From assembly GCA_022827195.1 (NCBI GenBank), contig JAJDTL010000051.1, forward strand, positions 62,001 through 126,000: a stretch of 64,000 bases of DNA. The letters are read 5' to 3'. Position 1 is the stretch's first letter. The number at the start of each line of letters is the position of its first letter. The notes beneath the pieces are model-generated. The model worked only from the letters and a program-made list of their open reading frames with translations. It was not told the origin of the DNA and did not search any database. The stretch comes from Caldilineaceae bacterium (GTDB lineage Bacteria > Chloroflexota > Anaerolineae > Caldilineales > Caldilineaceae). Position numbers and translations under genes: made by a program. Positions 1 through 64,000 of this stretch are shown one piece after another.

Positions 1-958
1 CCCACGCCAGCAGTATATCCGACAGCAGCGTGCCGATCAGCGTCAGGGTACTCAGGATCATGATGAAGCTGGCCGCCAGGTAGAGGTCCTGAGCCATCAG
101 TGCCCGCCACAGCAGCGGACCTGTTGTCGGCAGATTCAGGACCAGCGCCACCAGCACCGTGCCGGAGACAATCTCGGGCAGCAGCCAGCCGATCGTGCTC
201 AGAATCGGGTTCAGCGCGACGCGCACCGGGTACTTCATCGTCAGCGGCCCCTCGCGCAGACCCTTCGCCCGCGCCGTCTCCACGTAAGGCCTCCCCAGCT
301 CATCCAACGTCGTCGCCCGCATCACCCGAATCGTCGCCGCCGTGCCCGCCGTTCCCACGATGACCACCGGCAGCCCCATGTGCTTCAGCATATCCCACAC
401 GCGCCCCACGCTCCAGGGCGCGTCAAGGTACTCCGGCGAGAATAGCCCGCCCGCGCTCGAGCCGAAATACTTGATGCCGATGTACATGAAGATCAGCGCC
501 AGCAGAAAGTTCGGCGTCGCCAGTCCGATGAACCCGATAAACGTGAACAGGTAGTCAAACGAGCTGTACTGCCGCACCGCCGAGTAGATGCCGATCGGAA
601 TCGCCATCGCGTAGACAAACAATAGCGATAGAAGGGACATGATCATCGTCAACATCAGCCGTTCGCCTATCAGCTTGTTAACCGGGCGGTCCCAGTAGAA
701 TGAGAGTCCCATATCCCCCTGAACGAAGTTCGTGATCCACTTGACGTATTGCATGTACCCGGGCTGGTTCAGCCCGTATTGCATTTCCAGGTCGGCAATC
801 TCCGCCTCGCTCAAAATCTCGCCGGCCGCGGTCATGTTGGCGACATAGTTCGTTACGTAGTCGCCGGGCGGGAGCTGGATGATCGTAAAGCTCACTATGG
901 AGATGAGGAAGAGCGTCGGGATAAGCTGCAAGACCCGACGCAGGATGTATTCGCGCAT
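1..958 (-). CDS. ABC transporter permease, dipeptide/oligopeptide type (partial, C-terminus off the window)
   Basis: Inner-membrane permease of the DppB/OppB kind. My translation of the reverse strand begins MREYILRRVLQLIPTLFLIS, the usual N-terminal membrane segment, followed by the periplasmic region with GDYVTNYV and the conserved AxxYGL-like stretch (MQYGLNQPGYMQY). Several hydrophobic segments follow, then a cytoplasmic loop ending in RATTLDELGRPYVETARAKGL, which is the EAA-type ATPase-contact motif. About 319 codons are present and the reading frame runs past base 1, so the stop is missing. It lies 75 bases downstream of a solute-binding protein gene on the same strand, separated by a strong inverted repeat, and is probably co-transcribed with it. 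The cargo, peptide or oligosaccharide, cannot be told from sequence. Confidence 0.9.
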   Translation of the reverse strand, partial: MREYILRRVLQLIPTLFLISIVSFTIIQLPPGDYVTNYVANMTAAGEILSEAEIADLEMQYGLNQPGYMQYVKWITNFVQGDMGLSFYWDRPVNKLIGERLMLTMIMSLLSLLFVYAMAIPIGIYSAVRQYSSFDYLFTFIGFIGLATPNFLLALIFMYIGIKYFGSSAGGLFSPEYLDAPWSVGRVWDMLKHMGLPVVIVGTAGTAATIRVMRATTLDELGRPYVETARAKGLREGPLTMKYPVRVALNPILSTIGWLLPEIVSGTVLVALVLNLPTTGPLLWRALMAQDLYLAASFIMILSTLTLIGTLLSDILLAW

Positions 959-968
959 GAATTCAGTA

Positions 969-1028
969 GCCAGTGGCCAGTGATTGGCAGCTGCTTCCTA
1001 CGCTTGCCGCCAGTCACCGGCCACTGGC
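969..1028 (-). other. Inverted repeat between binding-protein and permease genes
   Basis: Arms at 969-983 (GCCAGTGGCCAGTGA) and 1014-1028 (TCACCGGCCACTGGC) pair over 15 positions with one mismatch, enclosing about 30 bases that hold a further GGCA/TGCC pairing. The repeat starts six bases after the binding-protein stop and ends ten bases before the permease start. No T-run follows on the minus strand, so an mRNA-stabilising or processing hairpin fits better than an intrinsic terminator. That role is inferred. Confidence 0.6.
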
Positions 1029-1033
1029 GTTGA

Positions 1034-3052
1034 CTAGCTCTGCTTGTAGAAGAACTGCTCCGGATGCACCGGAACCGCCCGGATTACCGAGAAGCCCCAC
1101 ACACCGTCGTCGGGGAAGTTTGTCAGGTTCTTCTTCATTACCACCGGCTTGGGGATGCCAACCGTGCCGAAACCGGGCAGGAAGTCATAGAACCACTCCC
1201 ACAGCTCGCGCGCAATCGCAACGTGCTCCTCTTCGGTCACCGCGTCAATCATCTCCTGCCAGCGCTTGTGGACCCAGGCCACCTCCTCCGGCGGCTCCAT
1301 GGCGAGCTCATTCTCGTGGTCGCCGTCCAGCCAGATGTCCCACGCCTTGCCCCACGGCACGTTGCACTGGCCGGGGTGGTTCAAGCGAGAGCACCAGACC
1401 CAGGTTATGTCGGAAATATCGCCTTCCCAGCCCGACATACCGGTGTCGTTGGCATTCACCAATTCGACCAGATGTGAGCGATTGATCGGGCGGATCACGG
1501 GATCGAGACCGACCGCGCGCCACTGCTCAACCACGAGCTCGAAGACATCGACAATGTCGGCCTGCTCTGTATCAAGCTGGATCACCCAACTGATGCGGGA
1601 GCCGTCCGGAAATAGGCGGAAACCCTCGCCGTCCTTCTCCGAATAACCCGCGGCGTCCAGCAGCTCCATCGCCATGTCAGGGTCGAACTGCGCCCAGTGG
1701 TTCTCGTCGCCCTCCTGGTAGTACTTCGAATTCGGCCACGCCGCCCATTGCCGCGGCTCACCCAAACCGAAGTAGACCACGTCGTTGATCTCCTCTCGGT
1801 TGACCGCCACCGACATGGCGTGACGGACGTCCTTGCTGCCGAAAAACTCGCGCACCTGCGGGTCCTTATGCGTAAGGTTGGGCACGATGATCGTGCGCCC
1901 TGGGAAGGTCGACTTCCACATCTTGATCTTCAGTTCCGCCGACTCCAGGTTGGCCATGTACAACTCCATGTTGGCCAGGTCCGCCTGCCGACCCGAGAAC
2001 TCCAGCTCGCCCGCGATCAGCTTCGCATTGGCGACCTCGCGGTCGCTGATCACGAAGACGATCGTCTTGTCAATGTACGGCAGCTGGTTGCCGGCCGTGT
2101 CCACCTTCCAGTAATAGGGATTGCGTTCGTAAGTGTGGTGATCGGGCGCATCGTCGACGCGGATGAATGCCGTCATTCCCGGCAGCCCTACCTGCGCCGG
2201 GATCGTCGAACCGACGCGTCCCTTGTCGGAAAGCAGTTGCCGCCACTCTTCGAAGCCGGCATCATCGGTCATCTTGGCAATCTCGTCGGCATCGCCGTAG
2301 TCGGGATGGAACTGCTTCAGATAGTGCGCCGGCTGCCACAGCCCGCCCTGCGAACCGGCGTAGAAGGTCTCGTGCAGCACGATCAGCGGATAGGGCTTGG
2401 CAAACGAGAGCCTTAGCGTGTGGTCGTCGATCTTCTCCATCTGCAGCGGCTCGCCCGTCGGCGACGCCCCTGCCTTCCACTGCGAAGAAGGACCGCCGGG
2501 CCTAAACTCTTCATTCATTTGCAGGTCGTGCCAGGCAAACATGAAGTCGTCGGCGCTGAAAGGCGCGCCGTCCGACCACATCAGGCCCTCGCGCAGGTAC
2601 AGTATCTGCTCGGTGGCGTCGTCGTTGAACTCCCAGCTCTCGGCCAGACCGCTCGTGATCGACGAAAAGTCCGAGTCAATGCGCAGGATCAGCTCCGTCC
2701 CCATCACCGCCTGCGGATCGCCGAACAGGTGGTTGGGGTTGCCGATGGCGACGCGTGTCGTCCCGCCGTACTGCCCGACCTCCTCCAGCGGCTCGATCAC
2801 CACCGGATTGGCCGGAAGCCGCTCATCGACCGGCGGCAACTGCCCGGCCGTCACGCGCTCGGCCAGAAGCGGCGATTCGTTGTACTTGGAAGCCGGCCCC
2901 GTCTCGGCAGCGGGCGCTTCAGCCGCCGGAGCCTCGTCGGCCGCTTCCGGTTCAGCCTCCCCGCCCGGCGCGCCGCACGCCGCCGCCACCGCGGCCGCAG
3001 CGGTCAGACCGCTCATGCGCAGGAAAGTTCTACGATCCATTCGGTCCGTCAT
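1034..3052 (-). CDS. ABC transporter solute-binding protein, family 5 (peptide type), Tat/lipoprotein
   Basis: Extracytoplasmic binding protein of the SBP_bac_5 family, 672 residues, a typical size. The N-terminus has a twin-arginine motif (DRRTFLRMSG, residues 6-15), a hydrophobic Ala-rich stretch and a lipobox-like AAAC near residue 26. An Ala/Glu/Pro-rich linker to about residue 55 follows, as in exported lipoproteins of Gram-positives and Chloroflexota. The mature part carries family features such as GLAESWEFNDDATEQILYLR and the C-terminal WVHKRWQEMIDAVTEEEH region. An AGAGAGGAG sequence upstream of the ATG serves as ribosome site. It is followed by a DppB-like permease, so it should deliver substrate to that transporter. 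Substrate unknown; related proteins bind peptides or oligosaccharides. Confidence 0.93.
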   Translation of the reverse strand: MTDRMDRRTFLRMSGLTAAAAVAAACGAPGGEAEPEAADEAPAAEAPAAETGPASKYNESPLLAERVTAGQLPPVDERLPANPVVIEPLEEVGQYGGTTRVAIGNPNHLFGDPQAVMGTELILRIDSDFSSITSGLAESWEFNDDATEQILYLREGLMWSDGAPFSADDFMFAWHDLQMNEEFRPGGPSSQWKAGASPTGEPLQMEKIDDHTLRLSFAKPYPLIVLHETFYAGSQGGLWQPAHYLKQFHPDYGDADEIAKMTDDAGFEEWRQLLSDKGRVGSTIPAQVGLPGMTAFIRVDDAPDHHTYERNPYYWKVDTAGNQLPYIDKTIVFVISDREVANAKLIAGELEFSGRQADLANMELYMANLESAELKIKMWKSTFPGRTIIVPNLTHKDPQVREFFGSKDVRHAMSVAVNREEINDVVYFGLGEPRQWAAWPNSKYYQEGDENHWAQFDPDMAMELLDAAGYSEKDGEGFRLFPDGSRISWVIQLDTEQADIVDVFELVVEQWRAVGLDPVIRPINRSHLVELVNANDTGMSGWEGDISDITWVWCSRLNHPGQCNVPWGKAWDIWLDGDHENELAMEPPEEVAWVHKRWQEMIDAVTEEEHVAIARELWEWFYDFLPGFGTVGIPKPVVMKKNLTNFPDDGVWGFSVIRAVPVHPEQFFYKQS

Positions 3053-3082
3053 TGTTTTCAGCTCCTCTCTCTAAGGTGGTCT

Positions 3083-3111
3083 GATATATGGTAGTACATG
3101 CGGAATGTCGA
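3083..3111 (-). promoter_or_regulatory. Candidate sigma-70-type promoter for the binding-protein gene
   Basis: On the minus strand, TCGACA (3106-3111) is separated by 17 bases from TATATC (3083-3088). It lies about 30 bases upstream of the ATG at 3052 with the ribosome site between. The -35 matches consensus only moderately. Confidence 0.45.
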
Positions 3112-3230
3112 AACCGTCGTAACGACCGGAGAAATCAGGTAGGGGCAGGTGCATGAAGCACAGGGACATGAAGCACATGTGCCCGGAGTCGGCTGCAACA
3201 GCTTCTGGCGCCCTGTGAACAGCGTCCGGA

Positions 3231-3752
3231 CTATTTAGACTGCTCTCCGGACAGATCAGTCGCGGAGTTCAGGACGGTAAACATGACCCACTCCATCATG
3301 CCGCGCCAGTATTCGTATCGTTCCTCGGTCGCGCCCTGCATAACGACCGAATACAGGTACTGGCCCTCGCAAAAGAGCCGCGCGCGCCGCCGGCGGGTGG
3401 TCCCATCCTGTAGGAACGTACAGACCCACTCCTGACACCAATCGCCTGCGTCCTCCAGCGTCTCCAGCCGTTCAACCTGGCACGCCTCGAGATTCTCCAG
3501 CCCCTCGCGCACGCCCTCCGCCAGCAGCTCGCTCTCCTCCGCCGCCAGCGGCTCGCCCATGTCCTGGACCGTGATCGAGACAAACGTCGCCTCTTCCGCC
3601 GGCTCAGGGTAGAGGCTGACCGCGGGGTCAGGTTCCTCGGCCTCCAGCAACCGCCACTCGGGCGGATACCAGAATGAGAGATTTATCGATGGGTGCTTGT
3701 ACAGCTTGACGCTGGTGAATCGCGGCCTGATGGGCGGCTCTGTGCTTGACAT
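3231..3752 (-). CDS. Hypothetical protein, PsbP/DcrB-like fold
   Basis: A protein of about 173 residues. Its early part, KLYKHPSINLSFWYPPEWRLLE, resembles the opening of PsbP/Mog1/DcrB-like domains (a beta strand giving 'sFwYPpeW', then a strand carrying SITVQDM). The C-terminal part (GQYLYSVVMQGATEERYEYW) also matches the general pattern. I see no signal peptide and no catalytic motif. The ATG at 3752 is preferred because GGAG lies seven bases upstream; a GTG at 3773 would add seven residues. It sits between two binding-protein sequences on the same strand, so it could belong to the transporter operon, but nothing shows a direct role. Fold assignment is from pattern recognition only. Confidence 0.6.
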   Translation of the reverse strand: MSSTEPPIRPRFTSVKLYKHPSINLSFWYPPEWRLLEAEEPDPAVSLYPEPAEEATFVSITVQDMGEPLAAEESELLAEGVREGLENLEACQVERLETLEDAGDWCQEWVCTFLQDGTTRRRRARLFCEGQYLYSVVMQGATEERYEYWRGMMEWVMFTVLNSATDLSGEQSK

Positions 3753-3908
3753 TGGTCGCTCCGACCTCTTCACTCAGGCTGGTCTAAGTCCGCTGCCACC
3801 GCTATCGCCCCGAGCAGGGACAGCGCAGCAGGCTGCTTCATCCAGAATGCTGCGCCGCCCGGCGCGAGTGTCTCCAGGGCCCCCAGGCGGACCTGGCAGC
3901 GGTCGTGC

Positions 3909-4535
3909 CTACATGTGGTCCTCGGAGTTGTCCCAAGCGAGCAGTTGCGGATTGAGGAAATGTTTATCCTCCAACCCGTCGTTCACCGGCTGCCCATTGA
4001 CATAGTTGGACATCCCGTTCTTCATGATGATCAGCGCCGGCGACTGCCCGAAATAGCCGACGATTGGGATCTGCTCGGCCCAGACATCCAGAATCTGGTA
4101 GACCAGCCCGTCGCGCTTGGCCGGATCCGGTTCGGAGCTGACCTGGTCCCAACTCTCCCAGATGTCCCAAAGGAAGTGGCCGTCGAGCGGAGGCTCGCCG
4201 TTGGCGTCATTCGCGTCGACCTTCCAGCGGCCGTAGGCGCCTGCCCAGGGCCTGTCCGGCTCGGTGCCGGTCCACGGCGAAGGGGTCAGGATCGGCAGCA
4301 GATCGCGGTAGCAGCCGGCGGACATGCGCGGGATGCGGCAGTCGCGCGCCTGGAAGAAGACGTCCTCCAGCTCGCCGTCGCCGTCGAGGTCGCCCTGCAG
4401 CATGCCGGCGTCGCCGAATCCGGTTGTCTCGACCTCATTTGCAAGGCGAAAAGGTGCTGTCATGTCGAAGGCGTTCCCTTGCGGCGTCGGGCTTGGTTGC
4501 CGCCGATGGTCCCTGTTTTTCCCAAAGAGAGGCAA
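3909..4535 (-). pseudogene. C-terminal relic of a family 5 ABC solute-binding protein
   Basis: The open frame codes 208 residues. From about residue 30 it resembles only the last third of a peptide-type binding protein: WAGAYGRWKVDANDANGEPP, then an amphipathic WDIWESWDQV segment, then VWAEQIPIVGYFGQSPALII and a C-terminal LNPQLLAWDN, the counterpart of the end of the 1034-3052 protein. There is no signal peptide, lipobox or N-terminal lobe. The first 20 residues (MPLFGKNRDHRRQPSPTPQG) look like read-through of non-coding sequence. No N-terminal coding segment is visible in the 200 bases upstream, so this is most likely a deletion remnant. An expressed short protein cannot be excluded but has no obvious function. 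Confidence 0.7.
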
Positions 4536-4733
4536 CCGGAGGTGTGTTTTTCAGAGCCGTTCGGTTTGAACCGTAGGGCAGAAGACCGGAGCGCTTGCAG
4601 CATTCTAAAGGGAAAGACACGCCAGTCAAAATTGAATCGAGAAAGATGTACAAGTACCGGAGGCGCCTGGCCCTGGCGGGTTGATTCGCTGAAGCAGGAA
4701 CGGAGTAACAGGTTGGTGAGGAAAACGCAACCA

Positions 4734-5168
4734 CTAAATCGGAATCACAGAAACGATTCGTCGACCGTTTCCAGGGATCAACCCCGCCAGCCTCGCGTCC
4801 AGAGTGGCAAGCTCCCCGCCCTTGTGCATGGCAGTAGCTACAAGAACAGCATCTGTGATCTGGCGGTAACCTTGAAGACGGGCGACAATCTCCCCAGGAA
4901 GACTCCCGACCGTTTGGTCAAGCGGCCAAAATGAGTGGCTTCCCTCCCGTTTGAGCCTTTCGAGCAAATCGATCGCAGCATTTGGCGTAACCTCGTGTTG
5001 AACGGCCCGCGGGTTGCAGGAAACACGGACGAAACCCGCCTCCGTCAGCAGGCAGGTTGCCCAGCCACTCTGACTGCGCCCTGAGAACCACTTTCGCGCC
5101 GCCGCGTGGTGAACATGATTCGGCCAAGCCAACGCAATCAGGACGTTTATGTCCAGCAGTGCTGTCAT
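4734..5168 (-). CDS. vapC: PIN-domain ribonuclease toxin (VapC family)
   Basis: A 144-residue PIN-domain protein, the normal VapC length. The acidic residues that bind the catalytic Mg2+ in this family are visible: Asp6 in LLDINVLIAL, Glu43 in LLTEAGF, Asp106 in ITDAVLVATA and Asp124 in ATLDARLAGL, with the conserved 'W..CLLTE.GF.R' strand. VapC toxins cut RNA, often tRNA or rRNA, and are neutralised by the partner antitoxin. The start codon overlaps the last bases of the antitoxin gene (ATGA overlap), so the two are translationally coupled. All key residues are intact. The exact RNA target cannot be read from sequence. Confidence 0.92.
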   Translation of the reverse strand: MTALLDINVLIALAWPNHVHHAAARKWFSGRSQSGWATCLLTEAGFVRVSCNPRAVQHEVTPNAAIDLLERLKREGSHSFWPLDQTVGSLPGEIVARLQGYRQITDAVLVATAMHKGGELATLDARLAGLIPGNGRRIVSVIPI

Positions 5169-5392
5169 GGCCAGTCATCAAGCGCGCCGTACACATCCTC
5201 GCTGGTGATGGGCGCAGCGTCTGAATCGACGTTGAATACCGGTAAGCCCCCGTCTTCCTCGACAGCACCCATCCCTTTGAAACCGCGCCGCGCCAACTCG
5301 GAAACTGCGCTGCCCAGGCTGCACCCGTTGCGCTCCGCCAAGGCCCTCGCCACTGCGAGCACATCTTCATCTATGTTCAGTGTAGTACGCAT
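5165..5392 (-). CDS. vapB: Ribbon-helix-helix antitoxin (VapB-like)
   Basis: A 75-residue protein beginning MRTTLNIDEDVLAVARALAE, the characteristic start of small ribbon-helix-helix antitoxins (strand MRTTLNID, then a helix with A.ALAER.G.SLG.A.SELARRG). The acidic C-terminal tail (DSDAAPITSEDVYGALDDWP) would be the part that wraps the toxin. It overlaps the VapC gene by four bases. A strong promoter lies directly upstream, with the -10 box six bases before the ATG and no Shine-Dalgarno sequence, which points to a leaderless message. Direct repeats TGATGCTG/TGATGCTA/TGATG in the promoter are a natural operator for self-repression. Confidence 0.88.
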   Translation of the reverse strand: MRTTLNIDEDVLAVARALAERNGCSLGSAVSELARRGFKGMGAVEEDGGLPVFNVDSDAAPITSEDVYGALDDWP

Positions 5393-5398
5393 AAGGAC

Positions 5399-5427
5399 AT
5401 CATAGCATCACAGCATCATTATGTCAA
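5399..5427 (-). promoter_or_regulatory. Promoter and repeat operator of the vapBC operon
   Basis: On the minus strand TTGACA (5422-5427), a 17-base spacer and TATGAT (5399-5404) form a near-consensus promoter. The spacer and -10 contain 8-base direct repeats (TGATGCTG, TGATGCTA, then TGATG), a plausible ribbon-helix-helix operator. The -10 ends six bases from the antitoxin ATG at 5392, so transcription should start at or next to the A of ATG. Confidence 0.8.
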
Positions 5428-5446
5428 GGGCCGAAATCCGAATTGT

Positions 5447-6613
5447 TTATTCCGCAACCACCTTCCCCACCTCGAACAGATACATCTGTCTCCCATTCCC
5501 GCCGTGCGCCGAATCGATCGCGATCTTGTTGCCGTCCGGGCTCGACCGGGGATGCAGGTCGCAGCGCAGCGTGTCAGTGTAGGCTGGCGGCGCATGGAAC
5601 CGGCCGAGGTCGACCCGCCGGTCGCTGGGAACATGGTAAAGGTAGAGGTCCTGCAGCCGCTCGTCCCCCTGGGGATAGGTGTCGTTGAGGACCCAATTGT
5701 TGTTCGAAAGGTAGGTGCAGTGTCCGTTGAGCGGCATGCGCTCCTTGCCCACGACCCTGTCAGGCCCGCAGGAGCCGTCCGCGGCGTTCGGAAAAAGATA
5801 GAACGCGTCGCCATGCGACGGCCGCCTCGACCAGGCCAGAATGTGTCCGTCATCTCGCCAGATCAGATGCGAAGTATGACCCGAATGGTCCACAACCGTA
5901 AGGTCCGATCCGTCCGCAGCAGCGGTGAGCATACGCGTATGGAAGCCGCCGCCGCCGAAGCGCCAGCGATGCAGGAAGAGAAAGTGACTGCCGCTGGGAT
6001 TGAAAATGAGTACGTTGAAGTAGTGTTTGGCCTCGCTGATGTCGCCGTGCGGGTAGGGGATCGCCGCCACTTCGGCCAGGCTGACGATCAGCTCGCTCCC
6101 GCCGGTTCGCAGGTCCAGCCCATGAATGCCGGTCTCCTGTGGAGCCATCGTATCGTGCCACGGGTCGCGAATCCCCATGTAGCCGTATCCCGGCCGCATA
6201 TCCTCCAGGCGGTGAAAGTCGATCGTCAGCGCGCTGACGCCGTCGGGACTGAGCGTGAAGACCGGGTGCGGCAGCGTACGCCGCTGACCCGTCCCGACGT
6301 TCAGGACATGACTGACGAATCTGCCGCCCTCCCGGTCATTCCAGATGACCTCACCATCCGATCGCGGCAGCCACTGCAGCATGCAGCCCGCTTGCCAGCC
6401 CCATGCGCGGCTCTCGCCTAGCTCGATCCAGCGGTCGCCGTCGCACAGGTCCACCATGCCGACCCGGACCTTGTCCTCTGGCGTCGGCGGGCGGTGCTCG
6501 AATCCGACCTCCATGCCCAGCGCATAGTGCGCCGACGGATCGAACTGGAGCTTGTCGTAATAGCCGAACCAGTGATGTTTCGGCCCGGCTGTGATCGGTC
6601 GCGAATTAATCAT
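5447..6613 (-). CDS. Beta-propeller protein, oligogalacturonate-lyase-like (TolB/Pel22 type)
   Basis: A 388-residue protein with the repeated blades expected of a seven-bladed propeller: HWFGYYDKLQFDPSAHYALG near the N-terminus, then motifs such as FTLSPDGVSALTIDF, LIFNPSGSHFLFLHRW, TSHLIWRDDGHILAWSRR and CDLHPRSSPDGNKIAIDS. The His-rich segments (HYFNVLIFNPSG, HTSHLIW, NGHCTYL) resemble oligogalacturonate lyase relatives, where His and Gln residues hold a metal. A carbohydrate-lyase or binding role is plausible but not proven. No signal peptide is seen, so it is probably cytoplasmic. It is a single gene with its stop about 50 bases from the vapBC promoter. The ATG at 6613 has only a weak ribosome site. 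Confidence 0.75.
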   Translation of the reverse strand: MINSRPITAGPKHHWFGYYDKLQFDPSAHYALGMEVGFEHRPPTPEDKVRVGMVDLCDGDRWIELGESRAWGWQAGCMLQWLPRSDGEVIWNDREGGRFVSHVLNVGTGQRRTLPHPVFTLSPDGVSALTIDFHRLEDMRPGYGYMGIRDPWHDTMAPQETGIHGLDLRTGGSELIVSLAEVAAIPYPHGDISEAKHYFNVLIFNPSGSHFLFLHRWRFGGGGFHTRMLTAAADGSDLTVVDHSGHTSHLIWRDDGHILAWSRRPSHGDAFYLFPNAADGSCGPDRVVGKERMPLNGHCTYLSNNNWVLNDTYPQGDERLQDLYLYHVPSDRRVDLGRFHAPPAYTDTLRCDLHPRSSPDGNKIAIDSAHGGNGRQMYLFEVGKVVAE

Positions 6614-6761
6614 GGGCCACTCTCACTGTTTAACATATCGTACGCCAGCGTCGCCTACTCTGGCCGCGCCGTGCGCGGTCTCCGTTTGCGAGCTACTCCT
6701 GCCTCTGATCACTTCTAGGCCTGAAAGCGTCCGTTGGGCCGTCCGCAGACTCAACCCACTC

Positions 6762-7079
6762 GTCGACGTCAAATCGCCGCCGCCGGCCCGTGCTGCGGGT
6801 GCGCAGTCAGGCAACGGTCTCCCACCCCTATGAGTCCCTGTAGGCCCTACAATCAGTTGTGAAAGGTAAGTCCCGGCCCCGTTCGGGAAACATGAGGTTG
6901 CGCCAGGTGCCGATGTAGAGAAGGGGCAGCGTATAGAAGCGTCGATGCCAGACGTTTTCCATCGTCCCTATGCCAATTGCCGCGCGTCCTCCCGCGTTCG
7001 TGATCCCGATTCGCTCTTGCACGCGCGGGTGCAGGCGACTGAAATCCGTTCCGAAAGCGCGTTGACAGATCGAAGTCAA
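6762..7079 (-). pseudogene. Decayed DUF4166 gene
   Basis: Reading from a TTG at 7079 that overlaps the stop of the upstream SRPBCC-DoxX gene (TTGA), the frame gives TSICQRAFGTDFSRLHPRVQ and then IGTMENVWHRRFYTLP, LLYIGTWRNLMFPERG and AYRDS. This is a clear N-terminal half of DUF4166, a domain often found next to DoxX-like or SDR proteins. The frame is then cut by TAG at 6828-6830. Family-like sequence continues in the same frame (GWETVA, then TGA at 6807-6809, then RRRRFDV), so the gene seems to have been lost by at least two in-frame stops rather than by simple truncation. A short 83-residue product is possible but would lack most of the domain. Confidence 0.75.
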
Positions 7080-7996
7080 GTCCTGTTCTCCTCCGGCTGC
7101 TCTTTGGTCGGACGGCGCAGGCAGCGCCGCGCCGAAGGCAGATCGCGCAATGACATCAGGCCGATGACAGCGAGCGCCGCCATCGAGAAATTGAGAACGA
7201 GAGGACTGAAGGGTCCCTGGACCAAGTCGGGCGCGGCGGAAAGCACGACGATCAGCCCAACCGCCATCGATCCGGCGGTCAGCAGCCAGGGCCAGCCGCG
7301 GTGGGCGAGAAAGGGATAGGCAAGCCCGAATACAACCTCGGCTGCGCCCAGAACACGCAGTAACCAAGGCGCCATGGACTCCGGGATGCCCGTTGCGAGC
7401 GACAGTTCGACTTCGGCGGAATGCAGAGCCCAAAGCTTGGGCACCAACCCCTGCCATGTCCAGAGAAAGGCGAGCGCTGCGGCCGCGACCGCATGAATGA
7501 GCGCCTGCCGGGCGGCCTGTTGCGGTTCCTTCTCCTGCCCAATCCACAGCCTCAGCCGGTCGAAGCTCCAGGCAGTTGCCCAGCCAAGAAGAGGACGAAA
7601 GAATAGGCAGTCGAAGACCCGCCCGAACAGTCCCCACCGAACGTCGTAGTCAAAGCCGGTGACAAAGCGCAATTCCTCACCGATCTGCTCGAACTTCCAA
7701 TAACCGAAGCCAGAACTGATCAACGAGCGCGGGTCGTCGGACCCGAACTTGAGCGCCGAGGCGCGCGCGTTGGCGTCCAGGCGTTCGCCGACCATTTCAC
7801 CCCAGCCCTCAATCTCTCTGCCGAATCCGATGCGCGTGGCATAGCGAAACAGCTGGACAGGGGAGTCGTCCGCCCTTTCCAGATACTCAATAGACGTGAA
7901 TCGAAGGTCCCAGCGTTCGTGCAGCTCGGGAACCTGCGTTCGCCGCCACAGTTCGTCAAGGGTGCCGCGAATTGAAATCTCGACGTAGATGGACAA
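7076..7996 (-). CDS. SRPBCC (START/polyketide-cyclase-like) domain fused to a DoxX-like membrane domain
   Basis: A 306-residue protein. Residues 1-150 resemble an SRPBCC ligand-binding domain: VEISIRGTLDELWRRTQVPE, then WDLRFTSIEYL and the C-terminal pattern FDYDVRWGLFGRVFDCLFFR. After a short cytoplasmic stretch, residues 165-295 hold four hydrophobic segments (ALIHAVAAAALAFLWTWQGL, WLLRVLGAAEVVFGLAYPFL, WLLTAGSMAVGLIVVLSA, LVLNFSMAALAVIGLMSL), as in DoxX-like proteins, with the usual 'LV.KLW' motif. The start is a TTG at 7996 with weak ribosome signals, so the true start is uncertain. It is translationally coupled to a decayed DUF4166 gene. The substrate is unknown; membrane-associated lipid or quinone binding is only a guess. 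Confidence 0.75.
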   Translation of the reverse strand: MSIYVEISIRGTLDELWRRTQVPELHERWDLRFTSIEYLERADDSPVQLFRYATRIGFGREIEGWGEMVGERLDANARASALKFGSDDPRSLISSGFGYWKFEQIGEELRFVTGFDYDVRWGLFGRVFDCLFFRPLLGWATAWSFDRLRLWIGQEKEPQQAARQALIHAVAAAALAFLWTWQGLVPKLWALHSAEVELSLATGIPESMAPWLLRVLGAAEVVFGLAYPFLAHRGWPWLLTAGSMAVGLIVVLSAAPDLVQGPFSPLVLNFSMAALAVIGLMSLRDLPSARRCLRRPTKEQPEENRT

Positions 7997-8152
7997 GATC
8001 GCTGCTGCCTGGGCGTTCGGGACCTTGTTTGGGCAGGTGCGTGGTTGGGGAAAGTGGGTTTCGTTTCACCCGCGACACATACGGACGGGTTTCGCATGCG
8101 GGGCAGCGTCTGCACAGAGGCGTTGGACCGCGACAGCCGCGGTGCGAGCAAA

Positions 8153-8199
8153 TTTGGTTGCCGCCAACAACACGCTATCGTAGATTGGCGGCAACCAAA
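8153..8199. repeat. Perfect 15-base inverted repeat (hairpin)
   Basis: TTTGGTTGCCGCCAA (8153-8167) and TTGGCGGCAACCAAA (8185-8199) are exact reverse complements with a 17-base loop. The stem is stable and has no T-run on either side, so a terminator is not obvious. It may be a regulatory RNA structure, a protein site or a relic of a mobile repeat. Confidence 0.8.
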
Positions 8200-8263
8200 C
8201 TGCTATCCGCCCAAAGTGCGGGCAGGCCGGACCCGGGCGGATCCCAATCCCTCAAACCGAAGC

Positions 8264-8287
8264 GTAACACACTCTTGAGTGTGTTAC
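8264..8287. repeat. 24-base perfect palindrome
   Basis: GTAACACACTC TT GAGTGTGTTAC is an 11-base perfect dyad with a two-base centre. A run of seven T follows on the plus strand at 8295-8302 after an eight-base gap. The tiny loop fits a dimeric repressor operator better than an RNA hairpin; a plus-strand terminator is a weaker possibility because no plus-strand gene ends here. Confidence 0.75.
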
Positions 8288-8334
8288 AAGCAACCTTTTT
8301 TTGGCTCTGCCGCGCACAGCGCGCCGCCGCCGCA

Positions 8335-9174
8335 CTACCAGGAGCGGCCCGAAGGGTCCTGGCACTTCACAACCAGCGCAGGCCCCAGCTGCTCGATCTC
8401 GAGCCGGATCGTGTCGCCCTCCTGGACCGGCTCAAGGCCAAAGTGATGCGTCCCCGTCGAGACGACGTCGCCCGGTTCGAGCGGCAGCACATTTGTCACC
8501 TCGGCCAAAAGCTCGGGAATGTGGCGGTCCATGTCGGCGGTCGTGATGTCGTGGCGCTGCTCGTCGTTGACCCACAGCCGCACGCCCAAGTCGTTGGCAT
8601 CGGGGACCTCATCGCGCGTCACCAGCAGTGGGCCCATCGGCGCAAACGTGTGCCACGACTTGCCCAGAAAGAAGCCGCCGGGCAGCCCCCTCGCCGAGAC
8701 GTCGATGAACTGGGTGTAACCGAAAACGTGGTCCATTGCGTCCTCGGCAGCGATGCGGCTGGCGCGCTTGCCGATGACCAGTGCCAGCTCCGGCTCGAAG
8801 TGGAAGACACTCGCCTCGGCATCGGGCAGGACGACCGTCCCACCGTGGCCGAGCGCAGCGTTGGGCGACTTGAGAAAGGCGTTGAACAGACCTCTCTCCG
8901 GCTTCTGGGGCTCCAGGTAGTTCCCGGCCAGGCAGACCAGCTGGCCCGGCCTGGGAAGCGGCGGCCGGCACGTAACCTCATCGAGGGCGATGCCCGGCGC
9001 ACCGTCGATCGCGTCGCGGATGCGGGATTCGGCGTTCGTCCAGTCACCGATCACCATTTCCATCATCTCCTGGGGCGAATGATGCCCGCGGTCGGCGACC
9101 GCGGCCGACGCGTCCAGGACCTGTTGGCCGTCCCACACGCCCAGTCTGTGGTCATCGAAAAGCAGAAGTCGCAT
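8335..9174 (-). CDS. Fumarylacetoacetate hydrolase (FAH) family protein
   Basis: A 279-residue FAH-fold enzyme. The core shows LVCLAGNYLEP, the metal-binding acidic pair in FEPELALVIGKRASRI, FGYTQFIDVSARGL and the C-terminal EPGDVVSTGTHHFGLEPVQ loop. FAH-family enzymes hydrolyse or decarboxylate diketo- or ketodeoxy-acids using Mg2+ or Mn2+. It is divergently transcribed from an enolase-superfamily dehydratase, a common pairing for sugar-acid breakdown (for example 2,4-diketo-3-deoxy-acid hydrolases), so a role in the same pathway is likely. The loop between AGNY and the acidic pair is longer than in catechol-pathway members, and the usual STGTP is STGTHH here, so the exact substrate is uncertain. 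Confidence 0.9.
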   Translation of the reverse strand: MRLLLFDDHRLGVWDGQQVLDASAAVADRGHHSPQEMMEMVIGDWTNAESRIRDAIDGAPGIALDEVTCRPPLPRPGQLVCLAGNYLEPQKPERGLFNAFLKSPNAALGHGGTVVLPDAEASVFHFEPELALVIGKRASRIAAEDAMDHVFGYTQFIDVSARGLPGGFFLGKSWHTFAPMGPLLVTRDEVPDANDLGVRLWVNDEQRHDITTADMDRHIPELLAEVTNVLPLEPGDVVSTGTHHFGLEPVQEGDTIRLEIEQLGPALVVKCQDPSGRSW

Positions 9175-9537
9175 GTTGTTGTATCCTCGTCTTGTGTGCT
9201 GGCTGTTTTGACGGCGCAGACCGGCCCAAGTCGCCCCCTATTGCACTGCCCGGCTGCCGGTGCAACGCCGTGCAGATGGCCGATGGGCCGGACGACAACG
9301 AAAGAATTCGCGCCGCCCACGGTGACGACAATTGTACCAAACCGAACAGTCGTGGAAAATATCCGCGTGACGTGCGGGGAGAGATCTCAGGATGCCTATT
9401 GCTGGCACTCAGAGGCGAAACGCAGTACAATTTTGCCACGCCGCGGCGATCCTTCCATTGATTCGTGCCGCGCCAGCCTGTACGGGGTTAACGACCTTCG
9501 CAATCGGATTTACACCAACTCGACGCGGACCGTTGCC
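9175..9537. other. Divergent intergenic region between FAH and dehydratase genes
   Basis: About 360 bases that must carry promoters for both flanking genes. A dyad TTGCAC-N13-GTGCAA lies at 9241-9265 and could be an operator of a LacI- or GntR-type regulator, but no regulator gene is nearby. I could not pick convincing -35/-10 pairs. Long frames continuing into this area from the dehydratase have no homology and are not called. Confidence 0.4.
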
Positions 9538-10728
9538 ATGAAAATCACCGATCTCAAGTGCGCCATCCTCGGCGGCAGCCCTGTCGTGCGCATCGCGACC
9601 GATGCTGGCATCGAGGGCTACGGCCAGGCCGAACATTTCAAGCCCTATCTGAAGCCGCATGTGCTCTTCTACCGCGACTATATCGTTGGTCAGGACCCGA
9701 CCGATGTCGAGCGCGTGATGCTGCGCATTCGCCGTCTCGGCAGCTTCAAGCCCTGGGGCAGCGCGGTCAGCGCCATCGAAATGGCGCTCTGGGACATTGC
9801 CGGCCAGGCCGCCGGCCTCCCGGTCTACAAGCTGCTCGGCGGCAAAGTGCGCGACAAGGTCCGCGTCTACAACGGCGCTATCCGTTTCCCGCTGGCAGGC
9901 CAGGAGCCGCAGCACTACGCCGAGAACATGGCGCGCATGGCCGAGCTGCCCGAAGGCTTCTCGATCATCAAGCAAGGAATCGGCTTCCACAGCGCCATGC
10001 CCGATGAGCTTGACAGCTACTACTACGGTGAGCGGCTGGGTGCCTACCACCAGACCGAACGCGGCCTGCTGACGCCCAGAGGTCTGAAACACACCGTCGC
10101 CTGCGTCGAGGCGATGCAGGAGGTGCTGGGCGACGAAATCGGCCTCGCACTCGACTGCGGTCCCGGCTGGACCCTCCCCGACGCCATCCGCCTGGCCAAA
10201 ACTTTGGAGGGAACGAACGTCCTCTGGCTCGAAGACATGATCACAGGCGACTATACCCCCTTTGTACTCGCCGAACTCTACCGCGAGGTCACCCGCAGCA
10301 CATCCACACCAATTCACACCGGCGAGCAGATCTATCTGCGGCAGAACTTCAAGGCGCTGTTCGAGATGCAGGCCGTTAACATTGTCGGGCCGGACCCGGC
10401 CGACATTGGCGGCATCGCCGAGCTCAAATGGGTGGCCGAGTACGCCGACCTGCACGGCATTCTGATGGCGCCCCACGGGACGGGCGACGGGCTGATCGGC
10501 CTCGCCGCGCTCGTACAGGCCGCCGCGGCCCTGCCGCGCAACTACATCGCCTTCGAATATCCGGTCGGACGGCCGGACTGGTGGTATGATATTGTCGATG
10601 GCCTGCCGGACCCCATCGTCGAGCACAGCTATATCAACGTCTGGGACCGGCCCGGTCTCGGCATAAGCATGAACAAGAATGCGACCCGCAACTATTTGGC
10701 GGCAGACGACAAGGACTTTTTCAACTGA
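9538..10728 (+). CDS. Enolase-superfamily sugar-acid dehydratase (mandelate racemase/MLE family)
   Basis: A 396-residue protein with the N-terminal capping domain and TIM barrel of the mandelate racemase subgroup. Visible catalytic features: Lys145 in FSIIKQGIG, metal ligands Asp206 (ALDCGPGW), Glu232 (WLEDM) and Glu263 (HTGEQ), Asp286 in GPDPADIGG, and His313 in APHGTGDG as the likely general base/acid. This arrangement is that of acid-sugar dehydratases, which turn an aldonic acid into a 2-keto-3-deoxy acid. The ATG at 9538 is chosen because homology begins with MKITDLKC; the frame remains open far upstream but without family resemblance. The next gene starts 18 bases downstream, suggesting an operon. 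The true sugar acid is not readable. Confidence 0.92.
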   Translation: MKITDLKCAILGGSPVVRIATDAGIEGYGQAEHFKPYLKPHVLFYRDYIVGQDPTDVERVMLRIRRLGSFKPWGSAVSAIEMALWDIAGQAAGLPVYKLLGGKVRDKVRVYNGAIRFPLAGQEPQHYAENMARMAELPEGFSIIKQGIGFHSAMPDELDSYYYGERLGAYHQTERGLLTPRGLKHTVACVEAMQEVLGDEIGLALDCGPGWTLPDAIRLAKTLEGTNVLWLEDMITGDYTPFVLAELYREVTRSTSTPIHTGEQIYLRQNFKALFEMQAVNIVGPDPADIGGIAELKWVAEYADLHGILMAPHGTGDGLIGLAALVQAAAALPRNYIAFEYPVGRPDWWYDIVDGLPDPIVEHSYINVWDRPGLGISMNKNATRNYLAADDKDFFN

Positions 10729-10746
10729 AACAAGGAGTGAAGCGCA

Positions 10747-11874
10747 ATGTCCAGTTCCGATATTTATGAAACGCTCGGAATCAAGCCGATCATCAACGCC
10801 GCCGGCCACATGACGATTCTTGGCGGCTCGGTGCTATCGCAGGAGGTGCAGGACGCGATGGAGTCGGCCAACACGGCCTATACCCTGATGGAAGACGTCT
10901 TCGACGGCGCCAGCAAGGCGATTGGCGGGATGCTCGGCACCGGCGGCGGGCTGGTTACCTCCGGTTGCTACGCCGCGCTCGTGCAAGGAGCCGCCGCAAT
11001 ATTGGCGGGCACCGACCCCGAACGCATCCGCAGCCTGCCCGATACGACCGGCATCCCGAACGAATTCCTCATCCAGAAGGCGACCCGCTACCGCTACGAT
11101 CGCAGCGTTACAACGCCGGGCGGCAAACTGGTCGAGGTTGGCGACGACGACAGCTGCACACCCCAGCAGCTGCGAGACGCCATCGGTCCGCAGACAGCCG
11201 GCCTGCTCTATTTCGCCGCGGGCGAACGCTTCCCCAACACCGTTTCCTTGCCGGACGCCATCGAGATCGCGCACACCGCGGGCATCCCCGTCCTGGTCGA
11301 CGCCGCCGCCGAGATCTACCCTCTCGAACGGATGCGCCGCGTCGCCACCAGCGGCGCCGACCTCGTCTGCTTCGGCGGCAAATATCTCGGCTCGGGCAAC
11401 TCGACCGGCATTCTCTGCGGAAATGGCGAAATGGTCAGCGCCGCGCGCCTCAACGGCTTCACCGGCTTCGAGACCGGCAACAACAGCGTCGGCCGCGGCT
11501 ACAAGGTCGACCGCCAGGAAGTGATCGGCACGACGATTGCTCTTCGCAGCTGGCTGGAGGCCGACCACGAGCAGCGTCTCCAGCTCCAGTCCGAGCGCAT
11601 CGCGCAGATCTCCGCCGGACTGTCCGGGCTGACCCACGTCAAGGCCGACAATTTGTGGGAGCAGGATGGCGCCGGTCCTTGGATGCGGCTGCGCGTCCAC
11701 TGGGACGAGCAGGCCACCGGCCGGACGGCCGAAGAAGTGGCCGAGGCGCTGGGCGCCGGCTCGCCCGCGATCTTCTGTCGCGCCGAGGGCGGCGGCCTAA
11801 ACCTCGCAGTCCATACCCTGCGCGAAGGCGAAACCGAACTGCTGCTGCGCCGCCTGCAAGAAGAACTGGCATAG
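10747..11874 (+). CDS. SelA-like PLP-dependent enzyme (aminotransferase fold)
   Basis: A 375-residue fold-type I PLP enzyme. It begins YETLGIKPIINAAGHMTILGGS, the start seen in SelA-like lyases and transferases such as D-glucosaminate-6-phosphate ammonia-lyase. The PLP ring Asp is Asp185 (VLVDAAAEIYP) and the Schiff-base Lys is Lys212 in CFGGKYLGSGNS. These proteins eliminate ammonia or other groups from amino sugar acids or amino acids; a selenocysteine role is unlikely because no selD/selB neighbours appear. An AAGGAG ribosome site lies nine bases before the ATG. It is between the dehydratase and a glyoxylate aminotransferase, so it probably serves sugar- or amino-acid catabolism. The substrate is unproven. 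Confidence 0.85.
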   Translation: MSSSDIYETLGIKPIINAAGHMTILGGSVLSQEVQDAMESANTAYTLMEDVFDGASKAIGGMLGTGGGLVTSGCYAALVQGAAAILAGTDPERIRSLPDTTGIPNEFLIQKATRYRYDRSVTTPGGKLVEVGDDDSCTPQQLRDAIGPQTAGLLYFAAGERFPNTVSLPDAIEIAHTAGIPVLVDAAAEIYPLERMRRVATSGADLVCFGGKYLGSGNSTGILCGNGEMVSAARLNGFTGFETGNNSVGRGYKVDRQEVIGTTIALRSWLEADHEQRLQLQSERIAQISAGLSGLTHVKADNLWEQDGAGPWMRLRVHWDEQATGRTAEEVAEALGAGSPAIFCRAEGGGLNLAVHTLREGETELLLRRLQEELA

Positions 11875-11902
11875 CGGCCCCGAACCCCCGAGGATGCTTT
11901 CC

Positions 11903-13096
11903 ATGTCAACCTTTACTGCGGGACGCCACTTTCTTCAGATACCCGGGCCGACAAACTTGCCGGAGCGCGTCGCACGCGCCCTCTCCCGCTCCACCATCGA
12001 CCACCGCGGCCCCGCTTTCGCCAGACTCACGCTGGAAATCCTGGACCGGCTGCAGCTGGTCTTCCAGACACAGGGCCCCGTAGTCATCTTTCCCTCATCC
12101 GGCACGGGCGCATGGGAGGCGGCGCTGGTCAATACGCTGTCGCCGGGGGATCGCGTTCTGTTCGGCGACAACGGCCAGTTCGCGGTTAACTGGCAGAAAG
12201 TTGCCTTCGGACTAGGGCTCACCGTCGAGACTCTACCGGGTGACTGGCGTTGCCCGCTCGACGTCGCCGCTCTCGAAAGCCGTCTTGCCGCCGACCGCGG
12301 TCGCGACATCCGCGCCGTAGCCATGGTCCACAACGAGACCTCGACAGGCGTTGTCAACGACGTGGCCGCCGCACGCGCCGCGCTCGACCGCTCCGGCCAT
12401 GACGCGCTGCTCCTCGTTGACGTGATCTCCTCTCTCGGCGCTATCGACTACCGCCATGAAGAATGGGGGGTCGACGTGACGGTGGCCGGTTCGCAGAAGG
12501 GACTGATGCTTCCGCCGGGCCTAGGCTTCAACGCGCTCAGCCCCAAGGCGCTCGACGCTGCCGGTTCCGCCGGCTTGCCCCGCTCCTACTGGGACTGGAA
12601 ACCGGTATTGGAGTTCAATGAACGCGGCTTCTTCCCCTACACACCGGCGATAAACCTCCTGTTCGCCCTGGATGAGGCCCTCTCGATGCTGCTCGAAGAA
12701 GGGTTGCCACAGGTCTTTGCCCGCCACGCGCGCTTGGGAGAGGCGACCCGGCGAGCCGTGCGCGGCTGGGGCCTGGACGTATTCTGTCAGGACCCTTGCG
12801 CCTACTCCCAGGCCCTCACCGCCGTCGCCATGCCCGCAGGCTATGACGCAGACGAGTTGAGGCGAGTCATCCTCGAACGCTTCGACATGTCGCTGGGGAG
12901 CGGGTTGGGCAAGGTCAAGGGCATGCTGTTTCGCATCGGCCATCTCGGCGATCTCAACGAACTGACGCTGGCCGGCACGCTGTGCGGTATCGAAATGGGG
13001 TTGGCGGCCAGCGGCGTACCTCACACCAGCGGAGGCGTCGGCCGCGCACTCGAATTCCTGGCAAACAGCGGGGCGGATCACCCCAACCGCCCGTGA
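11903..13096 (+). CDS. Class V aminotransferase, serine/alanine-glyoxylate type
   Basis: A protein of about 397 residues. It starts STFTAGRHFLQIPGPTNLPE, the hallmark opening of alanine- or serine-glyoxylate aminotransferases. SSGTGAWEAAL binds the PLP phosphate, Asp173 is in LLVDVISSLGAID, and Lys199 in VAGSQKGLMLPPGLG forms the Schiff base. These enzymes move the amino group of serine or alanine to glyoxylate to make glycine. The ATG at 11903 is preferred over the one at 11894 because GAGG sits at a workable distance. It is immediately upstream of a glycolate/lactate dehydrogenase fusion that would supply glyoxylate, which supports the assignment. Confidence 0.9.
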   Translation: MSTFTAGRHFLQIPGPTNLPERVARALSRSTIDHRGPAFARLTLEILDRLQLVFQTQGPVVIFPSSGTGAWEAALVNTLSPGDRVLFGDNGQFAVNWQKVAFGLGLTVETLPGDWRCPLDVAALESRLAADRGRDIRAVAMVHNETSTGVVNDVAAARAALDRSGHDALLLVDVISSLGAIDYRHEEWGVDVTVAGSQKGLMLPPGLGFNALSPKALDAAGSAGLPRSYWDWKPVLEFNERGFFPYTPAINLLFALDEALSMLLEEGLPQVFARHARLGEATRRAVRGWGLDVFCQDPCAYSQALTAVAMPAGYDADELRRVILERFDMSLGSGLGKVKGMLFRIGHLGDLNELTLAGTLCGIEMGLAASGVPHTSGGVGRALEFLANSGADHPNRP

Positions 13097-13114
13097 GTCC
13101 TGTCCTGCGTTCGA

Positions 13115-16024
13115 ATGTGGACAGAGGAGTCGATCATAGACGGCAGCGCTGACCTGCAGAGTCTCGCGCAAGAGCTGCGCGCCGCGCTCGGCGGCGATGT
13201 GAACTTCGACGGCGCCAGCCGGGCCATGCACGCCACCGACGCCAGCGTATACCAGATCCTTCCCCTCGGTGTCGTGAAACCCCGCACCCGCGAAGATGTG
13301 GTCCACGTCGTCAACATCTGCCGCCGGCACGGCGTTTCCATCACCGCGCGCGGCGGCGGCACGTCGCAGGCCGGCCAGGCGATCGGCGCCGGCATCTCGC
13401 TCGACTTTTCGCGTTATATGAATCGGGTCCTCGTCCTCGACGCCGCCGGCGGCTCAGTGACGGTCGAGCCGGGCATCGTGCTCGACGAGCTGAACGCACT
13501 GCTCAAGCCACACGGGCTGCAACTGCCGCTCGATCTCTCCACCTCCAATCGCGCCACCATCGGCGGCATGATCGCCAACAACTCCGCCGGTACGCGCTCG
13601 GTCATCTACGGCAAGACGCTCGACTACGTGGAGTCGCTCGAGGTCGTCCTCGCCGACGGCAACACAGTCCAATTCGGACCGCTGACCGGCACCGAGCTGC
13701 TTGCCAAGCTGACACAGGAAGACGTAGAAGGCGCCTCCTACCGGGCCGTGCACCGGCTCGGAAAGGATCTGGAACTCGAGATCAGGCTGCGTTATCCCCG
13801 CATTCTGCGCCGTGTCGGCGGCTACAACTTGGACGAGTTCATCCCGCACGATTGGGATGACCCAGGCGCGCCCTCCACTGCTCCCTTCAACCTGGCGCGC
13901 ATCCTGGTCGGCTCCGAAGGAACGCTCGGCCTGACCGTCGCCGCCACTCTGCGCCTGGTCCCTCTGCCGCCCGACCGCGCCCTCTGCAGCGTCCAGTTCG
14001 ATGACCTGGCGGAGGCGATGAGCGCTACGCCCGTTATCCTTGAGCACGGACCGTCGGCCGTGGAGCTGATCGACCGTTTCATGCTCGACAAAACGCGCGG
14101 CCGCGTCGAATTCGAGCCGCTGCGCGACTTCATCCACGGCGACCCCGGCGCGGTCCTGCTGGTCGAGTTCTTCGGCCAGGCGCCCGGGGAGCTGCGTGCC
14201 AGGATCGACAACCTGGAGTCGGACCTCAACGCCCGCGGCCTCGGCAACTACCTGCACCGCGCGCTCGAACCAGCCGAACAGAACCGCATCTGGGAGCTAC
14301 GGCGCGCTGCGCTCGGCCTGACGATGTCGCAGACCGGCGACCCCAAGGCGGTCTCCTTCGTCGAGGACACGGCCGTCGCGCCCGAACGCCTGCGCGACTA
14401 CATCCAAAACTTCCGCGCGATCCTGGCCAAATATGAGACCGAGGCCGGTTTCTACGCCCACGCCTCGGTCGGCCTGCTGCACATCCGCCCCGTGGTCAAC
14501 ATGAAATCGGCACTGGGCGTGCAGCGTTTCGAGGCCATTGCCGGCGAAGTGGCTGACCTGGTGCTCGAATACGGCGGCGCCCTCTCCGGCGAACACGGCG
14601 ACGGCCTGGTGCGCGCCCCGTTTCAGGAGAGGATGTTCGGGCCGGCGATCTACGATGCCTTCTGCCAGGTTAAGGCGGCCTTCGATCCGACAAACCTGCT
14701 CAACCCCGGCAAGATCGTCCACGCGCCCGCGCTGAGCGCGAACCTCCGCTTCGGGCCGGACTACGAGACGCCCGACCACCCGACCGCCTTTGACTTTTCC
14801 GACTTCGGCGGGCTGCTGCGGGCGACCGAACAGTGCAGCGGCGTCGGCGCATGCCGCAAGACGCTCACCGGCACCATGTGCCCCTCCTACATGGCGACGC
14901 GCAACGAGATCGACAGCACGCGCGGCCGCGCCAACGCCCTCCGCATGGCACTCGCCGGCGGCCTCGAAGCGACCGGCTTCAACGATGAAGAGCTCCTGCC
15001 CGTCCTCAACCTGTGCCTCGAATGCAAGGCATGCAAACGCGAATGCCCCACCGGCGTGGACATGGCCCGCCTGAAGAGCGAGTTCCTGCACCAGCACCAT
15101 CTGCGCCGCGGCGCACGCCTCAAGGATCGCCTGCTTTCCCGGACCGACCGCATCGCGCGTTGGGGCAGCCGGTTGGCCCCTCTTTCGAACTGGCTGGCCG
15201 GCGCAGGCGCGGTGCGCCGGCTGAATCAGCCGCTCCTTGGCCTCGACCGACGCCGTCCTCTGCCCTCCTTTGCCGCCCGACCGTTTACCCGCAGTTGGCG
15301 CAGCGACAGCAGGCCCCACGCGGCCACACCGGTCGCACTCTTCGCCGACACCTTTAACAACTACTTTGAACCTGTACATCTCGAAAGCGCCGCCCTCGTG
15401 CTGGAGCGTTGCGGCGCGGCGGTAACCGTTGCGCCCGAAGTCTGCTGCGGGCGCCCCCTCATCTCCAAGGGGTTCCTCGACGCAGCCGCCCGTCAGGCAG
15501 GGCGCGTAACCGCCGCGCTCCTGCCGCTGGCACGCGCCGGCACGCCAATTCTTTTCTGCGAACCAAGCTGCTACTCGGCCGTGCAGGACGATCACCCGCG
15601 CCTGCTGCGCGCCGACGAACAGTCAGAGGCCCAGGAGGTTGCAGACGCCTGCCAGCTCTTCGAAGAATGGGCCGGTCCCCGCATGCCTGCGACGCAGGAG
15701 GGACCCAGGCGCGTGGTGGTCCACGGCCACTGCCACCAGAAGGCGCTTGTGGGCTTGCAACCGCTGCAGCAGCTCCTCGGCGCCATCCCCAACTGCGATT
15801 TGACCGTGCTGGACAGCGGCTGCTGCGGACTTGCCGGCCTGTTCGGCTACGAAAACTACGAAGTTTCCCGCGCAATCGGCGAGCGCCGGCTCCTGCCCGC
15901 CTCCCGCTCACTGGGCGACGGTGAACTTCTCGTCAGCACGGGCTTTTCCTGCCGTCAGCAGGTCAAACATTTCACCGCCGTACAGGCCCATTCCCCGATG
16001 TCCCTGCTCGCCAATCTGCTCTGA
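13115..16024 (+). CDS. FAD-linked glycolate/D-lactate dehydrogenase fused to Fe-S/CCG subunit (GlcD-GlcF fusion)
   Basis: A 969-residue two-part oxidoreductase. Residues 45-240 form the PCMH-type FAD domain (TARGGGTSQAGQAIGAGI, NNSAGTRSVIYGKTLD). Residues 280-540 form the C-terminal FAD-oxidase domain ending in SGEHGDGLVRAPFQERMFG. Two ferredoxin-like clusters follow (CSGVGACRKTLTGTMCPSY near 573 and CLECKACKRECPTG near 634) and two CCG domains (CCGRPL near 776, VHGHCHQKA, CCGLAGLFG near 903). In many bacteria these are separate GlcD and GlcF subunits; here they are one chain. The likely reaction is oxidation of glycolate or D-2-hydroxyacids with electrons passing to quinone. Its place 18 bases after a glyoxylate aminotransferase favours glycolate. 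Confidence 0.92.
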   Translation: MWTEESIIDGSADLQSLAQELRAALGGDVNFDGASRAMHATDASVYQILPLGVVKPRTREDVVHVVNICRRHGVSITARGGGTSQAGQAIGAGISLDFSRYMNRVLVLDAAGGSVTVEPGIVLDELNALLKPHGLQLPLDLSTSNRATIGGMIANNSAGTRSVIYGKTLDYVESLEVVLADGNTVQFGPLTGTELLAKLTQEDVEGASYRAVHRLGKDLELEIRLRYPRILRRVGGYNLDEFIPHDWDDPGAPSTAPFNLARILVGSEGTLGLTVAATLRLVPLPPDRALCSVQFDDLAEAMSATPVILEHGPSAVELIDRFMLDKTRGRVEFEPLRDFIHGDPGAVLLVEFFGQAPGELRARIDNLESDLNARGLGNYLHRALEPAEQNRIWELRRAALGLTMSQTGDPKAVSFVEDTAVAPERLRDYIQNFRAILAKYETEAGFYAHASVGLLHIRPVVNMKSALGVQRFEAIAGEVADLVLEYGGALSGEHGDGLVRAPFQERMFGPAIYDAFCQVKAAFDPTNLLNPGKIVHAPALSANLRFGPDYETPDHPTAFDFSDFGGLLRATEQCSGVGACRKTLTGTMCPSYMATRNEIDSTRGRANALRMALAGGLEATGFNDEELLPVLNLCLECKACKRECPTGVDMARLKSEFLHQHHLRRGARLKDRLLSRTDRIARWGSRLAPLSNWLAGAGAVRRLNQPLLGLDRRRPLPSFAARPFTRSWRSDSRPHAATPVALFADTFNNYFEPVHLESAALVLERCGAAVTVAPEVCCGRPLISKGFLDAAARQAGRVTAALLPLARAGTPILFCEPSCYSAVQDDHPRLLRADEQSEAQEVADACQLFEEWAGPRMPATQEGPRRVVVHGHCHQKALVGLQPLQQLLGAIPNCDLTVLDSGCCGLAGLFGYENYEVSRAIGERRLLPASRSLGDGELLVSTGFSCRQQVKHFTAVQAHSPMSLLANLL

Positions 16025-16132
16025 CAATCCGTGATACGCCTGAAGCCGGACCTCCGTCGAGCGTCCCAATCGATGCGACCCGGTGATGAAAATCGTAGAC
16101 CCTGCGGAAATAGTGGATCAGGGCGACTGTAG

Positions 16133-16138
16133 TATACT
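16133..16138 (+). promoter_or_regulatory. Candidate -10 box for the DUF3048 lipoprotein gene
   Basis: TATACT lies about 150 bases before the chosen ATG, in the gap after the GlcDF stop. The -35 region 17 bases upstream is not close to TTGACA, so this is a partial call. Confidence 0.35.
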
Positions 16139-16288
16139 TACCGCGGCAGACACCGCCGTCTCGCCCGAATCGCCAGCATCTCCAAGCCCCACGCCACATA
16201 CGGAAGGATGCCCGTGAAGTCTTGGTCACTTCTCCCCTTGTTTTGTCGACACACCCCGCACCGCGCTGCGAAGCCAAAGTCCGAGAAA

Positions 16289-17509
16289 ATGCCACCCCAT
16301 CCCGTTCAGGCCCCCCCGGGCCCCCGCAGCCGGCTGCTTGCAGCCACAGCTTTCGCAATTGCACTGATCGCACTTATTTCAACCGGCTGTGATGCCGAGG
16401 GCGGACCCGCAGAAACGCCCACGCCAACGAAAACCCCGGCAGCGCAGGCGGCTGCGCCGACCGAAACTCCCACACCGCCGCCGCCGCCGCCAACCGCGAC
16501 GCCGGTTCCCGCCAACCTTGCGCCCTATACAGGTCTTCCCCTGGTCGACCCCTCGCTCCAACACGAAACGCCGGTCTTCGTCTGCCTCAATAACGATACC
16601 GTCAGCCGCTCCAGCCACTTTGGTCTCAACGAGGCCGATATAACGTACGAGTACATCGTAGACGGCTTCCTCCTGACCCGCATCACGAGCATGTACCAGA
16701 GCGTCCCGGCCAGGGAAATCGGCCCCGTGCGCAGTGCCCGCTGGCCCAACATCCACACGACATACATGTTTGACGGCCTGCTCGTCTGCTCGGGCGGCAG
16801 CGACGAAATCCGCTATATGCTCAGAAATGAGGTCGGGTTTCCCTATCTGGACGCCGACATCGAAGACGAGTTTAGCACGACCTACTTCTACAGCGTCGGC
16901 GACAACTACCGCACCCGCCTGCGCACCAGCGTTGATCGCGTCCGCCGCTGGGTCGACGACAAGATCCACACCTGCAGCGTGTCGCCGCTCTTGCCCTACT
17001 GCCTCGAGATCTTCAACCCCTGGCTTGAGTCGCAGCGCCACAACCCAAGGCCCCGCGAACTGGCAAGCCTTTCCTTCAGCGAGTCGCCGCCGAACTTTGC
17101 CGCGGGCGGGGCCGCGACAATCCACGTCCCTTATCCCGAGGGCAACAGCGTCGAGTGGCGCTTCGACGCCGCCAGCGGACGCTACCTCCGCTTCCAGAGC
17201 GGCGCGCCGCACATCGATCAGGCCACGGGCCGGCAGATTAGCGCCGACAACGTGATCATACTCTTTGCCGAACATGAACTGACCAACATCGTCGAAGACA
17301 GCCTGGGGACGCGCAGCGTAAAGATCCACCTGTACGGCTTCGGCGATGTGCGCGTCTTCCGCGATGCCATGGTCTACGAAGGAACCTGGCGCGCCAACGA
17401 CCAGAGCCCGCCGCGCTGGTTCGGGCCGGGCGAACAACCGATAACACTCAGGCCCGGCCGCACCTGGATTCAGGTCGTTCGCACGAACGACAGGATCAGC
17501 TACCAGTGA
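16289..17509 (+). CDS. DUF3048 (YerB-like) lipoprotein
   Basis: An exported protein of about 406 residues. After the ATG at 16289 there is a basic/proline region, a hydrophobic segment (LLAATAFAIALIALISTG) and a lipobox Cys in ISTGCDAEGG. A Thr/Pro-rich linker with TPTPTKTP and PPPPPPTATPVP leads to the mature domain. That domain shows the DUF3048 signature: APYTGLPL, then PVFVCLNND and IDGFLLTRI-like YIVDGFLLTRITSMYQ, IGPVRSARWPN and the C-terminal RVFRDAMVYEGTWRA. The family is of unknown function and related to Bacillus YerB. A start at GTG 16213, which has a GGAAGG upstream, would add 25 residues and cannot be excluded. It precedes pyruvate kinase by about 70 bases, but no functional tie is evident. 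Confidence 0.85.
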   Translation: MPPHPVQAPPGPRSRLLAATAFAIALIALISTGCDAEGGPAETPTPTKTPAAQAAAPTETPTPPPPPPTATPVPANLAPYTGLPLVDPSLQHETPVFVCLNNDTVSRSSHFGLNEADITYEYIVDGFLLTRITSMYQSVPAREIGPVRSARWPNIHTTYMFDGLLVCSGGSDEIRYMLRNEVGFPYLDADIEDEFSTTYFYSVGDNYRTRLRTSVDRVRRWVDDKIHTCSVSPLLPYCLEIFNPWLESQRHNPRPRELASLSFSESPPNFAAGGAATIHVPYPEGNSVEWRFDAASGRYLRFQSGAPHIDQATGRQISADNVIILFAEHELTNIVEDSLGTRSVKIHLYGFGDVRVFRDAMVYEGTWRANDQSPPRWFGPGEQPITLRPGRTWIQVVRTNDRISYQ

Positions 17510-17578
17510 GCCAGTCCGCTGCCAGGGCCGCCGCTCGGGCCCTTGACGGCCGTAGCAGGAATGAGTCGACCAGTCGCC

Positions 17579-19438
17579 ATGTCTAACGCCCCCGCGCGAG
17601 ACCCGGAAACGCAGAGACTGCGAGTGAAGATCGTCTGCACCATCGGGCCGGCCAGCTCCGACGGCGATGTCCTCGCCCGGATGATAGACGCGGGCATGAA
17701 TGTCGCCCGCATCAACATGAGCCACGGCGACCACGAATTCCACGCCCGCAACATCCATACCATCCGCGAAATCTCACAGGCCCGCAATCAACCGGTTGCC
17801 ATTCTCGTCGATCTCCAGGGGCCGAAGCTGCGCGTCGGCAGGATGCAGCCGGGCGGCGTGCGCCTGCAGGCAGGCGAAGATCTGGTCCTGACTACCGAAG
17901 AGATTACCGGCGGTCCAGGGCGGATTCCAATCCAGAACCACGAAGTGCCCCCAAGTATGCGGCCGCACGAGCGCATCCTGCTCGATGACGGGCTGCTAGA
18001 ACTCGAAGTCATCGATGCGACCGAGACAACCGTGCGCACGCGCGTCATCGTCGGCGGCGTTCTCCACGACCGCAAGGGCATGAACATGCCGCAGACGAAT
18101 CTCTTCATCCCTTCGATGACCGACAAGGACCAGGTCGACGTCGAGTTCGCGCTCCAACACCAAGCCGACTGGATCGCGCTAAGCTTTGTGCGCGCGGCAG
18201 CCGATATAGACGCCCTACGCAAAGTCGTCCATAGCCGGGCACCGATGGGGCGCGACACGCCTATCATCTCCAAGATCGAAAAACCGGAAGCGGTCGAGAA
18301 AATCGAGGAGGTCATCCAGGCATCCGACGGCATCATGGTGGCGCGCGGCGACCTCGGCATCGAAACCAGTCCCGAAGCCGTGCCAATGATCCAGAAAATG
18401 ATCATCGCCCGCTGCATCGAGACCGACAAGCCGGTCATCACCGCAACCCAGATGCTCGACTCGATGATCCGCAACCCGCGCCCCACGCGCGCCGAAGCCA
18501 GCGATGTCGCCAACGCAGTGCTCGACGGCAGCGACGCCATCATGCTCTCCGGCGAGACCGCTGCCGGCAGCTATCCGGTCAGGTCCCTGCAGACAATGGT
18601 GAAGATCGCCCACGAGGCCGAACGCGTCCGCAGGGCGACGCGCACAGGTTACCCCCCCGCGCAGCGCGCGGCGGCCGGCGTCTACGGACCGGGCCCAGCG
18701 CCCGCACCGGTCACAAAGTCCGCCGGCGGCCAGTCGCTTTCGGTCGCCGATGCCGTCAGCCAGGCAACCGTCGATACGGCCCAGAACGTCCGCGCAGCCG
18801 CCATTATTGCGCCAACTGCCCGCGGCGCGACGGCGAAGAAGCTGGCCCGCTTCCGCCCCTTCGTGCCGATCATCGCCGTCACACCTAACCACCTAGTCTA
18901 TCGCCAGCTCGCCATGTTTTGGGGCGTCTACCCCCTCATGGGCCAGCGCATGAACACCATCGACGAGATGTTGGAGGACGCCGTCCGCATCGCCCTGCGC
19001 GCCGGCTTCGTCGACCAGGGCGACGTGACTGTCGTAACCGGCGGCGTCGTCGGCGGCGTGCCCGGCGCGACCAACCTGATGACCGTGCGCCGCATCGCCA
19101 AGGTCCTGATGAACGGCCAAGGCGTCGGCAACCGCCGCATGAGCGGACGCGTCGTGCGCCTCGTACCCGGCCAGCCTCGCCTTGACCAATACCGTACCTT
19201 GACTACTCAGGACATCATCGTGGCGGAAGAGCTCGACCAGGCCAGCACCGAGTTGGTCTACCATGCAGGCGGCCTCATAACCGCCGAATCCGCGCCCGAC
19301 AGCATCGCCGCACTCGCCGCAGTCGAGCTGGGCATCCCCGCCATCCTGCAGGCCAAAGGAGACTGGGACGAGCTCGTCGACGGCCAGACGATCGTCATCG
19401 ATGCCAGGACCGGCAACGTATACGAATGGGACCTGTAA
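17579..19438 (+). CDS. pyk: Pyruvate kinase with C-terminal PEP-utiliser-like extension
   Basis: Glycolytic enzyme converting PEP and ADP to pyruvate and ATP. About 619 residues, longer than the usual 470. The core has VKIVCTIGPASSDGDVL, RINMSHGDHEFH, the substrate/Mg2+ region (ISKIEKPEAVEKIEEV, VARGDLGIETSPEAVPMIQK), NPRPTRAEASDVANAV and MLSGETAAGSYPV. The C-terminal 80 residues (TTQDIIVAEELDQASTELVY, then GGLITAESAPDS and LGIPAILQAKGDWDEL) match the PEP-utilising mobile domain seen as an extra tail in Bacillus and other pyruvate kinases. There is a Pro/Ala-rich insertion (GVYGPGPAPAPVTKSAGGQS) before the allosteric domain. The start is uncertain; ATG 17561 or TTG 17543 are alternatives. Confidence 0.95.
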   Translation: MSNAPARDPETQRLRVKIVCTIGPASSDGDVLARMIDAGMNVARINMSHGDHEFHARNIHTIREISQARNQPVAILVDLQGPKLRVGRMQPGGVRLQAGEDLVLTTEEITGGPGRIPIQNHEVPPSMRPHERILLDDGLLELEVIDATETTVRTRVIVGGVLHDRKGMNMPQTNLFIPSMTDKDQVDVEFALQHQADWIALSFVRAAADIDALRKVVHSRAPMGRDTPIISKIEKPEAVEKIEEVIQASDGIMVARGDLGIETSPEAVPMIQKMIIARCIETDKPVITATQMLDSMIRNPRPTRAEASDVANAVLDGSDAIMLSGETAAGSYPVRSLQTMVKIAHEAERVRRATRTGYPPAQRAAAGVYGPGPAPAPVTKSAGGQSLSVADAVSQATVDTAQNVRAAAIIAPTARGATAKKLARFRPFVPIIAVTPNHLVYRQLAMFWGVYPLMGQRMNTIDEMLEDAVRIALRAGFVDQGDVTVVTGGVVGGVPGATNLMTVRRIAKVLMNGQGVGNRRMSGRVVRLVPGQPRLDQYRTLTTQDIIVAEELDQASTELVYHAGGLITAESAPDSIAALAAVELGIPAILQAKGDWDELVDGQTIVIDARTGNVYEWDL

Positions 19439-19528
19439 AGATTCTTCCCGCTCTAGGGGTATCGTCGAAACCGGCCGGCTTCCACCAGGCCGCCGTAGGT
19501 GGCAGGCTGCGAACCACCTTCTCCAACG

Positions 19529-19550
19529 ACTAGAAACTCAAAACCGAAAA
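19529..19550. repeat. Short dispersed repeat (ACTAGAAACTCAAAAC type), copy 1
   Basis: ACTAGAAACTCAAAACCGAA lies in the 125-base gap between the convergent pyk and MFS genes. Related strings occur at 32241-32270 and 34961-34995. It could be a minor intergenic repeat family; A-richness in a GC-rich genome makes chance similarity possible. Confidence 0.4.
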
Positions 19551-19563
19551 AAAGAGACCGTCC

Positions 19564-20958
19564 TCAAACCACTGCCGGCGGCTCGTTCCCCGATTCAACA
19601 ATCGCCCGCCGTACGTCCACCCGCTGCAGCAGAAACATCCCGACGACAAAGAAGAAGATGACTGAGAAGATGGCCGGGCGCAGGCTGCCGACAAATTGGT
19701 TGACCCAGCCAAAAGTGAGCGGCCCCAGCCACGACGTTCCCCGCTCACTCACTTCGTAGATCGAGAAGAACTCCGCCTCTTTCCCTGCCGGTATCATGTT
19801 GGCAAACAGGCTGCGGCTCACTGCCTGCGTGCCCCCCATCACGACTGCTATGCACGCCGCCATGATCCAGAACTCCACCACACGGCTCTCTCCCCGCAGG
19901 CCGACATAGGCGTATACCACCATCACCGTCCACACCGCCAACCCGATCATCAGCGCCTTCTTCGCACCGATCCGGGTCGCCACCCTGCCGAAGAGCAGCG
20001 CGCCCGCAAACGCCACAAACTGGATCATCAGCACAATCATCGTCAGCGTTCCCTGGTCGATCTCGAGCCCCCCGTTCGCCAGCGGCGCCGTTGCAAAGAC
20101 CGCCGCGGCGCTGAATACGGTCTGGATACCGTCGTTGTATAGCAGATAGGCGATCAGATAGCGGATCGTGTGCGGATAGTTCGACGCCTCCTTGACCGTA
20201 TCCACCAACTGCTTGATGCCGGTCGAAAAGTAGCTCTCTCCAGAGGGAAGCGCGCTGACCGTGTCCCGAGAACGCAACAGGCGCCACGTCACGAACGACC
20301 AGCTGAACCACCACAACCCGCCCGAAAACAGGTTGATCCGCACCGCCAGCCCGGTATCGATTCCAAGAGTCTCGCGCAGCTGGTACAGAATGAGATTGAG
20401 GAGCAGCAAAATGCCGCCCCCCAGGTATCCCATCGCCCAGCCGACCGACGAGACGCGATCGCGGTCGTCCGGCTCGGCAATGTCCGGCAGAAACGCGTTG
20501 TAAAAGACGATCGCAGCCCCGAAAGAGAGGTTGGCAAGAATGAACAGCAGACCCCCGAGCGTCCACGACTCTTCGGTAACAAAGAAGAGCAGCATCGTCG
20601 CGATAGAGCCGGAAACAGCGAAGAACTGCATCAGCTTCTTACGCATGTTCGAATAGTCGGCAATCGCACCGAGAAGAGGCAGAAACACAAACTGCAAAAC
20701 GACCGAAATGGTGAAGCAGTAGAAGACGAATGAGTGAGGCGCTACGGGAATGCCCAGCACGGGCGCAGTCCCTTCTTCGCCTGCCGCCTGCAAGGCGAGC
20801 TCGGAAACATACGGGCCTAGGAAAACCGCGGCGACCGTTGTCGAGAAGGCAGAGTTGGCCCAATCGTAGAAATACCAGCCAACCTGCTCGCGGCGGTTGC
20901 CCCGCTCCAGCTTTCTGGCAGGACGCTGCGAAGGCTCAGCAGTCGATTCTTGAGGCAT
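19564..20958 (-). CDS. MFS transporter, UMF1/Atg22-like family
   Basis: A membrane protein of about 464 residues. It has the family hallmark VGWYFYDWANSAFSTTVAAV near residue 30, then roughly twelve hydrophobic segments including FTISVVLQFVFLPLLGAIAD, YNAFLPDIA, GWAMGYLGGGILLLLNLIL and GTQAVSRSLFANMIP (the conserved GG.Q..SRS loop). This family (vacuole effluxer Atg22-like in fungi) exports unknown small solutes, perhaps amino acids. The ATG at 20958 is preferred to more distal codons because GGGAG lies six bases upstream and homology begins there. It is convergent with pyruvate kinase and downstream of mtaB on the same strand. Confidence 0.88.
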   Translation of the reverse strand: MPQESTAEPSQRPARKLERGNRREQVGWYFYDWANSAFSTTVAAVFLGPYVSELALQAAGEEGTAPVLGIPVAPHSFVFYCFTISVVLQFVFLPLLGAIADYSNMRKKLMQFFAVSGSIATMLLFFVTEESWTLGGLLFILANLSFGAAIVFYNAFLPDIAEPDDRDRVSSVGWAMGYLGGGILLLLNLILYQLRETLGIDTGLAVRINLFSGGLWWFSWSFVTWRLLRSRDTVSALPSGESYFSTGIKQLVDTVKEASNYPHTIRYLIAYLLYNDGIQTVFSAAAVFATAPLANGGLEIDQGTLTMIVLMIQFVAFAGALLFGRVATRIGAKKALMIGLAVWTVMVVYAYVGLRGESRVVEFWIMAACIAVVMGGTQAVSRSLFANMIPAGKEAEFFSIYEVSERGTSWLGPLTFGWVNQFVGSLRPAIFSVIFFFVVGMFLLQRVDVRRAIVESGNEPPAVV

Positions 20959-21126
20959 AGCGCGCTCCCGAACGAATCGCGATTTGGGTTTGAGGGAAAC
21001 TGCTTGATGAACTCCGGCTTGCGCTCCTACCCACTCCTCTCTCAGGAGCTTGCATCGGGTGAAGCAGGAGTGTTCGAAGGGGGAAAGTGAAGTCGCCCCC
21101 AGCACGTGCCGAGGGGTTGTAATGCC

Positions 21127-22467
21127 CTAGTGCGGATGGAATACGCCATGAAAGGTCTCGCCGTGGACCACATCCAGGCGCACCTTCGTGATCTGGTTGC
21201 CGAGGTCAATGCCGGCCTGCGCCCTGCCTGTCACGCGCAGGTAGTTGTCGGTCAGCCCGCTCCACAGCAGCGTCTCCAGATCGTCGGCCAGCGGCTCTCC
21301 GCTACCCTCCCACAGGACAGGGCGCGTCGTGCCGAGGAAGCGCGCCCGCTCCAGCTGCCCTGTGCGCGCCACCACCGCGTGCATGCGCCGCGAGCGCTCC
21401 TTCTTGACCGTATTGGCTACCTGCCCGTTAAATCCGGCCGCGGCTGTGCCCGTGCGCGCGCTGAAGGGAAAGATGTGCGCGTGAGCGAAGCGCATCTCTT
21501 CAACGAAGAGCAGCCCCTCTTCAAAGTCGGCCTCGCTCTCCCCCGGGAAGCCGACGATCAGGTCTGTCGTGACGACCAGGTCCGGGATGGCGTCCCGCGC
21601 GGCAGCCGCCAACTCTCGAAAGCTGTCGATCGTGCAGCGCCGCGCCATCCGCCGCAGCTGGGCGTCGGTGCCGGCCTGCAGCGGCAGATGCAGGTGCGGG
21701 CACAGCCGCCCGGGCCAGCGCTGCCACAGGTCAAAGAATCCGTCTGCCAGCTCCCACGGCTCCAGACTGCTCAGCCGCAGCCGCGGTATGTCGGTTTCGG
21801 TCAGGATCGCCGAGGTCAAAGCCTTGAGATCGCTGCGCTCGCTACCGGGAAGGTCTCGCCCGAAAGCGCCCAAATGCACGCCGGTCAGCACGGCTTCCCG
21901 GTATCCGCCCACCGCCAGCCCCTGAACCTCGCGCACGACGTCGGCGACGGTGCGGCTGCGGCTCTCCCCGCGCAGCACAGTTACGATGCAGAACGTACAC
22001 CGGTTCTGGCAGCCGTCCTGCACCTTGACGAACGCGCGCGTCCGCCCGCCCTCCTCCTCGCCGCGCGGCGTCGCAAACGGCGTGCCATGCGGCTGGATGC
22101 GCGCCAGGTCGTCGGGATCGGAGAACGCCGCGCTCCACGGCTCGAGCAGCATGTGCAGCATCTCCTTGCTGCCGTTGTCGGCCACCAGCTCGACGCCCGG
22201 CAGCCGCGCGCTCTCCTCCGGCGCCAGCGTCGCATAGCACCCTGTCAGCGCGATACGGGCGGCAGGATTGCGCTTGTGAAGATGGCGCGCGGCCTGGCGG
22301 CTCTTGCGCGCCGCCTGCGCCGTCACCGCGCACGTATTGAGCACGATCACGTGCGCGTCCTCGGGGCGCCCTACGACGAGGTGCCCCGCCGCGCCCAGCC
22401 GGCCCGCCAGGGTATCGTTCTCACTGAAGTTTAGCCGGCAACCCAACTGGTCGAGGAAAACGCGCAT
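21127..22467 (-). CDS. mtaB: tRNA N6-threonylcarbamoyladenosine methylthiotransferase MtaB
   Basis: A radical-SAM methylthiotransferase of about 446 residues that adds the 2-methylthio group to t6A37 of ANN-decoding tRNAs. The N-terminal UPF0004 domain holds the auxiliary cluster cysteines: Cys10 or so in [26 protein letters not shown] and [10 protein letters not shown]. The radical SAM motif CxxxCxxC appears as [12 protein letters not shown] near residue 145. NTCAVTAQA rather than NTC.VR identifies MtaB over MiaB, and ESRSR follows the cluster as usual. A TRAM-like C-terminal part ([19 protein letters not shown]) is present. The ATG at 22467 is the natural start; a TTG lies six bases earlier. 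It is divergent from the TIM-barrel isomerase gene. Confidence 0.93.
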
Positions 22468-22524
22468 GATCAACGAATAAATGCGGAGTCTCTTCGTTCG
22501 GCACAGAATAACACAGACATCCGC

Positions 22525-22553
22525 TTACCATTCAATCCCATTTCGGGTATACT
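22525..22553 (+). promoter_or_regulatory. Promoter placed for a leaderless transcript
   Basis: TTACCA (22525-22530), a 17-base spacer and TATACT (22548-22553) precede the ATG at 22561 by only seven bases. Initiation at the usual distance would place the 5' end on or next to the A of ATG. There is no Shine-Dalgarno sequence between. Confidence 0.7.
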
Positions 22554-22560
22554 CAGTGGC

Positions 22561-23382
22561 ATGAAACTATCACTCTCGGTACGCGTCGCTGAAAGTTTTG
22601 GCAACAAAAGGGTGAGCGCAATCCCCCTCGATGAGCTGGCCGGACTCGCCGCCGGCGCCGGCTATGACGCCCTCTGCATGCGCGCCTCCGTCGTCGGCGT
22701 CCACAGCGAGCCGGGCTCGTCTGAAGACGTGCGGCGAACTGTCGCCGCGCACGGGCTGACCGTTTCGATGGTTACCGCCGACTTTGCCGTGCCTGAAAAC
22801 AGCGCCGAAGGCCCGGACAGCCTGCGCAACATTACGCCCTCGCTCGACCTGGCCGAAACGCTCGGCGCCGGCCTCATCCGCATCTGCATGAAAGAGGAAG
22901 AGGACATCGGCCACGCGCAGCGCGCCGCTGACGAGGCACGCGAGCGCGACATCCGCTTGGCGCACCAGAGCCATACGCGCAGCCTTTTCGAAACGGTCGA
23001 GGGATCGGTCGCCGCCCTTAAAGCTGTCGGCCGCGCCAACTTCGGCATCATCTACGAGCCGGCCAACCTGGCGCTGTGCGGCGAGCCCTACGGCGAGGAC
23101 ACCTTGCGCGCATACCAGCCCTGGCTCTTCAACGTCTATCTGCAGAACCACACGCCCGAGCCGGACGGAACTTTCCCGATGGAGACCTGGACGCGCGGCG
23201 AGGTCATGTCCACTCTCCGCCCGCTGGACGCCCCGGGCGGCATCGACTTCCCCGCCATCTTCGACGCCTTGCGCGCCATCCACTACGACGGCTACATCAC
23301 CATGCACCAGGCCTTCGGCGGCGATATGACGCCCGCAGAGGCCACGCGCCGCACGGCCTCGTTCCTACGCGGCCTAATCTAG
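22561..23382 (+). CDS. Sugar phosphate isomerase/epimerase (xylose-isomerase-like TIM barrel)
   Basis: A 273-residue AP-endonuclease-2-type barrel protein. Features: LSVRVAESFGNKRVSAIPLDELAGLA then AGYDALCMRAS, LDLAETLGAGLIRICMKEEEDI, and metal-ligand-type residues in LAHQSHTRSLFETVEG, FGIIYEPANLAL, LQNHTPEPDG and YDGYITMHQAFGG. These proteins isomerise or epimerise keto-sugars, inosose or hydroxypyruvate-like compounds using a divalent metal. The message is probably leaderless (promoter -10 seven bases before the ATG). The gene is isolated between mtaB on the other strand and a toxin-antitoxin pair, so context does not help to name a substrate. Confidence 0.85.
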   Translation: MKLSLSVRVAESFGNKRVSAIPLDELAGLAAGAGYDALCMRASVVGVHSEPGSSEDVRRTVAAHGLTVSMVTADFAVPENSAEGPDSLRNITPSLDLAETLGAGLIRICMKEEEDIGHAQRAADEARERDIRLAHQSHTRSLFETVEGSVAALKAVGRANFGIIYEPANLALCGEPYGEDTLRAYQPWLFNVYLQNHTPEPDGTFPMETWTRGEVMSTLRPLDAPGGIDFPAIFDALRAIHYDGYITMHQAFGGDMTPAEATRRTASFLRGLI

Positions 23383-23609
23383 GCCGGCGCCTCTTCTCGG
23401 GCAGCCAAAAAAAAGCAGGCCAATCTGTAACCCAATTGGACCAGAGCGCGTCGCTATTTCAATCACCTCAGACTTGCCGACGAACAGACACAGGGAGTGA
23501 CCGAAAGTACACCTCTGACATAAGTTTTCTCCCAATGGGGCTTTGTCAAACCTGGGAGGCCAAGCTCCCGCCGGCCGCCGCTGCCGCCTTCAGTGGACCC
23601 GGCGGGCGA

Positions 23610-23924
23610 CTACCGTGGAACAATCACCACATAGTCGCGCCCTATCTCACGATGGAAACTCTCCGGCAGCCGCGCCCAATCGCGCGCCTCCACCAAGAAC
23701 GGAATCGTGGACTCGCGCAGCGCCTCCTCAACGTCCAACAGGTTGGCCGGTGGAATCTTCTCCAAACCGGGTCCACGTAGAACCAGGTCCAGATCGCTGC
23801 CTCCGTGGCTCTCTCTGCTGACCCGGCTGCCGTACGCCCACACCTCCACCTCGGGGAGATGCTCACGCAGGATCTCCTCCAACTTTCGGCGATGCCGCGC
23901 CTTCAGATGCAGCCGTTCACCCAC
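23610..23924 (-). CDS. Minimal nucleotidyltransferase (MNT), antitoxin of a HEPN-MNT pair
   Basis: A 104-residue MNT-family protein. Gly32-Ser33 in AYGSRVSRESHGGSDLDLVL start the polymerase-beta signature and Asp44/Asp46 are the metal-binding pair; a third acidic residue is likely in the strand FLVEARDW (Glu79/Asp82). In MntA/HepT systems this enzyme AMPylates a Tyr of the HEPN toxin to silence it. The gene starts eight bases inside the end of the HEPN gene, so the two are coupled. Order is HEPN first, then MNT. All MNT active-site residues are present. Confidence 0.88.
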   Translation of the reverse strand: MGERLHLKARHRRKLEEILREHLPEVEVWAYGSRVSRESHGGSDLDLVLRGPGLEKIPPANLLDVEEALRESTIPFLVEARDWARLPESFHREIGRDYVVIVPR

Positions 23925-24339
23925 TGCCGCCCTCCTCTATCACTCTGGTTAACGCCTCGACCTCGACGATAAACTGAGGCAGCAGCGCCAAAGTCAGCTC
24001 GGCGTAATGCTCTCCATATTCATGCGCGGTCTCGTTGCGGCAGGCGCGGTACGCCAGCCAACGTTCGCAGGCCTGATCGTCGATCAGACAATGCTTGGAG
24101 GCGTAACGGAAGATGTCATTGAAGTAGAGCTCGTCGGCCTGTCGGTTGCTGGCAAAGTAGGGCCGCAACCGCCGTTTCAGCAGTCTGCCGCTCTGCTCCA
24201 GCACAAGCTCAAACTCTTTGACGCAGGCCGCGAGATATATTTCATAGAGCATCTCTCCGGGTTCACACTCCTGGAGACCGTCCCATGCGCCTTTGAGTGT
24301 GCCGACGCAGCGGTCCAGGTGCTCCGTGTTTATCTTCAT
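23917..24339 (-). CDS. HEPN-domain protein (HI0074/HepT-like), toxin of a HEPN-MNT pair
   Basis: A 140-residue all-helical protein of the 'nucleotidyltransferase substrate-binding' family. The catalytic RNase motif RX4H is visible as Arg101-Asn-Glu-Thr-Ala-His106 in RACRNETAHEYGE, followed by a Tyr (Tyr108) in the position that the partner MNT AMPylates in HepT. Earlier pattern 'LDRCVGTLKGA' and 'LYFNDIFRYASKHCLIDD' agree with the family. It should be an RNase or tRNase toxin in its free form. GAGG precedes the ATG. The 8-base overlap with the MNT gene fits a two-gene operon. I found no clear promoter directly upstream. Confidence 0.88.
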   Translation of the reverse strand: MKINTEHLDRCVGTLKGAWDGLQECEPGEMLYEIYLAACVKEFELVLEQSGRLLKRRLRPYFASNRQADELYFNDIFRYASKHCLIDDQACERWLAYRACRNETAHEYGEHYAELTLALLPQFIVEVEALTRVIEEGGSG

Positions 24340-24570
24340 GAATGATCCTCACCCCTGCAACTCCCTCTCGCTACTACAGCATTCGGACCTTCCGCCCCAG
24401 ACTACCGGCAATAGAGCCCGCAGACAACATACGGGCCCCGTTCCTCCAAGGGCGTACGCAAAAATTTCTGTCCATTCCATCCAGGTGACCCCACCGTGCC
24501 GCCGCCACCGCAACCTGCCCCCGTTTGGCACGTAACGCCAACCCAAATCGGTTCGCCCTCTTCGAAAGAT

Positions 24571-26961
24571 CTATTCTTCTTTTGCAGAGGAAGTGGTTGT
24601 CGTCTCCACGCTGTCCGCCGCAGGCGACTCCTGGCAGAGCATTTGTTCAGAATTCTTCGGCGCAACGAACGCGTCGAAGACCAGGCGCGAGTCGGCGGTA
24701 ATGCCGGGAATGTCTCCAACAAAGGTCACCGTGTCGGCCCGAGGCGACAGCACAATAGCGGCTTCCTCAAATTGCCTGAATCCGTTGGAGATGCGTTCCC
24801 AGACGAAGGCCTTATGCAGGACGTAGTTGGACTCCGACCCGTCAACTTCATCGATAGCCTGATGTAAGGGGTAGCTTACTGCCAATTGGTAGTCAAACCC
24901 AAGGTGGCCGCTCCCGTTGCTGGGGTCAACGTCGATCGACACGCCCCATCCGAATCTGGAATCGTCCTTCTGCGTGCCGGCACCGTCATGAACCATGTCG
25001 GCGGGCAGGTCTCTTAGGTGAAAGACCACGGCCAGCGTTTCCCCGGCAAGGGCCGTGCTAATCTGGACAAAGTCAATGTAGGCCGGCAGTTCCTCCTTCG
25101 GCGTGTCGGCTATCGTTTGGTTGGGTCTTATCATAGCTTCGCCGCCGCCGCACGGCGCGGGTATTAGGAACTGCTTCACTGGAGATTGACAGGCTATTTC
25201 GTCGGAAAGGCCGCCGAGAAAGTCATCCGTCCTGAACGCCAGCCGCGATCCGGCGCTGATGCCGGGAACCAACCCGGAAAGCGTTATCGTATCCTCCTCT
25301 GCCGAGACCTCGAGTTCAGCGCTCCAGATAGTTGCAATCGTGCCAGGGCCTACCTTCCAGACGCCTGCGTGGGCCGAGTCTTCGATCGGAGCCGTCTCGT
25401 TGTCTCCTGCTCCCGCAGGCAATACGATATGCGTAGCGGAAAGAAGGTACTCAAAACCTCCTCCATGTCCGGTTCCAAGGTCGTTGTCTACATCGATCGA
25501 CACTTCCCACCGGTACTCCATGCTGTTTGCGTCGACCCCTGTTCGATTGAATGCCAGCGTCTCGGGAACGTCGGCTAAGTGAAAAACGACCGTCAGTGTC
25601 TCCCCGGACAGAGAACTGGTGATCTCAGTGATGTCTACATGCGTGCTCGGCGTCTCACCAGAGGGACCGGAGTCCAGCGCGAAAATAGCCGTCACATCCG
25701 CCGGGGCGTCGGTCACGGCATCGCCAGGAGTTATCGCATCAACTTCGCCGCACTGCGGAGGCAGTTCTGCCCAGGAGAGGGAAGCCGGACACCCCACGGT
25801 GTCGGAGCCTTCCAGCCTGTCGAAGGCCCCAAACGTGAGCCGCGATTCGGCGTTGAGCCCGTATATGATCCCATAGAGGGTAATCGTATCGTCTTCATGA
25901 GACACCTCGAGCGAGGCCATTTCGGGCAACCCCTTCATACCCCCATCTTCCGTTGGGACGAAGACGTAGGCCTCCGCAAAGTTCTCGAGAGAGGCAGAGG
26001 CATTGGCCCCACTCTTCGATGGTCGAATGTAGTTAAAGGCAGATAGCGTGTAGTCGGTCCCCCGGTCGCCCGTCTCCTTGTCGTTGTCCACGTCGATCAG
26101 CACATCCCACGAATACTCCAACAGCCCTTCGTCGATGCCCGGCCGGTTGTACTTGAGTCTTTCGGGAAGGTCGCGGAGGTGAAAGACCACCGTGAGAGCC
26201 CCTCCCCTGTGGTAGGTATCTACCTGTGCAATATCGATGTGTGCAGGCGGGACGTCCGAAACTTCGTCTGTAACAATTTGTCCCGGCAGAGCTGCGCCGG
26301 CACCGGTCAGGCAATCGCCCAGTGTCACCGTCTCACCGTACAGGGGGAAGCACCCAACCCGGTCTACGCCTGCCAGGGCATCGTAAGTCTCAAACGCGAG
26401 GCGCGCCTCCGCTGTAAGCCTCGGAATGCCTCCTCTGATCGTGACCGTATCATCATCGGCGGAGAACTCGATCTTGGCGTCGAGAACAGCGGTCCCACCT
26501 CCGTGGTCCAGCCGCACGGTGATGGCCCGTACTCTCTCCTCGATTGGCGCAGAGATGCCGGCCCCGTCCTCCGACGGCGACGCGGTATAGGAAGCGGAAA
26601 GCAGGTGATCGAATCCTCCTCTGAATCCGGTGTCCGGGTCGCCGTCAAGGTCGACCAGCACCTCCCACTTGTACTCGATTTCGCCTTCGCCAACACCGGG
26701 CCTGTTGAAGTCGAGCGTCTCCGGAAGGTCTCTGAGTTGGAAGGTAACGGTCAGGATCCTCCATTCCGGCATCGAAGTGGTGACATTAACGATATCAATA
26801 TGTGGGGCCGTCACATCCGATACTTCATCTGCCGCGGAATCACCAGGAGAAATCAACGCCGCGGAACTGCATCGGTCGGCCTCCTGCGCGGCGACAGGAA
26901 TCGACCCTGAAGCCAGCAACAGGACCAGGACGAAAATTCGGACAAGGCTCTTGGCTTTCAA
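24571..26961 (-). CDS. Secreted protein with four tandem ~190-residue repeats, function unknown
   Basis: About 796 residues from a TTG start at 26961. That start is chosen because GGAGGAG lies eight bases upstream and it gives a proper signal peptide (KAKSLVRIFVLVLLLASGSI, cut near PVAAQ). The rest is four divergent copies of one domain (approximately residues 43-230, 231-416, 417-617 and 618-780 of the mature numbering). Each begins with A(D/P)xxHIDIxxV, then LTVVFHLRDLPE, FNRxGV, EYxWEVxIDVDND with TGxxGG, SA in a following strand, and ends in a DDTITLxGxIPGLxAxSRLxF strand before a Cys-containing linker. The DxDxD-like loop suggests a calcium-stabilised beta-sandwich. The tail is Ser/Thr/Glu-rich without an anchor. 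I do not recognise the family. Confidence 0.8.
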   Translation of the reverse strand: MKAKSLVRIFVLVLLLASGSIPVAAQEADRCSSAALISPGDSAADEVSDVTAPHIDIVNVTTSMPEWRILTVTFQLRDLPETLDFNRPGVGEGEIEYKWEVLVDLDGDPDTGFRGGFDHLLSASYTASPSEDGAGISAPIEERVRAITVRLDHGGGTAVLDAKIEFSADDDTVTIRGGIPRLTAEARLAFETYDALAGVDRVGCFPLYGETVTLGDCLTGAGAALPGQIVTDEVSDVPPAHIDIAQVDTYHRGGALTVVFHLRDLPERLKYNRPGIDEGLLEYSWDVLIDVDNDKETGDRGTDYTLSAFNYIRPSKSGANASASLENFAEAYVFVPTEDGGMKGLPEMASLEVSHEDDTITLYGIIYGLNAESRLTFGAFDRLEGSDTVGCPASLSWAELPPQCGEVDAITPGDAVTDAPADVTAIFALDSGPSGETPSTHVDITEITSSLSGETLTVVFHLADVPETLAFNRTGVDANSMEYRWEVSIDVDNDLGTGHGGGFEYLLSATHIVLPAGAGDNETAPIEDSAHAGVWKVGPGTIATIWSAELEVSAEEDTITLSGLVPGISAGSRLAFRTDDFLGGLSDEIACQSPVKQFLIPAPCGGGEAMIRPNQTIADTPKEELPAYIDFVQISTALAGETLAVVFHLRDLPADMVHDGAGTQKDDSRFGWGVSIDVDPSNGSGHLGFDYQLAVSYPLHQAIDEVDGSESNYVLHKAFVWERISNGFRQFEEAAIVLSPRADTVTFVGDIPGITADSRLVFDAFVAPKNSEQMLCQESPAADSVETTTTSSAKEE

Positions 26962-27027
26962 TGTCTGTTCTCCTCCTATCAAAGGCAGCACTGCAAAGTG
27001 TGCCTGCGGGCCAAAGCGCATTTGGCA

Positions 27028-27085
27028 CGGTCGGGACAGCGGCCCTCACTTGTGCGGGAGGACTCTCCCCCCGCAACGCCCCCCT
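27028..27085. repeat. GC-rich dispersed repeat, copy A
   Basis: CGGTCGGG...GCGGCCCTCACTTGTGCGGG...CGCAACGCCCCCCTG closely matches the sequence at 55272-55330. The part GCGGGAGGA...TCCCCCCGC can fold into a hairpin with one mismatch. It lies between the repeat-protein gene and ruvX. Confidence 0.7.
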
Positions 27086-27136
27086 GAAAAAACGCGCCCG
27101 CACTAATACGCGTTGCCGTCTCTCAAGATGAAACCT

Positions 27137-27601
27137 TCACCCGTTCCCGCCCTGCTCGTCCAGGTAACTCCGCAGAATCAGCGCCGCGGCCACAGCGTCC
27201 TGCCCTGCGGCGTGCGACCCGGCCTCCGCTATCCATTCGTCCGCCGCAAAACTGCTCAGACGCTCGTCCCAAAACTGCAGCGGCGCCTCTTCCCCGCGGA
27301 TTGCACGCAGGGCGCGCCCAAAACGAGCCGCCCAGTTCCGCACCTTGCGCGCCTGCGGCCCCTCACGGCCGTCCATGTTGAGTGGGAGACCGCACACCAG
27401 GAGCTCGGCCTCCTCCTCGGCGTAAATCCCGGCAAGCGCGTCAAAATCCTGCCGCCGGCTGCGCCGGCGCAGCGTGCAAAGCGGCCGCACCGTCAGCCGC
27501 AGCGGATCACAGACCGCGACGCCGATGCGCGCATCGCCGACGTCAAGCGCCATGATTTTTCCAGCGGTAGCGGCCTGTTCGGACGGGGAAGGCAGGTTCA
27601 T
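27137..27601 (-). CDS. ruvX: Putative Holliday junction resolvase RuvX (YqgF family)
   Basis: About 154 residues of RNase-H-like fold. Motifs: MALDVGDARIGVAVCDPL (catalytic Asp in LDVGD), LLVCGLPLNMDGREGPQA, WDERLSSFAA (Asp/Glu) and GQDAVAAALILRSYLD (last Asp). YqgF proteins process pre-16S rRNA or branched DNA. The ATG at 27601 is chosen, giving a 16-residue N-terminal extension; a start at 27553 would give the more usual 138 residues and cannot be excluded. It begins 13 bases after the stop of a baseplate-J-like gene and is probably its operon partner, with alaS upstream. Confidence 0.88.
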   Translation of the reverse strand: MNLPSPSEQAATAGKIMALDVGDARIGVAVCDPLRLTVRPLCTLRRRSRRQDFDALAGIYAEEEAELLVCGLPLNMDGREGPQARKVRNWAARFGRALRAIRGEEAPLQFWDERLSSFAADEWIAEAGSHAAGQDAVAAALILRSYLDEQGGNG

Positions 27602-27614
27602 CAGTTGCGGGGCA

Positions 27615-29213
27615 TTACTGGCTACTGCGGGCCGCCTCGCGCAATTCGACCCGCACCTGTATGCGGCTGGCAAACTGGGGAAGTGTGCCGAACCAACCGG
27701 GGTCCTGGTAGATCATCGGCTCTCGGGCCAGAAGCCACTCCTCCTGAAGCCGCAGGGCCGCCTCCTCGACGCCCAGGCCGGTCACCGCCCGGCTCACCTC
27801 GACGCCATCGATCGGAATTACATAGTTGCCGCTCGCCTTGACCGTGTAACGAAGCGTCCGCCCGCTGACCACACTGTGCGGTTCGATCGAAAAGCCGATT
27901 GACTCAGCCACAAGCTGGCCGCGTTCCGGCACCGCCTGCCGCAGCGCCGCCATCGCCGCCTCCTCGGAAGCGCTGCGGCTGATCGCGACCCCCTGCAGCA
28001 GCACGCGCAGCGTGAGGTTGAGTACGTCCGATTCTTCGTCGTTGAAACTGTCAAATGCCTGCGCAACAATGAAGGGCCGGATCAGGCCTTCCGGCAACCA
28101 TTCGTCCTCGTGCAGCAGGGGGGAAAGCTCCGCATGGCCGCGCGCCGTTATGGCACCGTAAACCTCGTCGACCAACCGGTCTTTGTCCGCCTGAGTGACC
28201 AGCCGCACCTGGCTCGACTCGCCGCCACCGGTCGCCTCCGGGTTGGTCACCCGCACACGCGTGCGCAGCGCGCCTGATACGGTCGTGATGCTGCCGCTGT
28301 CCACATTGCCGTACAGACCCGGCTCGGTCGCTTCGATCTCTACCTCAGCCTGCGTCCCGATCGGGCCAGAGATCTCCAGATCCTCCTGAATGCGAAAATC
28401 GACGCGTTCCCCGCGGCTGGTCGAAACGACCGTCCCGGCCGGAATCCGCACCGTCCGGTTCGTCTGATTCGTGAAGACGACCTTGCCCTGCGCTGTCTCG
28501 ACGTCCGACCAGCCGCTGCCGGTCGTGAAGACGCGGCCGGTGTCCTCCACAGTCGTCTCCATCAGGCGCGCCGGCAGCAACCCGCGCCCAAAGTCCGCCT
28601 CCTCTAACTGCGGGTCCGCGGTCAACAGCACCGTCGCCTCCAGCGCCCGCTGCCCCGGCACCAGCGTTACTGTCGCCGCCGGCAGCACATAGTAGGCGAA
28701 GCCGCCCAGAAACGCGACCATGAATAAGCCCAGGAGCAGGTAGCCGAATACCTGCAGCCAGGCCGGCGTTGCCCGGCGATAGCGGCGGCCGGCCGCAATC
28801 CGGCGCTGCCGGCTGCGATAGAGCCCTGGCTTGCTCCCAACCTGCGCGGGCGAGGAACCGTCCTCTTTGCGCCAAGGGGGCGGCTCCGGCAGCCCCAGCG
28901 CCGGATTCGCCGGCGAAATCGAGGGCGCCCGATCCATCCGCCAGCGCCTCCCGCGCAACGCCGAATCTCTTTTGTAAACGGGGATGCCCAGCAGCTTGGC
29001 GTTACGGCGGATCGACCGGTTCCCGGTGACGAGCGCCAGCTCCTGCTCCAAGGACTGGGCCTGACGCTGGAGCAGAGATAGACGCGGCAGGCTCTCAAGC
29101 TGGGTGGCCTGCTGCGGCAGAACAACCGCCACCTGGCCGCTGCCCATGCGCGCCAGCTCCTGCCGCAGCGCTTCGATTCTGATGTCGCCCTCAACGTAAA
29201 TGAGTTCGGGCAC
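27615..29213 (-). CDS. Baseplate J/gp47-like domain membrane protein
   Basis: A 532-residue protein. Residues 1-60 are a soluble helical part (RIEALRQELARMGSGQVAVV), then a Pro/Arg-rich region, a membrane segment near 155-180 (GYLLLGLFMVAFLGGFAYYV), and a large outside part with the baseplate-J-like pattern: VVFTNQTNRTVRIPAGTVVS, VEIEATEPGLYGNVDSGSIT, then a C-terminal region with SGNYVIPIDGVEVSRAVTGL. Baseplate-J-like proteins outside phages are often membrane proteins of unknown role in Chloroflexota and related groups. It sits between alaS and ruvX on the same strand, which argues against phage origin. No tail or capsid genes are near. Confidence 0.8.
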   Translation of the reverse strand: MPELIYVEGDIRIEALRQELARMGSGQVAVVLPQQATQLESLPRLSLLQRQAQSLEQELALVTGNRSIRRNAKLLGIPVYKRDSALRGRRWRMDRAPSISPANPALGLPEPPPWRKEDGSSPAQVGSKPGLYRSRQRRIAAGRRYRRATPAWLQVFGYLLLGLFMVAFLGGFAYYVLPAATVTLVPGQRALEATVLLTADPQLEEADFGRGLLPARLMETTVEDTGRVFTTGSGWSDVETAQGKVVFTNQTNRTVRIPAGTVVSTSRGERVDFRIQEDLEISGPIGTQAEVEIEATEPGLYGNVDSGSITTVSGALRTRVRVTNPEATGGGESSQVRLVTQADKDRLVDEVYGAITARGHAELSPLLHEDEWLPEGLIRPFIVAQAFDSFNDEESDVLNLTLRVLLQGVAISRSASEEAAMAALRQAVPERGQLVAESIGFSIEPHSVVSGRTLRYTVKASGNYVIPIDGVEVSRAVTGLGVEEAALRLQEEWLLAREPMIYQDPGWFGTLPQFASRIQVRVELREAARSSQ

Positions 29214-29290
29214 CCGACTGCCTCACCCGGCGCATCGGTCCGGCTGCAAACCGCTGGCCGCGTTCGCCTGCCCCGGACCAGTACCGACTG

Positions 29291-31990
29291 CTAACCCAGC
29301 TTCTCTTCGACCCATCCGGCCACCTGGCCCAGCGCCTCCGGCAACTTGTCGGCATGGCGGCCGCCGGCCTGCGCCATGTTAGGCCGGCCCCCGCCGCCGC
29401 CGCCGACGATCCTGGCCGCGTCGCGCACCAGGTTGCCGGCATGGATGCCCTTTTCGATCGCGTCATCGGTCGCCGCCGCTACCAGCATCGGCTTCTCGTT
29501 GATGACCGAACCGAGCACGACCACGCTGCTGCCCAGCCGGTCGCGGAACCAGTCGGTCATCTGCCGCAGCGTATCTACGTCGCTTGCCTCGACCTGCTCG
29601 GCCAGGATCGAGAGGCCGTCCAGCCGCACAGCATGGCCGAGCAGACTCTCACTTTGCTGACGGGCCGCTTCGCCCCGCATCCGCTCCAACTGCCGCTCCA
29701 ATTGCCGGTTCTGATCCTGCAGTCGCTGGACCGCATCCGCCGCCTGCTCTGGCTGAACGCGCAGGCTTGACGCGACCTGGCCCAATGCCGCCAGTCGCTC
29801 CGCCAGCAGCGCCTGCGCCTTCCGTCCCGTCACCGCCTCGATGCGGCGCACACCCGCCGCGCTGCTGCCTTCGCCCGTAATCACGAACGGCCCGATCTCA
29901 CCGGTGGTTCCCACGTGGGTGCCGCCGCACAGCTCCTGCGAGACCGTTTCCTCGCTGTCTCCTATCGAGATCACCCGTACCGTGTCGCCGTACTTCTCCT
30001 CGAAAAAGGCCAGTGCACCCTCGGAAACCGCACGGCCGAAGTCTGTCCACCTGTCCTGGACCGCGTAGTTCGCAAGCACCGCGCCGTTGGCCGCCTGCTC
30101 GATCGCGCCCAGCTCTTCGGCACTGACCGGCTGCGGATGCGAAAAGTCAAAGCGCAGCCGTCCTGGAGCCACTAGCGAGCCCCTCTGGCGCACGTGCTCA
30201 CCCAACTGGGCGCGCAGCTCCGCATGAAGCAGGTGCGTCCCCGTGTGATTGCGCATGATGTCCCAGCGCCGCTCGGTGTCGATCAGCGCATAGGCCGGAT
30301 CGCCTACCTGCACCGTTCCGCTGGCGACCTTGCCGGTATGGACGATCAGCCCTGGAATCGGCCGCCGCGCCGTCCGCACGTCGACCGACCACGCCGCCCT
30401 TTCCATCCCGTCCGGGTAAAACTCAATCTCGCCGGTGTCGCTCACTTGGCCGCCGCTCTCCACGTAGAACGGTGTCTCCGGCAGGACGACTTCCACCTCT
30501 TCGCCCGCATTCACCTGCTCAACTGCCTCGCCATCCTTAACCAAGCCGATGACAGTCGTGTCCGCGTCCTCCTCGTCCTCGTAAATCAGCTGCCTCACGC
30601 CCTGCGCGTCGACAAGCCCGCGATCCCGCAACGCCCCGAGTAGGTCCACGTAGACCGAAACATCCGCCGCCATTCCCTGCTGCTCGCTACCCGACTGCTG
30701 GCGCTGCTGTTCCAGCGCCGTCTCGTAACCGGCCTCGTCAACACTGAACCCGTTCTCCTGCGCCACGTCGCGCGTAATGTCCAGCGGAAAGCCGTATGTA
30801 TCCCACAGTCGGAAGGCGTCCTCCCCGGAAATCTCCCGCGCTCCACCCGCGCGCAGACGCGCCATCAGTCCGTCGAGGAGCGAAAGGCCGGTGCTCAGCG
30901 CCCGCTGGAACCGCTCCTCCTCCGCCGTGACCGTCTGCAAAATGAAATCCTCATTGGCCCGCAGTACGCTGTAATGCCCGCCGTATTCGGCAATCACGAT
31001 CCGGCAAATCTCCGCCAAAAACGGCTCCACGAAGCCGATCAATTTGCCGAAACGGGCCGCCCGCCGTAGGATCATCCGCACGACGTAGTCGCGGCCCTCG
31101 TTGCCCGGCATCACCCCGTCGCTGATCAGAAAAGTGATCGCCCGGCCGTGGTCCGCGATCACTCGGTAGCCGGTCAGATGCTCCTGCCGTTGCGCGTCGC
31201 TATGATCCAGCAACGCTTGGATGCGGTCCAGGATCGGCGTGAACGCGTCGGTGTCGTAGTTGTTGTCTTTGCCCTGCAAAATCGAGGCGATCCGCTCCAA
31301 CCCCATACCCGTGTCTACGCTCGGCCGCGGCAGAGGGATCAGCTCCCCCTCCGGCTCCCGCTGCTCGTACTGCATGAAGACCAGGTTCCAGATCTCCAGG
31401 TATTCGTCGTCGACGTTGACGCCCTCCGCCGTCTGCTCTTCGATATCGCCCCAATAATAGTGGATCTCCGAGCAGGGCCCGCAGGGACCGACGTCGCCCA
31501 TCGCCCACCAGTTGTCCTTCTTGCCGAAGCGCAGAATCCGATCCGCCGGCGCGCCCACCTTGCGCCACAGCGCCTCGGCCTCGTCGTCATCGGTGTAGAC
31601 CGAGAACCACAGCCGGTCTAGCGTCAGGCCCAGATCGTTGACAAGCAGGTCCCACGCGAACCGGATCGCGTCCTCCTTGAAATAGTCGCCGAACGAAAAG
31701 TTGCCCAGCATCTCAAAGAAGGTGTGATGGCGCGGGCTGGGGCCGACATTTTCCAGGTCGTTGTGCTTTCCGCTGACGCGCAGACACTTCTGCGACGTCG
31801 TCGCCCGGTTGTAATCGCGCTTCTCCAGCCCCAGAAACGTATCTTTAAACTGCACCATACCTGCGTTTACGAACAGAAGCGTCGGATCGTCTGCCGGCAC
31901 AAGGCTGCCGCTGTCCACGATCTGATGACTCCGCGCCTGGAAATAGTCCAGAAAATAGTTGCGGATCTCGAACGTCGTTAGCCTTTTCAT
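29291..31990 (-). CDS. alaS: Alanine--tRNA ligase
   Basis: An 899-residue class II aminoacyl-tRNA synthetase, full length. Motifs: IRNYFLDYFQARSHQIVDSG (N-terminus), FVNAGMVQFKDTFLG (motif 1 area), RHHTFFEMLGNFSFGDYFKE (motif 2), GMGLERIASILQG (motif 3). The editing domain zinc site shows GTHLLHAELR (HxxxH) and CGGTHVG (CxxxH). The C-terminal C-Ala ends in GGGGGGRPNMAQAGG. The ATG at 31990 is where homology starts. Ala-tRNA charging plus removal of mischarged Ser/Gly is the role. A TATAAT box about 90 bases upstream is the likely promoter -10. It leads the alaS / baseplate-J-like / ruvX series. Confidence 0.97.
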   Translation of the reverse strand: MKRLTTFEIRNYFLDYFQARSHQIVDSGSLVPADDPTLLFVNAGMVQFKDTFLGLEKRDYNRATTSQKCLRVSGKHNDLENVGPSPRHHTFFEMLGNFSFGDYFKEDAIRFAWDLLVNDLGLTLDRLWFSVYTDDDEAEALWRKVGAPADRILRFGKKDNWWAMGDVGPCGPCSEIHYYWGDIEEQTAEGVNVDDEYLEIWNLVFMQYEQREPEGELIPLPRPSVDTGMGLERIASILQGKDNNYDTDAFTPILDRIQALLDHSDAQRQEHLTGYRVIADHGRAITFLISDGVMPGNEGRDYVVRMILRRAARFGKLIGFVEPFLAEICRIVIAEYGGHYSVLRANEDFILQTVTAEEERFQRALSTGLSLLDGLMARLRAGGAREISGEDAFRLWDTYGFPLDITRDVAQENGFSVDEAGYETALEQQRQQSGSEQQGMAADVSVYVDLLGALRDRGLVDAQGVRQLIYEDEEDADTTVIGLVKDGEAVEQVNAGEEVEVVLPETPFYVESGGQVSDTGEIEFYPDGMERAAWSVDVRTARRPIPGLIVHTGKVASGTVQVGDPAYALIDTERRWDIMRNHTGTHLLHAELRAQLGEHVRQRGSLVAPGRLRFDFSHPQPVSAEELGAIEQAANGAVLANYAVQDRWTDFGRAVSEGALAFFEEKYGDTVRVISIGDSEETVSQELCGGTHVGTTGEIGPFVITGEGSSAAGVRRIEAVTGRKAQALLAERLAALGQVASSLRVQPEQAADAVQRLQDQNRQLERQLERMRGEAARQQSESLLGHAVRLDGLSILAEQVEASDVDTLRQMTDWFRDRLGSSVVVLGSVINEKPMLVAAATDDAIEKGIHAGNLVRDAARIVGGGGGGRPNMAQAGGRHADKLPEALGQVAGWVEEKLG

Positions 31991-32079
31991 CGTGCGCCTC
32001 GCTCCATTTCTGGCCGCCGTCCCTCTTAACAGGGGACCAACCCGCCCCCAATCAATGCCTTTCAAACAAACTGGAGACG

Positions 32080-32085
32080 ATTATA
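32080..32085 (-). promoter_or_regulatory. Candidate -10 box of alaS
   Basis: On the minus strand TATAAT at 32080-32085, about 90 bases before the alaS ATG. No good -35 lies at 16-18 bases, so this is a partial match. Confidence 0.4.
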
Positions 32086-32148
32086 GCCAATCTGTGCCAC
32101 TTTCGGGAAAACCGCGCCCCTACCGGGTCGCAATGTATTTCCCTTTTT

Positions 32149-32177
32149 TTGCCGCAGACGCCCTCTTTGCTGATAAT
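32149..32177 (+). promoter_or_regulatory. Promoter of the ABC-2 exporter operon
   Basis: TTGCCG (32149-32154), a 17-base spacer and GATAAT (32172-32177), about 100 bases upstream of the ATPase ATG at 32276. Confidence 0.6.
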
Positions 32178-32240
32178 GGGGTTCCGCTTGGCCGCAATGG
32201 AATAGATGTCTCAATGAACAGCCGGAAATCGAAGCGACAC

Positions 32241-32270
32241 ACTCAAAACTAGAAACCCAAAACTAGAAAC
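32241..32270. repeat. Short dispersed repeat (ACTAGAAAC type), copy 2
   Basis: ACTCAAAACT AGAAACCCAA AACTAGAAAC holds two ACTAGAAAC-like units right before the ABC ATPase start, where it replaces a normal ribosome site. Related to 19529-19550 and 34961-34995. Confidence 0.4.
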
Positions 32271-32275
32271 TTTTC

Positions 32276-33277
32276 ATGCCCGCCATATCCGTCCGCAACC
32301 TGCGCAAGACCTTCCAGACCAAACGCAAGGCCGCCGGCCTGCGCGGCGCCTTCGCCGCCCTCTTCCGGCCTGCCTTCCGTACGCTCGACGCCGTGAGCGG
32401 CATATCCTTCGACATGGAGGAAGGAGAACTGCTCGGTTTCATCGGACCCAACGGCGCCGGCAAGTCGACCACCATCAAAATACTCACCGGCATCCTGCAC
32501 CCGACCGACGGCGAGGCCAGCGTCCTCGGTCATGTGCCCTGGCGCCAGCGGCAGGAGCTCGCCTTCCATATCGGCTCCGTCTTCGGCCAGCGACCCCAAC
32601 TCTGGTATCACCTGCCCGCAATCGACACCTTCTACCTCTTTGGCAAGATATACGAATTGGAGGAGGCCGGCCTGCGGCGCCGCATCAGCCTCCTCGCCGA
32701 AGCCTTCGAAATCGAAGAGCTGCTCGAGACGCCCGTGCGCAAGCTCTCGCTGGGCCAGCGCATGCGCTGCGAGTTGGCGGCCTCTCTCCTGCACAAGCCG
32801 CGCATCCTCCTGCTCGACGAGCCCTCCATCGGCCTCGACGTGGTCGCAAAACAGCGCCTGCGTGCCACCATCCAGCGCATGAACGAACTCGAAGGCGTCG
32901 GCGTCCTTCTCACCAGCCACGACGCCGGCGACATCGAGGCCCTGTGCAAACGCGTCATCATCGTAAACAACGGCGAAATCGTCTACCGCGACAAGGTCTC
33001 GACCCTCAGACGCCGCTACCTGACCGTCAAGCATGTCGACGTGCGTTACAACGACCAACTGCCGCCCGATTTCAGCCTGCCCGGCGTCGACATGCTCAAA
33101 GTCGGACGCTTCGGCGCCAAGATGCGCTTTGACGCCCGCGTAACGCCGGTTGAGCCTGTCATCAGCGCTCTCGCGGCCGCCGGCAGCCTCGCCGACGTCA
33201 CCGTCTCCGAGCCTTCTCTCGAGGATGTCATCGGCGCCATCTACGCCCGCGCGGAGGCCGAAGATGGCAGCGAATGA
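32276..33277 (+). CDS. ABC-2 type exporter, ATP-binding protein
   Basis: A 333-residue ATPase of the NatA/ABC-2 class. Walker A is GPNGAGKST (57-65), the signature is KLSLGQRMRCELAASLL, Walker B is ILLLDEPSIGLD and the H-loop is LLTSHDAGDIEAL. The insert ahead of Walker A (KRKAAGLRGAFAALFRPAFR) and 'IGSVFGQRPQLWYHLPAIDT' are typical of ATPases paired with two ABC-2 permeases of the DUF990/ABC2_membrane_6 kind. The gene overlaps the next permease by 14 bases. There is no clear ribosome site before the ATG; the A-rich repeat is there instead. Substrate unknown; viologen, bacteriocin or lipid export is reported for relatives. Confidence 0.93.
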   Translation: MPAISVRNLRKTFQTKRKAAGLRGAFAALFRPAFRTLDAVSGISFDMEEGELLGFIGPNGAGKSTTIKILTGILHPTDGEASVLGHVPWRQRQELAFHIGSVFGQRPQLWYHLPAIDTFYLFGKIYELEEAGLRRRISLLAEAFEIEELLETPVRKLSLGQRMRCELAASLLHKPRILLLDEPSIGLDVVAKQRLRATIQRMNELEGVGVLLTSHDAGDIEALCKRVIIVNNGEIVYRDKVSTLRRRYLTVKHVDVRYNDQLPPDFSLPGVDMLKVGRFGAKMRFDARVTPVEPVISALAAAGSLADVTVSEPSLEDVIGAIYARAEAEDGSE

Positions 33278-34118
33278 ACGCGGCTTCAGCCCAACCGCAG
33301 CCCGCCCCCGCCTTCGCTCTCTTCTGGCTACGGCCGGCAAATACTGGGCCGTCTTCCGCACGCAGCTGATCAACAGCCTCGCCTACCCCATGGACCTGCT
33401 CGGCCGCAGCCTCCTTATCGTCCTCTTTATGTGGATCTTCATGAACCTCTGGCGCGTGACTTACGGATCAACCGGCGCCCGCTCCATCGCCGGCCTCACG
33501 CTCGCGGACACGATGTGGTACCTGATGATGGCCGAGGCCGTCATGCTCAGCAAACGCGAGCTCTCCGACACCATCACCGACCAGGTCAAAGACGGCAGCG
33601 CCGCCTACCTGCTCAACAAGCCGTTCAACTTCATTCTCTACCACTTCGCCGCCGGCCTCGGCGACACCGTAATCGCCTTCGCCGGAAACCTCGTCATCGG
33701 CAGCGCCGTCGTCTGGCTGATGGCCGGCCCGCCGCCTGGACTGGCCGGCTGGCTGATGGCCGCGGTCGCCGTCGTCATCGCCTGGCTGCTAGACTTCTGC
33801 TTCTCCGCCCTCATCGGACTCAGCGCCTTCGTCGTTGAGGAAACCAACGCCTTCCGCTGGATCTACCAGAAGCTCCTGCTCGTTCTCGGCGGCCTGCTCA
33901 TCCCGCTCGACTTCTTCCCCGCCTGGCTGCAGACCGTCGCCCTAAACCTGCCCTTTGCCTGGATCATCTACGGCCCCGCCCGCCTCTTCGTAGACCCCAG
34001 CCTGGCCCGCCTCGGTGCCGTCCTTACCCAGCAGGCCATCTGGCTGGCCGTCTTCGGCTGCGCGGTCTGGCTCATCTACCGCTGGGCCGTCGCCCGCCTC
34101 GTGGTCAACGGAGGCTGA
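33264..34118 (+). CDS. ABC-2 family transporter permease (first subunit)
   Basis: About 284 residues with six hydrophobic segments: PMDLLGRSLLIVLFMWIFMN, TLADTMWYLMMAEAV, the long FILYHFAAGLGDTVIAFAG, GWLMAAVAVVIAWLLDFCFS, LLLVLGGLLIPLDFFPAWLQ and a C-terminal ILVWLIYRW-like end. The motif 'I.D.VKDGSAAYLLNKP.N' is usual in the ABC2_membrane_6 family, where this loop ties to the ATPase. The ATG at 33264 lies within the end of the ATPase gene (14-base overlap), and homology begins shortly after. The three genes 32276-34919 should form one exporter: an ATPase and two different permeases. Confidence 0.9.
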   Translation: MAANERGFSPTAARPRLRSLLATAGKYWAVFRTQLINSLAYPMDLLGRSLLIVLFMWIFMNLWRVTYGSTGARSIAGLTLADTMWYLMMAEAVMLSKRELSDTITDQVKDGSAAYLLNKPFNFILYHFAAGLGDTVIAFAGNLVIGSAVVWLMAGPPPGLAGWLMAAVAVVIAWLLDFCFSALIGLSAFVVEETNAFRWIYQKLLLVLGGLLIPLDFFPAWLQTVALNLPFAWIIYGPARLFVDPSLARLGAVLTQQAIWLAVFGCAVWLIYRWAVARLVVNGG

Positions 34119-34121
34119 ACC

Positions 34122-34919
34122 GTGACCCGACATCTCTCCTTTCTGCTCGCCCTGTGGAAAGCCAACCTCATCAGCGCCATGGAGTACCGCGTCTCCTTCC
34201 TGACGCAGGTGGTTGGCATGATGCTCAACAACGCCTTCTACTTCGTCTTCTGGATCATCTTCTTCGACCGCTTCGAGCAGGTCCGCGGCTGGAACCTTCT
34301 CGACATGTTTTTCCTCTTCGGCGTCGTCGCGACCGGCTTCGGCGCAGGGACATACCTCTTCGGCAACGCCATCCGGCTCTCCTCGCTCATCGCCGAAGGC
34401 CAGCTCGATTACTATCTGTCCCTGCCCCGCCCCGTCCTGCTCCACGCCCTCGCCAGCCGCAGCAACGCGTCATCGGCCGGCGACTTTACATACGGCCTGC
34501 TCAGCTTTGCCGCCGCGGCCTTCTACTCCGACACCTTCAGCGGCCTCATGTTGCTGCGCTTTCTCCTAGCCAGCCTCGCCGCCGTCGCCGTCCTCATCTC
34601 CTTCCTCGTGCTCGTGCAGAGCCTCACCTTCTGGATCGGCAACGCCCCCATGCTGACCCAAAACGCGTTCAATGCAATCATAACCTTCTCGCTCTACCCG
34701 ATCACCCTCTTCGACGGCACCGCCAAACTGCTGCTCTTCACACTGGTTCCGGCCGCGTTCATCGGCGCGCTGCCCGCCGAGTTCGTACGCCAATTCGACC
34801 TCGGCCAGTTGGCCCAGATCTGCGGCGGCAGCGTGATCTTCCTCTCGCTCGCCGTCTTCGTCTTCTATCGGGGTCTGCGCCGCTACGAGAGCGGCAGCGC
34901 CATCCAGGTGCGCACCTAG
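34122..34919 (+). CDS. ABC-2 family transporter permease (second subunit)
   Basis: A 265-residue membrane protein starting at GTG 34122, with GGAGG eight bases upstream. Hydrophobic segments include MLNNAFYFVFWIIFFDRF, LLDMFFLFGVVATGFGAGTYL, the 'GQLDYYLSLPRPVLLH' loop typical of ABC2_membrane_6, and a C-terminal VIFLSLAVFVFYRGLRRYES. It begins three bases after the first permease, so the two are co-translated. The two permeases are not closely alike, which suggests a heterodimeric channel. Substrate unknown. Confidence 0.9.
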   Translation: MTRHLSFLLALWKANLISAMEYRVSFLTQVVGMMLNNAFYFVFWIIFFDRFEQVRGWNLLDMFFLFGVVATGFGAGTYLFGNAIRLSSLIAEGQLDYYLSLPRPVLLHALASRSNASSAGDFTYGLLSFAAAAFYSDTFSGLMLLRFLLASLAAVAVLISFLVLVQSLTFWIGNAPMLTQNAFNAIITFSLYPITLFDGTAKLLLFTLVPAAFIGALPAEFVRQFDLGQLAQICGGSVIFLSLAVFVFYRGLRRYESGSAIQVRT

Positions 34920-34960
34920 TCGCGCCGCGGCATCAGCGACCGCGACCGGGCGCGCCGACC

Positions 34961-34995
34961 AACACTAGAAACGAGAAACTCAAAACTGAAAACTA
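34961..34995. repeat. Short dispersed repeat (ACTAGAAAC type), copy 3
   Basis: ACACTAGAAACGAGAAACTC followed by AAAACTGAAAACT lies at the convergent junction of the ABC-2 permease and the minus-strand oxidoreductase, overlapping the latter's stop by a few bases. Related to the strings at 19529 and 32241. Confidence 0.4.
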
Positions 34996-36102
34996 ACCGC
35001 TGCTCCGCGCGACCTGCATCCGGCGGATGCGCGCCGGCTCGTCGTCGTTGGCGATCTCTGCCGACAACATCTGCAGCGAACGGTCTTCCAGCGGCAGATC
35101 GACGCGGCGGAAGCCCTGCCGGTGCGACTCCCGCATTGCAAGCGCAATCTCCAGCGCTTTGCGACCGTCATCCGCCGTACAGGCAGTCGGTGCCCCAGTC
35201 TCAACGGCCTGGACCAGGTCCTCGATCACCGTCAGCCCCATCCCGTTTATGTTTCTTGGCAGCGGAAACGGCGACTGCGCTGGAACAGGCCGGGTGTGAG
35301 GTCCGTCATCCCGCCAGCGCGAATACTCCCGCTCCAGGCCCTCCGCCATCGAACGAACCCGCCCTTCGGTGCCAATCAGGTCAAACTCCCAAGGCGCTAA
35401 CCCCGTCGGCAGCCCCCGAATGAAGCCGCGCACTCCGTTGTCAAACGCCAGGTAGCCATTGCCCATGATATCGTCGTCGCTCACAGCCTTCTCGTCCGAC
35501 TCCATCTCGCCGTATACCCACTCAACGTCGCCGTTGACCAGAAACCGCATCGCGTCGAGCGCGTGGCTGCCGTTGTGCGAGAGATTGCACATCGTGTAGG
35601 CCGTGATCTGTAGAATCTCGCCCAGCTCTCCTTCGTCCACCATCCGCCGCGCCTCGCGCATGAACGGGTTGTATCGCCGCGAACAGTTGATTGCCAGTGC
35701 AACACCCTTTGCGTTCAAACGCTCAATCACCGCGTCCGCCTCCGCCAGGCTCAGCGTCAGCGGCTTCTCCGACCAGATCGCCTTCACGCCCGCGTCGATC
35801 ACGTCCAGCAGGATCGCGGCCCGGTGCCGCGCGGTCGTACAAACGCTCACAAAATCCGGCTTCTCCTCCTCCAGCATCTCGCGGTAATCCTGGTAAATCT
35901 GCCGCTCGGACAGCCCCCAGCGCGCGGCAAAGATCGCCCCTTGCTCCTTGTGCGGGTCCGCACCCGCCGCCAACTCCGTGTGTGGCGACGCCGCGTAGCT
36001 CGGCCCGTGGCAGTATGGAAGAAAAATCGAACCGCCATGCTTCATCTCATCGTCAAACGTGCTGCCCATCCGTCCTAAGCCAATCACAGCTGCCTTGTAC
36101 AT
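34993..36102 (-). CDS. Gfo/Idh/MocA family oxidoreductase
   Basis: About 369 residues. The Rossmann motif is VIGLGRMGSTFDDEM (residues 6-13 for GxGxxG), followed by SEKPLTLSLAEADAVI (the EKP motif), INCSRRYNPFMREARRMV and the catalytic-region HNGSHALDAMRFLV, where a His/Asp pair replaces the usual GGxxxDxGxHxxD. Such enzymes oxidise or reduce sugars, inositols or their derivatives with NAD(P). The ATG at 36102 is preferred because GAGGAGG is a few bases upstream; the frame extends 20 residues further without homology. It is divergent from a second Gfo/Idh/MocA gene, with a near-consensus promoter for that gene between them. Confidence 0.9.
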   Translation of the reverse strand: MYKAAVIGLGRMGSTFDDEMKHGGSIFLPYCHGPSYAASPHTELAAGADPHKEQGAIFAARWGLSERQIYQDYREMLEEEKPDFVSVCTTARHRAAILLDVIDAGVKAIWSEKPLTLSLAEADAVIERLNAKGVALAINCSRRYNPFMREARRMVDEGELGEILQITAYTMCNLSHNGSHALDAMRFLVNGDVEWVYGEMESDEKAVSDDDIMGNGYLAFDNGVRGFIRGLPTGLAPWEFDLIGTEGRVRSMAEGLEREYSRWRDDGPHTRPVPAQSPFPLPRNINGMGLTVIEDLVQAVETGAPTACTADDGRKALEIALAMRESHRQGFRRVDLPLEDRSLQMLSAEIANDDEPARIRRMQVARSSG

Positions 36103-36155
36103 CGTTGACCTCCTCGGCCTTCGTTCGGCCCGCCGCTTGTGCCGGGTCCGACAGG

Positions 36156-36184
36156 TTGACATCCCAATGATTCAACTATACGAT
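36156..36184 (+). promoter_or_regulatory. Near-consensus promoter of the plus-strand Gfo/Idh/MocA gene
   Basis: TTGACA (36156-36161), a 17-base spacer and TACGAT (36179-36184). It lies 76 bases before the ATG at 36261 and within the leader region of the divergent oxidoreductase. Confidence 0.75.
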
Positions 36185-36260
36185 ATGCTATCGTACCCGG
36201 CCATAGAACGCTACAGCCTTACAAACCCCGCCTCACCGGGCGCCAGGACCGAAAAACACC

Positions 36261-37331
36261 ATGACTGACATCCATACCGCCCTACTCGGGCTCGACCATC
36301 CCCACGCAATTGCCCACTTGCGCACCCTCCAGACCCTGCCGGAAATCACTTCGATCACCCTCTGGGACCCCGACGAGGATCTCTTACGGGAAACCCTCAG
36401 CGCGCACGGTGAAAAGATAACCGCAACGACGACCGATCTCGATTCGGTGCTCGACCAGGACAGGATCCTCTTTGTCGTCGCCGCGCTGCGCAACGACCTG
36501 GGTCCGCCAATCTTCATCCGCGCCCTCGAAGCCGGCAAGCACCTGATCACAGACAAGCCGATCGGCAAGACAGCCGTCGAAAGCGAGCAGGTCGCAGCCG
36601 CCGCCCGTCGACTGCAGCGTAAGCTCGGCGTCTTCTACCAGAACCGCGCCCTCGACCCGATCCGCGACGCCCGCAGCATCGTCGAGCAGGGGCTGATCGG
36701 CGACCTCGTTTCGGTCGAAATGCGCATGGTCACCACACAGGTCGCAGTCCGCAACCCAAAGCACTGGCTCTTCGACCAGGAGAAGTCCGGCGGCGGCATC
36801 CTCTCCTGGCTGGGCTGCCACTACATCGACCAGATCATGAACATTACGCAGGACGAGATCGCCTCCGTCGCCGCGCAGCTCGCCACGCGCAGCGGGGAAA
36901 GTATCGACGTCGAGGATGTCGCCGCGCTCTCGCTCCGCTTCGCTTCCGGCGCTGTCGGCACGCTCCACGCCGGCTACATGCTCAGCCTAAGTGGCAGCGG
37001 CTACCACAACGCCGTCGGCTACGACACCTATGTCGGCGTCAATGGCCGCCTGGGACGCGTCACCTGGAGCTCAAGCGGCACGCCCACCAGCATCTATGCC
37101 GAGAGCTCCCACCCCAGCTGGGCGTCGGCCCCGCGGCGCACCTTCGACTACACCTTCGCCGAGTCCCCAGCCTACGCCGGCAAGCAGGGCGAAACATTCA
37201 TGCGCGCCTTCATCGACGCCTGTCGCGGCAGCGGCGAACCAATGGCAACCGGAGAAGACGCCGTCCGCGTCGCCAGGGTCGTCGACGCGGCCTATGAATC
37301 CAACCGCAGCGGCCGCCGCGTCGCGATCTGA
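36261..37331 (+). CDS. Gfo/Idh/MocA family oxidoreductase with atypical nucleotide loop
   Basis: A 356-residue protein. The C-terminal domain and the motifs ITDKPIGKTAVESEQVAAAA and GGGILSWLGCHYIDQIMNI (GG.l...G.H..D) place it in the Gfo/Idh/MocA family. The N-terminal loop reads LLGLDHPHAIAHL instead of GxGxxG, as found in a subgroup of these oxidoreductases, and DKP replaces EKP. It may still bind NAD(P) but with changed contacts; a lost or altered cofactor role is possible. A strong promoter is 76 bases upstream. The next gene, a GH63-like glucosidase, begins 170 bases downstream. Confidence 0.88.
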   Translation: MTDIHTALLGLDHPHAIAHLRTLQTLPEITSITLWDPDEDLLRETLSAHGEKITATTTDLDSVLDQDRILFVVAALRNDLGPPIFIRALEAGKHLITDKPIGKTAVESEQVAAAARRLQRKLGVFYQNRALDPIRDARSIVEQGLIGDLVSVEMRMVTTQVAVRNPKHWLFDQEKSGGGILSWLGCHYIDQIMNITQDEIASVAAQLATRSGESIDVEDVAALSLRFASGAVGTLHAGYMLSLSGSGYHNAVGYDTYVGVNGRLGRVTWSSSGTPTSIYAESSHPSWASAPRRTFDYTFAESPAYAGKQGETFMRAFIDACRGSGEPMATGEDAVRVARVVDAAYESNRSGRRVAI

Positions 37332-37501
37332 AGCCGGAGCGGTCGCAACGGTCATTGTTTCTGGTGCGAAGATCCCAATCTCTTGCTCTGCTGGGGTCAA
37401 ACTGTCTCCGAGCTGAGTAAAAGGGTCTCAGGATTCGCCATCACCTTCTTCGCTGCGCCTTAAGTCCGGGGCGGCAGAGAAAGGTTGAATAGGGTCACCA
37501 C

Positions 37502-40180
37502 ATGCAGCAAACAGCCGAACACACCCGCCTCGAAGGGTACAGAAAGCGAGAAAGCAACTGGAAACATTGGGGGCCCTATCTCAGCGAGCGCGCCTGGGGA
37601 ACTGTGCGCGAAGACTACAGCGCCAACGGCGACTCCTGGGGCTACTTCTCCCACGACCAGGCCCGCAGCCGCGCCTACCGCTGGAACGAAGACGGCCTCG
37701 CCGGCGTTAGCGACCGCAACCAGTTTCTATGCCTGGCGCTCGCCCTCTGGAACGGCAACGACCCGATCCTCAAGGAGCGCCTCTTCGGCCTGACCGGGCC
37801 GGAGGGCAACCACGGCGAGGATGTCAAGGAGTGCTACTTCTACCTCGACAGCACGCCGACCCACAGCTACATGAAGATGCTCTACAAGTACCCACAGGCC
37901 GCTTTTCCCTACGCCGACCTGGTGGAGAGAAACCGCGGCCTGGGATACCTGGACGACGAGTACGAACTCTTGGATACCGGCGTCTTCGCCGAAGACCGCT
38001 ATTTCGACGTCCTGGTCGAGTACGCCAAGGCGAAACAGAACGACGTGCTCCTCCGCATCACCGTCACGAACAGGGGCCCCGATAGCGCCCCCCTCCACCT
38101 CCTGCCCACCCTCTGGTTTCGCAATTCGTGGAGCTGGGGCTACGAGAACGGTCCGCTGGGTCGGGCGCCCGGCCGGCCCCACTTGGCCCGGCACGAAGGC
38201 CCTGACGGCACCGTTTGCCTGGCGGCCGACCATGTGCAACTGGGCCGCTACTTTTTCTGGGCCGAAGCCGCCCGCAACCTGCTCTTCACCGAGAACGACA
38301 CCAACTCGGCGCTTCTTTTCGGCTCGTCCAACCCGACCCCTTTCGTCAAGAACGCCTTCCATCGCTACGTCATTCACGACGAGAGCTGGGCCGTGAATCC
38401 CGAACAATTCGGAACCAAGGCCGCGGCCCACTACGCCGACCGCATTCCGCCGGGCGAGTCCAAAGTCTACCGCTGCAGGCTGGCCGACGTCGGCTACGAT
38501 GAACCGTTCGGCGACGCCTTTGACGACACATTTATCCGCCGTATCGCCGACGCCGATGAGTTCTACGCCGCCATACAGAACCCGGACCTGGATGAAGAGG
38601 AGCGGATGATCCAGCGGCAGGCGCTGGCCGGCATGTTGTGGTCCAAACAGCTCTACTACTACGATGTTCCCCAGTGGTTGAACGGAGACCCCGCCCTGCC
38701 CGCACTCCCCGAGCGAAAGAACGGCCGCAACAACGACTGGGAGCACCTGCATAACTTCGACATCATCTCGATGCCGGACAAGTGGGAATACCCCTGGTAC
38801 GCCACCTGGGACCTGGGCTTCCACGCGCTGCCCCTTGCCATGGTCGACCCGGACTTTGCCAAGCGGCAGCTGGAACTGGTGACACGCGAGTGGTACATGC
38901 ACCCGAGCGGCGCGCTGCCCGCCTACGAATGGAACTTCGGCGACGTCAGCCCGCCGGTGCACGCCTGGGCCGTCTGGCGCGTCTACAAGATCGACGCCCG
39001 CCAGACCGGTGTCTCAGATCGCGGCTTCCTCGAGGGACTCTTCCACAAGCTGCTTCTCAACTTCACATGGTGGGTCAACCGCAAGGACGAGGACGGCCAC
39101 AACGTCTTTCAAGGCGGCTTCCTCGGGCTGGACAACATCAGCGTCTTCGACCGCAGCGCCGGGCTACCGGCAGACGGCCATATCGACCAGTCCGACGGCA
39201 CCGCCTGGATGGGCTTCTACTGCCTGATGATGATGAAGATCGCGCTCGAACTGGCCGGCGAGGACGACGTCTACCAGGACCTGGCGACCAAGTTCTTTGA
39301 ACACTTCCTCCGCATCGCCACAGCCATGAACGACCAGAGGGGCGAGGGCGCCTCAATGTGGGATGAGGAGGACCGCTTCTACTACGACCTGCTGCATCTG
39401 CATGACCACACCTTCATTCCACTCAGGGTCCGCTCTCTCGTGGGCCTGATTCCCCTGATCGCCGTCGAAACGCTCGAGCCGGAACTGATGTCCTCGCTGC
39501 CCGACTTCAACCGGCGCACCCACTGGTTCATCGAGCATAGGCCGCGCCTGGCGTCAGCGATGAGCAGCATCGACGAACCCGGCCTCGGCCAGCGCTTCCT
39601 GACTTCTCTCCTCACCAGGGACAAGTTGCTGAACGTACTGCGTTATATGCTGGACGAGGATGAATTCCTCTCCCCCTACGGAATCCGTTCGCTCTCCAAG
39701 GTGCATGAGAAGCATCCCTTCCACATCCACGTGGACGAGCTGATTTTCGACATCGAATACGAACCGGCCGAGTCCCGCACTGGAATGTACGGGGGCAATT
39801 CCAACTGGCGCGGACCGGTCTGGTTCCCGATCAACTTCCTGATAATCGAAAGCCTCCAGCGCTTCTATCACTACTACGGGGACGACCTGAAGGTGGAGTG
39901 CCCGACAGGTTCCGGCGTCTGGATGACGCTCGATGAGGTCGCGACAGAGCTCTCCCAGCGACTGATACGGATCTTCACCCGCAATGAAAAGGGACAGCGC
40001 CCGGCATTCGGCGATGTCGAGCTCTTCCAGCGGTGCCCCCACTGGAAGGACCGCCTGCTCTTCTACGAATACTTCCACGGAGACAACGGCAAAGGTCTCG
40101 GCGCAAGCCATCAGACCGGCTGGACCGGCCTGGTCGCGAAGCTCCTGCAGCAGTCCGGCGGCAGGGAGTTCGCCCGCTGA
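37502..40180 (+). CDS. GH63-like glycoside hydrolase (MGH1-type glucosidase)
   Basis: An 892-residue protein without signal peptide, so probably cytoplasmic. N-terminal features: [20 protein letters not shown], then [20 protein letters not shown] and [13 protein letters not shown]. The (alpha/alpha)6 barrel carries [20 protein letters not shown] (Asp in WDLGF), [20 protein letters not shown] and the C-terminal [20 protein letters not shown], with [10 protein letters not shown] at the end. These are the hallmarks of GH63/MGH1-like alpha-glucosidases, which act on glucosylglycerate, mannosylglycerate or trehalose-like compounds in other groups. It precedes a FAH gene by about 75 bases; the pair may be co-expressed. 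The exact glycoside is unknown. Confidence 0.9.
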
Positions 40181-40255
40181 GAATCGAAAACGGTCCACCG
40201 CAGGACTTAGTCGACACAACCACCTTGACAACAGTTCAGAAAGGATTCACTCACA

Positions 40256-41185
40256 ATGCAATTGGCGACCTATGAAGGGTTTGAAGGCGTGCGCGTCGGC
40301 GTCGTCGAAGGAGATCAGATCTGGGACCTTATGGCCATGGCAGAGGCGAGCGGTCTGGTCGACACCGCCGACGTCGCCGACATGCGCGCCCTGCTGGAGG
40401 CGGGCGAAACGGGGCTGGACGGTGTACGCGCAACGCAAGTGTGGGCAACCAACAACAACCGCTCGGATTTGAGGGTTTTGCGCCACGAGGTCACCCTGCT
40501 CGCACCCCTGCCCTGTCCAGGCAAGCTCATGTGCCTCGCCGGCAACTACGCCAGCCATATTGAAGAGGGCGGCGGCTCCTACATCGGCAAGGAGAAGATG
40601 ATCCCACGCTTTTTCATCAAACCCTGTTCCTCCGTCACAGCCACCGAACAGCCGATCCGCATCCCGCCTTCCACCGCCTTCGCCGACTGGGAGCTCGAGC
40701 TCGCCGTCGTCATCGGCAAGCGCGGCCGCGATCTGACGCCCGAGCAGGCGGAAGAACATATCATGGGCTACACCATATTCAACGACATCTCCGCCCGCGA
40801 GCTCACCTTCCGCAACGACCTGCCCGAGCAGGAAGGCGACTGGTTCTTTGATTGGCTGGTCGGCAAGTGGCTCGACACATTCGGCCCCATGGGCCCCTGG
40901 ATCACCACCCGCGACGACATCCCCCATCCCGACCGCCTGCGCATGCAGCTCTGGCACAACGACCAGCTCCAACAGGACGCCAACTCCGGCCAGATGATCT
41001 TCTCCCCCGCCGAGGCGCTCTCCTTCGTCTCGCAGTTCATTACCCTCGAACCGGGCGATATCCTCAGCACCGGCACGCCCGCCGGCGTCGGCCACGTCAA
41101 GAAGGTGCGCCTCGAGCCGGGCGACCGCATCAAGGGCGAGATCGAAGGACTCGGCATCCTTGAGAATACCGTTGAGGCGCTCTGA
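40256..41185 (+). CDS. Fumarylacetoacetate hydrolase family protein (second copy in window)
   Basis: A 309-residue FAH-fold enzyme. The core has LMCLAGNYASHIEEGGG, the acidic pair in FADWELELAVVIGKRGRDLT, MGYTIFNDISARELTF and LEPGDILSTGTPAGVGHVKK. The intact STGTPAGVG loop and GPWITTRDDIPHPDRLRMQL resemble 2-hydroxyhepta-2,4-diene-1,7-dioate isomerase and ketodeoxy-acid hydrolases more closely than the 8335-9174 protein does. The N-terminal domain (TYEGFEGVRVGVVEGDQIWD) is also typical. AAAGGA lies nine bases before the ATG. The next methyltransferase gene begins 26 bases after the stop. Confidence 0.92.
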   Translation: MQLATYEGFEGVRVGVVEGDQIWDLMAMAEASGLVDTADVADMRALLEAGETGLDGVRATQVWATNNNRSDLRVLRHEVTLLAPLPCPGKLMCLAGNYASHIEEGGGSYIGKEKMIPRFFIKPCSSVTATEQPIRIPPSTAFADWELELAVVIGKRGRDLTPEQAEEHIMGYTIFNDISARELTFRNDLPEQEGDWFFDWLVGKWLDTFGPMGPWITTRDDIPHPDRLRMQLWHNDQLQQDANSGQMIFSPAEALSFVSQFITLEPGDILSTGTPAGVGHVKKVRLEPGDRIKGEIEGLGILENTVEAL

Positions 41186-41211
41186 ACCCCTCAAATCCCG
41201 GGAGCGATCCA

Positions 41212-41871
41212 TTGCCCTGCCCCTGCTGCCAGCCACCTGACATCGACGGCATTGAATCCTTCTTCGATGCGTCGCGCGCCCAAACCGAGGTCGACGCATA
41301 CCTGCGCGCCGGCCTCGACGCCCGCAGCGCCCGCCTCATCGAACATCTCCTCAACAACGCCGGCGGCCCGCTTAGCCTCCTCGACATCGGCGGCGGTGTC
41401 GGCAGCGTCCACTATGAGCTCTTGCGCCGCGAAATCGCCGCCAGCGCAGTCGCCGTCGAGGCATCCTCCGCCTACATCGAAGCCGCCCGTTCCATAGGAC
41501 GCGAACTCGGACTCGACGATCGAGTCAACTACCTGCATGCCGACTTCGCCCTCTCCGCCGACGCGGTCGACCCCGCCGATGCCGTCATCCTCGACCGCGT
41601 CATTTGCTGCTATCCGCTCCTCGAAGACCTTCTCTCAGCCGCCGCCGACAAGGCCGGGCGCTTCCTCGCCCTCAGCTATCCACGCGCCAAGTGGTGGGTC
41701 TTCATCACCTTCAAGCTCTTCAACCTCTACCTCCGCCTCAAACGCTGCAATTTCCGCACCTACCTCCACTCCCACAGCGACGTGCACGCCATCGCCGCGC
41801 GAAAAGGCCTTGAGCCGGTCCACGCCGACACCCAAGGCCTCTGGCAGATCACAGTCTTCGCACGCGCCTGA
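41212..41871 (+). CDS. Class I SAM-dependent methyltransferase
   Basis: A 219-residue protein starting at TTG 41212, with GGGAG eight bases upstream. It begins PCPCCQPPDIDGIESFFDAS, the Cys-containing opening often seen in small methyltransferases of this type, then the SAM-binding motif LLDIGGGVGSVHYELL near residue 60 and an acidic end to strand 2 (VAVEASSAYIEAA). LDRVICCYPLLEDLLSAA is motif IV-like. The target is unknown; no modified pathway in the neighbours points to one. It follows the FAH gene closely and may be in the same transcript. Confidence 0.85.
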   Translation: MPCPCCQPPDIDGIESFFDASRAQTEVDAYLRAGLDARSARLIEHLLNNAGGPLSLLDIGGGVGSVHYELLRREIAASAVAVEASSAYIEAARSIGRELGLDDRVNYLHADFALSADAVDPADAVILDRVICCYPLLEDLLSAAADKAGRFLALSYPRAKWWVFITFKLFNLYLRLKRCNFRTYLHSHSDVHAIAARKGLEPVHADTQGLWQITVFARA

Positions 41872-41918
41872 TTCAGTTCACCCCGCGCCCCCTCTTCGCT
41901 TAGCTCGCTCCTCTCCAT

Positions 41919-42848
41919 TCACGCCTCAAGATGCCGTTGCGCCTGTGCCGCAATGTCCAGCCCCACCAGTTCGCCCCACGCCTGCAACAGCCGTTGCGTC
42001 ACCGGACCGACCCTGCCGTCCCCCACCGGCAGCCCGTTGAACTTGGTCGCCGGCATGATGCAGTACGGCGTGCTCGTAAAGAACGCCTCGTCCGCCGTGT
42101 AAATGTCGTACGGCTGAAAATCTGTCACCTGCGTTGGAATGCCCAGCCCCTCTGCCAGCTCCAGCGCCGTCTCCCGGCTGATTCCCGCCAGTGCGCCGCG
42201 TGCGTGCGGCGTCTTGAGCGCGCCGTCGGCGTAGATGAAGAAGTTGCCGCCCTTGTTCTCGGTCACGTTGCCGTCGGTGTCCAGGATCACACTCTGCGCC
42301 GCCGGGTCGACCAGCTTCACCTCCGCCTCCGCCAGCGTGTACGCCAGTCGGCTCCTGTTCTTGATGCGCGCGTCGAGCGACTGCGTCGGAATCGCCCGGC
42401 TGAACGGCGTCACCGCGTGGCACCCCTCCGTGTAGAATCCGGCCCAGTCGCTTAGAATCAGCGGCGCAGTATGAATGATAACCGTGGCCGGAGACCGCTG
42501 CTGTGTCGGGTCGGCCGCCAGCGCCCCGGTCCCGCGCGAGATGTTGTGCACGATCCAGACATCCTCGTCGGAGGGCACGTGGGGAAGGTTTTCCTCCAGG
42601 ACCTGGAGCGTGATGGCGGCAATCTCCTCCGGCGTCAGGCCTGGGTTGATGCGGCTGACCTTCAGCGAATTGTACAGCCGCTCGATATGACGCTCCAGCT
42701 TGAATGGCTCATGCCCGAAGGTGCGCGTCGACTCAGTCATCGTGTCCCCCAGCGTCACCGCGCTGTCGAAGACCGAAATCTTCGCCTCCGCCGGCGGGAA
42801 CATTTCTCCGCTGATATAGACCAGATGTTTGCTGGCGTCGTGTTGCAT
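41919..42848 (-). CDS. Class IV aminotransferase (branched-chain/D-amino-acid type)
   Basis: A 309-residue fold-type IV PLP enzyme. Features: VYISGEMFPPAEAKISVFDS then AVTLGDTMTESTRTFGHEPF, the PLP Lys in LDARIKNRSRLAYTLAEAE (K in RIKNRSR), VTENKGGNFFIYADG and PHARGALAGISRETALELAE, FFTSTPYCIMPATKFNG. The set matches branched-chain aminotransferase or 4-amino-4-deoxychorismate lyase-type enzymes. The 'GALAGISRETALELAEGLGI' loop is shared by D-amino-acid and branched-chain types, so the substrate is uncertain. The ATG at 42848 is natural. Its promoter region to the right contains a nine-copy 14-base minisatellite starting 53 bases upstream of the ATG. Confidence 0.9.
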   Translation of the reverse strand: MQHDASKHLVYISGEMFPPAEAKISVFDSAVTLGDTMTESTRTFGHEPFKLERHIERLYNSLKVSRINPGLTPEEIAAITLQVLEENLPHVPSDEDVWIVHNISRGTGALAADPTQQRSPATVIIHTAPLILSDWAGFYTEGCHAVTPFSRAIPTQSLDARIKNRSRLAYTLAEAEVKLVDPAAQSVILDTDGNVTENKGGNFFIYADGALKTPHARGALAGISRETALELAEGLGIPTQVTDFQPYDIYTADEAFFTSTPYCIMPATKFNGLPVGDGRVGPVTQRLLQAWGELVGLDIAAQAQRHLEA

Positions 42849-42900
42849 CGGTTTCTTCTCCCCGTGACTGCTGTCGGCGATCCGCCTCTCTCTTGTCCTA

Positions 42901-43026
42901 TTGCCCCTGTCCTATTGCCCCTGTCCTATTGCCCCTGTCCTACTGCCCCTGTCCTACTGCCCCTGTCCTACTGCCCCTGTCCTACTGCCCCTGTCCTACT
43001 GCCCCTGTCCTACTGCACTTGTCCTA
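42901..43026. repeat. Minisatellite: nine tandem 14-base units
   Basis: Nine units of YTGCCCCTGTCCTA. Units 1-3 (42901-42942) begin TTG, units 4-8 (42943-43012) begin CTG, and unit 9 (43013-43026) is CTGCACTTGTCCTA; a partial unit ends at 42900. The pattern of variants indicates spread by slippage or unequal exchange. The array lies in the 390-base gap upstream of the class IV aminotransferase gene; the rest of that gap (43027-43240) holds nothing I can call. Frames through it encode only Pro/Cys/Leu repeats and are not genes. Confidence 0.95.
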
Positions 43027-43240
43027 ATACCATTGCACGCCCACACCTGGCTCGGGCAACCCCTTCCCTCTTCATTCATTCTCCTGTCATGCGACGATCA
43101 GCTGTTCCAATTGCCGCACGCTGCGAAACACCAAATCCGACAAGCGTTCTTCCAAAACTGGTGAGAAAGTTGCAATTGACAAGTTCAGGCCCTTGCCGTA
43201 TGCTTCAATCCGAGCCTCAGCCCCCGAAAGGCATTCAGCA

Positions 43241-43411
43241 ATGACCACCGAAGAACGCGTCGCCAGATTGGAAGGCGAGATCGAACATATGGCCACAAAG
43301 GCCGACATAGAACGCGTCACCGCCACTCTCACTTGGCGCATGATCATTGTTGCCGGCATCGCCCAGGCTATCGGTATCGGAGCACTGCTGCAACTCCTGT
43401 CCCGCCCCTGA
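43241..43411 (+). CDS. Small coiled-coil/one-membrane-segment protein
   Basis: 56 residues: a charged helical part (TTEERVARLEGEIEHMATKA, then DIERVTATL) followed by a single hydrophobic segment (MIIVAGIAQAIGIGALLQLL). This layout resembles tiny coiled-coil membrane proteins related to the DUF1640/CCDC90 type and is common in Chloroflexota. AAAGG lies nine bases before the ATG. No partner gene is evident. Function unknown. Confidence 0.65.
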   Translation: MTTEERVARLEGEIEHMATKADIERVTATLTWRMIIVAGIAQAIGIGALLQLLSRP

Positions 43412-43639
43412 AGCCTCCGCGTCCGCTCCTCCCCCGACTTCTGCTGCCTCTCTACAATCCGGATTCGCCTAGGCCGTTACCGGCCAAAAGAACCGTGGCT
43501 TGCAACGAAAAATGAGAGACTGCTCACACTGTCCGCTATTCTATACCACGTTTAACATTTCTCGTTACTCATAGCCTTGAGCCCTGCCCTTGCCCATCGC
43601 CTCCCCCGCGCGATGCCTCCGCCAACTTGCGCATGTTTC
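43412..43639. other. Intergenic stretch before the PhyH promoter
   Basis: About 230 bases with no coding signal and no repeat that I can see. It includes a stretch of low-GC sequence near 43530-43570 (TTTAACATTTCTCGTTACTC). The PhyH promoter follows at 43640. Confidence 0.5.
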
Positions 43640-43668
43640 TTGCCCATCCCCTGGGGAGCAAATATAAT
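43640..43668 (+). promoter_or_regulatory. Promoter of the PhyH dioxygenase gene
   Basis: TTGCCC (43640-43645), a 17-base spacer and a perfect TATAAT (43663-43668), 45 bases before the ATG at 43714. Confidence 0.8.
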
Positions 43669-43713
43669 GCCCCGAACTTCAGACAATGCTTCCTGTCGTA
43701 GAGGAAAGGGACC

Positions 43714-44511
43714 ATGACAGAGATCAAAGTCGACCCGGCAGAGATCGAATTCTTCCAGCAGAACGGCTACATTCAATACCACGATTTCCTCTCAAAAGGC
43801 CAGATCGAACTGCTCCGCCAGGCGCTCGATCTTGCAGTCTCCACCCGCCGCGACCGCATCCGAGGCGCGGAAAAGGGCGGACGCCTCTCAGAAGAGTACG
43901 AGCGCGTCTTCAACCAGATGGTCAACCTGTGGACCGACTACCCGCAGGCCAGGGATATCGCCTTCGACCCCCGCTTGGGCCAGCACGCCCGCCAGCTGAG
44001 CCGCTGTCGCCACGTCCGCATCTACCACGACCACGCCATGATCAAGCCGCCCGGCCAGGTCAGCAAGCAGACCAACTGGCACCAGGACGCACCCTACTGG
44101 CCTATGGATCCTGTAGGCGCGCTCTCGGCCTGGATTGCGGTAGATGACGTAACCGTCGAAAACGGCTGCCTGCAATTCGTGCCCGGCTCGCACAAACACG
44201 GACGCCTCGACCCGATCAGCCTCGAGAGCGAGGACGACAGCGTGGTCGAAAGGCTCAGGACACGCGGAATCGCCGTGCCAGGGCCGGTCGCGATGCCGAT
44301 GCGGGCCGGCGGCGTGACCTTCCACCACGGCTGCACCTTCCACTACGCCGGCCCCAACCGCTCCGACAGGCCGCGGCGCGCCTTTGCCATCATCTACATC
44401 CCCGACTATACTCGCTTTACCGGCGGCAAGGACGCGGCCGGAGCCGCCGAAGAGATGATAATAGGCGGCCCCTGGAACCACGCCATCCACCCAATTGTCG
44501 CCGGGCACTGA
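43714..44511 (+). CDS. Phytanoyl-CoA dioxygenase (PhyH) family protein, copy 1
   Basis: A 265-residue Fe(II)/2-oxoglutarate dioxygenase. Motifs: EIEFFQQNGYIQYHDFLS at the N-terminus, the facial-triad HxD in TNWHQDAPYWPMD, AWIAVDDVTVENGCLQFVPG then SHKHG, and the distal His/Arg region FHHGCTFHYAGPNRSDRPRR. PhyH members hydroxylate many small molecules besides phytanoyl-CoA (ectoine, phosphonates, lipids), so the substrate is open. The TATAAT promoter is 45 bases upstream. A transaldolase-like gene follows 87 bases later. Confidence 0.9.
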   Translation: MTEIKVDPAEIEFFQQNGYIQYHDFLSKGQIELLRQALDLAVSTRRDRIRGAEKGGRLSEEYERVFNQMVNLWTDYPQARDIAFDPRLGQHARQLSRCRHVRIYHDHAMIKPPGQVSKQTNWHQDAPYWPMDPVGALSAWIAVDDVTVENGCLQFVPGSHKHGRLDPISLESEDDSVVERLRTRGIAVPGPVAMPMRAGGVTFHHGCTFHYAGPNRSDRPRRAFAIIYIPDYTRFTGGKDAAGAAEEMIIGGPWNHAIHPIVAGH

Positions 44512-44598
44512 CCGCGTTTGCTGCGATACAGACGCCGCTGCAGCTTGCGGCTATGCCCGTCACATAGAACGCAAACCAGCGCCCGCGAGGTACCCAAT

Positions 44599-45336
44599 AT
44601 GGACGTCAAGAATTCTGTAGTAAAGACCCGCTCCACCGGCCGCGGGCCGACCATCTGGCTCGCCGGGCCGCCCTCGGACCTGGAAGAGCTCATGCCGCTC
44701 GGCATCGCCGGCATCGTCACCAACACCGTTGTGCTCAATCAGTACGCCAAACCCTACGGCAGCGTCATCGCGCTGACCGAGGCCTACCTGGCGATGACCG
44801 ACAAGCCGGTGGTCATCGAGATCGACGGCCACACGGTCGAGGAGCTGCTGGCCGTGGGCAAAGTCTTCACCGACATGTCGCCGCAAATCATCCTCAAAAT
44901 CCCCTGTACGCTGACAGGCCTCAAGGCCTTCCGCATCCTCCGCCAGGAAGGCATCGAGACATTCTGCACGACCGTCTTCTCGCTGACCCAGGCCGCCGCA
45001 GTCGCGCAGGCAGGCGTCGACCATATTCTGCCCTTCTGCGACCCGGTGCGCGAGATGGGCGGCGACCCGACGCGCCTGATTCGCCAATGCGCCGCCATGT
45101 TCGGCGGCTGGGACGATCGGCCTTTCATCATGGCCGCGCTCGTACGATCGGTCGAAACCGCCTACGCCGCCTTCCGCGACGGCGCCGACGAGCTGGTCAC
45201 CATGTGGACCGTCTATCGTGACATGCTTGAACACCCGCTCACCGACCACTGGAACAAGGTCTTCCTTGACGAGTGGGTCGACATGCACAGCAGCGGGCTG
45301 CTGGCCGGCGTACCGGTCGAGGACCAGCACGCATGA
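44599..45336 (+). CDS. Transaldolase/fructose-6-phosphate-aldolase-like protein
   Basis: About 245 residues of the small transaldolase (FSA) family, much shorter than pentose-phosphate transaldolase. The Schiff-base Lys is Lys100 in PQIILKIPCTLTGLKAFR, preceded by GIAGIVTNTVVLNQYAKPYG (the 'G.TTNP' strand changed to VTNTVV). FSA-like enzymes join or split a three-carbon unit with an aldehyde acceptor. GAGG lies eight bases before the ATG at 44599, which gives a more credible start than the frame opening at 44518. It sits between a PhyH dioxygenase and the sterol-desaturase duplicates. Confidence 0.85.
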   Translation: MDVKNSVVKTRSTGRGPTIWLAGPPSDLEELMPLGIAGIVTNTVVLNQYAKPYGSVIALTEAYLAMTDKPVVIEIDGHTVEELLAVGKVFTDMSPQIILKIPCTLTGLKAFRILRQEGIETFCTTVFSLTQAAAVAQAGVDHILPFCDPVREMGGDPTRLIRQCAAMFGGWDDRPFIMAALVRSVETAYAAFRDGADELVTMWTVYRDMLEHPLTDHWNKVFLDEWVDMHSSGLLAGVPVEDQHA

Positions 45337-45383
45337 ACACATCGCGCAGTCCAATCTTAGCAGTCGCTGTCCGTTTTACGCAG

Positions 45384-45413
45384 TTGCAATATTACATATC
45401 TTCGTTGTAAAAT
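45384..45413 (+). promoter_or_regulatory. Promoter of sterol-desaturase-family gene, copy 1
   Basis: TTGCAA (45384-45389), 18 bases, TAAAAT (45408-45413), then AGCCGC. The same layout, spacing and following AGCCGC occur before copy 2 at 46793-46822, about 95 bases before each ATG. Confidence 0.7.
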
Positions 45414-45508
45414 AGCCGCAATCTGTTAGGACAACGAAATACCTGCTGCAAGGGCTGGAATGGCCCACCTACAATGGCGCGCCGATTGACCACACCAGGA
45501 GGGTGATC

Positions 45509-46534
45509 ATGGCTGACGTTAGCGCTGAAAGAGAAGGTCTGATGGACGGAATGCCGCGCGACGATCGCGGCTACTGGCAGCCGGAAGGGCTCAAACTACC
45601 AAATCCCGTCTTTGACTGGCCGCCCAACCCGCTGAAAATAGTGAAGTGGCTCTACAACTACCTCTTTCCCTGGAACATGATCTACATGCTCATCGCCGTG
45701 CTGACGGTCGTCTACCTGCAGCCGGAGATGTCCAAAATGACCACTTTCAGCGCCGACTGGATCGCCTATATCTTCGTTCGCAACCAGATCTTGCTGATCG
45801 TAGTCGTCAGCGCCTGGCACCTGTGGCTCTGGTCGCGCAAGTCGCAGGGCTTCCAGTACAAGTACACCCCGGATTGGCTGGCGAAGGGCAAGAAGCAGTT
45901 TCTCTTCGGCAACCAGCTCTACGACAACATCTTCTGGAGCTGTGTCAGCGGCGGCATCATCTGGACCGCCTACGAGGTCGTCACCCTCTGGGCCTATGCC
46001 AACGAGTACATTCCCTACCTGGACCCGGCCAGGCATCCGGTCTACTTTGTCCTGATGCTGTGCGGAATTCAGCTCTGGCGCCTGTTCCACTTCTACTGGG
46101 TGCACCGTCTGCTGCACTGGCCGCCGCTCTACAAGGCGGGCCACTACCTGCATCACCGCAACATCAATATCGGCCCCTGGTCGGGCCTCTCGATGCACCC
46201 GATTGAGCACATCCTTTACTTCAGTGGTGTTCTGATCCACTGGATCATCCCCTCGCACCCGATCCACGCCGTGTTCAACGGCCAGCACGCCGCCTTGACG
46301 CCGGCACAGGGGCACGCGGGCTTCGAGGCAATCGTCGTCAACGGCAAATCCATGCTGAGGGGGGCGTCCTACTTCCACCAGTTGCACCATCGCTACTTCG
46401 AATGCAACTACGGCGAAATGGATATACCCTTCGACGTCTGGTTCGGCACCAGCCACAACGGCTCGGCCGAAGACCACGAGGCGATGCGGGCGAAGCGGTT
46501 CGCCAGCCACAAAGTCAGCACCTCGGCCGCCTAA
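45509..46534 (+). CDS. Sterol desaturase/fatty acid hydroxylase family membrane protein, copy 1
   Basis: A 341-residue integral membrane di-iron protein. The histidine boxes are clear: HxxxH at His199/His203 (WVHRLLHW), HxxHH at His212/215/216 (GHYLHHRNIN), extra His at 230/234 (SMHPIEH), and HxxHH at His290/293/294 (FHQLHHRYFEC). Membrane segments appear near 52-70, 92-110, 145-165, 180-196 and 235-247. This superfamily hydroxylates or desaturates sterols, fatty acids or carotenoids. AGGAGG lies six bases before the ATG. It is about 81% identical to the next gene (64 differences counted over 341 residues, no gap). A terminator hairpin follows at 46585. The actual lipid substrate is unknown. 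Confidence 0.92.
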   Translation: MADVSAEREGLMDGMPRDDRGYWQPEGLKLPNPVFDWPPNPLKIVKWLYNYLFPWNMIYMLIAVLTVVYLQPEMSKMTTFSADWIAYIFVRNQILLIVVVSAWHLWLWSRKSQGFQYKYTPDWLAKGKKQFLFGNQLYDNIFWSCVSGGIIWTAYEVVTLWAYANEYIPYLDPARHPVYFVLMLCGIQLWRLFHFYWVHRLLHWPPLYKAGHYLHHRNINIGPWSGLSMHPIEHILYFSGVLIHWIIPSHPIHAVFNGQHAALTPAQGHAGFEAIVVNGKSMLRGASYFHQLHHRYFECNYGEMDIPFDVWFGTSHNGSAEDHEAMRAKRFASHKVSTSAA

Positions 46535-46584
46535 GCGCGTCGGCGCACTCGAATTTCGACGAAGCCAGACCGAACGGAAACAAG

Positions 46585-46612
46585 AGAGGAGAGGGGGTTC
46601 CCTCTCCTCTTT
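46585..46612 (+). terminator. Terminator of sterol-desaturase copy 1
   Basis: AGAGGAGAGGG (46585-46595) pairs with CCCTCTCCTCT (46600-46610) over 11 bases with loop GGTT, followed by TT then CGCG. The T-run is short, so efficiency may be modest. A very similar hairpin follows copy 2. Confidence 0.8.
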
Positions 46613-46792
46613 CGCGTGTCTTACATGCCTGCCGCTGCACCTGACGCGATGGGACTTGTCCGTCCGACGATGGGTGTGGCGCTGGCGAAAGCTGGCAGCA
46701 CGGTGAATCGGCTCCTTATGCGGGATATACTCTCAACACAGTGAATGCACTTCGAGGCTCAACGGCGGCAATCAAAGGTAGATTGCTCACGG

Positions 46793-46822
46793 TTGCGTGA
46801 CCGTACCTCTCTTGAGTACAAT
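46793..46822 (+). promoter_or_regulatory. Promoter of sterol-desaturase-family gene, copy 2
   Basis: TTGCGT (46793-46798), 18 bases, TACAAT (46817-46822), then AGCCGC. It has the same spacing and following bases as copy 1. A related leader (GCTGGAANGGCCCACC) runs between promoter and ATG in both copies. Confidence 0.75.
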
Positions 46823-46918
46823 AGCCGCGAAAATCGGAGAAAGAAGTACGCTTACCAATCGAGCTGGAAGGGCCCACCAGTGAATGGAGCCCACAATAGT
46901 CTCACCAGGAGATTGATC

Positions 46919-47944
46919 ATGGCAGACGTCAGCGCTGAAAGAGACGGTCTGATCGACGGGATGCCGCGCGACGAACGCGGGCACTGGCAGCCGGAAGGCG
47001 AGAAACTGCCTAGCCCGGTCTTTGACTGGCCGCCCAATCCTCGGAAGTTGGCCAAGTATCTCTTCAACTACCTCTTTCCCTGGAATCTCATCTACATGCT
47101 CATCGCCGTGCTGACCGTCACCTTCCTGCAGCCGGAGATGTCGCGCATGACGCGCTTCAGCCCCGACTGGATCCTCTACCTCTTCGCACGCAACCAGATC
47201 ATGCTGATCGCCATTGTCAGCGCCTGGCACCTGTGGCTGTGGGGGCGAAAGTCCCAGGGCTTCCAATTCAAATATACGGCCGAGTGGATGGCGAAGGGCA
47301 AGAAAAAGTTCCTGGGGAAGAATCAGCTGTTCGACAACATCTTCTGGAGTTGTGTCAGCGGCGGCACCATCTGGACCGCCTACGAGGTCGTCACGCTCTG
47401 GGCCTTCGCCAACGAGTACATCCCTTACCTGGACCCGAGGGAGCATCCGGTCTACTTCGTCCTTTTGCTCTGCGCGATCCAACTTTGGGGCCAGTTCCAC
47501 TTCTACTGGACCCACCGCCTCTTGCACTGGCCTCCCCTCTACAGGGCGGCGCACTTCCTGCACCACCGCAACATCAACCCCGGTCCCTGGTCCGGCCTGT
47601 CGATGCACCCGCTCGAGCACGTCATCTTCTTCAGCGGCGTGCTGATCCATTGGATCGTACCCTCGCATCCGATCCACGCTATCATGAACGGGCAGCTCAC
47701 CGCTTTCTCGCCTGCGCAGGCGCACGCCGGCTTTGAGTCAATTGTTGTCAACGGCAAATCCAAGCTGAGGGGGGCGTCCTACTTCCACCAGTTGCACCAC
47801 CGCTACTTCGAATGCAACTACGGGGGACTGGACATTCCGTTCGACGTCTGGTTCGGGACCAGCCACAACGGCTCGGCCGAGGCCCATGAAAAGATGCGGG
47901 CCAAGCGGTTCGCCAGCCACAAGGTCCGGACCTCAGCGGCCTAA
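46919..47944 (+). CDS. Sterol desaturase/fatty acid hydroxylase family membrane protein, copy 2
   Basis: A 341-residue paralog of the preceding gene, with every histidine box conserved (WTHRLLHW, AHFLHHRNIN, SMHPLEH, FHQLHHRYFEC). AGGAG lies seven bases before the ATG at 46919. The frame extends back to 46745 but that part only translates the leader. Most changes lie in membrane segments (for example residues 41-50, 81-90, 231-240), while the C-terminal catalytic third is nearly invariant, so both copies look functional. Independent promoters and terminators imply separate transcription. It may have a different chain-length or headgroup preference from copy 1; this is inference. Confidence 0.92.
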   Translation: MADVSAERDGLIDGMPRDERGHWQPEGEKLPSPVFDWPPNPRKLAKYLFNYLFPWNLIYMLIAVLTVTFLQPEMSRMTRFSPDWILYLFARNQIMLIAIVSAWHLWLWGRKSQGFQFKYTAEWMAKGKKKFLGKNQLFDNIFWSCVSGGTIWTAYEVVTLWAFANEYIPYLDPREHPVYFVLLLCAIQLWGQFHFYWTHRLLHWPPLYRAAHFLHHRNINPGPWSGLSMHPLEHVIFFSGVLIHWIVPSHPIHAIMNGQLTAFSPAQAHAGFESIVVNGKSKLRGASYFHQLHHRYFECNYGGLDIPFDVWFGTSHNGSAEAHEKMRAKRFASHKVRTSAA

Positions 47945-47994
47945 ACACGCCGGCAGTTTCTCCGCCTATCGGCGCACCCTAGCCAAAGTAAGAC

Positions 47995-48026
47995 AAAGAG
48001 GAGAGAGCTTGTCTCTCTCCTCTTTT
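47995..48026 (+). terminator. Terminator of sterol-desaturase copy 2
   Basis: AAAGAGGAGAGAG (47995-48007), loop CTTGT, and CTCTCTCCTCTTT (48013-48025) form a 13-base perfect stem ending in TTTT. Clear intrinsic terminator and homologous to the hairpin after copy 1. Confidence 0.88.
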
Positions 48027-48143
48027 GGTGCGTCGATTTTGCTAAAGGACTAGAGCAGAACTATAGGCCACCCAGCGTGGTGAGTGTCGTGTGACCGGGC
48101 AAATTTGGGAGGCTTTGAACAGGTAACTGCCTTCCGACTACTG

Positions 48144-48935
48144 CTACTCCGTCGCGGTTCGCAGGCCCTTTTCCTCCAGCAGCGCAGCCATCCATTTCTC
48201 TTCGGCCTCGCTCAACTCGACCGGCGGCGGCTGCCGGTAGTCCAGAAGCAGGTCGTAGCTACCCACGTCGTAGCATCGGGTGAACACGGTAGGCAGGTCG
48301 AGTACGGCGTCGTCATCTTCGGGAAGCAGGGGAATCTTGCATCGCGGCAACCGTTCTTTCAGAGGAATGGCGTAAGCTTCCACCTGCGTCCGCTGCTGCG
48401 AGCGGCTTATGCTGACAATGTATCGCCAGTCCTGGGGCGTAGTGACCCTGAAACGACGGGCAAAAGCAACCGCAGGCCCGGACAATAGATCGATCTCAAC
48501 AAGATTGCAATCGGTATTGAGCAGGTCTTCCTGCTTCTGCAGGTAGTCATCCCGCCCCAGTCCCAGCTTGTTGCTTGGGCTCAAAACCTCAATCACCGTA
48601 ACGACGTTGCCCGTTTCCCGATGAACAAGCTCGAGAAAAGAGATTCGACGCTCTTCATCCCCGCCGCTAATCGTCTGCGGTTCGTCGGCAACGAGCGCAC
48701 CATAGGCAGACTGTGTCTCCGAAAGCTCGCTCGGCGTCTCGATTACCTGGACATCAGGGACGACCACTTTTCCTGACGGTCTCAGCTCAACCCTTTCGTC
48801 AATGCGAGCGATGTACTTGGGGCGCAGCTGAGGCTGCAGGGCCTCTGCTATGTAGGCTACAAGACGCTGGTGCAAATCCGGCCAGCGACCCGGCCTTTCC
48901 ATGTAGGGGTCCATTCCAGGAAAGGGGCTGGGCAT
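48144..48935 (-). CDS. DUF4058 family protein
   Basis: About 263 residues. It starts PSPFPGMDPYMERPGRWPDL, the hallmark N-terminus of DUF4058 proteins of cyanobacteria and Chloroflexota, followed by VVVPDVQVIETP and a nuclease-like core ELVHRETGNVVTVIEVLSPS then NKLG and NLVEIDLLSG. The E-x-L-SPxNK layout resembles restriction-endonuclease-like (PD-(D/E)xK) folds of the Uma2 kind. The ATG at 48935 has AAGGAGA at good spacing; the ATG at 48950 overlaps that ribosome site. A strong promoter lies 40 bases upstream. Function is unknown. Confidence 0.85.
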   Translation of the reverse strand: MPSPFPGMDPYMERPGRWPDLHQRLVAYIAEALQPQLRPKYIARIDERVELRPSGKVVVPDVQVIETPSELSETQSAYGALVADEPQTISGGDEERRISFLELVHRETGNVVTVIEVLSPSNKLGLGRDDYLQKQEDLLNTDCNLVEIDLLSGPAVAFARRFRVTTPQDWRYIVSISRSQQRTQVEAYAIPLKERLPRCKIPLLPEDDDAVLDLPTVFTRCYDVGSYDLLLDYRQPPPVELSEAEEKWMAALLEEKGLRTATE

Positions 48936-48972
48936 TCCGGTCTCCTTCATGCATACTCCGGTCTTTTTGCCA

Positions 48973-49002
48973 TTTATACCCCGAAACGGGAACCATCGTC
49001 AA
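48973..49002 (-). promoter_or_regulatory. Promoter of the DUF4058 gene
   Basis: On the minus strand, TTGACG (48997-49002), 18 bases and TATAAA (48973-48978), about 38 bases before the ATG at 48935. Confidence 0.7.
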
Positions 49003-49312
49003 CGATTTTGAACGGGAGTTGGAGGAGAATTCTGGGTGGATGGATCGGCCCCTTTTCCCCGGTTTTCTCCACATTGCCGAGTCCCTCCGGCTAGACCCGA
49101 GAACTCCTCCACCATCTCTCCTGCCGCCCGATCGCGAACAGCGGCCTATTTCGCAATTGGCGCCCTGCTTCACGTTCTCAATCTGACCGGAATCATCGGA
49201 TACGCGCGGCATCTGCGCTGCAGCAAGGCGGTGGCCTCTACCGATGACGAATTGGTGGGGTTCGATCCTGAAATGGAGGGCCTTCGAGGCGACAGTTCCG
49301 ATGCTTGCGCGA
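49003..49312. other. Intergenic region between ATPase and DUF4058 genes
   Basis: About 310 bases downstream of the ABC ATPase stop (minus strand). No gene, tRNA or hairpin with T-run is evident to me. Frames here give Pro/Ser/Arg-rich translations with no recognisable domain. Confidence 0.45.
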
Positions 49313-50416
49313 TCACCCGTTTATGCGCAGGTCCGTTCCTGAGTCAAATATGTGCAGCTTCGCGGCCGGCACTTCGACCTGGACCATCTGTCCCCGCTGA
49401 AACTGCCGCTCGGGATTCACCCGCGCCAGCAGCCGTTGCGAATCTCTCGTCACTTCCACAAAACTGTCCGAGCCGATCGGCTCAACCAGAGTGACCTCTG
49501 CAATAAACGCGCCCTCCTCGGGCACTGTTGCCCCGGGGTCCTGCAGTTTGGCGTCCTCGGCCCGCACACCTATGATGGCCTCCCCGCTCCAGGAACTCTC
49601 CAGCCGCGCCTCCTGCCGCGATTTCCAACACAATTCGAGCCCCGGGGAGGCAAAGGTGATGCCGTCTTCGTCCGCTTGCAGTTGGCCCTGGAACACGTTC
49701 ATGCCCGGCTTTCCAATGAAAGTGGCCACAAAGATCGAACGCGGGCGCCGGTAGATCTCCATGGGGGAGTCAAGCTGTTCAAGCCGCCCATCGCGCATGA
49801 CAGCAATTCGGTCTGAAATCGTCATCGCCTCTTCCTGATCGTGCGTCACGAAGACGCTCGTGGTCTGCAGATGCAGGTGCAGGCGTCTGATTTCCGTGCG
49901 CATGCGCACCCTAAGCGCCGCATCCAAGTTGGAGAGCGGTTCATCAAACAGGAAGATCTGCGGCTGTTTTGCCAGCGCCCGCGCCACCGCCACGCGCTGC
50001 TGCTGACCCCCCGAGAGCTGCGCCGTACGACGCTCCAGCAGATGGGCTATGTCCAGCATCTGGCTGACGTAGCCGACCATCCGCTCTATCTCGCTGCGGA
50101 CCACCCGCCGCAGCTTGAGGCTGAACGCGATATTGTCGAATACACTCATATGTGGGTAGAGAGCATAGTCCTGAAATACCATGCCGATGCCCCGCTCATT
50201 GGGCGGAAGGTCCGTTATGCGCGTACCGCCCAGATAGATGTCTCCCGCAGTCGGCTGTTCAAGGCCTGCGATCAGGTTCAGCGTCGTCGATTTCCCGCAG
50301 CCGGAAGGGCCCAGTAGCGTGACAAACTCGCCATCCGCCGCGGTCACATTGAGATTGTCCACCGCCAGAACCTGCCCAAAGGTCTTGCACAGGCCCCGCA
50401 ACTCAAGATCAGCCAT
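49313..50416 (-). CDS. ABC transporter ATP-binding protein, MalK/UgpC type
   Basis: A protein of about 367 residues. Walker A is GPSGCGKST, the signature LSGGQQQRVAVARAL, Walker B IFLFDEPLSNLD and the H-loop FVTHDQEEAMTIS. The C-terminal TOBE/OB regulatory domain (GKPGMNVFQGQL, IIGVRAEDAKL, VEPIGSDSFVEVT) identifies the CUT1 carbohydrate class, where one ATPase may serve more than one transporter. It begins ten bases after the fused permease stop, with GGAGAG ahead of the ATG. With the permease and binding protein it forms a complete importer. A GTG three bases earlier is an alternative start. Confidence 0.93.
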   Translation of the reverse strand: MADLELRGLCKTFGQVLAVDNLNVTAADGEFVTLLGPSGCGKSTTLNLIAGLEQPTAGDIYLGGTRITDLPPNERGIGMVFQDYALYPHMSVFDNIAFSLKLRRVVRSEIERMVGYVSQMLDIAHLLERRTAQLSGGQQQRVAVARALAKQPQIFLFDEPLSNLDAALRVRMRTEIRRLHLHLQTTSVFVTHDQEEAMTISDRIAVMRDGRLEQLDSPMEIYRRPRSIFVATFIGKPGMNVFQGQLQADEDGITFASPGLELCWKSRQEARLESSWSGEAIIGVRAEDAKLQDPGATVPEEGAFIAEVTLVEPIGSDSFVEVTRDSQRLLARVNPERQFQRGQMVQVEVPAAKLHIFDSGTDLRING

Positions 50417-50425
50417 CACACTCTC

Positions 50426-52351
50426 CTATCCCTTGACCGCCCCTTCGGTAAGCCCTCTGATAATCTGCCTGCTCAACAGGAATACGATGAGCAGGATGGG
50501 CAGGATCGCCATCACGCCCCCCGCGGCCAGCTTGTTGAGGGGCAGATCCCATAGGCCGCGGTATTCGGCAATTTTGACAATCAACGTCTTTGCCGAACGC
50601 GTCGTCAGCACCAGCGCGAACAGGAACTCGTTCCAGCTGACGATCAGGCAGAAAATTGCAGTCGCCGTAACGCCCGGTGCAGAAACCGGCATTATGATGC
50701 GAACAAGGGTCCCCAGGCGCGAGCAGCCGTCGACCATCGCAGCCGACTCCAGGGAACGCGGCATGTCTTCGAAAAAGTTGCGCAACATCCACAGAATATA
50801 CGGCAGGAAGAACGCCGTATAGACCAAAACAAGGGAAGGAAGCGTGTCGATAAGACCCAGCTGACGGACGACCAGGAAGAGGGGAATCAACAGGGTTACG
50901 GCCGGCACCATGCGCGTCGACACGGCCAAACCCATGAAAAAGTTTCGATAGGGCAGCTGCATGCGGGCCAGTGGATACGCGGCCAGCGATCCTACGGCTA
51001 CACACAGTGCCGTCGTTGTGATGGCGACCAGTAGACTGTTTCGAACTGTCAATACAAAGGAGGCGTCCTCCAATTGGACCCAGTATTGGTCCAGATTGAC
51101 CGAACGCAAGCCGATCTCCGGCGGAACCGACGTAACGTTGACCAACGGCTGAACACTGACGATCGCAATCCAGACAAAGGGCAGCAATGTCCACACGAGC
51201 ATGAAAATGATACCCGCCGCCAGCCCCAACCGCCGCAGCTGCCTTGTGACGTTGGGTGTTAGCAATTGCCACCGGCGGCGGACCAGACGCCCCGGCGATT
51301 GAGAAAGCTCAGCTACATCCGCCAGCGTCCAAGTCTGAGCCACTTCGAGAGACGCGGACCTGCGCGCAGACGGACCTGTGTCCTCCGCCGGCTGACGCTT
51401 GCGCTGCTCGCGCACGATGAGCCAGAAGATGCCGCCGGCGCTCAGCAAAATACACAAGAAGAGGAGCAGGCCGATTGCTGAGGCGTAGCCCATTTTCAGA
51501 CTCTCAAAAGCCTGCGTAAAGACCAGATAAGTCAGCACCGTCGTCTTGAGCCCCGGGCCGCCCTGGGTCAGAATGTATAGCGTGTCGAAAAGTTGGAGAG
51601 CCCAGATCGTTTCGACCAGTACTAGAATCAGGATCGTCTTTCGCAGCGCCGGCAAGGTAATGAAGCGCAGACACTGCATAGAATTTGCCCCGTCGACCTT
51701 CGCCGCCCGGTACTGCGAGGCCGGGATCGATTGCAGGGCGGCCAGCAGGAACAGCGCGGCAAAAGGCACTGCCCGCCACGTTTCCACCAGGATCACAATG
51801 TGTATCGAAATCAATGGGTTTCCCATCCAGGCAACATAGGAAGTGATCACCCCTACCGCCAGAAGGACCGCATTGAGAACGCCGTACTTGGCATTGAAGA
51901 TCAGCTGCCACATCAGGGCGCCAACGACGGGCGCGATCGCCCATGGCACGAGAATTAGGACGCGCAACAGCCCCCGCCCGAAGAATGCCTCGTTCAGCAG
52001 CAGAGCAAAGAAGAGCCCCAGCCCGACTGTGAGCACGACCCGAACGACCGCGACATAGAATGAGCGCCCCAGCGAAGCCCAAAAGAGATCATCGCTTAAC
52101 GCCTTGACAAAGTTGTCGGCGCCGACAAACGGCCGCGTCTGCTCCGCTCGGACGAGATTGATGCTCTGCAGGCTCATCACGCTCGAGTAAAGAATCGGCA
52201 GCACTACGAATACCACGAGCAGCAGAGCGCCCGGTGCAATCATAAGGAGCGCAAAACGGGTCGGACTCAGACGGTTTATGCGGCGCGAGAGGCCGGCAAT
52301 ACCTCTACCTGGTAAAGGAGAGGCGCTGCCGGGAGACGAGGCGCGAGTCAT
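50426..52351 (-). CDS. Fused carbohydrate ABC permease (MalF-like plus MalG-like in one chain)
   Basis: A 641-residue protein that contains two complete CUT1 permease halves. Residues 1-305 are MalF-like: LMIAPGALLLVVFVVLPILY and the first EAA loop (YRAAKVDGANSMQCLRFITL). A linker of about 60 residues (RKRQPAEDTGPSARRS to QSPGRLVRRRW) follows. Residues 366-641 are MalG-like: GIIFMLVWTLLPFVWIAIVS, the second EAA loop (ESAAMVDGCSRLGTLVRIIM) and the terminal GLTEGAVKG. MalF and MalG are normally separate genes. The frame is continuous with no stop in the linker, and both EAA loops are intact, so a working single-chain permease is likely. The gene lies between the binding protein and the ATPase; a terminator-like hairpin precedes it. 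Confidence 0.9.
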   Translation of the reverse strand: MTRASSPGSASPLPGRGIAGLSRRINRLSPTRFALLMIAPGALLLVVFVVLPILYSSVMSLQSINLVRAEQTRPFVGADNFVKALSDDLFWASLGRSFYVAVVRVVLTVGLGLFFALLLNEAFFGRGLLRVLILVPWAIAPVVGALMWQLIFNAKYGVLNAVLLAVGVITSYVAWMGNPLISIHIVILVETWRAVPFAALFLLAALQSIPASQYRAAKVDGANSMQCLRFITLPALRKTILILVLVETIWALQLFDTLYILTQGGPGLKTTVLTYLVFTQAFESLKMGYASAIGLLLFLCILLSAGGIFWLIVREQRKRQPAEDTGPSARRSASLEVAQTWTLADVAELSQSPGRLVRRRWQLLTPNVTRQLRRLGLAAGIIFMLVWTLLPFVWIAIVSVQPLVNVTSVPPEIGLRSVNLDQYWVQLEDASFVLTVRNSLLVAITTTALCVAVGSLAAYPLARMQLPYRNFFMGLAVSTRMVPAVTLLIPLFLVVRQLGLIDTLPSLVLVYTAFFLPYILWMLRNFFEDMPRSLESAAMVDGCSRLGTLVRIIMPVSAPGVTATAIFCLIVSWNEFLFALVLTTRSAKTLIVKIAEYRGLWDLPLNKLAAGGVMAILPILLIVFLLSRQIIRGLTEGAVKG

Positions 52352-52361
52352 GTGTCAGCTC

Positions 52362-52395
52362 AAAGGAAAAGAGGCGTGCTGTAGCAGCACGCCTC
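52362..52395 (-). terminator. Hairpin with T-run between binding-protein and fused-permease genes
   Basis: On the minus strand, GAGGCGTGCTG (from 52395), loop CTA, CAGCACGCCTC form an 11-base perfect stem followed by TTTTCCTTT (52370 to 52362). It starts eight bases after the binding-protein stop at 52403 and ends 11 bases before the permease ATG. It should act as a partial terminator or as an mRNA-end stabiliser giving more binding protein than permease. Confidence 0.85.
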
Positions 52396-52402
52396 ACGGG
52401 GA

Positions 52403-53755
52403 TCACGCACTCTGCCAGAATTCGTCGAGAAGGGCCTGAGAATCAGCGGCAGACATTTCCAACGCTTCCTGGGGCGATATGTCGCCGTTCTTCATGTTCT
52501 GGATCTGCTCATCGAAGACCGCGGCAACGTCGAAGTACACCGGCGAACCGAAGCGCGAGGCCGGATAGTTGGCCTGCTCCGACGTGATCGCCGCCACAGG
52601 ATTCGTGGTCTGTACTTCCGGATCGGCCAGGACCGACATACGGACAGGCAGCTGCGTTGTGGTCAGACCCATCTCACGCTGAGCTTCTACGCTGGAGAAG
52701 TACTTCAAATATTCGAGCCCTGCATCCTTATTCTCGGAGAATCTATTGATTCCATAGCCAATGTTTGCGCCGCTGGAACCGCTCTGGAGGTTGATGCCGG
52801 GAACCAGACCCAGCTTGGTGCGCCCGACAATCTTGGACTTCTCCTCGTTCTCATTATAGAGACCATGGTAGCGGCCCGGGTTGACCTGCATGGCGCACAG
52901 ACTTTGGGCATACGAGATGTGCGCCTCTTCGTTGGTGCCAATGCCCCAGCCGGCAGGGTCCATCACCTCATAGGTCACCAGCGCATCGTAGACCGCCTGC
53001 ATCGCATCCAACCCTTCAGGGCTGTTAAATGCAACCGACTTGAAGTCAGGGCTGTACATCGTACCATTCGCCCCATTCAGGAAGATGGCATAGAAGACGA
53101 ATACGCCATTGGAGCTCTGCAGCGGCCAGAGCCAGGTGTAGCGGTCGGTCTGCCCGTCGCCCGTCGTGTCCTTGTTGAGCGCCGGCGCCATCTCAAACAC
53201 CTCCTGCCAGCTTTCGGGCGGGCTCTCGGGGTCGAATCCGGCCTCTTCAAAAATGTCCTTATTGTAGAAGCCGACGTACACGAGCACACTGAAGGGGACA
53301 ACCCGCAGGCTTCCACCGACCGTAGCGTCCTGGACAACCGGTACTGGGATGTCATCCAGCACCGCCTGCTCGATCTTGTCGTTCAGCGGGTCGTATAGGC
53401 TCGCCCCGAAGAGAGCCGTGAGACCATCCCAGCTGTAGAGGACGTCGAACGAGGAGTCCTGGCCTGCCAGAATTGTGGCGTACTTGGCCTGCAGGTCGGA
53501 GAACGGAATCTCGTTCCACTCGCCCTCGATTCCGGTCGCCTCCTTGAAGGCCGGCAACATGCCCTTGGCTTCCGGCGGCGACGGCTGCGACAGTATCGTG
53601 ATCTTCTGCATCATCTCTTCGGCTGGAGCGGCCTCTTCGCCGTCCCCCTGGGGCGCAGTGGCTACCGGCACACAGGCGGCTAGGAAAGAACCGCCGGCAC
53701 CCATTCCTGCAATTTTCAGAAACTGACGGCGAGAAACACGATTTGACCCAAGCAT
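52403..53755 (-). CDS. ABC transporter extracellular solute-binding protein, family 1 (Tat lipoprotein)
   Basis: About 450 residues. N-terminus: SNRVSRRQFLKIAGMGAGGS holds the twin-arginine motif (SRRQFLK), followed by a hydrophobic stretch and a lipobox Cys (FLAACVPVA near residue 27). The mature part is SBP_bac_1-like: ITILSQPSPPEAKGMLPAFK, DVLYSWDGLTALFGASLYDP, GGSLRVVPFSVLVYVGFYNK, and a late GYGINRFSENKDAGLEYLKY. This is the carbohydrate-binding subunit for the fused permease and MalK-type ATPase. The ATG at 53755 has GAGGAGG upstream. Ligand unknown. Confidence 0.93.
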   Translation of the reverse strand: MLGSNRVSRRQFLKIAGMGAGGSFLAACVPVATAPQGDGEEAAPAEEMMQKITILSQPSPPEAKGMLPAFKEATGIEGEWNEIPFSDLQAKYATILAGQDSSFDVLYSWDGLTALFGASLYDPLNDKIEQAVLDDIPVPVVQDATVGGSLRVVPFSVLVYVGFYNKDIFEEAGFDPESPPESWQEVFEMAPALNKDTTGDGQTDRYTWLWPLQSSNGVFVFYAIFLNGANGTMYSPDFKSVAFNSPEGLDAMQAVYDALVTYEVMDPAGWGIGTNEEAHISYAQSLCAMQVNPGRYHGLYNENEEKSKIVGRTKLGLVPGINLQSGSSGANIGYGINRFSENKDAGLEYLKYFSSVEAQREMGLTTTQLPVRMSVLADPEVQTTNPVAAITSEQANYPASRFGSPVYFDVAAVFDEQIQNMKNGDISPQEALEMSAADSQALLDEFWQSA

Positions 53756-53916
53756 TGTCTTCCTCCTCATAGCTTTTGGCGACATCGTTCCCGATTACAG
53801 CACTGCTACCCTCCAACCTGGCCCGATCCGTACCTAGCCCTGCTTTCTGCTCGTCAGGCGATCACCCCCTCTCTCCTCGCGGCGCGTCCCCCGCTCTCTG
53901 CATCAATGTTTTACGT

Positions 53917-55008
53917 TCAGGCATCCAATTTGAACAGGCGCGCGGCGTTCCCACCAAAAAAGAGCGCTTTGTCCTGCCCCGACATGAAATCTGCATGAAG
54001 ACGTACGTAGTCCATCGACTGACGGTAAGTCACGTTGCGTTCTGCCGCGGGCATATCCGAGCCCCACAACAGCTTTTCCGGTCCGAGTTCATCGTAAAGG
54101 AGCTTCAAAATCTCCTGTGCCCAGGGAAACGGATAGGCCGTATCTGGCGCCATCAGATGCAGCATCACCTCCAGCGAGATGTTGGGATTCTTTAGGCAGG
54201 TCAATACTTCGGCTGGGATGTCAAACCGCTCTGACCTTGGCCGAATGGCGATCGTCTCAAGACCGTGCGTGAATACACAGGGAATGTCCGCATGCGCCCT
54301 GGCCCAGCGGTCGAGCCGCCGTACCTGCTCCATGTAACCGCCGAATCGATCTCGATGGCTGGTGTAGAGATACCAGAATACCGGAATCTGCAGTCGGCGA
54401 ACCGTCTCCCACAGAGGTTCAAACTTCGCGTCATCCAGATTGTCGACAAATCCGGAGAAGGCGAACGCTTCGACCATGAAGTAAAGACCTTTCAAGCCCA
54501 GCGTCGTGACGGCGTGTTCCAGCCGCTCCAACTGCTCCTCCCGGTCCGCCTCCCACTCACGGATCTGCGCCAGCGGCAGATACCTGTCCGGATAACGCTC
54601 CATCACCTCACTCAAGTACTCGTTGAGACTGCCGTAGACATGGTCGTGCTGCAGCACCGCCTTGTCCACCCCCAGGTAGTCCATATTCGTGACCATGAGT
54701 TCGGGCGGCGCAGTCATGTCTCGAAACCAGCAAGGATACCATTGCAGGTAGTAGTCCTCACCACCCACGGTGCATTCCAGCTGTCCATACTGGCCGATAC
54801 GCATGTTGACGTCCGGCATGTCGACAATCGCGTCGCCGCTTGGCATCAGCAGACCCGGTTCCGCACGGCTACCATCCCGCCGCCGTCGCCACCCCTGGAC
54901 ATGAAACTGCACGTGATGCTGGATGATCTGAAGTTGCGTCTCGGCGGTCTGGTCGCCCGAATCCGTTCCGAAACGTGGAAAAGCATGGGCATGGGCATCG
55001 ATGATCAC
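53917..55008 (-). CDS. Amidohydrolase (metal-dependent, TIM barrel) family protein
   Basis: About 363 residues from a GTG at 55008, chosen because GGAGA lies nine bases upstream and the metal site begins there: VIIDAHAHAFPRFG (HxH). Further features are VDKAVLQHDHVYGSLNEYLS, PDRYLPLAQIREWEADREEQ, LGLKGLYFMVEAFAFSG, IPVFWYLYTSHR, IPCVFTHGLET and KLLWGSDMPAAERN (the Asp ligand). The pattern is that of amidohydrolase-2 enzymes (decarboxylases or lactone hydrolases). It is first in the ABC importer operon, so it probably acts on the imported compound or its product. A near-consensus promoter lies 100 bases upstream. Confidence 0.88.
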   Translation of the reverse strand: MIIDAHAHAFPRFGTDSGDQTAETQLQIIQHHVQFHVQGWRRRRDGSRAEPGLLMPSGDAIVDMPDVNMRIGQYGQLECTVGGEDYYLQWYPCWFRDMTAPPELMVTNMDYLGVDKAVLQHDHVYGSLNEYLSEVMERYPDRYLPLAQIREWEADREEQLERLEHAVTTLGLKGLYFMVEAFAFSGFVDNLDDAKFEPLWETVRRLQIPVFWYLYTSHRDRFGGYMEQVRRLDRWARAHADIPCVFTHGLETIAIRPRSERFDIPAEVLTCLKNPNISLEVMLHLMAPDTAYPFPWAQEILKLLYDELGPEKLLWGSDMPAAERNVTYRQSMDYVRLHADFMSGQDKALFFGGNAARLFKLDA

Positions 55009-55107
55009 GAGGGCCTTGTCTCCAATCTGCCCTGGGCCGTCTGAGGAACCTGGCTCGGCCGGAAGGCACAATGTGATTCTGAGGAAGAGGAAGTGCAGAA
55101 TAGTGAC

Positions 55108-55136
55108 TATATATCATATAGAAAATCGGTTGTCAA
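55108..55136 (-). promoter_or_regulatory. Promoter of the amidohydrolase-ABC importer operon
   Basis: On the minus strand TTGACA (55131-55136), a 17-base spacer and TATATA (55108-55113). Near-consensus, about 100 bases before the GTG at 55008. It likely drives 55008-49313. Confidence 0.8.
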
Positions 55137-55271
55137 CAGGCCTTATCTCCTGAAGAGCAATCCATAACTGGAGTACAGATTCCTTTACCTTGAGAACCAA
55201 CAGAGTCATAGCCGGCCCACTGTGCATTCTCTGACCGGGTCGGGATAAACGCTGTTCTGAATCCATCTGGA

Positions 55272-55330
55272 CGGTCGGGCCGTTCCGGCCCTCCCTTGTG
55301 CGGGGGGAGACCCGCCGCAACGCCCCCCTG
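55272..55330. repeat. GC-rich dispersed repeat, copy B
   Basis: CGGTCGGG, then GGCCCTCCCTTGTGCGGG, GGAGAC and CGCAACGCCCCCCTG match copy A at 27028-27085 with a few changes. Its first half, GGTCGGGCCGTTCCGG (55273-55288), recurs with one mismatch at 55551-55566. Confidence 0.75.
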
Positions 55331-55334
55331 TGTA

Positions 55335-55420
55335 TGCCACCGTGCGTGCGCGTCCCCAGCTGGTGTGTCAGCGACCGGGAAGTACTGCCACCGTGCCGCC
55401 GCGTCCCCAGCCGACGTCTC
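55335..55420. repeat. Two direct repeats with 50-base period
   Basis: TGCCACCGTGCGTGCGCGTC then CCCAGC starts at 55335, and TGCCACCGTGCCGCCGCGTC then CCCAGC at 55385. Each is followed by a less similar GTGTGTCA / ACGTCTCA string. Confidence 0.7.
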
Positions 55421-55510
55421 AAAGCCAGCCAAGCCGAAGCCAACGTGCCCGCGCGATTCCAGCTTGCCGCCGACGCGCCGCCAGCGCGCTTGCGCGGCTC
55501 CCGCAGTTCG

Positions 55511-55538
55511 AATCACGAGTCACGAATCACGAATCACG
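55511..55538. repeat. Four 7-base tandem units
   Basis: AATCACG, AGTCACG, AATCACG, AATCACG in a row. Short microrepeat beside copy C of the GC-rich repeat. Confidence 0.6.
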
Positions 55539-55550
55539 GCCGTTCTGGTC

Positions 55551-55566
55551 GGTCGGGCAGTTCCGG
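55551..55566. repeat. GC-rich dispersed repeat, partial copy C
   Basis: GGTCGGGCAGTTCCGG differs at one base from 55273-55288 in copy B. Confidence 0.6.
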
Positions 55567-55735
55567 CACGGTGCCCCTCCCAATGCCGGCAAACAGTTTC
55601 GGCCACCCCCAAGAACGACCTTCCCTAGACGATCCCAACCTCAAGGGCCTGCCACAAACGACCATAAAACTGGTTGTCATGAGCGTGATCAAGGGTTAGA
55701 CTGTCCCTCACCCAACCACACATGGAATTCCCTTC

Positions 55736-57664
55736 ATGCACAACAACCGCTACGGACATATGGTCCACGAATACACCGTCGGCCGCGTGCGCCGCGTCAT
55801 GCAGGAACGGGCCGCAAGACTTGACGCAATACAGACTCGCGTTCAAGCCGAGGAATACGTGGAGGACATTCGCTCAAAGGCTGCAATCTGTTTCCCCGCG
55901 CTTCCTGCAAGGACCAACCTGAACGCGCGAACTGCAGGTTCGCTGGATCTTGGCCAAATCAGCTTGGAAAAGGTCATCTACGAGAGCCGCCCCGGTTTCC
56001 TGGTCAGCGCCAACCTCTACCTGCCGGCGCGGATCGACGCCGAGCTGCCCTGCGTCCTCGGACTGTGCGGGCACGCCGACGCAGGCAAGGCCTACGGACC
56101 TTACCAGTTCTTTGCCCGCGGGTTGGCGGCCAAAGGATTTGCCGTCCTAATCATCGACCCCGTCTCCCAGGGTGAACGGCGCCAGTTCTACACCGAGGAA
56201 GGCGTGCTCGAAGGAGACCCAAGGCCCAGGTCGACCGTGGCCCACAACATGATCGGCAACCGTATGCTGCTAACCGGCGACTTCGTCGGCAGCTGGTTTG
56301 CCTGGGACGCCATCCGCGGCCTCGACTATCTGCTGGAACGGCCTGAAACGGACACGACACGCGTCGGCGTTACCGGCTGCTCCGGCGGGGGCACGCAGAC
56401 CACGCAAATTACGGCCCTCGACCCGCGCATCACGACGGCCGCGCCGGACTGCTATATCACCAGCTGGCTCTGCAATCTGGAGAACGAGCTGCCCGCCGAC
56501 GCCGAGCAGAACCCGCCGCGTGCGCTCGAATTCGGACTGGACGAAGCCGACCTGCTGCTGGCCTATGCACCCCGCCCGACCCTGATCCTGGCCGAAGAAA
56601 ACTGCTACTTCGATCTGCGCGGTGCAAGGCAGGCCCACGCCGACATGAAGAAAATACATGCCCTGCTCGTTTCCCACGACTCCGCCGAAATCAGCGTCGG
56701 CCACCTGGACCACGGCTTCCACAAACATGCACGCGAGGCGATGTACCGCTTCTTCATCAAACATGCCGGGTTGAATGTAGACTGCCAGGAACCGGTCATG
56801 GCGGAGGTCCCGGAAACACAGTTGAACGCCGCCGGGGGCGAGGTCGTCCCCTTCGGCAGCAAGAAAATCTTCGGCTTCACGCAGGCTCGGACCTACGAAT
56901 TGGAGGCGAAACGTCCTCGCCTCGACTACGCGGCACTACATGACGCTGTAAGGAAACACCTGCAGATCCAGGTTCCCCATTCGCCGCCCCACTACCGATT
57001 CCTACGCCGCAGCGGCGGGCAGGATGCTGCTACCGGCAAGGGCTACCAGTTCGCGGTCGAGACCGAAATGGGCATCCAGGTCATCCTGACCATGTTCGGC
57101 GACCTGGAAAACCAGTGCCGCCGGCCTGAAGGCGAAGTCTCTCTCTTCGTCGGCCATCTTTCCAGCGAGGAGGACTGCACCGGGCTCCCCTGGCTACAGC
57201 GCCGTTTGACCGCAGGGCAGCGCATCCTCGCGGCAGACCTGCGCGGCACGGGCCAGAGCTTTCCCACCACCTGCGGATCCAGCGGCCTGCTCGAACCCTA
57301 TGGCGCCGACTATCTCTACGCCAGCTTCGGCAGCATGATGGGCGAAAGCTATCTTGGGCGGCGGGTCTATGACCTTCTGCGCACAATCGACTGCCTTGAA
57401 GACGGCGGGGCGAACGTCCACCTGATCGGCCGCGGTGTTGGCTCGGTACCGGTTGCCTTAGCAGCTCTGCTGCACGCTTCCCAGCCGACTTGCGAGCTCG
57501 TCCACTACCTCCCCAGCTACCGGCTTCTCATCGACAATCCTTTGCACAATTGGCCGCTTTCGTGTTTCATAGAGAACTGTCTGGCCGCTTTTGACCTGCC
57601 CGACGTCTACGCTGCCCTGGGAGACAGACTGAAGAAGTGCGATCCCTGGGGGCCTTGGATCTGA
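55736..57664 (+). CDS. Alpha/beta hydrolase, acetyl-xylan-esterase/dienelactone-hydrolase-like
   Basis: A 642-residue protein. After a helical N-terminus, residues 75-340 form an alpha/beta-hydrolase: VIYESRPGFLVSANLYLPAR, LPCVLGLCGHADAGK, FAVLIIDPVSQGERRQF and the nucleophile elbow VGVTGCSGGGTQTTQITALD (Ser in GCSGGG). The acid/His part is AYAPRPTLILAEENCYFDLR and VGHLDHGFHKHAREAMYRFF. Residues 400-640 are a second hydrolase-like part with LRGTGQSFPTT and VHLIGRGVGSVPVALAAL, lacking a standard G-x-S-x-G (GRGVG), so possibly inactive. No signal peptide. This kind often removes acyl groups from plant or algal sugars. It begins a plus-strand series that continues with an epimerase. Confidence 0.83.
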   Translation: MHNNRYGHMVHEYTVGRVRRVMQERAARLDAIQTRVQAEEYVEDIRSKAAICFPALPARTNLNARTAGSLDLGQISLEKVIYESRPGFLVSANLYLPARIDAELPCVLGLCGHADAGKAYGPYQFFARGLAAKGFAVLIIDPVSQGERRQFYTEEGVLEGDPRPRSTVAHNMIGNRMLLTGDFVGSWFAWDAIRGLDYLLERPETDTTRVGVTGCSGGGTQTTQITALDPRITTAAPDCYITSWLCNLENELPADAEQNPPRALEFGLDEADLLLAYAPRPTLILAEENCYFDLRGARQAHADMKKIHALLVSHDSAEISVGHLDHGFHKHAREAMYRFFIKHAGLNVDCQEPVMAEVPETQLNAAGGEVVPFGSKKIFGFTQARTYELEAKRPRLDYAALHDAVRKHLQIQVPHSPPHYRFLRRSGGQDAATGKGYQFAVETEMGIQVILTMFGDLENQCRRPEGEVSLFVGHLSSEEDCTGLPWLQRRLTAGQRILAADLRGTGQSFPTTCGSSGLLEPYGADYLYASFGSMMGESYLGRRVYDLLRTIDCLEDGGANVHLIGRGVGSVPVALAALLHASQPTCELVHYLPSYRLLIDNPLHNWPLSCFIENCLAAFDLPDVYAALGDRLKKCDPWGPWI

Positions 57665-57704
57665 TGGCTCCGCCTTCTGCATTGCAGTGATGGGAAAGTC
57701 CGCG

Positions 57705-58892
57705 ATGTCATACCGCAAACCTGATTTCCTGCGCGACCACATTGGCAGCATTATCTCCTTCTACCACCCGGCCTGTATCGACGAGGAGTACGGCGGATAC
57801 ATCAATCAGATGCGCGACGACGGTTCGGTCTTCGACCGCATGACAAAGCACCTGGTAGGCACGTGCCGCTTCATCTACTGCTATTCGGTGGCCTCCCTGG
57901 TACTGGATGACGGGGCCTATCGCAATGCGGTTGCGCATGGTTTGCGCTGCCTGGAGGAGTCGCACCGGCAACCCGACGGAGGCTTCGCATGGGTGCTGCA
58001 CGGCCGCAAGGTTGAGGATGGCGACCGCCACTGCTACGGTCACGCATTCGTGCTGCTGGCCGCGGCCTGTGCGGCCAAGGCCGGCGTGGCAGGCGGGCCG
58101 GAGCTCGCCTCCTACGTTTACGAACTGCTGGAGGAACGATTCTGGGAGCCGGACGCCCAACTCTACGTTGACCTGATTGCGGCCGGCGACTGGAACAAGA
58201 TCGACCCGTACCGCGGCCAGAACGCCAATATGCACATGTGCGAGGCGATGCTCTCGGCCTACGAGGCGACCGGCGAGGCCCGATACCTGGACCGCGCCCA
58301 CCTGCTCGCGCGTCGCATCTGCGTCGACCTGGCGGACAAGGCCGGCGGCCTGGTCTGGGAGCACTACCGCACCGACTGGAGCCACGACTGGGACTACAAC
58401 AAGGACGACCCGCAGCACCTGTTCAAGCCCTACGGCTATCTTCCGGGCCACTTCACCGAGTGGACCAAGCTGCTGCTGATCCTGGAGCGTTACCGGCCGG
58501 AGAACTGGATGCTGCCGCGCGCCCGCCATCTGTTTGACGTCGCACTGGAGAAAAGCTGGGACGACGAGAATGGCGGCATGCACTACACTTTCGCGCCCGA
58601 CGGCGCCATTCTCGACAAGGACCGTTACTACTGGGTGCTCTCGGAAACTTTCGCGGCCGCGGCCGCGCTTGCCCTGCGCACCGGCAATGATAACTACTGG
58701 GCGTGGTACGATAAAGCCTGGGCCTACTCGGACCGGCACTTCGTCGACCACGAGTACGGCGCCTGGTACCGCATCCTTGATGCCAATAACCAGAAGTACG
58801 ACGATCTCAAAAGCCCGCCTTCCAAGACCGACTATCACCCGCTCGGCGCCTGCTATGAGACGCTGGAGGCGATGAGGCTCGCGAGCCAGTAG
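57705..58892 (+). CDS. AGE family epimerase/isomerase (N-acylglucosamine 2-epimerase-like)
   Basis: About 395 residues forming an (alpha/alpha)6 barrel. Motifs: FLRDHIGSIISFYHPACIDE then EYGGYINQM, RQPDGGFAWVLHGRKVEDGD, DRHCYGHAFVLLAAACA (catalytic His), NANMHMCEAMLSAYEATGE, YGYLPGHFTEWTKLLLILER and KTDYHPLGACYETLEAM. Members epimerise N-acyl-glucosamine, cellobiose or isomerise mannose. His in YGHAF and PGHFTEW are the usual acid/base residues. The ATG at 57705 has GGAAAG ahead; ATG 57690 is an alternative. It comes 40 bases after the hydrolase stop and is probably co-transcribed. Confidence 0.9.
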   Translation: MSYRKPDFLRDHIGSIISFYHPACIDEEYGGYINQMRDDGSVFDRMTKHLVGTCRFIYCYSVASLVLDDGAYRNAVAHGLRCLEESHRQPDGGFAWVLHGRKVEDGDRHCYGHAFVLLAAACAAKAGVAGGPELASYVYELLEERFWEPDAQLYVDLIAAGDWNKIDPYRGQNANMHMCEAMLSAYEATGEARYLDRAHLLARRICVDLADKAGGLVWEHYRTDWSHDWDYNKDDPQHLFKPYGYLPGHFTEWTKLLLILERYRPENWMLPRARHLFDVALEKSWDDENGGMHYTFAPDGAILDKDRYYWVLSETFAAAAALALRTGNDNYWAWYDKAWAYSDRHFVDHEYGAWYRILDANNQKYDDLKSPPSKTDYHPLGACYETLEAMRLASQ

Positions 58893-59025
58893 CTCGACCA
58901 GCCAAACTGTACGAAAAACCAACCACTTTGCGGCCCGCCGAACCCGAGGATTCCGCTTTTCATTGCCTTTGATTCCATGCGCCGACTGAACTGCTTCCCA
59001 GCCGACTACACCAGGAGGACGCAAT

Positions 59026-59841
59026 ATGCGGACTGATGAAGCCCGGCTGACGCGTCAGCACTATGAGCAGGACGGATTCTACATCTGCACGGAACCGCTG
59101 ATCCCGCTAGACCTGGTTGAGAGGGCGGTCTCAGGCATGGACGCTGTCCGCGCCGGGAACTACGATACGGGGATACCCCCGCGGCCCTCGCGCTGGAATC
59201 CGGGCGACGACCTTAATGCGCTCTGCAAGATCGAGAAACCGCAGATCGCCAATCGGGCTATCATGGAGCTGGTTTCGCATCCGGCCCTGGGCGAAAAAGC
59301 GGCACAGGTTTCCGGCGCTCGCGCCGTCCAGGTCTGGTGGGTGCAGCTCCTCTACAAGCCGCCTTCGGTACCCGGCCAGTTGCCGCGCACCAACATCGGC
59401 TGGCACCAGGACTACAACTACTGGGGCGCTTGGGAGGAGGACAGCGAACTGTTCACGGCCTGGGTCGCGCTCAGCGACGTCTCACCTGAAGCCGGGCCGA
59501 TGAACTTTGTCGCCGGCTCCCACCGCTGGGGACTGTCGACGGAGAGTGACTTCCACTCCCAGGAGTACGCGTCCCTGCGCGAGACCATCCGCAGTGCACA
59601 TGGCCAGGAATGGCGCGAAGTGCCCGCCATACTGCCGCCGGGCTCAGCCAGCTTCCACCAGAAGCTCACCTTCCACGGCAGCGGACCCAACCTTTCCTCT
59701 CAGCCGCGCCGCAGCTTTGCGGTGCACATGCGCACAGAAAACTCACGCCCAAAGGGCGATCTTCGCCAGGGCCTGACAGCATTCATCGACGACCCGGCCT
59801 TCTGCCCCATCGTCTTCGGTGATGCCGGCGCGCTACTGTGA
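59026..59841 (+). CDS. Phytanoyl-CoA dioxygenase (PhyH) family protein, copy 2
   Basis: A 271-residue Fe(II)/2-oxoglutarate dioxygenase. Motifs: LTRQHYEQDGFYICTEPLIP, HxD in IGWHQDYNYWGAW, AWVALSDVSPEAGPMNFVAG then SHRWG, and FHQKLTFHGSGPNLSSQPRR (distal His and Arg). AGGAGG lies eight bases before the ATG. It shares the fold but not close sequence with the other two PhyH proteins here, so their substrates probably differ. It stands 70 bases upstream of a HemL-like aminotransferase. Confidence 0.9.
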   Translation: MRTDEARLTRQHYEQDGFYICTEPLIPLDLVERAVSGMDAVRAGNYDTGIPPRPSRWNPGDDLNALCKIEKPQIANRAIMELVSHPALGEKAAQVSGARAVQVWWVQLLYKPPSVPGQLPRTNIGWHQDYNYWGAWEEDSELFTAWVALSDVSPEAGPMNFVAGSHRWGLSTESDFHSQEYASLRETIRSAHGQEWREVPAILPPGSASFHQKLTFHGSGPNLSSQPRRSFAVHMRTENSRPKGDLRQGLTAFIDDPAFCPIVFGDAGALL

Positions 59842-59914
59842 GTTCGGAAAGACCTGAAGTAGAACTGAACAGAACATCTCTATTTCCCCATTCGCTAGAC
59901 AGGAGAACGAACCG

Positions 59915-61123
59915 ATGGCGGTCAAACCCTACAATATCGAACAGTCACGCGAGATGCTCCACCGCTCCGACCAGCTGATCGTGCGCGGCTGCCAGGGACA
60001 CAAGCGCAGCCACGAGATGCTGGAGTTGGGATACCCCGTCTTCACACAGCGGGCATCCGGCGCCCGTTTCTGGGACGTCGACGGCAACGAGTATCTCGAC
60101 TATCTGATGGGTTTCGGACCGATCGTCCTGGGCCACAACGATCCCGCGGTCAGCGCGGCTGTACGGGCCCAGATGGAAGAGGGCACGATCTACAGCACCG
60201 CCCATCCCAAGGAGCTTGAGGTCGCAGAATTGCTGATCGACCTGATCCCGGCTGTCGAGATGCTCGGCTTCCTGATCGGCGGCAGCGCGGCGACCTCGGC
60301 TGCCGTGCGGCTGGCCCGCGCCTACACCGGCCGCGATAAGGTCATCCGCTGCGGCTATCACGGCTGGCACGACTGGTCGCGCACCGAGGATGAGGGCTCG
60401 CCGTCCGTCATCGCGCCCCTCACCCTTGAGGTGCCCTACGGCGATCTCGATGCCCTCGAGGACTGCTTCAAACTGAACGACAACGAGGTCGCCTGCGTGA
60501 TTATGGAAACGGTCCGCGGCGACGGTCCGCCCGAAGGCTTCCTGCAAGGCTGCGTCGACGTAGCCCACAAGTACGGCGCACTCTGCATTTTCGACGAGGT
60601 CAAAGTCGGCTTCCGCGTCGCCTTCGGCGGCGCCGGCGAGTACTACGATGTCACCCCCGATCTGACTGCGTTCAGCAAGGCCTGCTTCAACGGCTACCCC
60701 GGCAGTATCGTCGCCGGCCGCAAGGAGATCCTCGGCTCGCCCCAGTGTCAGTCCAGCTGGATGGCGGCCACGTTCCACTGCGACCTGCCCAGCCTGGTCA
60801 GCATCGAGACCGTCGTCAGCGAGATGAAGCGCCGCGATGGCATCGCCTACCAATGGAAGATCGGCAACCGCCTGATCGAAGGGATAAACGCGGCCTGCGA
60901 AGAGGGCGGCATCGGTTACCGGCTGACCGGCACCGGGCCCATGCCCACACCGGTTATCGAGGAAGAGGACAAGGACCGCTGCATCGCCATGCTCCAGGGC
61001 TGCCTCGCGCGCGGCTTCTACCTCCATCCAATGCACCCAATGTTTCTCACACTTTCACACACAGAGCAAGACATCGAGGACACGATAAACGCTGTACAGG
61101 AGTCGATCGCAGACTTGGACTAG
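59915..61123 (+). CDS. Class III aminotransferase, glutamate-1-semialdehyde-aminomutase-like
   Basis: A 402-residue PLP enzyme. Features: ARFWDVDGNEYLDYLMGFGP, GTIYSTAHPKELEVAELLID, LIGGSAATSAAVRLARAYTG (phosphate loop), GYHGWHDW, IFDEVKVGFRVAFGGAGEYY (ring Asp) and the Schiff-base Lys in LTAFSKACFNGYPGSIVAGR. The Lys loop reads FSKACFNGYP instead of LGK.IGGG of true HemL, and the loop before the phosphate site differs too, so this is a relative with another substrate rather than the tetrapyrrole enzyme. AGGAGAA lies before the ATG. It is between two PhyH dioxygenases, which suggests joint work on an amino-bearing or keto compound. Confidence 0.9.
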   Translation: MAVKPYNIEQSREMLHRSDQLIVRGCQGHKRSHEMLELGYPVFTQRASGARFWDVDGNEYLDYLMGFGPIVLGHNDPAVSAAVRAQMEEGTIYSTAHPKELEVAELLIDLIPAVEMLGFLIGGSAATSAAVRLARAYTGRDKVIRCGYHGWHDWSRTEDEGSPSVIAPLTLEVPYGDLDALEDCFKLNDNEVACVIMETVRGDGPPEGFLQGCVDVAHKYGALCIFDEVKVGFRVAFGGAGEYYDVTPDLTAFSKACFNGYPGSIVAGRKEILGSPQCQSSWMAATFHCDLPSLVSIETVVSEMKRRDGIAYQWKIGNRLIEGINAACEEGGIGYRLTGTGPMPTPVIEEEDKDRCIAMLQGCLARGFYLHPMHPMFLTLSHTEQDIEDTINAVQESIADLD

Positions 61124-61216
61124 AGCTCGCCGTTCATACCGGACAGGATGCGATGGTGCTGTGGCGCCGGCCAATGAGTATGCTCTGCACAGACTTTGCA
61201 GGGAGATGACCAATTC

Positions 61217-62134
61217 ATGACCCAAGCCCAGGCGAACAGTAGAATCGAAGTACCCACGGTACTGGACCAGGAGCAGGTCGACTTCTTCGTCGACAACGGC
61301 TACCTGGCTGTGCCCTCTCTTCTGAAAGCAGATGAATTGGAGGAGCTGAAACAGGACATCGTCAAGGTGGCGCGCGGCGGCTACCCGAATGAGACGATAG
61401 AGCCAGTGCCCGTGGAGTTCAGCGATGATGAGGTACTCACCAAGATTCTCGCCATCCACCAGCCCCACTACGTGAGTCCGGTGATGGAAAGCTACTGCCG
61501 CCACCCCCTGATCAGCGGGGTCCTCAGCCAGATCGCGGGCGCACACCTGGCCCACTGGTCCGGAAACGTCAAATGTATGCAGTCAATGCTTTTCATCAAG
61601 CCTCCAGGGTATCCGGGCCAGTCTTGGCACCAGGATGAGAACTACATCCCCACCCGCGACTGGTCGCTGATCGGGGCCTGGATCGCGATCGACGACGCCC
61701 ATGTCGAGAACGGCTGCATGTGGGTGATTCCAGGGTCGCAACGCGCCGGCTACCTCTACCCGACGCGCAAACACGGCAACCCCGATGAGTTCGACACGCA
61801 CGACGACATGGCGACCGGCTTTGATGAATCGCCCCAAATCCCGGTCGAGGTCAAGGCTGGCAGCGTCGTCTTCTTCAACGGCTATCTGCTGCACCAGTCA
61901 ATGCGAAATCGCACAAAGGACAGCTACCGCCGCGTACTGGTCAGCCACTACCTGAGCAGCGAGTCCCTCCTTACCTGGGTCTCGTCGACCGACAATCAAT
62001 CGGTTGCGCGCGTCGACGTCCGCCGCGTCTTTCCGGTAGCCGGCGTAGATCCCTACGCCTGGAAGGGCTATGAATCGCAACCGCCGGAGGAGACCAAACT
62101 CTATATCCGCAAGGCGAGACTTGACGAAGACTGA
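61217..62134 (+). CDS. Phytanoyl-CoA dioxygenase (PhyH) family protein, copy 3
   Basis: About 305 residues. Motifs: LDQEQVDFFVDNGYLAVPSL, FIKPPGYPGQSWHQDENYIP (HxD), AWIAIDDAHVENGCMWVIPG then SQRAGY and FFNGYLLHQSMRNRTKDSYR (distal His and Arg). The ATG at 61217 is preferred; GGGAG lies a little further upstream than usual. It resembles the PhyH type paired with aminotransferases and sugar enzymes in other environmental genomes. Its gene follows the aminotransferase by about 90 bases on the same strand. Confidence 0.9.
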   Translation: MTQAQANSRIEVPTVLDQEQVDFFVDNGYLAVPSLLKADELEELKQDIVKVARGGYPNETIEPVPVEFSDDEVLTKILAIHQPHYVSPVMESYCRHPLISGVLSQIAGAHLAHWSGNVKCMQSMLFIKPPGYPGQSWHQDENYIPTRDWSLIGAWIAIDDAHVENGCMWVIPGSQRAGYLYPTRKHGNPDEFDTHDDMATGFDESPQIPVEVKAGSVVFFNGYLLHQSMRNRTKDSYRRVLVSHYLSSESLLTWVSSTDNQSVARVDVRRVFPVAGVDPYAWKGYESQPPEETKLYIRKARLDED

Positions 62135-62369
62135 GGGCTCCTTTCCCACAAGCTACCGGCTTCAGTCCGCCGCCTGCAGTGCAGGTACCCGATCTCATAT
62201 ACGCAGCAGCTGAACATTAGATCCATACCCCTTGGCCGACCGCAACCCTGACCAGGCAATGTGCAGCATCGAGCCCATTGTGTTCCACGGCCGGAAAGGA
62301 GTCAGGCTGAGCAACGGCCTCGTAGACCTTGTGACGCTGCCCGCTTAAACAGAACCCAATGGGACGATC
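62135..62369. other. Intergenic region
   Basis: About 235 bases between the third PhyH gene and the ThuA-like gene. No terminator hairpin or promoter stands out, and no coding signal is seen on either strand. Confidence 0.45.
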
Positions 62370-63035
62370 ATGAGTACGGACAGAACACGCACTCTTGTCT
62401 TCTGTGACGACAGCGCGCACCCTGCTTCCCTTACGCGGGACGGACTTGCGGCCCTGGGTGAGACCGGGCTCGCACTTGAATGGGTGGAAGACCCGGCAGC
62501 CTGGCGCATCGACAGCCTGGACCGCTATCCGCTGGTTATCTTTTCGAAGGCCAACAACCGTTCGCAGGCGGAACATGAGCCCTGGGCGGACGAAGATACC
62601 GGCCGGGCCTTCGCCGACCATGTGGCCGCGGGAAACGGCATCCTTATTCTGCATTCCGGTACGGCCCTTTACGGCAACGCTCCCTCACTGTGTAAATTGA
62701 TGGGCGGCGTCTTCACCGGCCATCCACCGCAGTGCCCCGTCATGGTTGATCCCCTTGCCGGGCATCCTTTGACCGCGGGCAGCGCAACCTTCACCTTGAA
62801 GGACGAACATTACATGATGGAGATGAACGACCCGGACGTCGATCTCTTCCTCTACACCGAATCCAAGCATGGACGGCAACCTGCCGGATGGACACGCAGC
62901 CAAGGCAAGGGACGCGTCGGCGTCCTGACGCCAGGACACAACCCCGAAGTATGGCGCCACCCTTCGTTCCAGGCTCTGCTGCGCAACTGCATCGGCTGGT
63001 GCAACCCTAACGACAACCCAGGAGAACGACGATGA
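62370..63035 (+). CDS. ThuA-like domain protein (trehalose-utilisation family)
   Basis: A 221-residue protein of the class I glutamine-amidotransferase-like fold. Motifs: TLVFCDDSAHPASLTRDGLA, LVIFSKANNRS, GRAFADHVAAGNGILILHSG, YGNAPSLCKLMGGVFTGHPP and GRVGVLTPGHNPEVWRHPSF, followed by LLRNCIGWC. The catalytic Cys of amidotransferases is absent, as in ThuA proteins, which may bind or oxidise keto-sugars. It overlaps the next aldo/keto reductase gene by four bases (ATGA), so the two are co-translated. Role likely in the same sugar-derivative pathway. Confidence 0.88.
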   Translation: MSTDRTRTLVFCDDSAHPASLTRDGLAALGETGLALEWVEDPAAWRIDSLDRYPLVIFSKANNRSQAEHEPWADEDTGRAFADHVAAGNGILILHSGTALYGNAPSLCKLMGGVFTGHPPQCPVMVDPLAGHPLTAGSATFTLKDEHYMMEMNDPDVDLFLYTESKHGRQPAGWTRSQGKGRVGVLTPGHNPEVWRHPSFQALLRNCIGWCNPNDNPGERR

Positions 63036-63988
63036 CCGAAGCCCCGCTTTCGCCGCCCCGCCGCCGCCTCGGCCGCACCGAGCTGAGCATCCCCGTCATT
63101 CCTCTCGGCACCCAGGGCTTTGGCAGCCACTTCGGTTTCGTCGCCGACGACGAGGCCGTCGCCCTGATCAAGCATGCGGTGTCGCTGGGCGTCAACCACT
63201 TTGATTGCGCACGCTGCTACGGCGACTCGATGCGCAAGCTGGGCTTGGCGCTTCGGGAAATCCCGCGCAACGAAGTTATCATCACCGGACGGCTCTGTTG
63301 CCACTCGGACGCGCCCTGGGGCGGCTATCACGGCGATGGCGAGGCCGACTTCTCGGCCGACCGCGCCATCCGCGACGTCGAGGACCAGCTCGAAATCCTC
63401 GGCACCGACTACTTCGACGGCATGCTCATCCACGACCCGACCCGCATCGAACCCACCCTGGAGAAGGATGGCACATTGGCGGGCCTGCTCCAGCTCAAGG
63501 CACGCGGACAGGTGCGCCACGTCGGCTATGGCATGCGCCAGCACCACTTCCATCAGCAGGTCATCGCCACCGGCGACGTAGACCTGATCCTCTGCTTCAG
63601 CGACTATAACCTCATACGCCAGTCCGCGGCCGACACCGTCCTGCCCGCCGCAGCCGCCGCCGACGTCGGCGTGATGAACGGCTGGTCGATCCTGCGCGGC
63701 CTGCTGACCGGGGCCGACATCGATGAAGCCCGGGAGAAAAGCCGCTACAGCAACGTCGAGGATGCCGATGCTGCACGGCCGCTTTGGCAATGGTGCCGCG
63801 ACGAGGGCATCGACCTCCTGCAACTGGCCATCCAGTTCTGCCTCAAGGAGACCCGCATTCACGGTAACCCAATCGGCAGCCTCAACGTCGATCAACTTGA
63901 GACGAACATCCGCGCTGCCAATTCGCCAATGGACGACGAAGTGTGGGCGAAGCTCGAAACTGAGTTTGGCATCGTTGCTCCGAGGTAG
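63032..63988 (+). CDS. Aldo/keto reductase family protein
   Basis: A 318-residue TIM-barrel oxidoreductase. Features: RRLGRTELSIPVIPLGTQGF at the start, then VNHFDCARCYGDSMRKLGLA (Asp and Tyr of the catalytic tetrad; the usual D.A..YG is DCARCYG), NEVIITGRLCCHSD in the strand where the Lys would lie, GTDYFDGMLIHDPTRIEPTL (His), and a C-terminal LNVDQLETNIRAANSP cofactor region. The catalytic Lys is not obvious (ITGRL), so activity may differ. AGGAGAA lies before the ATG, which overlaps the ThuA gene stop. The stop is followed by a strong ribosome site for a gene outside the window. Confidence 0.88.
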   Translation: MTEAPLSPPRRRLGRTELSIPVIPLGTQGFGSHFGFVADDEAVALIKHAVSLGVNHFDCARCYGDSMRKLGLALREIPRNEVIITGRLCCHSDAPWGGYHGDGEADFSADRAIRDVEDQLEILGTDYFDGMLIHDPTRIEPTLEKDGTLAGLLQLKARGQVRHVGYGMRQHHFHQQVIATGDVDLILCFSDYNLIRQSAADTVLPAAAAADVGVMNGWSILRGLLTGADIDEAREKSRYSNVEDADAARPLWQWCRDEGIDLLQLAIQFCLKETRIHGNPIGSLNVDQLETNIRAANSPMDDEVWAKLETEFGIVAPR

Positions 63989-63989
63989 G

Positions 63990-63996
63990 AAGGAGG
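63990..63996 (+). promoter_or_regulatory. Ribosome binding site of the next gene
   Basis: AAGGAGG two bases after the aldo/keto reductase stop. A start codon should follow just past base 64000, so the operon probably continues. Confidence 0.7.
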
Positions 63997-64000
63997 GGTC

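Follow-up and report, generated by a model that had tools for sequence, protein, structure and literature searches.

The gene at 50426..52351 on the minus strand of the window (the whole stretch of DNA analysed, 64,000 nucleotides) very probably encodes the permease of a CUT1 (carbohydrate uptake type 1) ABC importer in which a single polypeptide comprises both unlike permease subunits and which works by the mechanism proposed below. A sequence-only reading had interpreted the gene as a single-chain permease, and this interpretation is supported. The features concerned are as follows.

50426..52351, minus strand: fused CUT1 permease (SugA/MalF-type half, linker, SugB/MalG-type half), 641 aa
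51398..52270, minus strand: permease half 1, residues 28-318 (NCBIfam matches, predicted structure, SugA match)
51644..51712, minus strand: EAA (coupling) loop of half 1, residues 214-236 (sequence and alignment)
51254..51397, minus strand: linker, residues 319-366 (mostly predicted disorder, fast-evolving)
50429..51253, minus strand: permease half 2, residues 367-641 (NCBIfam matches, predicted structure, SugB match)
50684..50752, minus strand: EAA (coupling) loop of half 2, residues 534-556 (sequence and alignment)
49313..50419, minus strand: MalK/UgpC-type ATPase carrying a TOBE domain at its C-terminus; the gene begins 6 bp after the permease stop
52403..53785, minus strand: extracellular solute-binding protein of family 1; the gene ends 51 bp before the permease start
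53917..55071, minus strand: Amidohydro_2 enzyme, upstream of the importer genes, start codon uncertain

The permease and its neighbouring genes

The permease frame runs from an ATG to its stop codon and contains no internal stops. Pfam places BPD_transp_1 in two stretches of the chain. Among the NCBIfam models, MalF/UgpA/GlcT types match inside residues 33-303 and MalG/UgpE/GlcU types inside residues 381-641, in both cases below the equivalog cut-offs. The earlier claim of one unbroken 641-codon frame is confirmed, and both halves of a type-I ABC importer permease are complete within it. Each half also carries one EAA loop as claimed: YRAAKVDGAN occupies residues 214-223, and ESAAMVDGCS lies inside LESAAMVDGCS at residues 534-544. 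We take these segments to belong to EAA (coupling) loops extending over residues 214-236 and 534-556. D220, G221, D541 and G542 show no variation across an alignment of 30 fused proteins. The linker is shorter than had been stated, about 48 residues (319-366) and not about 60; its pLDDT is below 50 at residues 322-362 of the predicted structure, a model of the single chain that includes neither ATPase nor membrane.

The closest solved relatives of the two halves are SugA and SugB, not MalF and MalG. Half 1 matches SugA (7cad_A) with E 4.4e-39 and half 2 matches SugB (8ja7_B) with E 1.5e-43. The binding protein and the MalK-type ATPase had been expected to remain separate products, and their own genes indeed flank the permease, all three on one strand. 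The ATPase has Pfam domains ABC_tran and TOBE_2, and OB_MalK at 22.9 bits (cut-off 27); it scores 419.5 bits on the UgpC model of NCBIfam (cut-off 432) and 349.9 on the MalK model (cut-off 568). A MalK-type ATPase with a C-terminal TOBE/OB domain is characteristic of CUT1, as are a family-1 binding protein beside the permease (SBP_bac_1, 88.5 bits) and BPD_transp_1-type halves that are closest to sugar permeases. The halves fall among CUT1 rows of our tree, yet they form one polypeptide where CUT1 has two, so we file the system as a CUT1 variant and not as a standard member.

In the proposed mechanism the two six-helix halves of a single chain would pack together in the way that SugA-SugB or MalF-MalG pack as separate chains. 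The linker would lie in the cytoplasm and run from the C-terminal end of half 1 to the N-terminal end of half 2, leaving the topology unchanged. Since both halves share one frame, a 1:1 stoichiometry of the halves would follow from the frame itself. One copy of the MalK-type ATPase, from the adjoining gene, would dock on each EAA loop, giving two ATPases per chain. The binding protein would hand over the substrate, probably a sugar or oligosaccharide, and import would proceed by alternating access, in the cycle usual for type-I importers. The importer genes are likely to lie on one transcript, possibly with the Amidohydro_2 gene.

The best match of the binding protein is 1eu8 (trehalose/maltose, E 1e-25), followed by many other sugar-binding proteins. 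CUT1 importers carry compounds such as oligosaccharides and glycerol phosphate. With low confidence, we put the substrate here as a sugar or short oligosaccharide. Deducing it from neighbouring enzymes was rejected, the neighbours being variable between fused loci; enolase superfamily, GFO/IDH/MocA, amidohydrolase and ADH proteins all occur beside fused permeases. In the window, AXE1-like esterase and GlcNAc-2-epimerase-family genes are transcribed divergently from the importer genes. Some 4 kb past these lies a ThuA (trehalose utilisation) family gene (62370-63035, plus strand). The plus strand also carries an FA_hydroxylase family pair that looks paralogous by eye (45503-46534 and 46745-47944) and three phytanoyl-CoA dioxygenase family genes (43714-44511, 59026-59841 and 61196-62134).

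Conservation of the junction and alternative readings

Searching some 5.8 billion proteins and scoring 7,999 candidates gave 207 relatives, 120 of them listed. Both halves are matched in non-overlapping stretches by 78 of the 120. The 16 closest proteins among the matches listed are 87-99% identical over the aligned part; seven are 641 aa long, six are 605 aa (these start 36 residues later than the window permease) and the others are 513, 539 and 416 aa. All 16 span the junction in frame, and their aligned linkers contain no gaps. Identity in the permease halves is 89-100%. In 14 of these proteins the halves are 89-96% identical and the linker 38-71%; these 14 are clearly independent. The other two, P0014 and P0016, have 98% linker identity, but they are partial copies, 99% identical and listed without source, and may depend on this assembly. 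Remoter fused relatives exist at 35-42% identity among the matches listed. The sequence-only reading had named close relatives with two separate genes as the case against it; we looked for them and saw none, the 16 closest listed all being fused. At the level of sequence, the fusion is confirmed as genuine and its junction as conserved.

Two adjacent genes could in principle have been joined by a missed stop codon or an indel in the assembly. The window's genome (5.2 Mb, 54 contigs) gives this idea some footing. It holds 117 matches to the permease, 12 of which span both halves; only the window locus is stop-free, the 11 others having both halves in one frame with one or two stops between, and a single error might join such a pair. 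The same gapless in-frame junction nevertheless recurs in the 16 closest listed relatives, some of them on contigs of more than 5 Mb, and the relatives at 35-42% identity are likewise fused. A linker that drifts in sequence while keeping its length and frame points to a translated tether, not an assembly error, and we reject the latter as extremely improbable. It is also very unlikely, if not to that degree, that the genes are fused while linker cleavage or an internal start restores an ordinary two-subunit permease. The disordered, poorly conserved linker could be cut, and GTG/TTG codons occur in or near it at residues 337, 363 and 375. Judged by eye, no convincing ribosome-binding sequence precedes these codons; the permease's own start likewise has no clear one. 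The sole ATG among residues 301-400 is residue 384, within a predicted transmembrane helix, and the constancy of linker length in the 16 closest listed relatives also argues against this reading.

Membership of the known single-chain group FbpB/ThiP/PhnU2, in place of CUT1, is a very improbable reading despite the shared design of both halves in one chain and a matching predicted fold. FbpB (Thermus FbpBC, 9j4r) is the best structural match for the whole chain, 485 residues at 3.1 A, again for the model of one chain without ATPase or membrane. The PhnU2 model TIGR03262 gives a weak match of 66.8 bits (cut-off 593.25) and the ThiP model TIGR01253 gives 25.9 bits (cut-off 395.1), far below what GlcU, UgpA and SugA/SugB give by sequence. 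A PhnU2-like permease of the same genome, L133, aligns with the window permease in register over 405 columns (23% identity, E 2e-5), but the top-scoring piece of that alignment crosses halves, pairing window half 2 with half 1 of L133. In a second comparison the PhnU2 model gave 174.2 bits for L133 and 51.1 for the window protein. L133 and L131, set as outgroup and the sole PhnU2-like rows of a tree that leaves out FbpB and ThiP proteins, sit on a very long branch apart from all other rows. The family-1 binding protein and the TOBE-bearing MalK-type ATPase that accompany the window permease also speak for CUT1. Sequence scores and tree lead us to reject FbpB/ThiP/PhnU2 membership; the halves belong by sequence with SugA and SugB, hence with CUT1. 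L133 itself (contig C29, 568 aa) also has both halves in one chain and comes closest to the PhnU2 model, though below its cut-off; single-chain permeases of two kinds thus occur in this genome.

Distribution and origins of the fusion

Within the window's genome, the halves lie in separate ORFs at all 21 other loci inspected. These are seven spanning matches and 14 with a half in a reported frame of at least 516 aa; the check leaves out four spanning matches (one or two stops each) and the remaining matches. The idea of several fusions in this genome was rejected, since the long frames are read-through counts and the 21 inspected loci are split. No permease match at E 1e-150 was found in 60 relatives, including 16 congeners (best 20 candidates each), and no binding-protein match at 1e-60 in the 16 congeners. 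The importer system therefore looks accessory. A number of sugar ABC importers have been reported in sponge Caldilineae (PMC6306507). That the window's genome is a sponge symbiont's is only a guess.

Searching 45 other genomes of the family at 1e-80 gave 12 matches in 11 genomes. Five congeners have split permease pairs at 33-35% identity; L117, the sole such congener pair placed in the tree, groups away from the window permease. Four family matches from other genera, at 31-32% identity, are fused. Three of these (L118-L120) fall in clade III below; the fourth, L127, was left out of the tree. A phylum scan at 1e-75 matched 20 of 400 genomes, the window's own included (best three candidates each), and eight of the 25 listed matches, in six genomes, are stop-free. 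In named genomes both halves share one frame at seven of the best 80 loci among the matches listed: Chloroflexi (2), Proteobacteria, Mycobacterium, Verrucomicrobia and Devosia (2).

A FastTree tree of 127 rows (160 before removal of near-copies) implies eight switches between the fused and split states. For 63 hand-picked rows, of which 51 come from the 127 and 12 are new, IQ-TREE (quick search, mixture model) gives a tree that needs six changes for the fused label. It recovers three fused clades. Clade I contains the window permease, clade II includes L024, L025, L124 and L125, and clade III includes L038, L043, L048, L051 and L118-L122; the single fused rows P0063, P0065, P0069 and P0073 are placed elsewhere. 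Dropping these four and three long split rows leaves 56 rows and three changes. On this set a topology test rejects a single clade holding all 28 fused rows (p-AU 1.7e-6) and does not reject joining clades I and II (p-AU 0.179). Rejection of the one-clade topology implies either at least two origins or later fission of a fused gene, which topology tests cannot tell apart, and the rows came from searches favouring fused proteins. If there was no fission, fusions would number at least two, and the best tree has three. The change probably ran from split to fused, because the split state predominates.

The setting of the permease was surveyed at 16 fused loci, the window's included, over 1.5 to 8 kb of flanking DNA per side. 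A same-strand binding-protein gene lies within 1.8 kb at all 16, downstream in L023 and L126. A MalK-type gene is near eight of the 16: all seven loci in clades I and II, and one of nine in clade III, there on the opposite strand. The examined flanks of L038, L043, L051 and L118-L122 in clade III have a binding protein and no MalK-type gene, which suggests use of a shared ATPase encoded elsewhere. No further permease frame was seen at 15 of the 16 loci; the exception is L122, where a partial one lies at the edge. The median spacing between halves is 138 nt in 93 fused cases and 51.5 nt in 104 split ones, a set biased to same-frame pairs by the way it was found, and we draw no inference from it. 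Eight listed homologues of 660-861 aa (P0072, P0080, P0091, P0093, P0113, P0115, P0118 and P0120) hold binding-protein and permease domains in one chain; this is a different CUT1-related fusion.

Taken together, we think it fairly probable that these proteins form a recurrent, unrecognised single-chain CUT1 class. Diverged MalF-like and MalG-like genes would have fused at least twice, probably three or more times, in Chloroflexota and other bacteria, reaching the single-chain design of FbpB, with one clade mostly lacking a neighbouring ATPase gene and so probably sharing a MalK.

Comparison with known importers

In the description of a recent review (PMC11212667), CUT1 importers have two separate integral membrane polypeptides. 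We found no fused CUT1 permease pair in the accessible parts of the literature on permease fusions, FbpBC and Caldilineaceae, a corpus in which subscription journals are mostly uncovered; in the papers examined that speak of a 'fused permease', the term means permease-ATPase, permease-binding-protein or TRAP fusions. Where database names for such proteins are given, they read just permease subunit or permease protein, and gene lists could thus suggest that a second permease is missing.

The significance goes beyond the single fusion, in that the architecture is conserved, recurs, and stands apart in sequence from single-chain permeases of the PhnU2/FbpB kind. A natural single-chain form would fix the order and 1:1 pairing of two unlike halves, and could serve directly as a construct for studying asymmetric importers by structural and single-molecule methods. 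It also offers a way to ask why a CUT1-rich genome links one pair while the others inspected stay apart.

Single-chain permeases are already known in other importer families; here the architecture occurs within CUT1. ThiP and PhnU2 hold two permease halves in one chain (model lengths 519 for TIGR01253 and 546 for TIGR03262), like the window permease, which scores only weakly on both models. The FbpB-type ferric importer permease is of another sequence family. For FutB an internal duplication has been described; the window permease instead joins two CUT1 halves that already differed. The E. coli maltose importer permeases MalF and MalG share the type-I fold and the order of the halves, but are encoded by separate genes. 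MalF carries two extra N-terminal helices and an insertion, which have no counterpart in the window permease. SugA-SugB of the LpqY-SugABC trehalose importer (CUT1; 7cad, 8ja7) matches in fold and in each half, and differs in that SugA and SugB are separate chains where the window permease is one.
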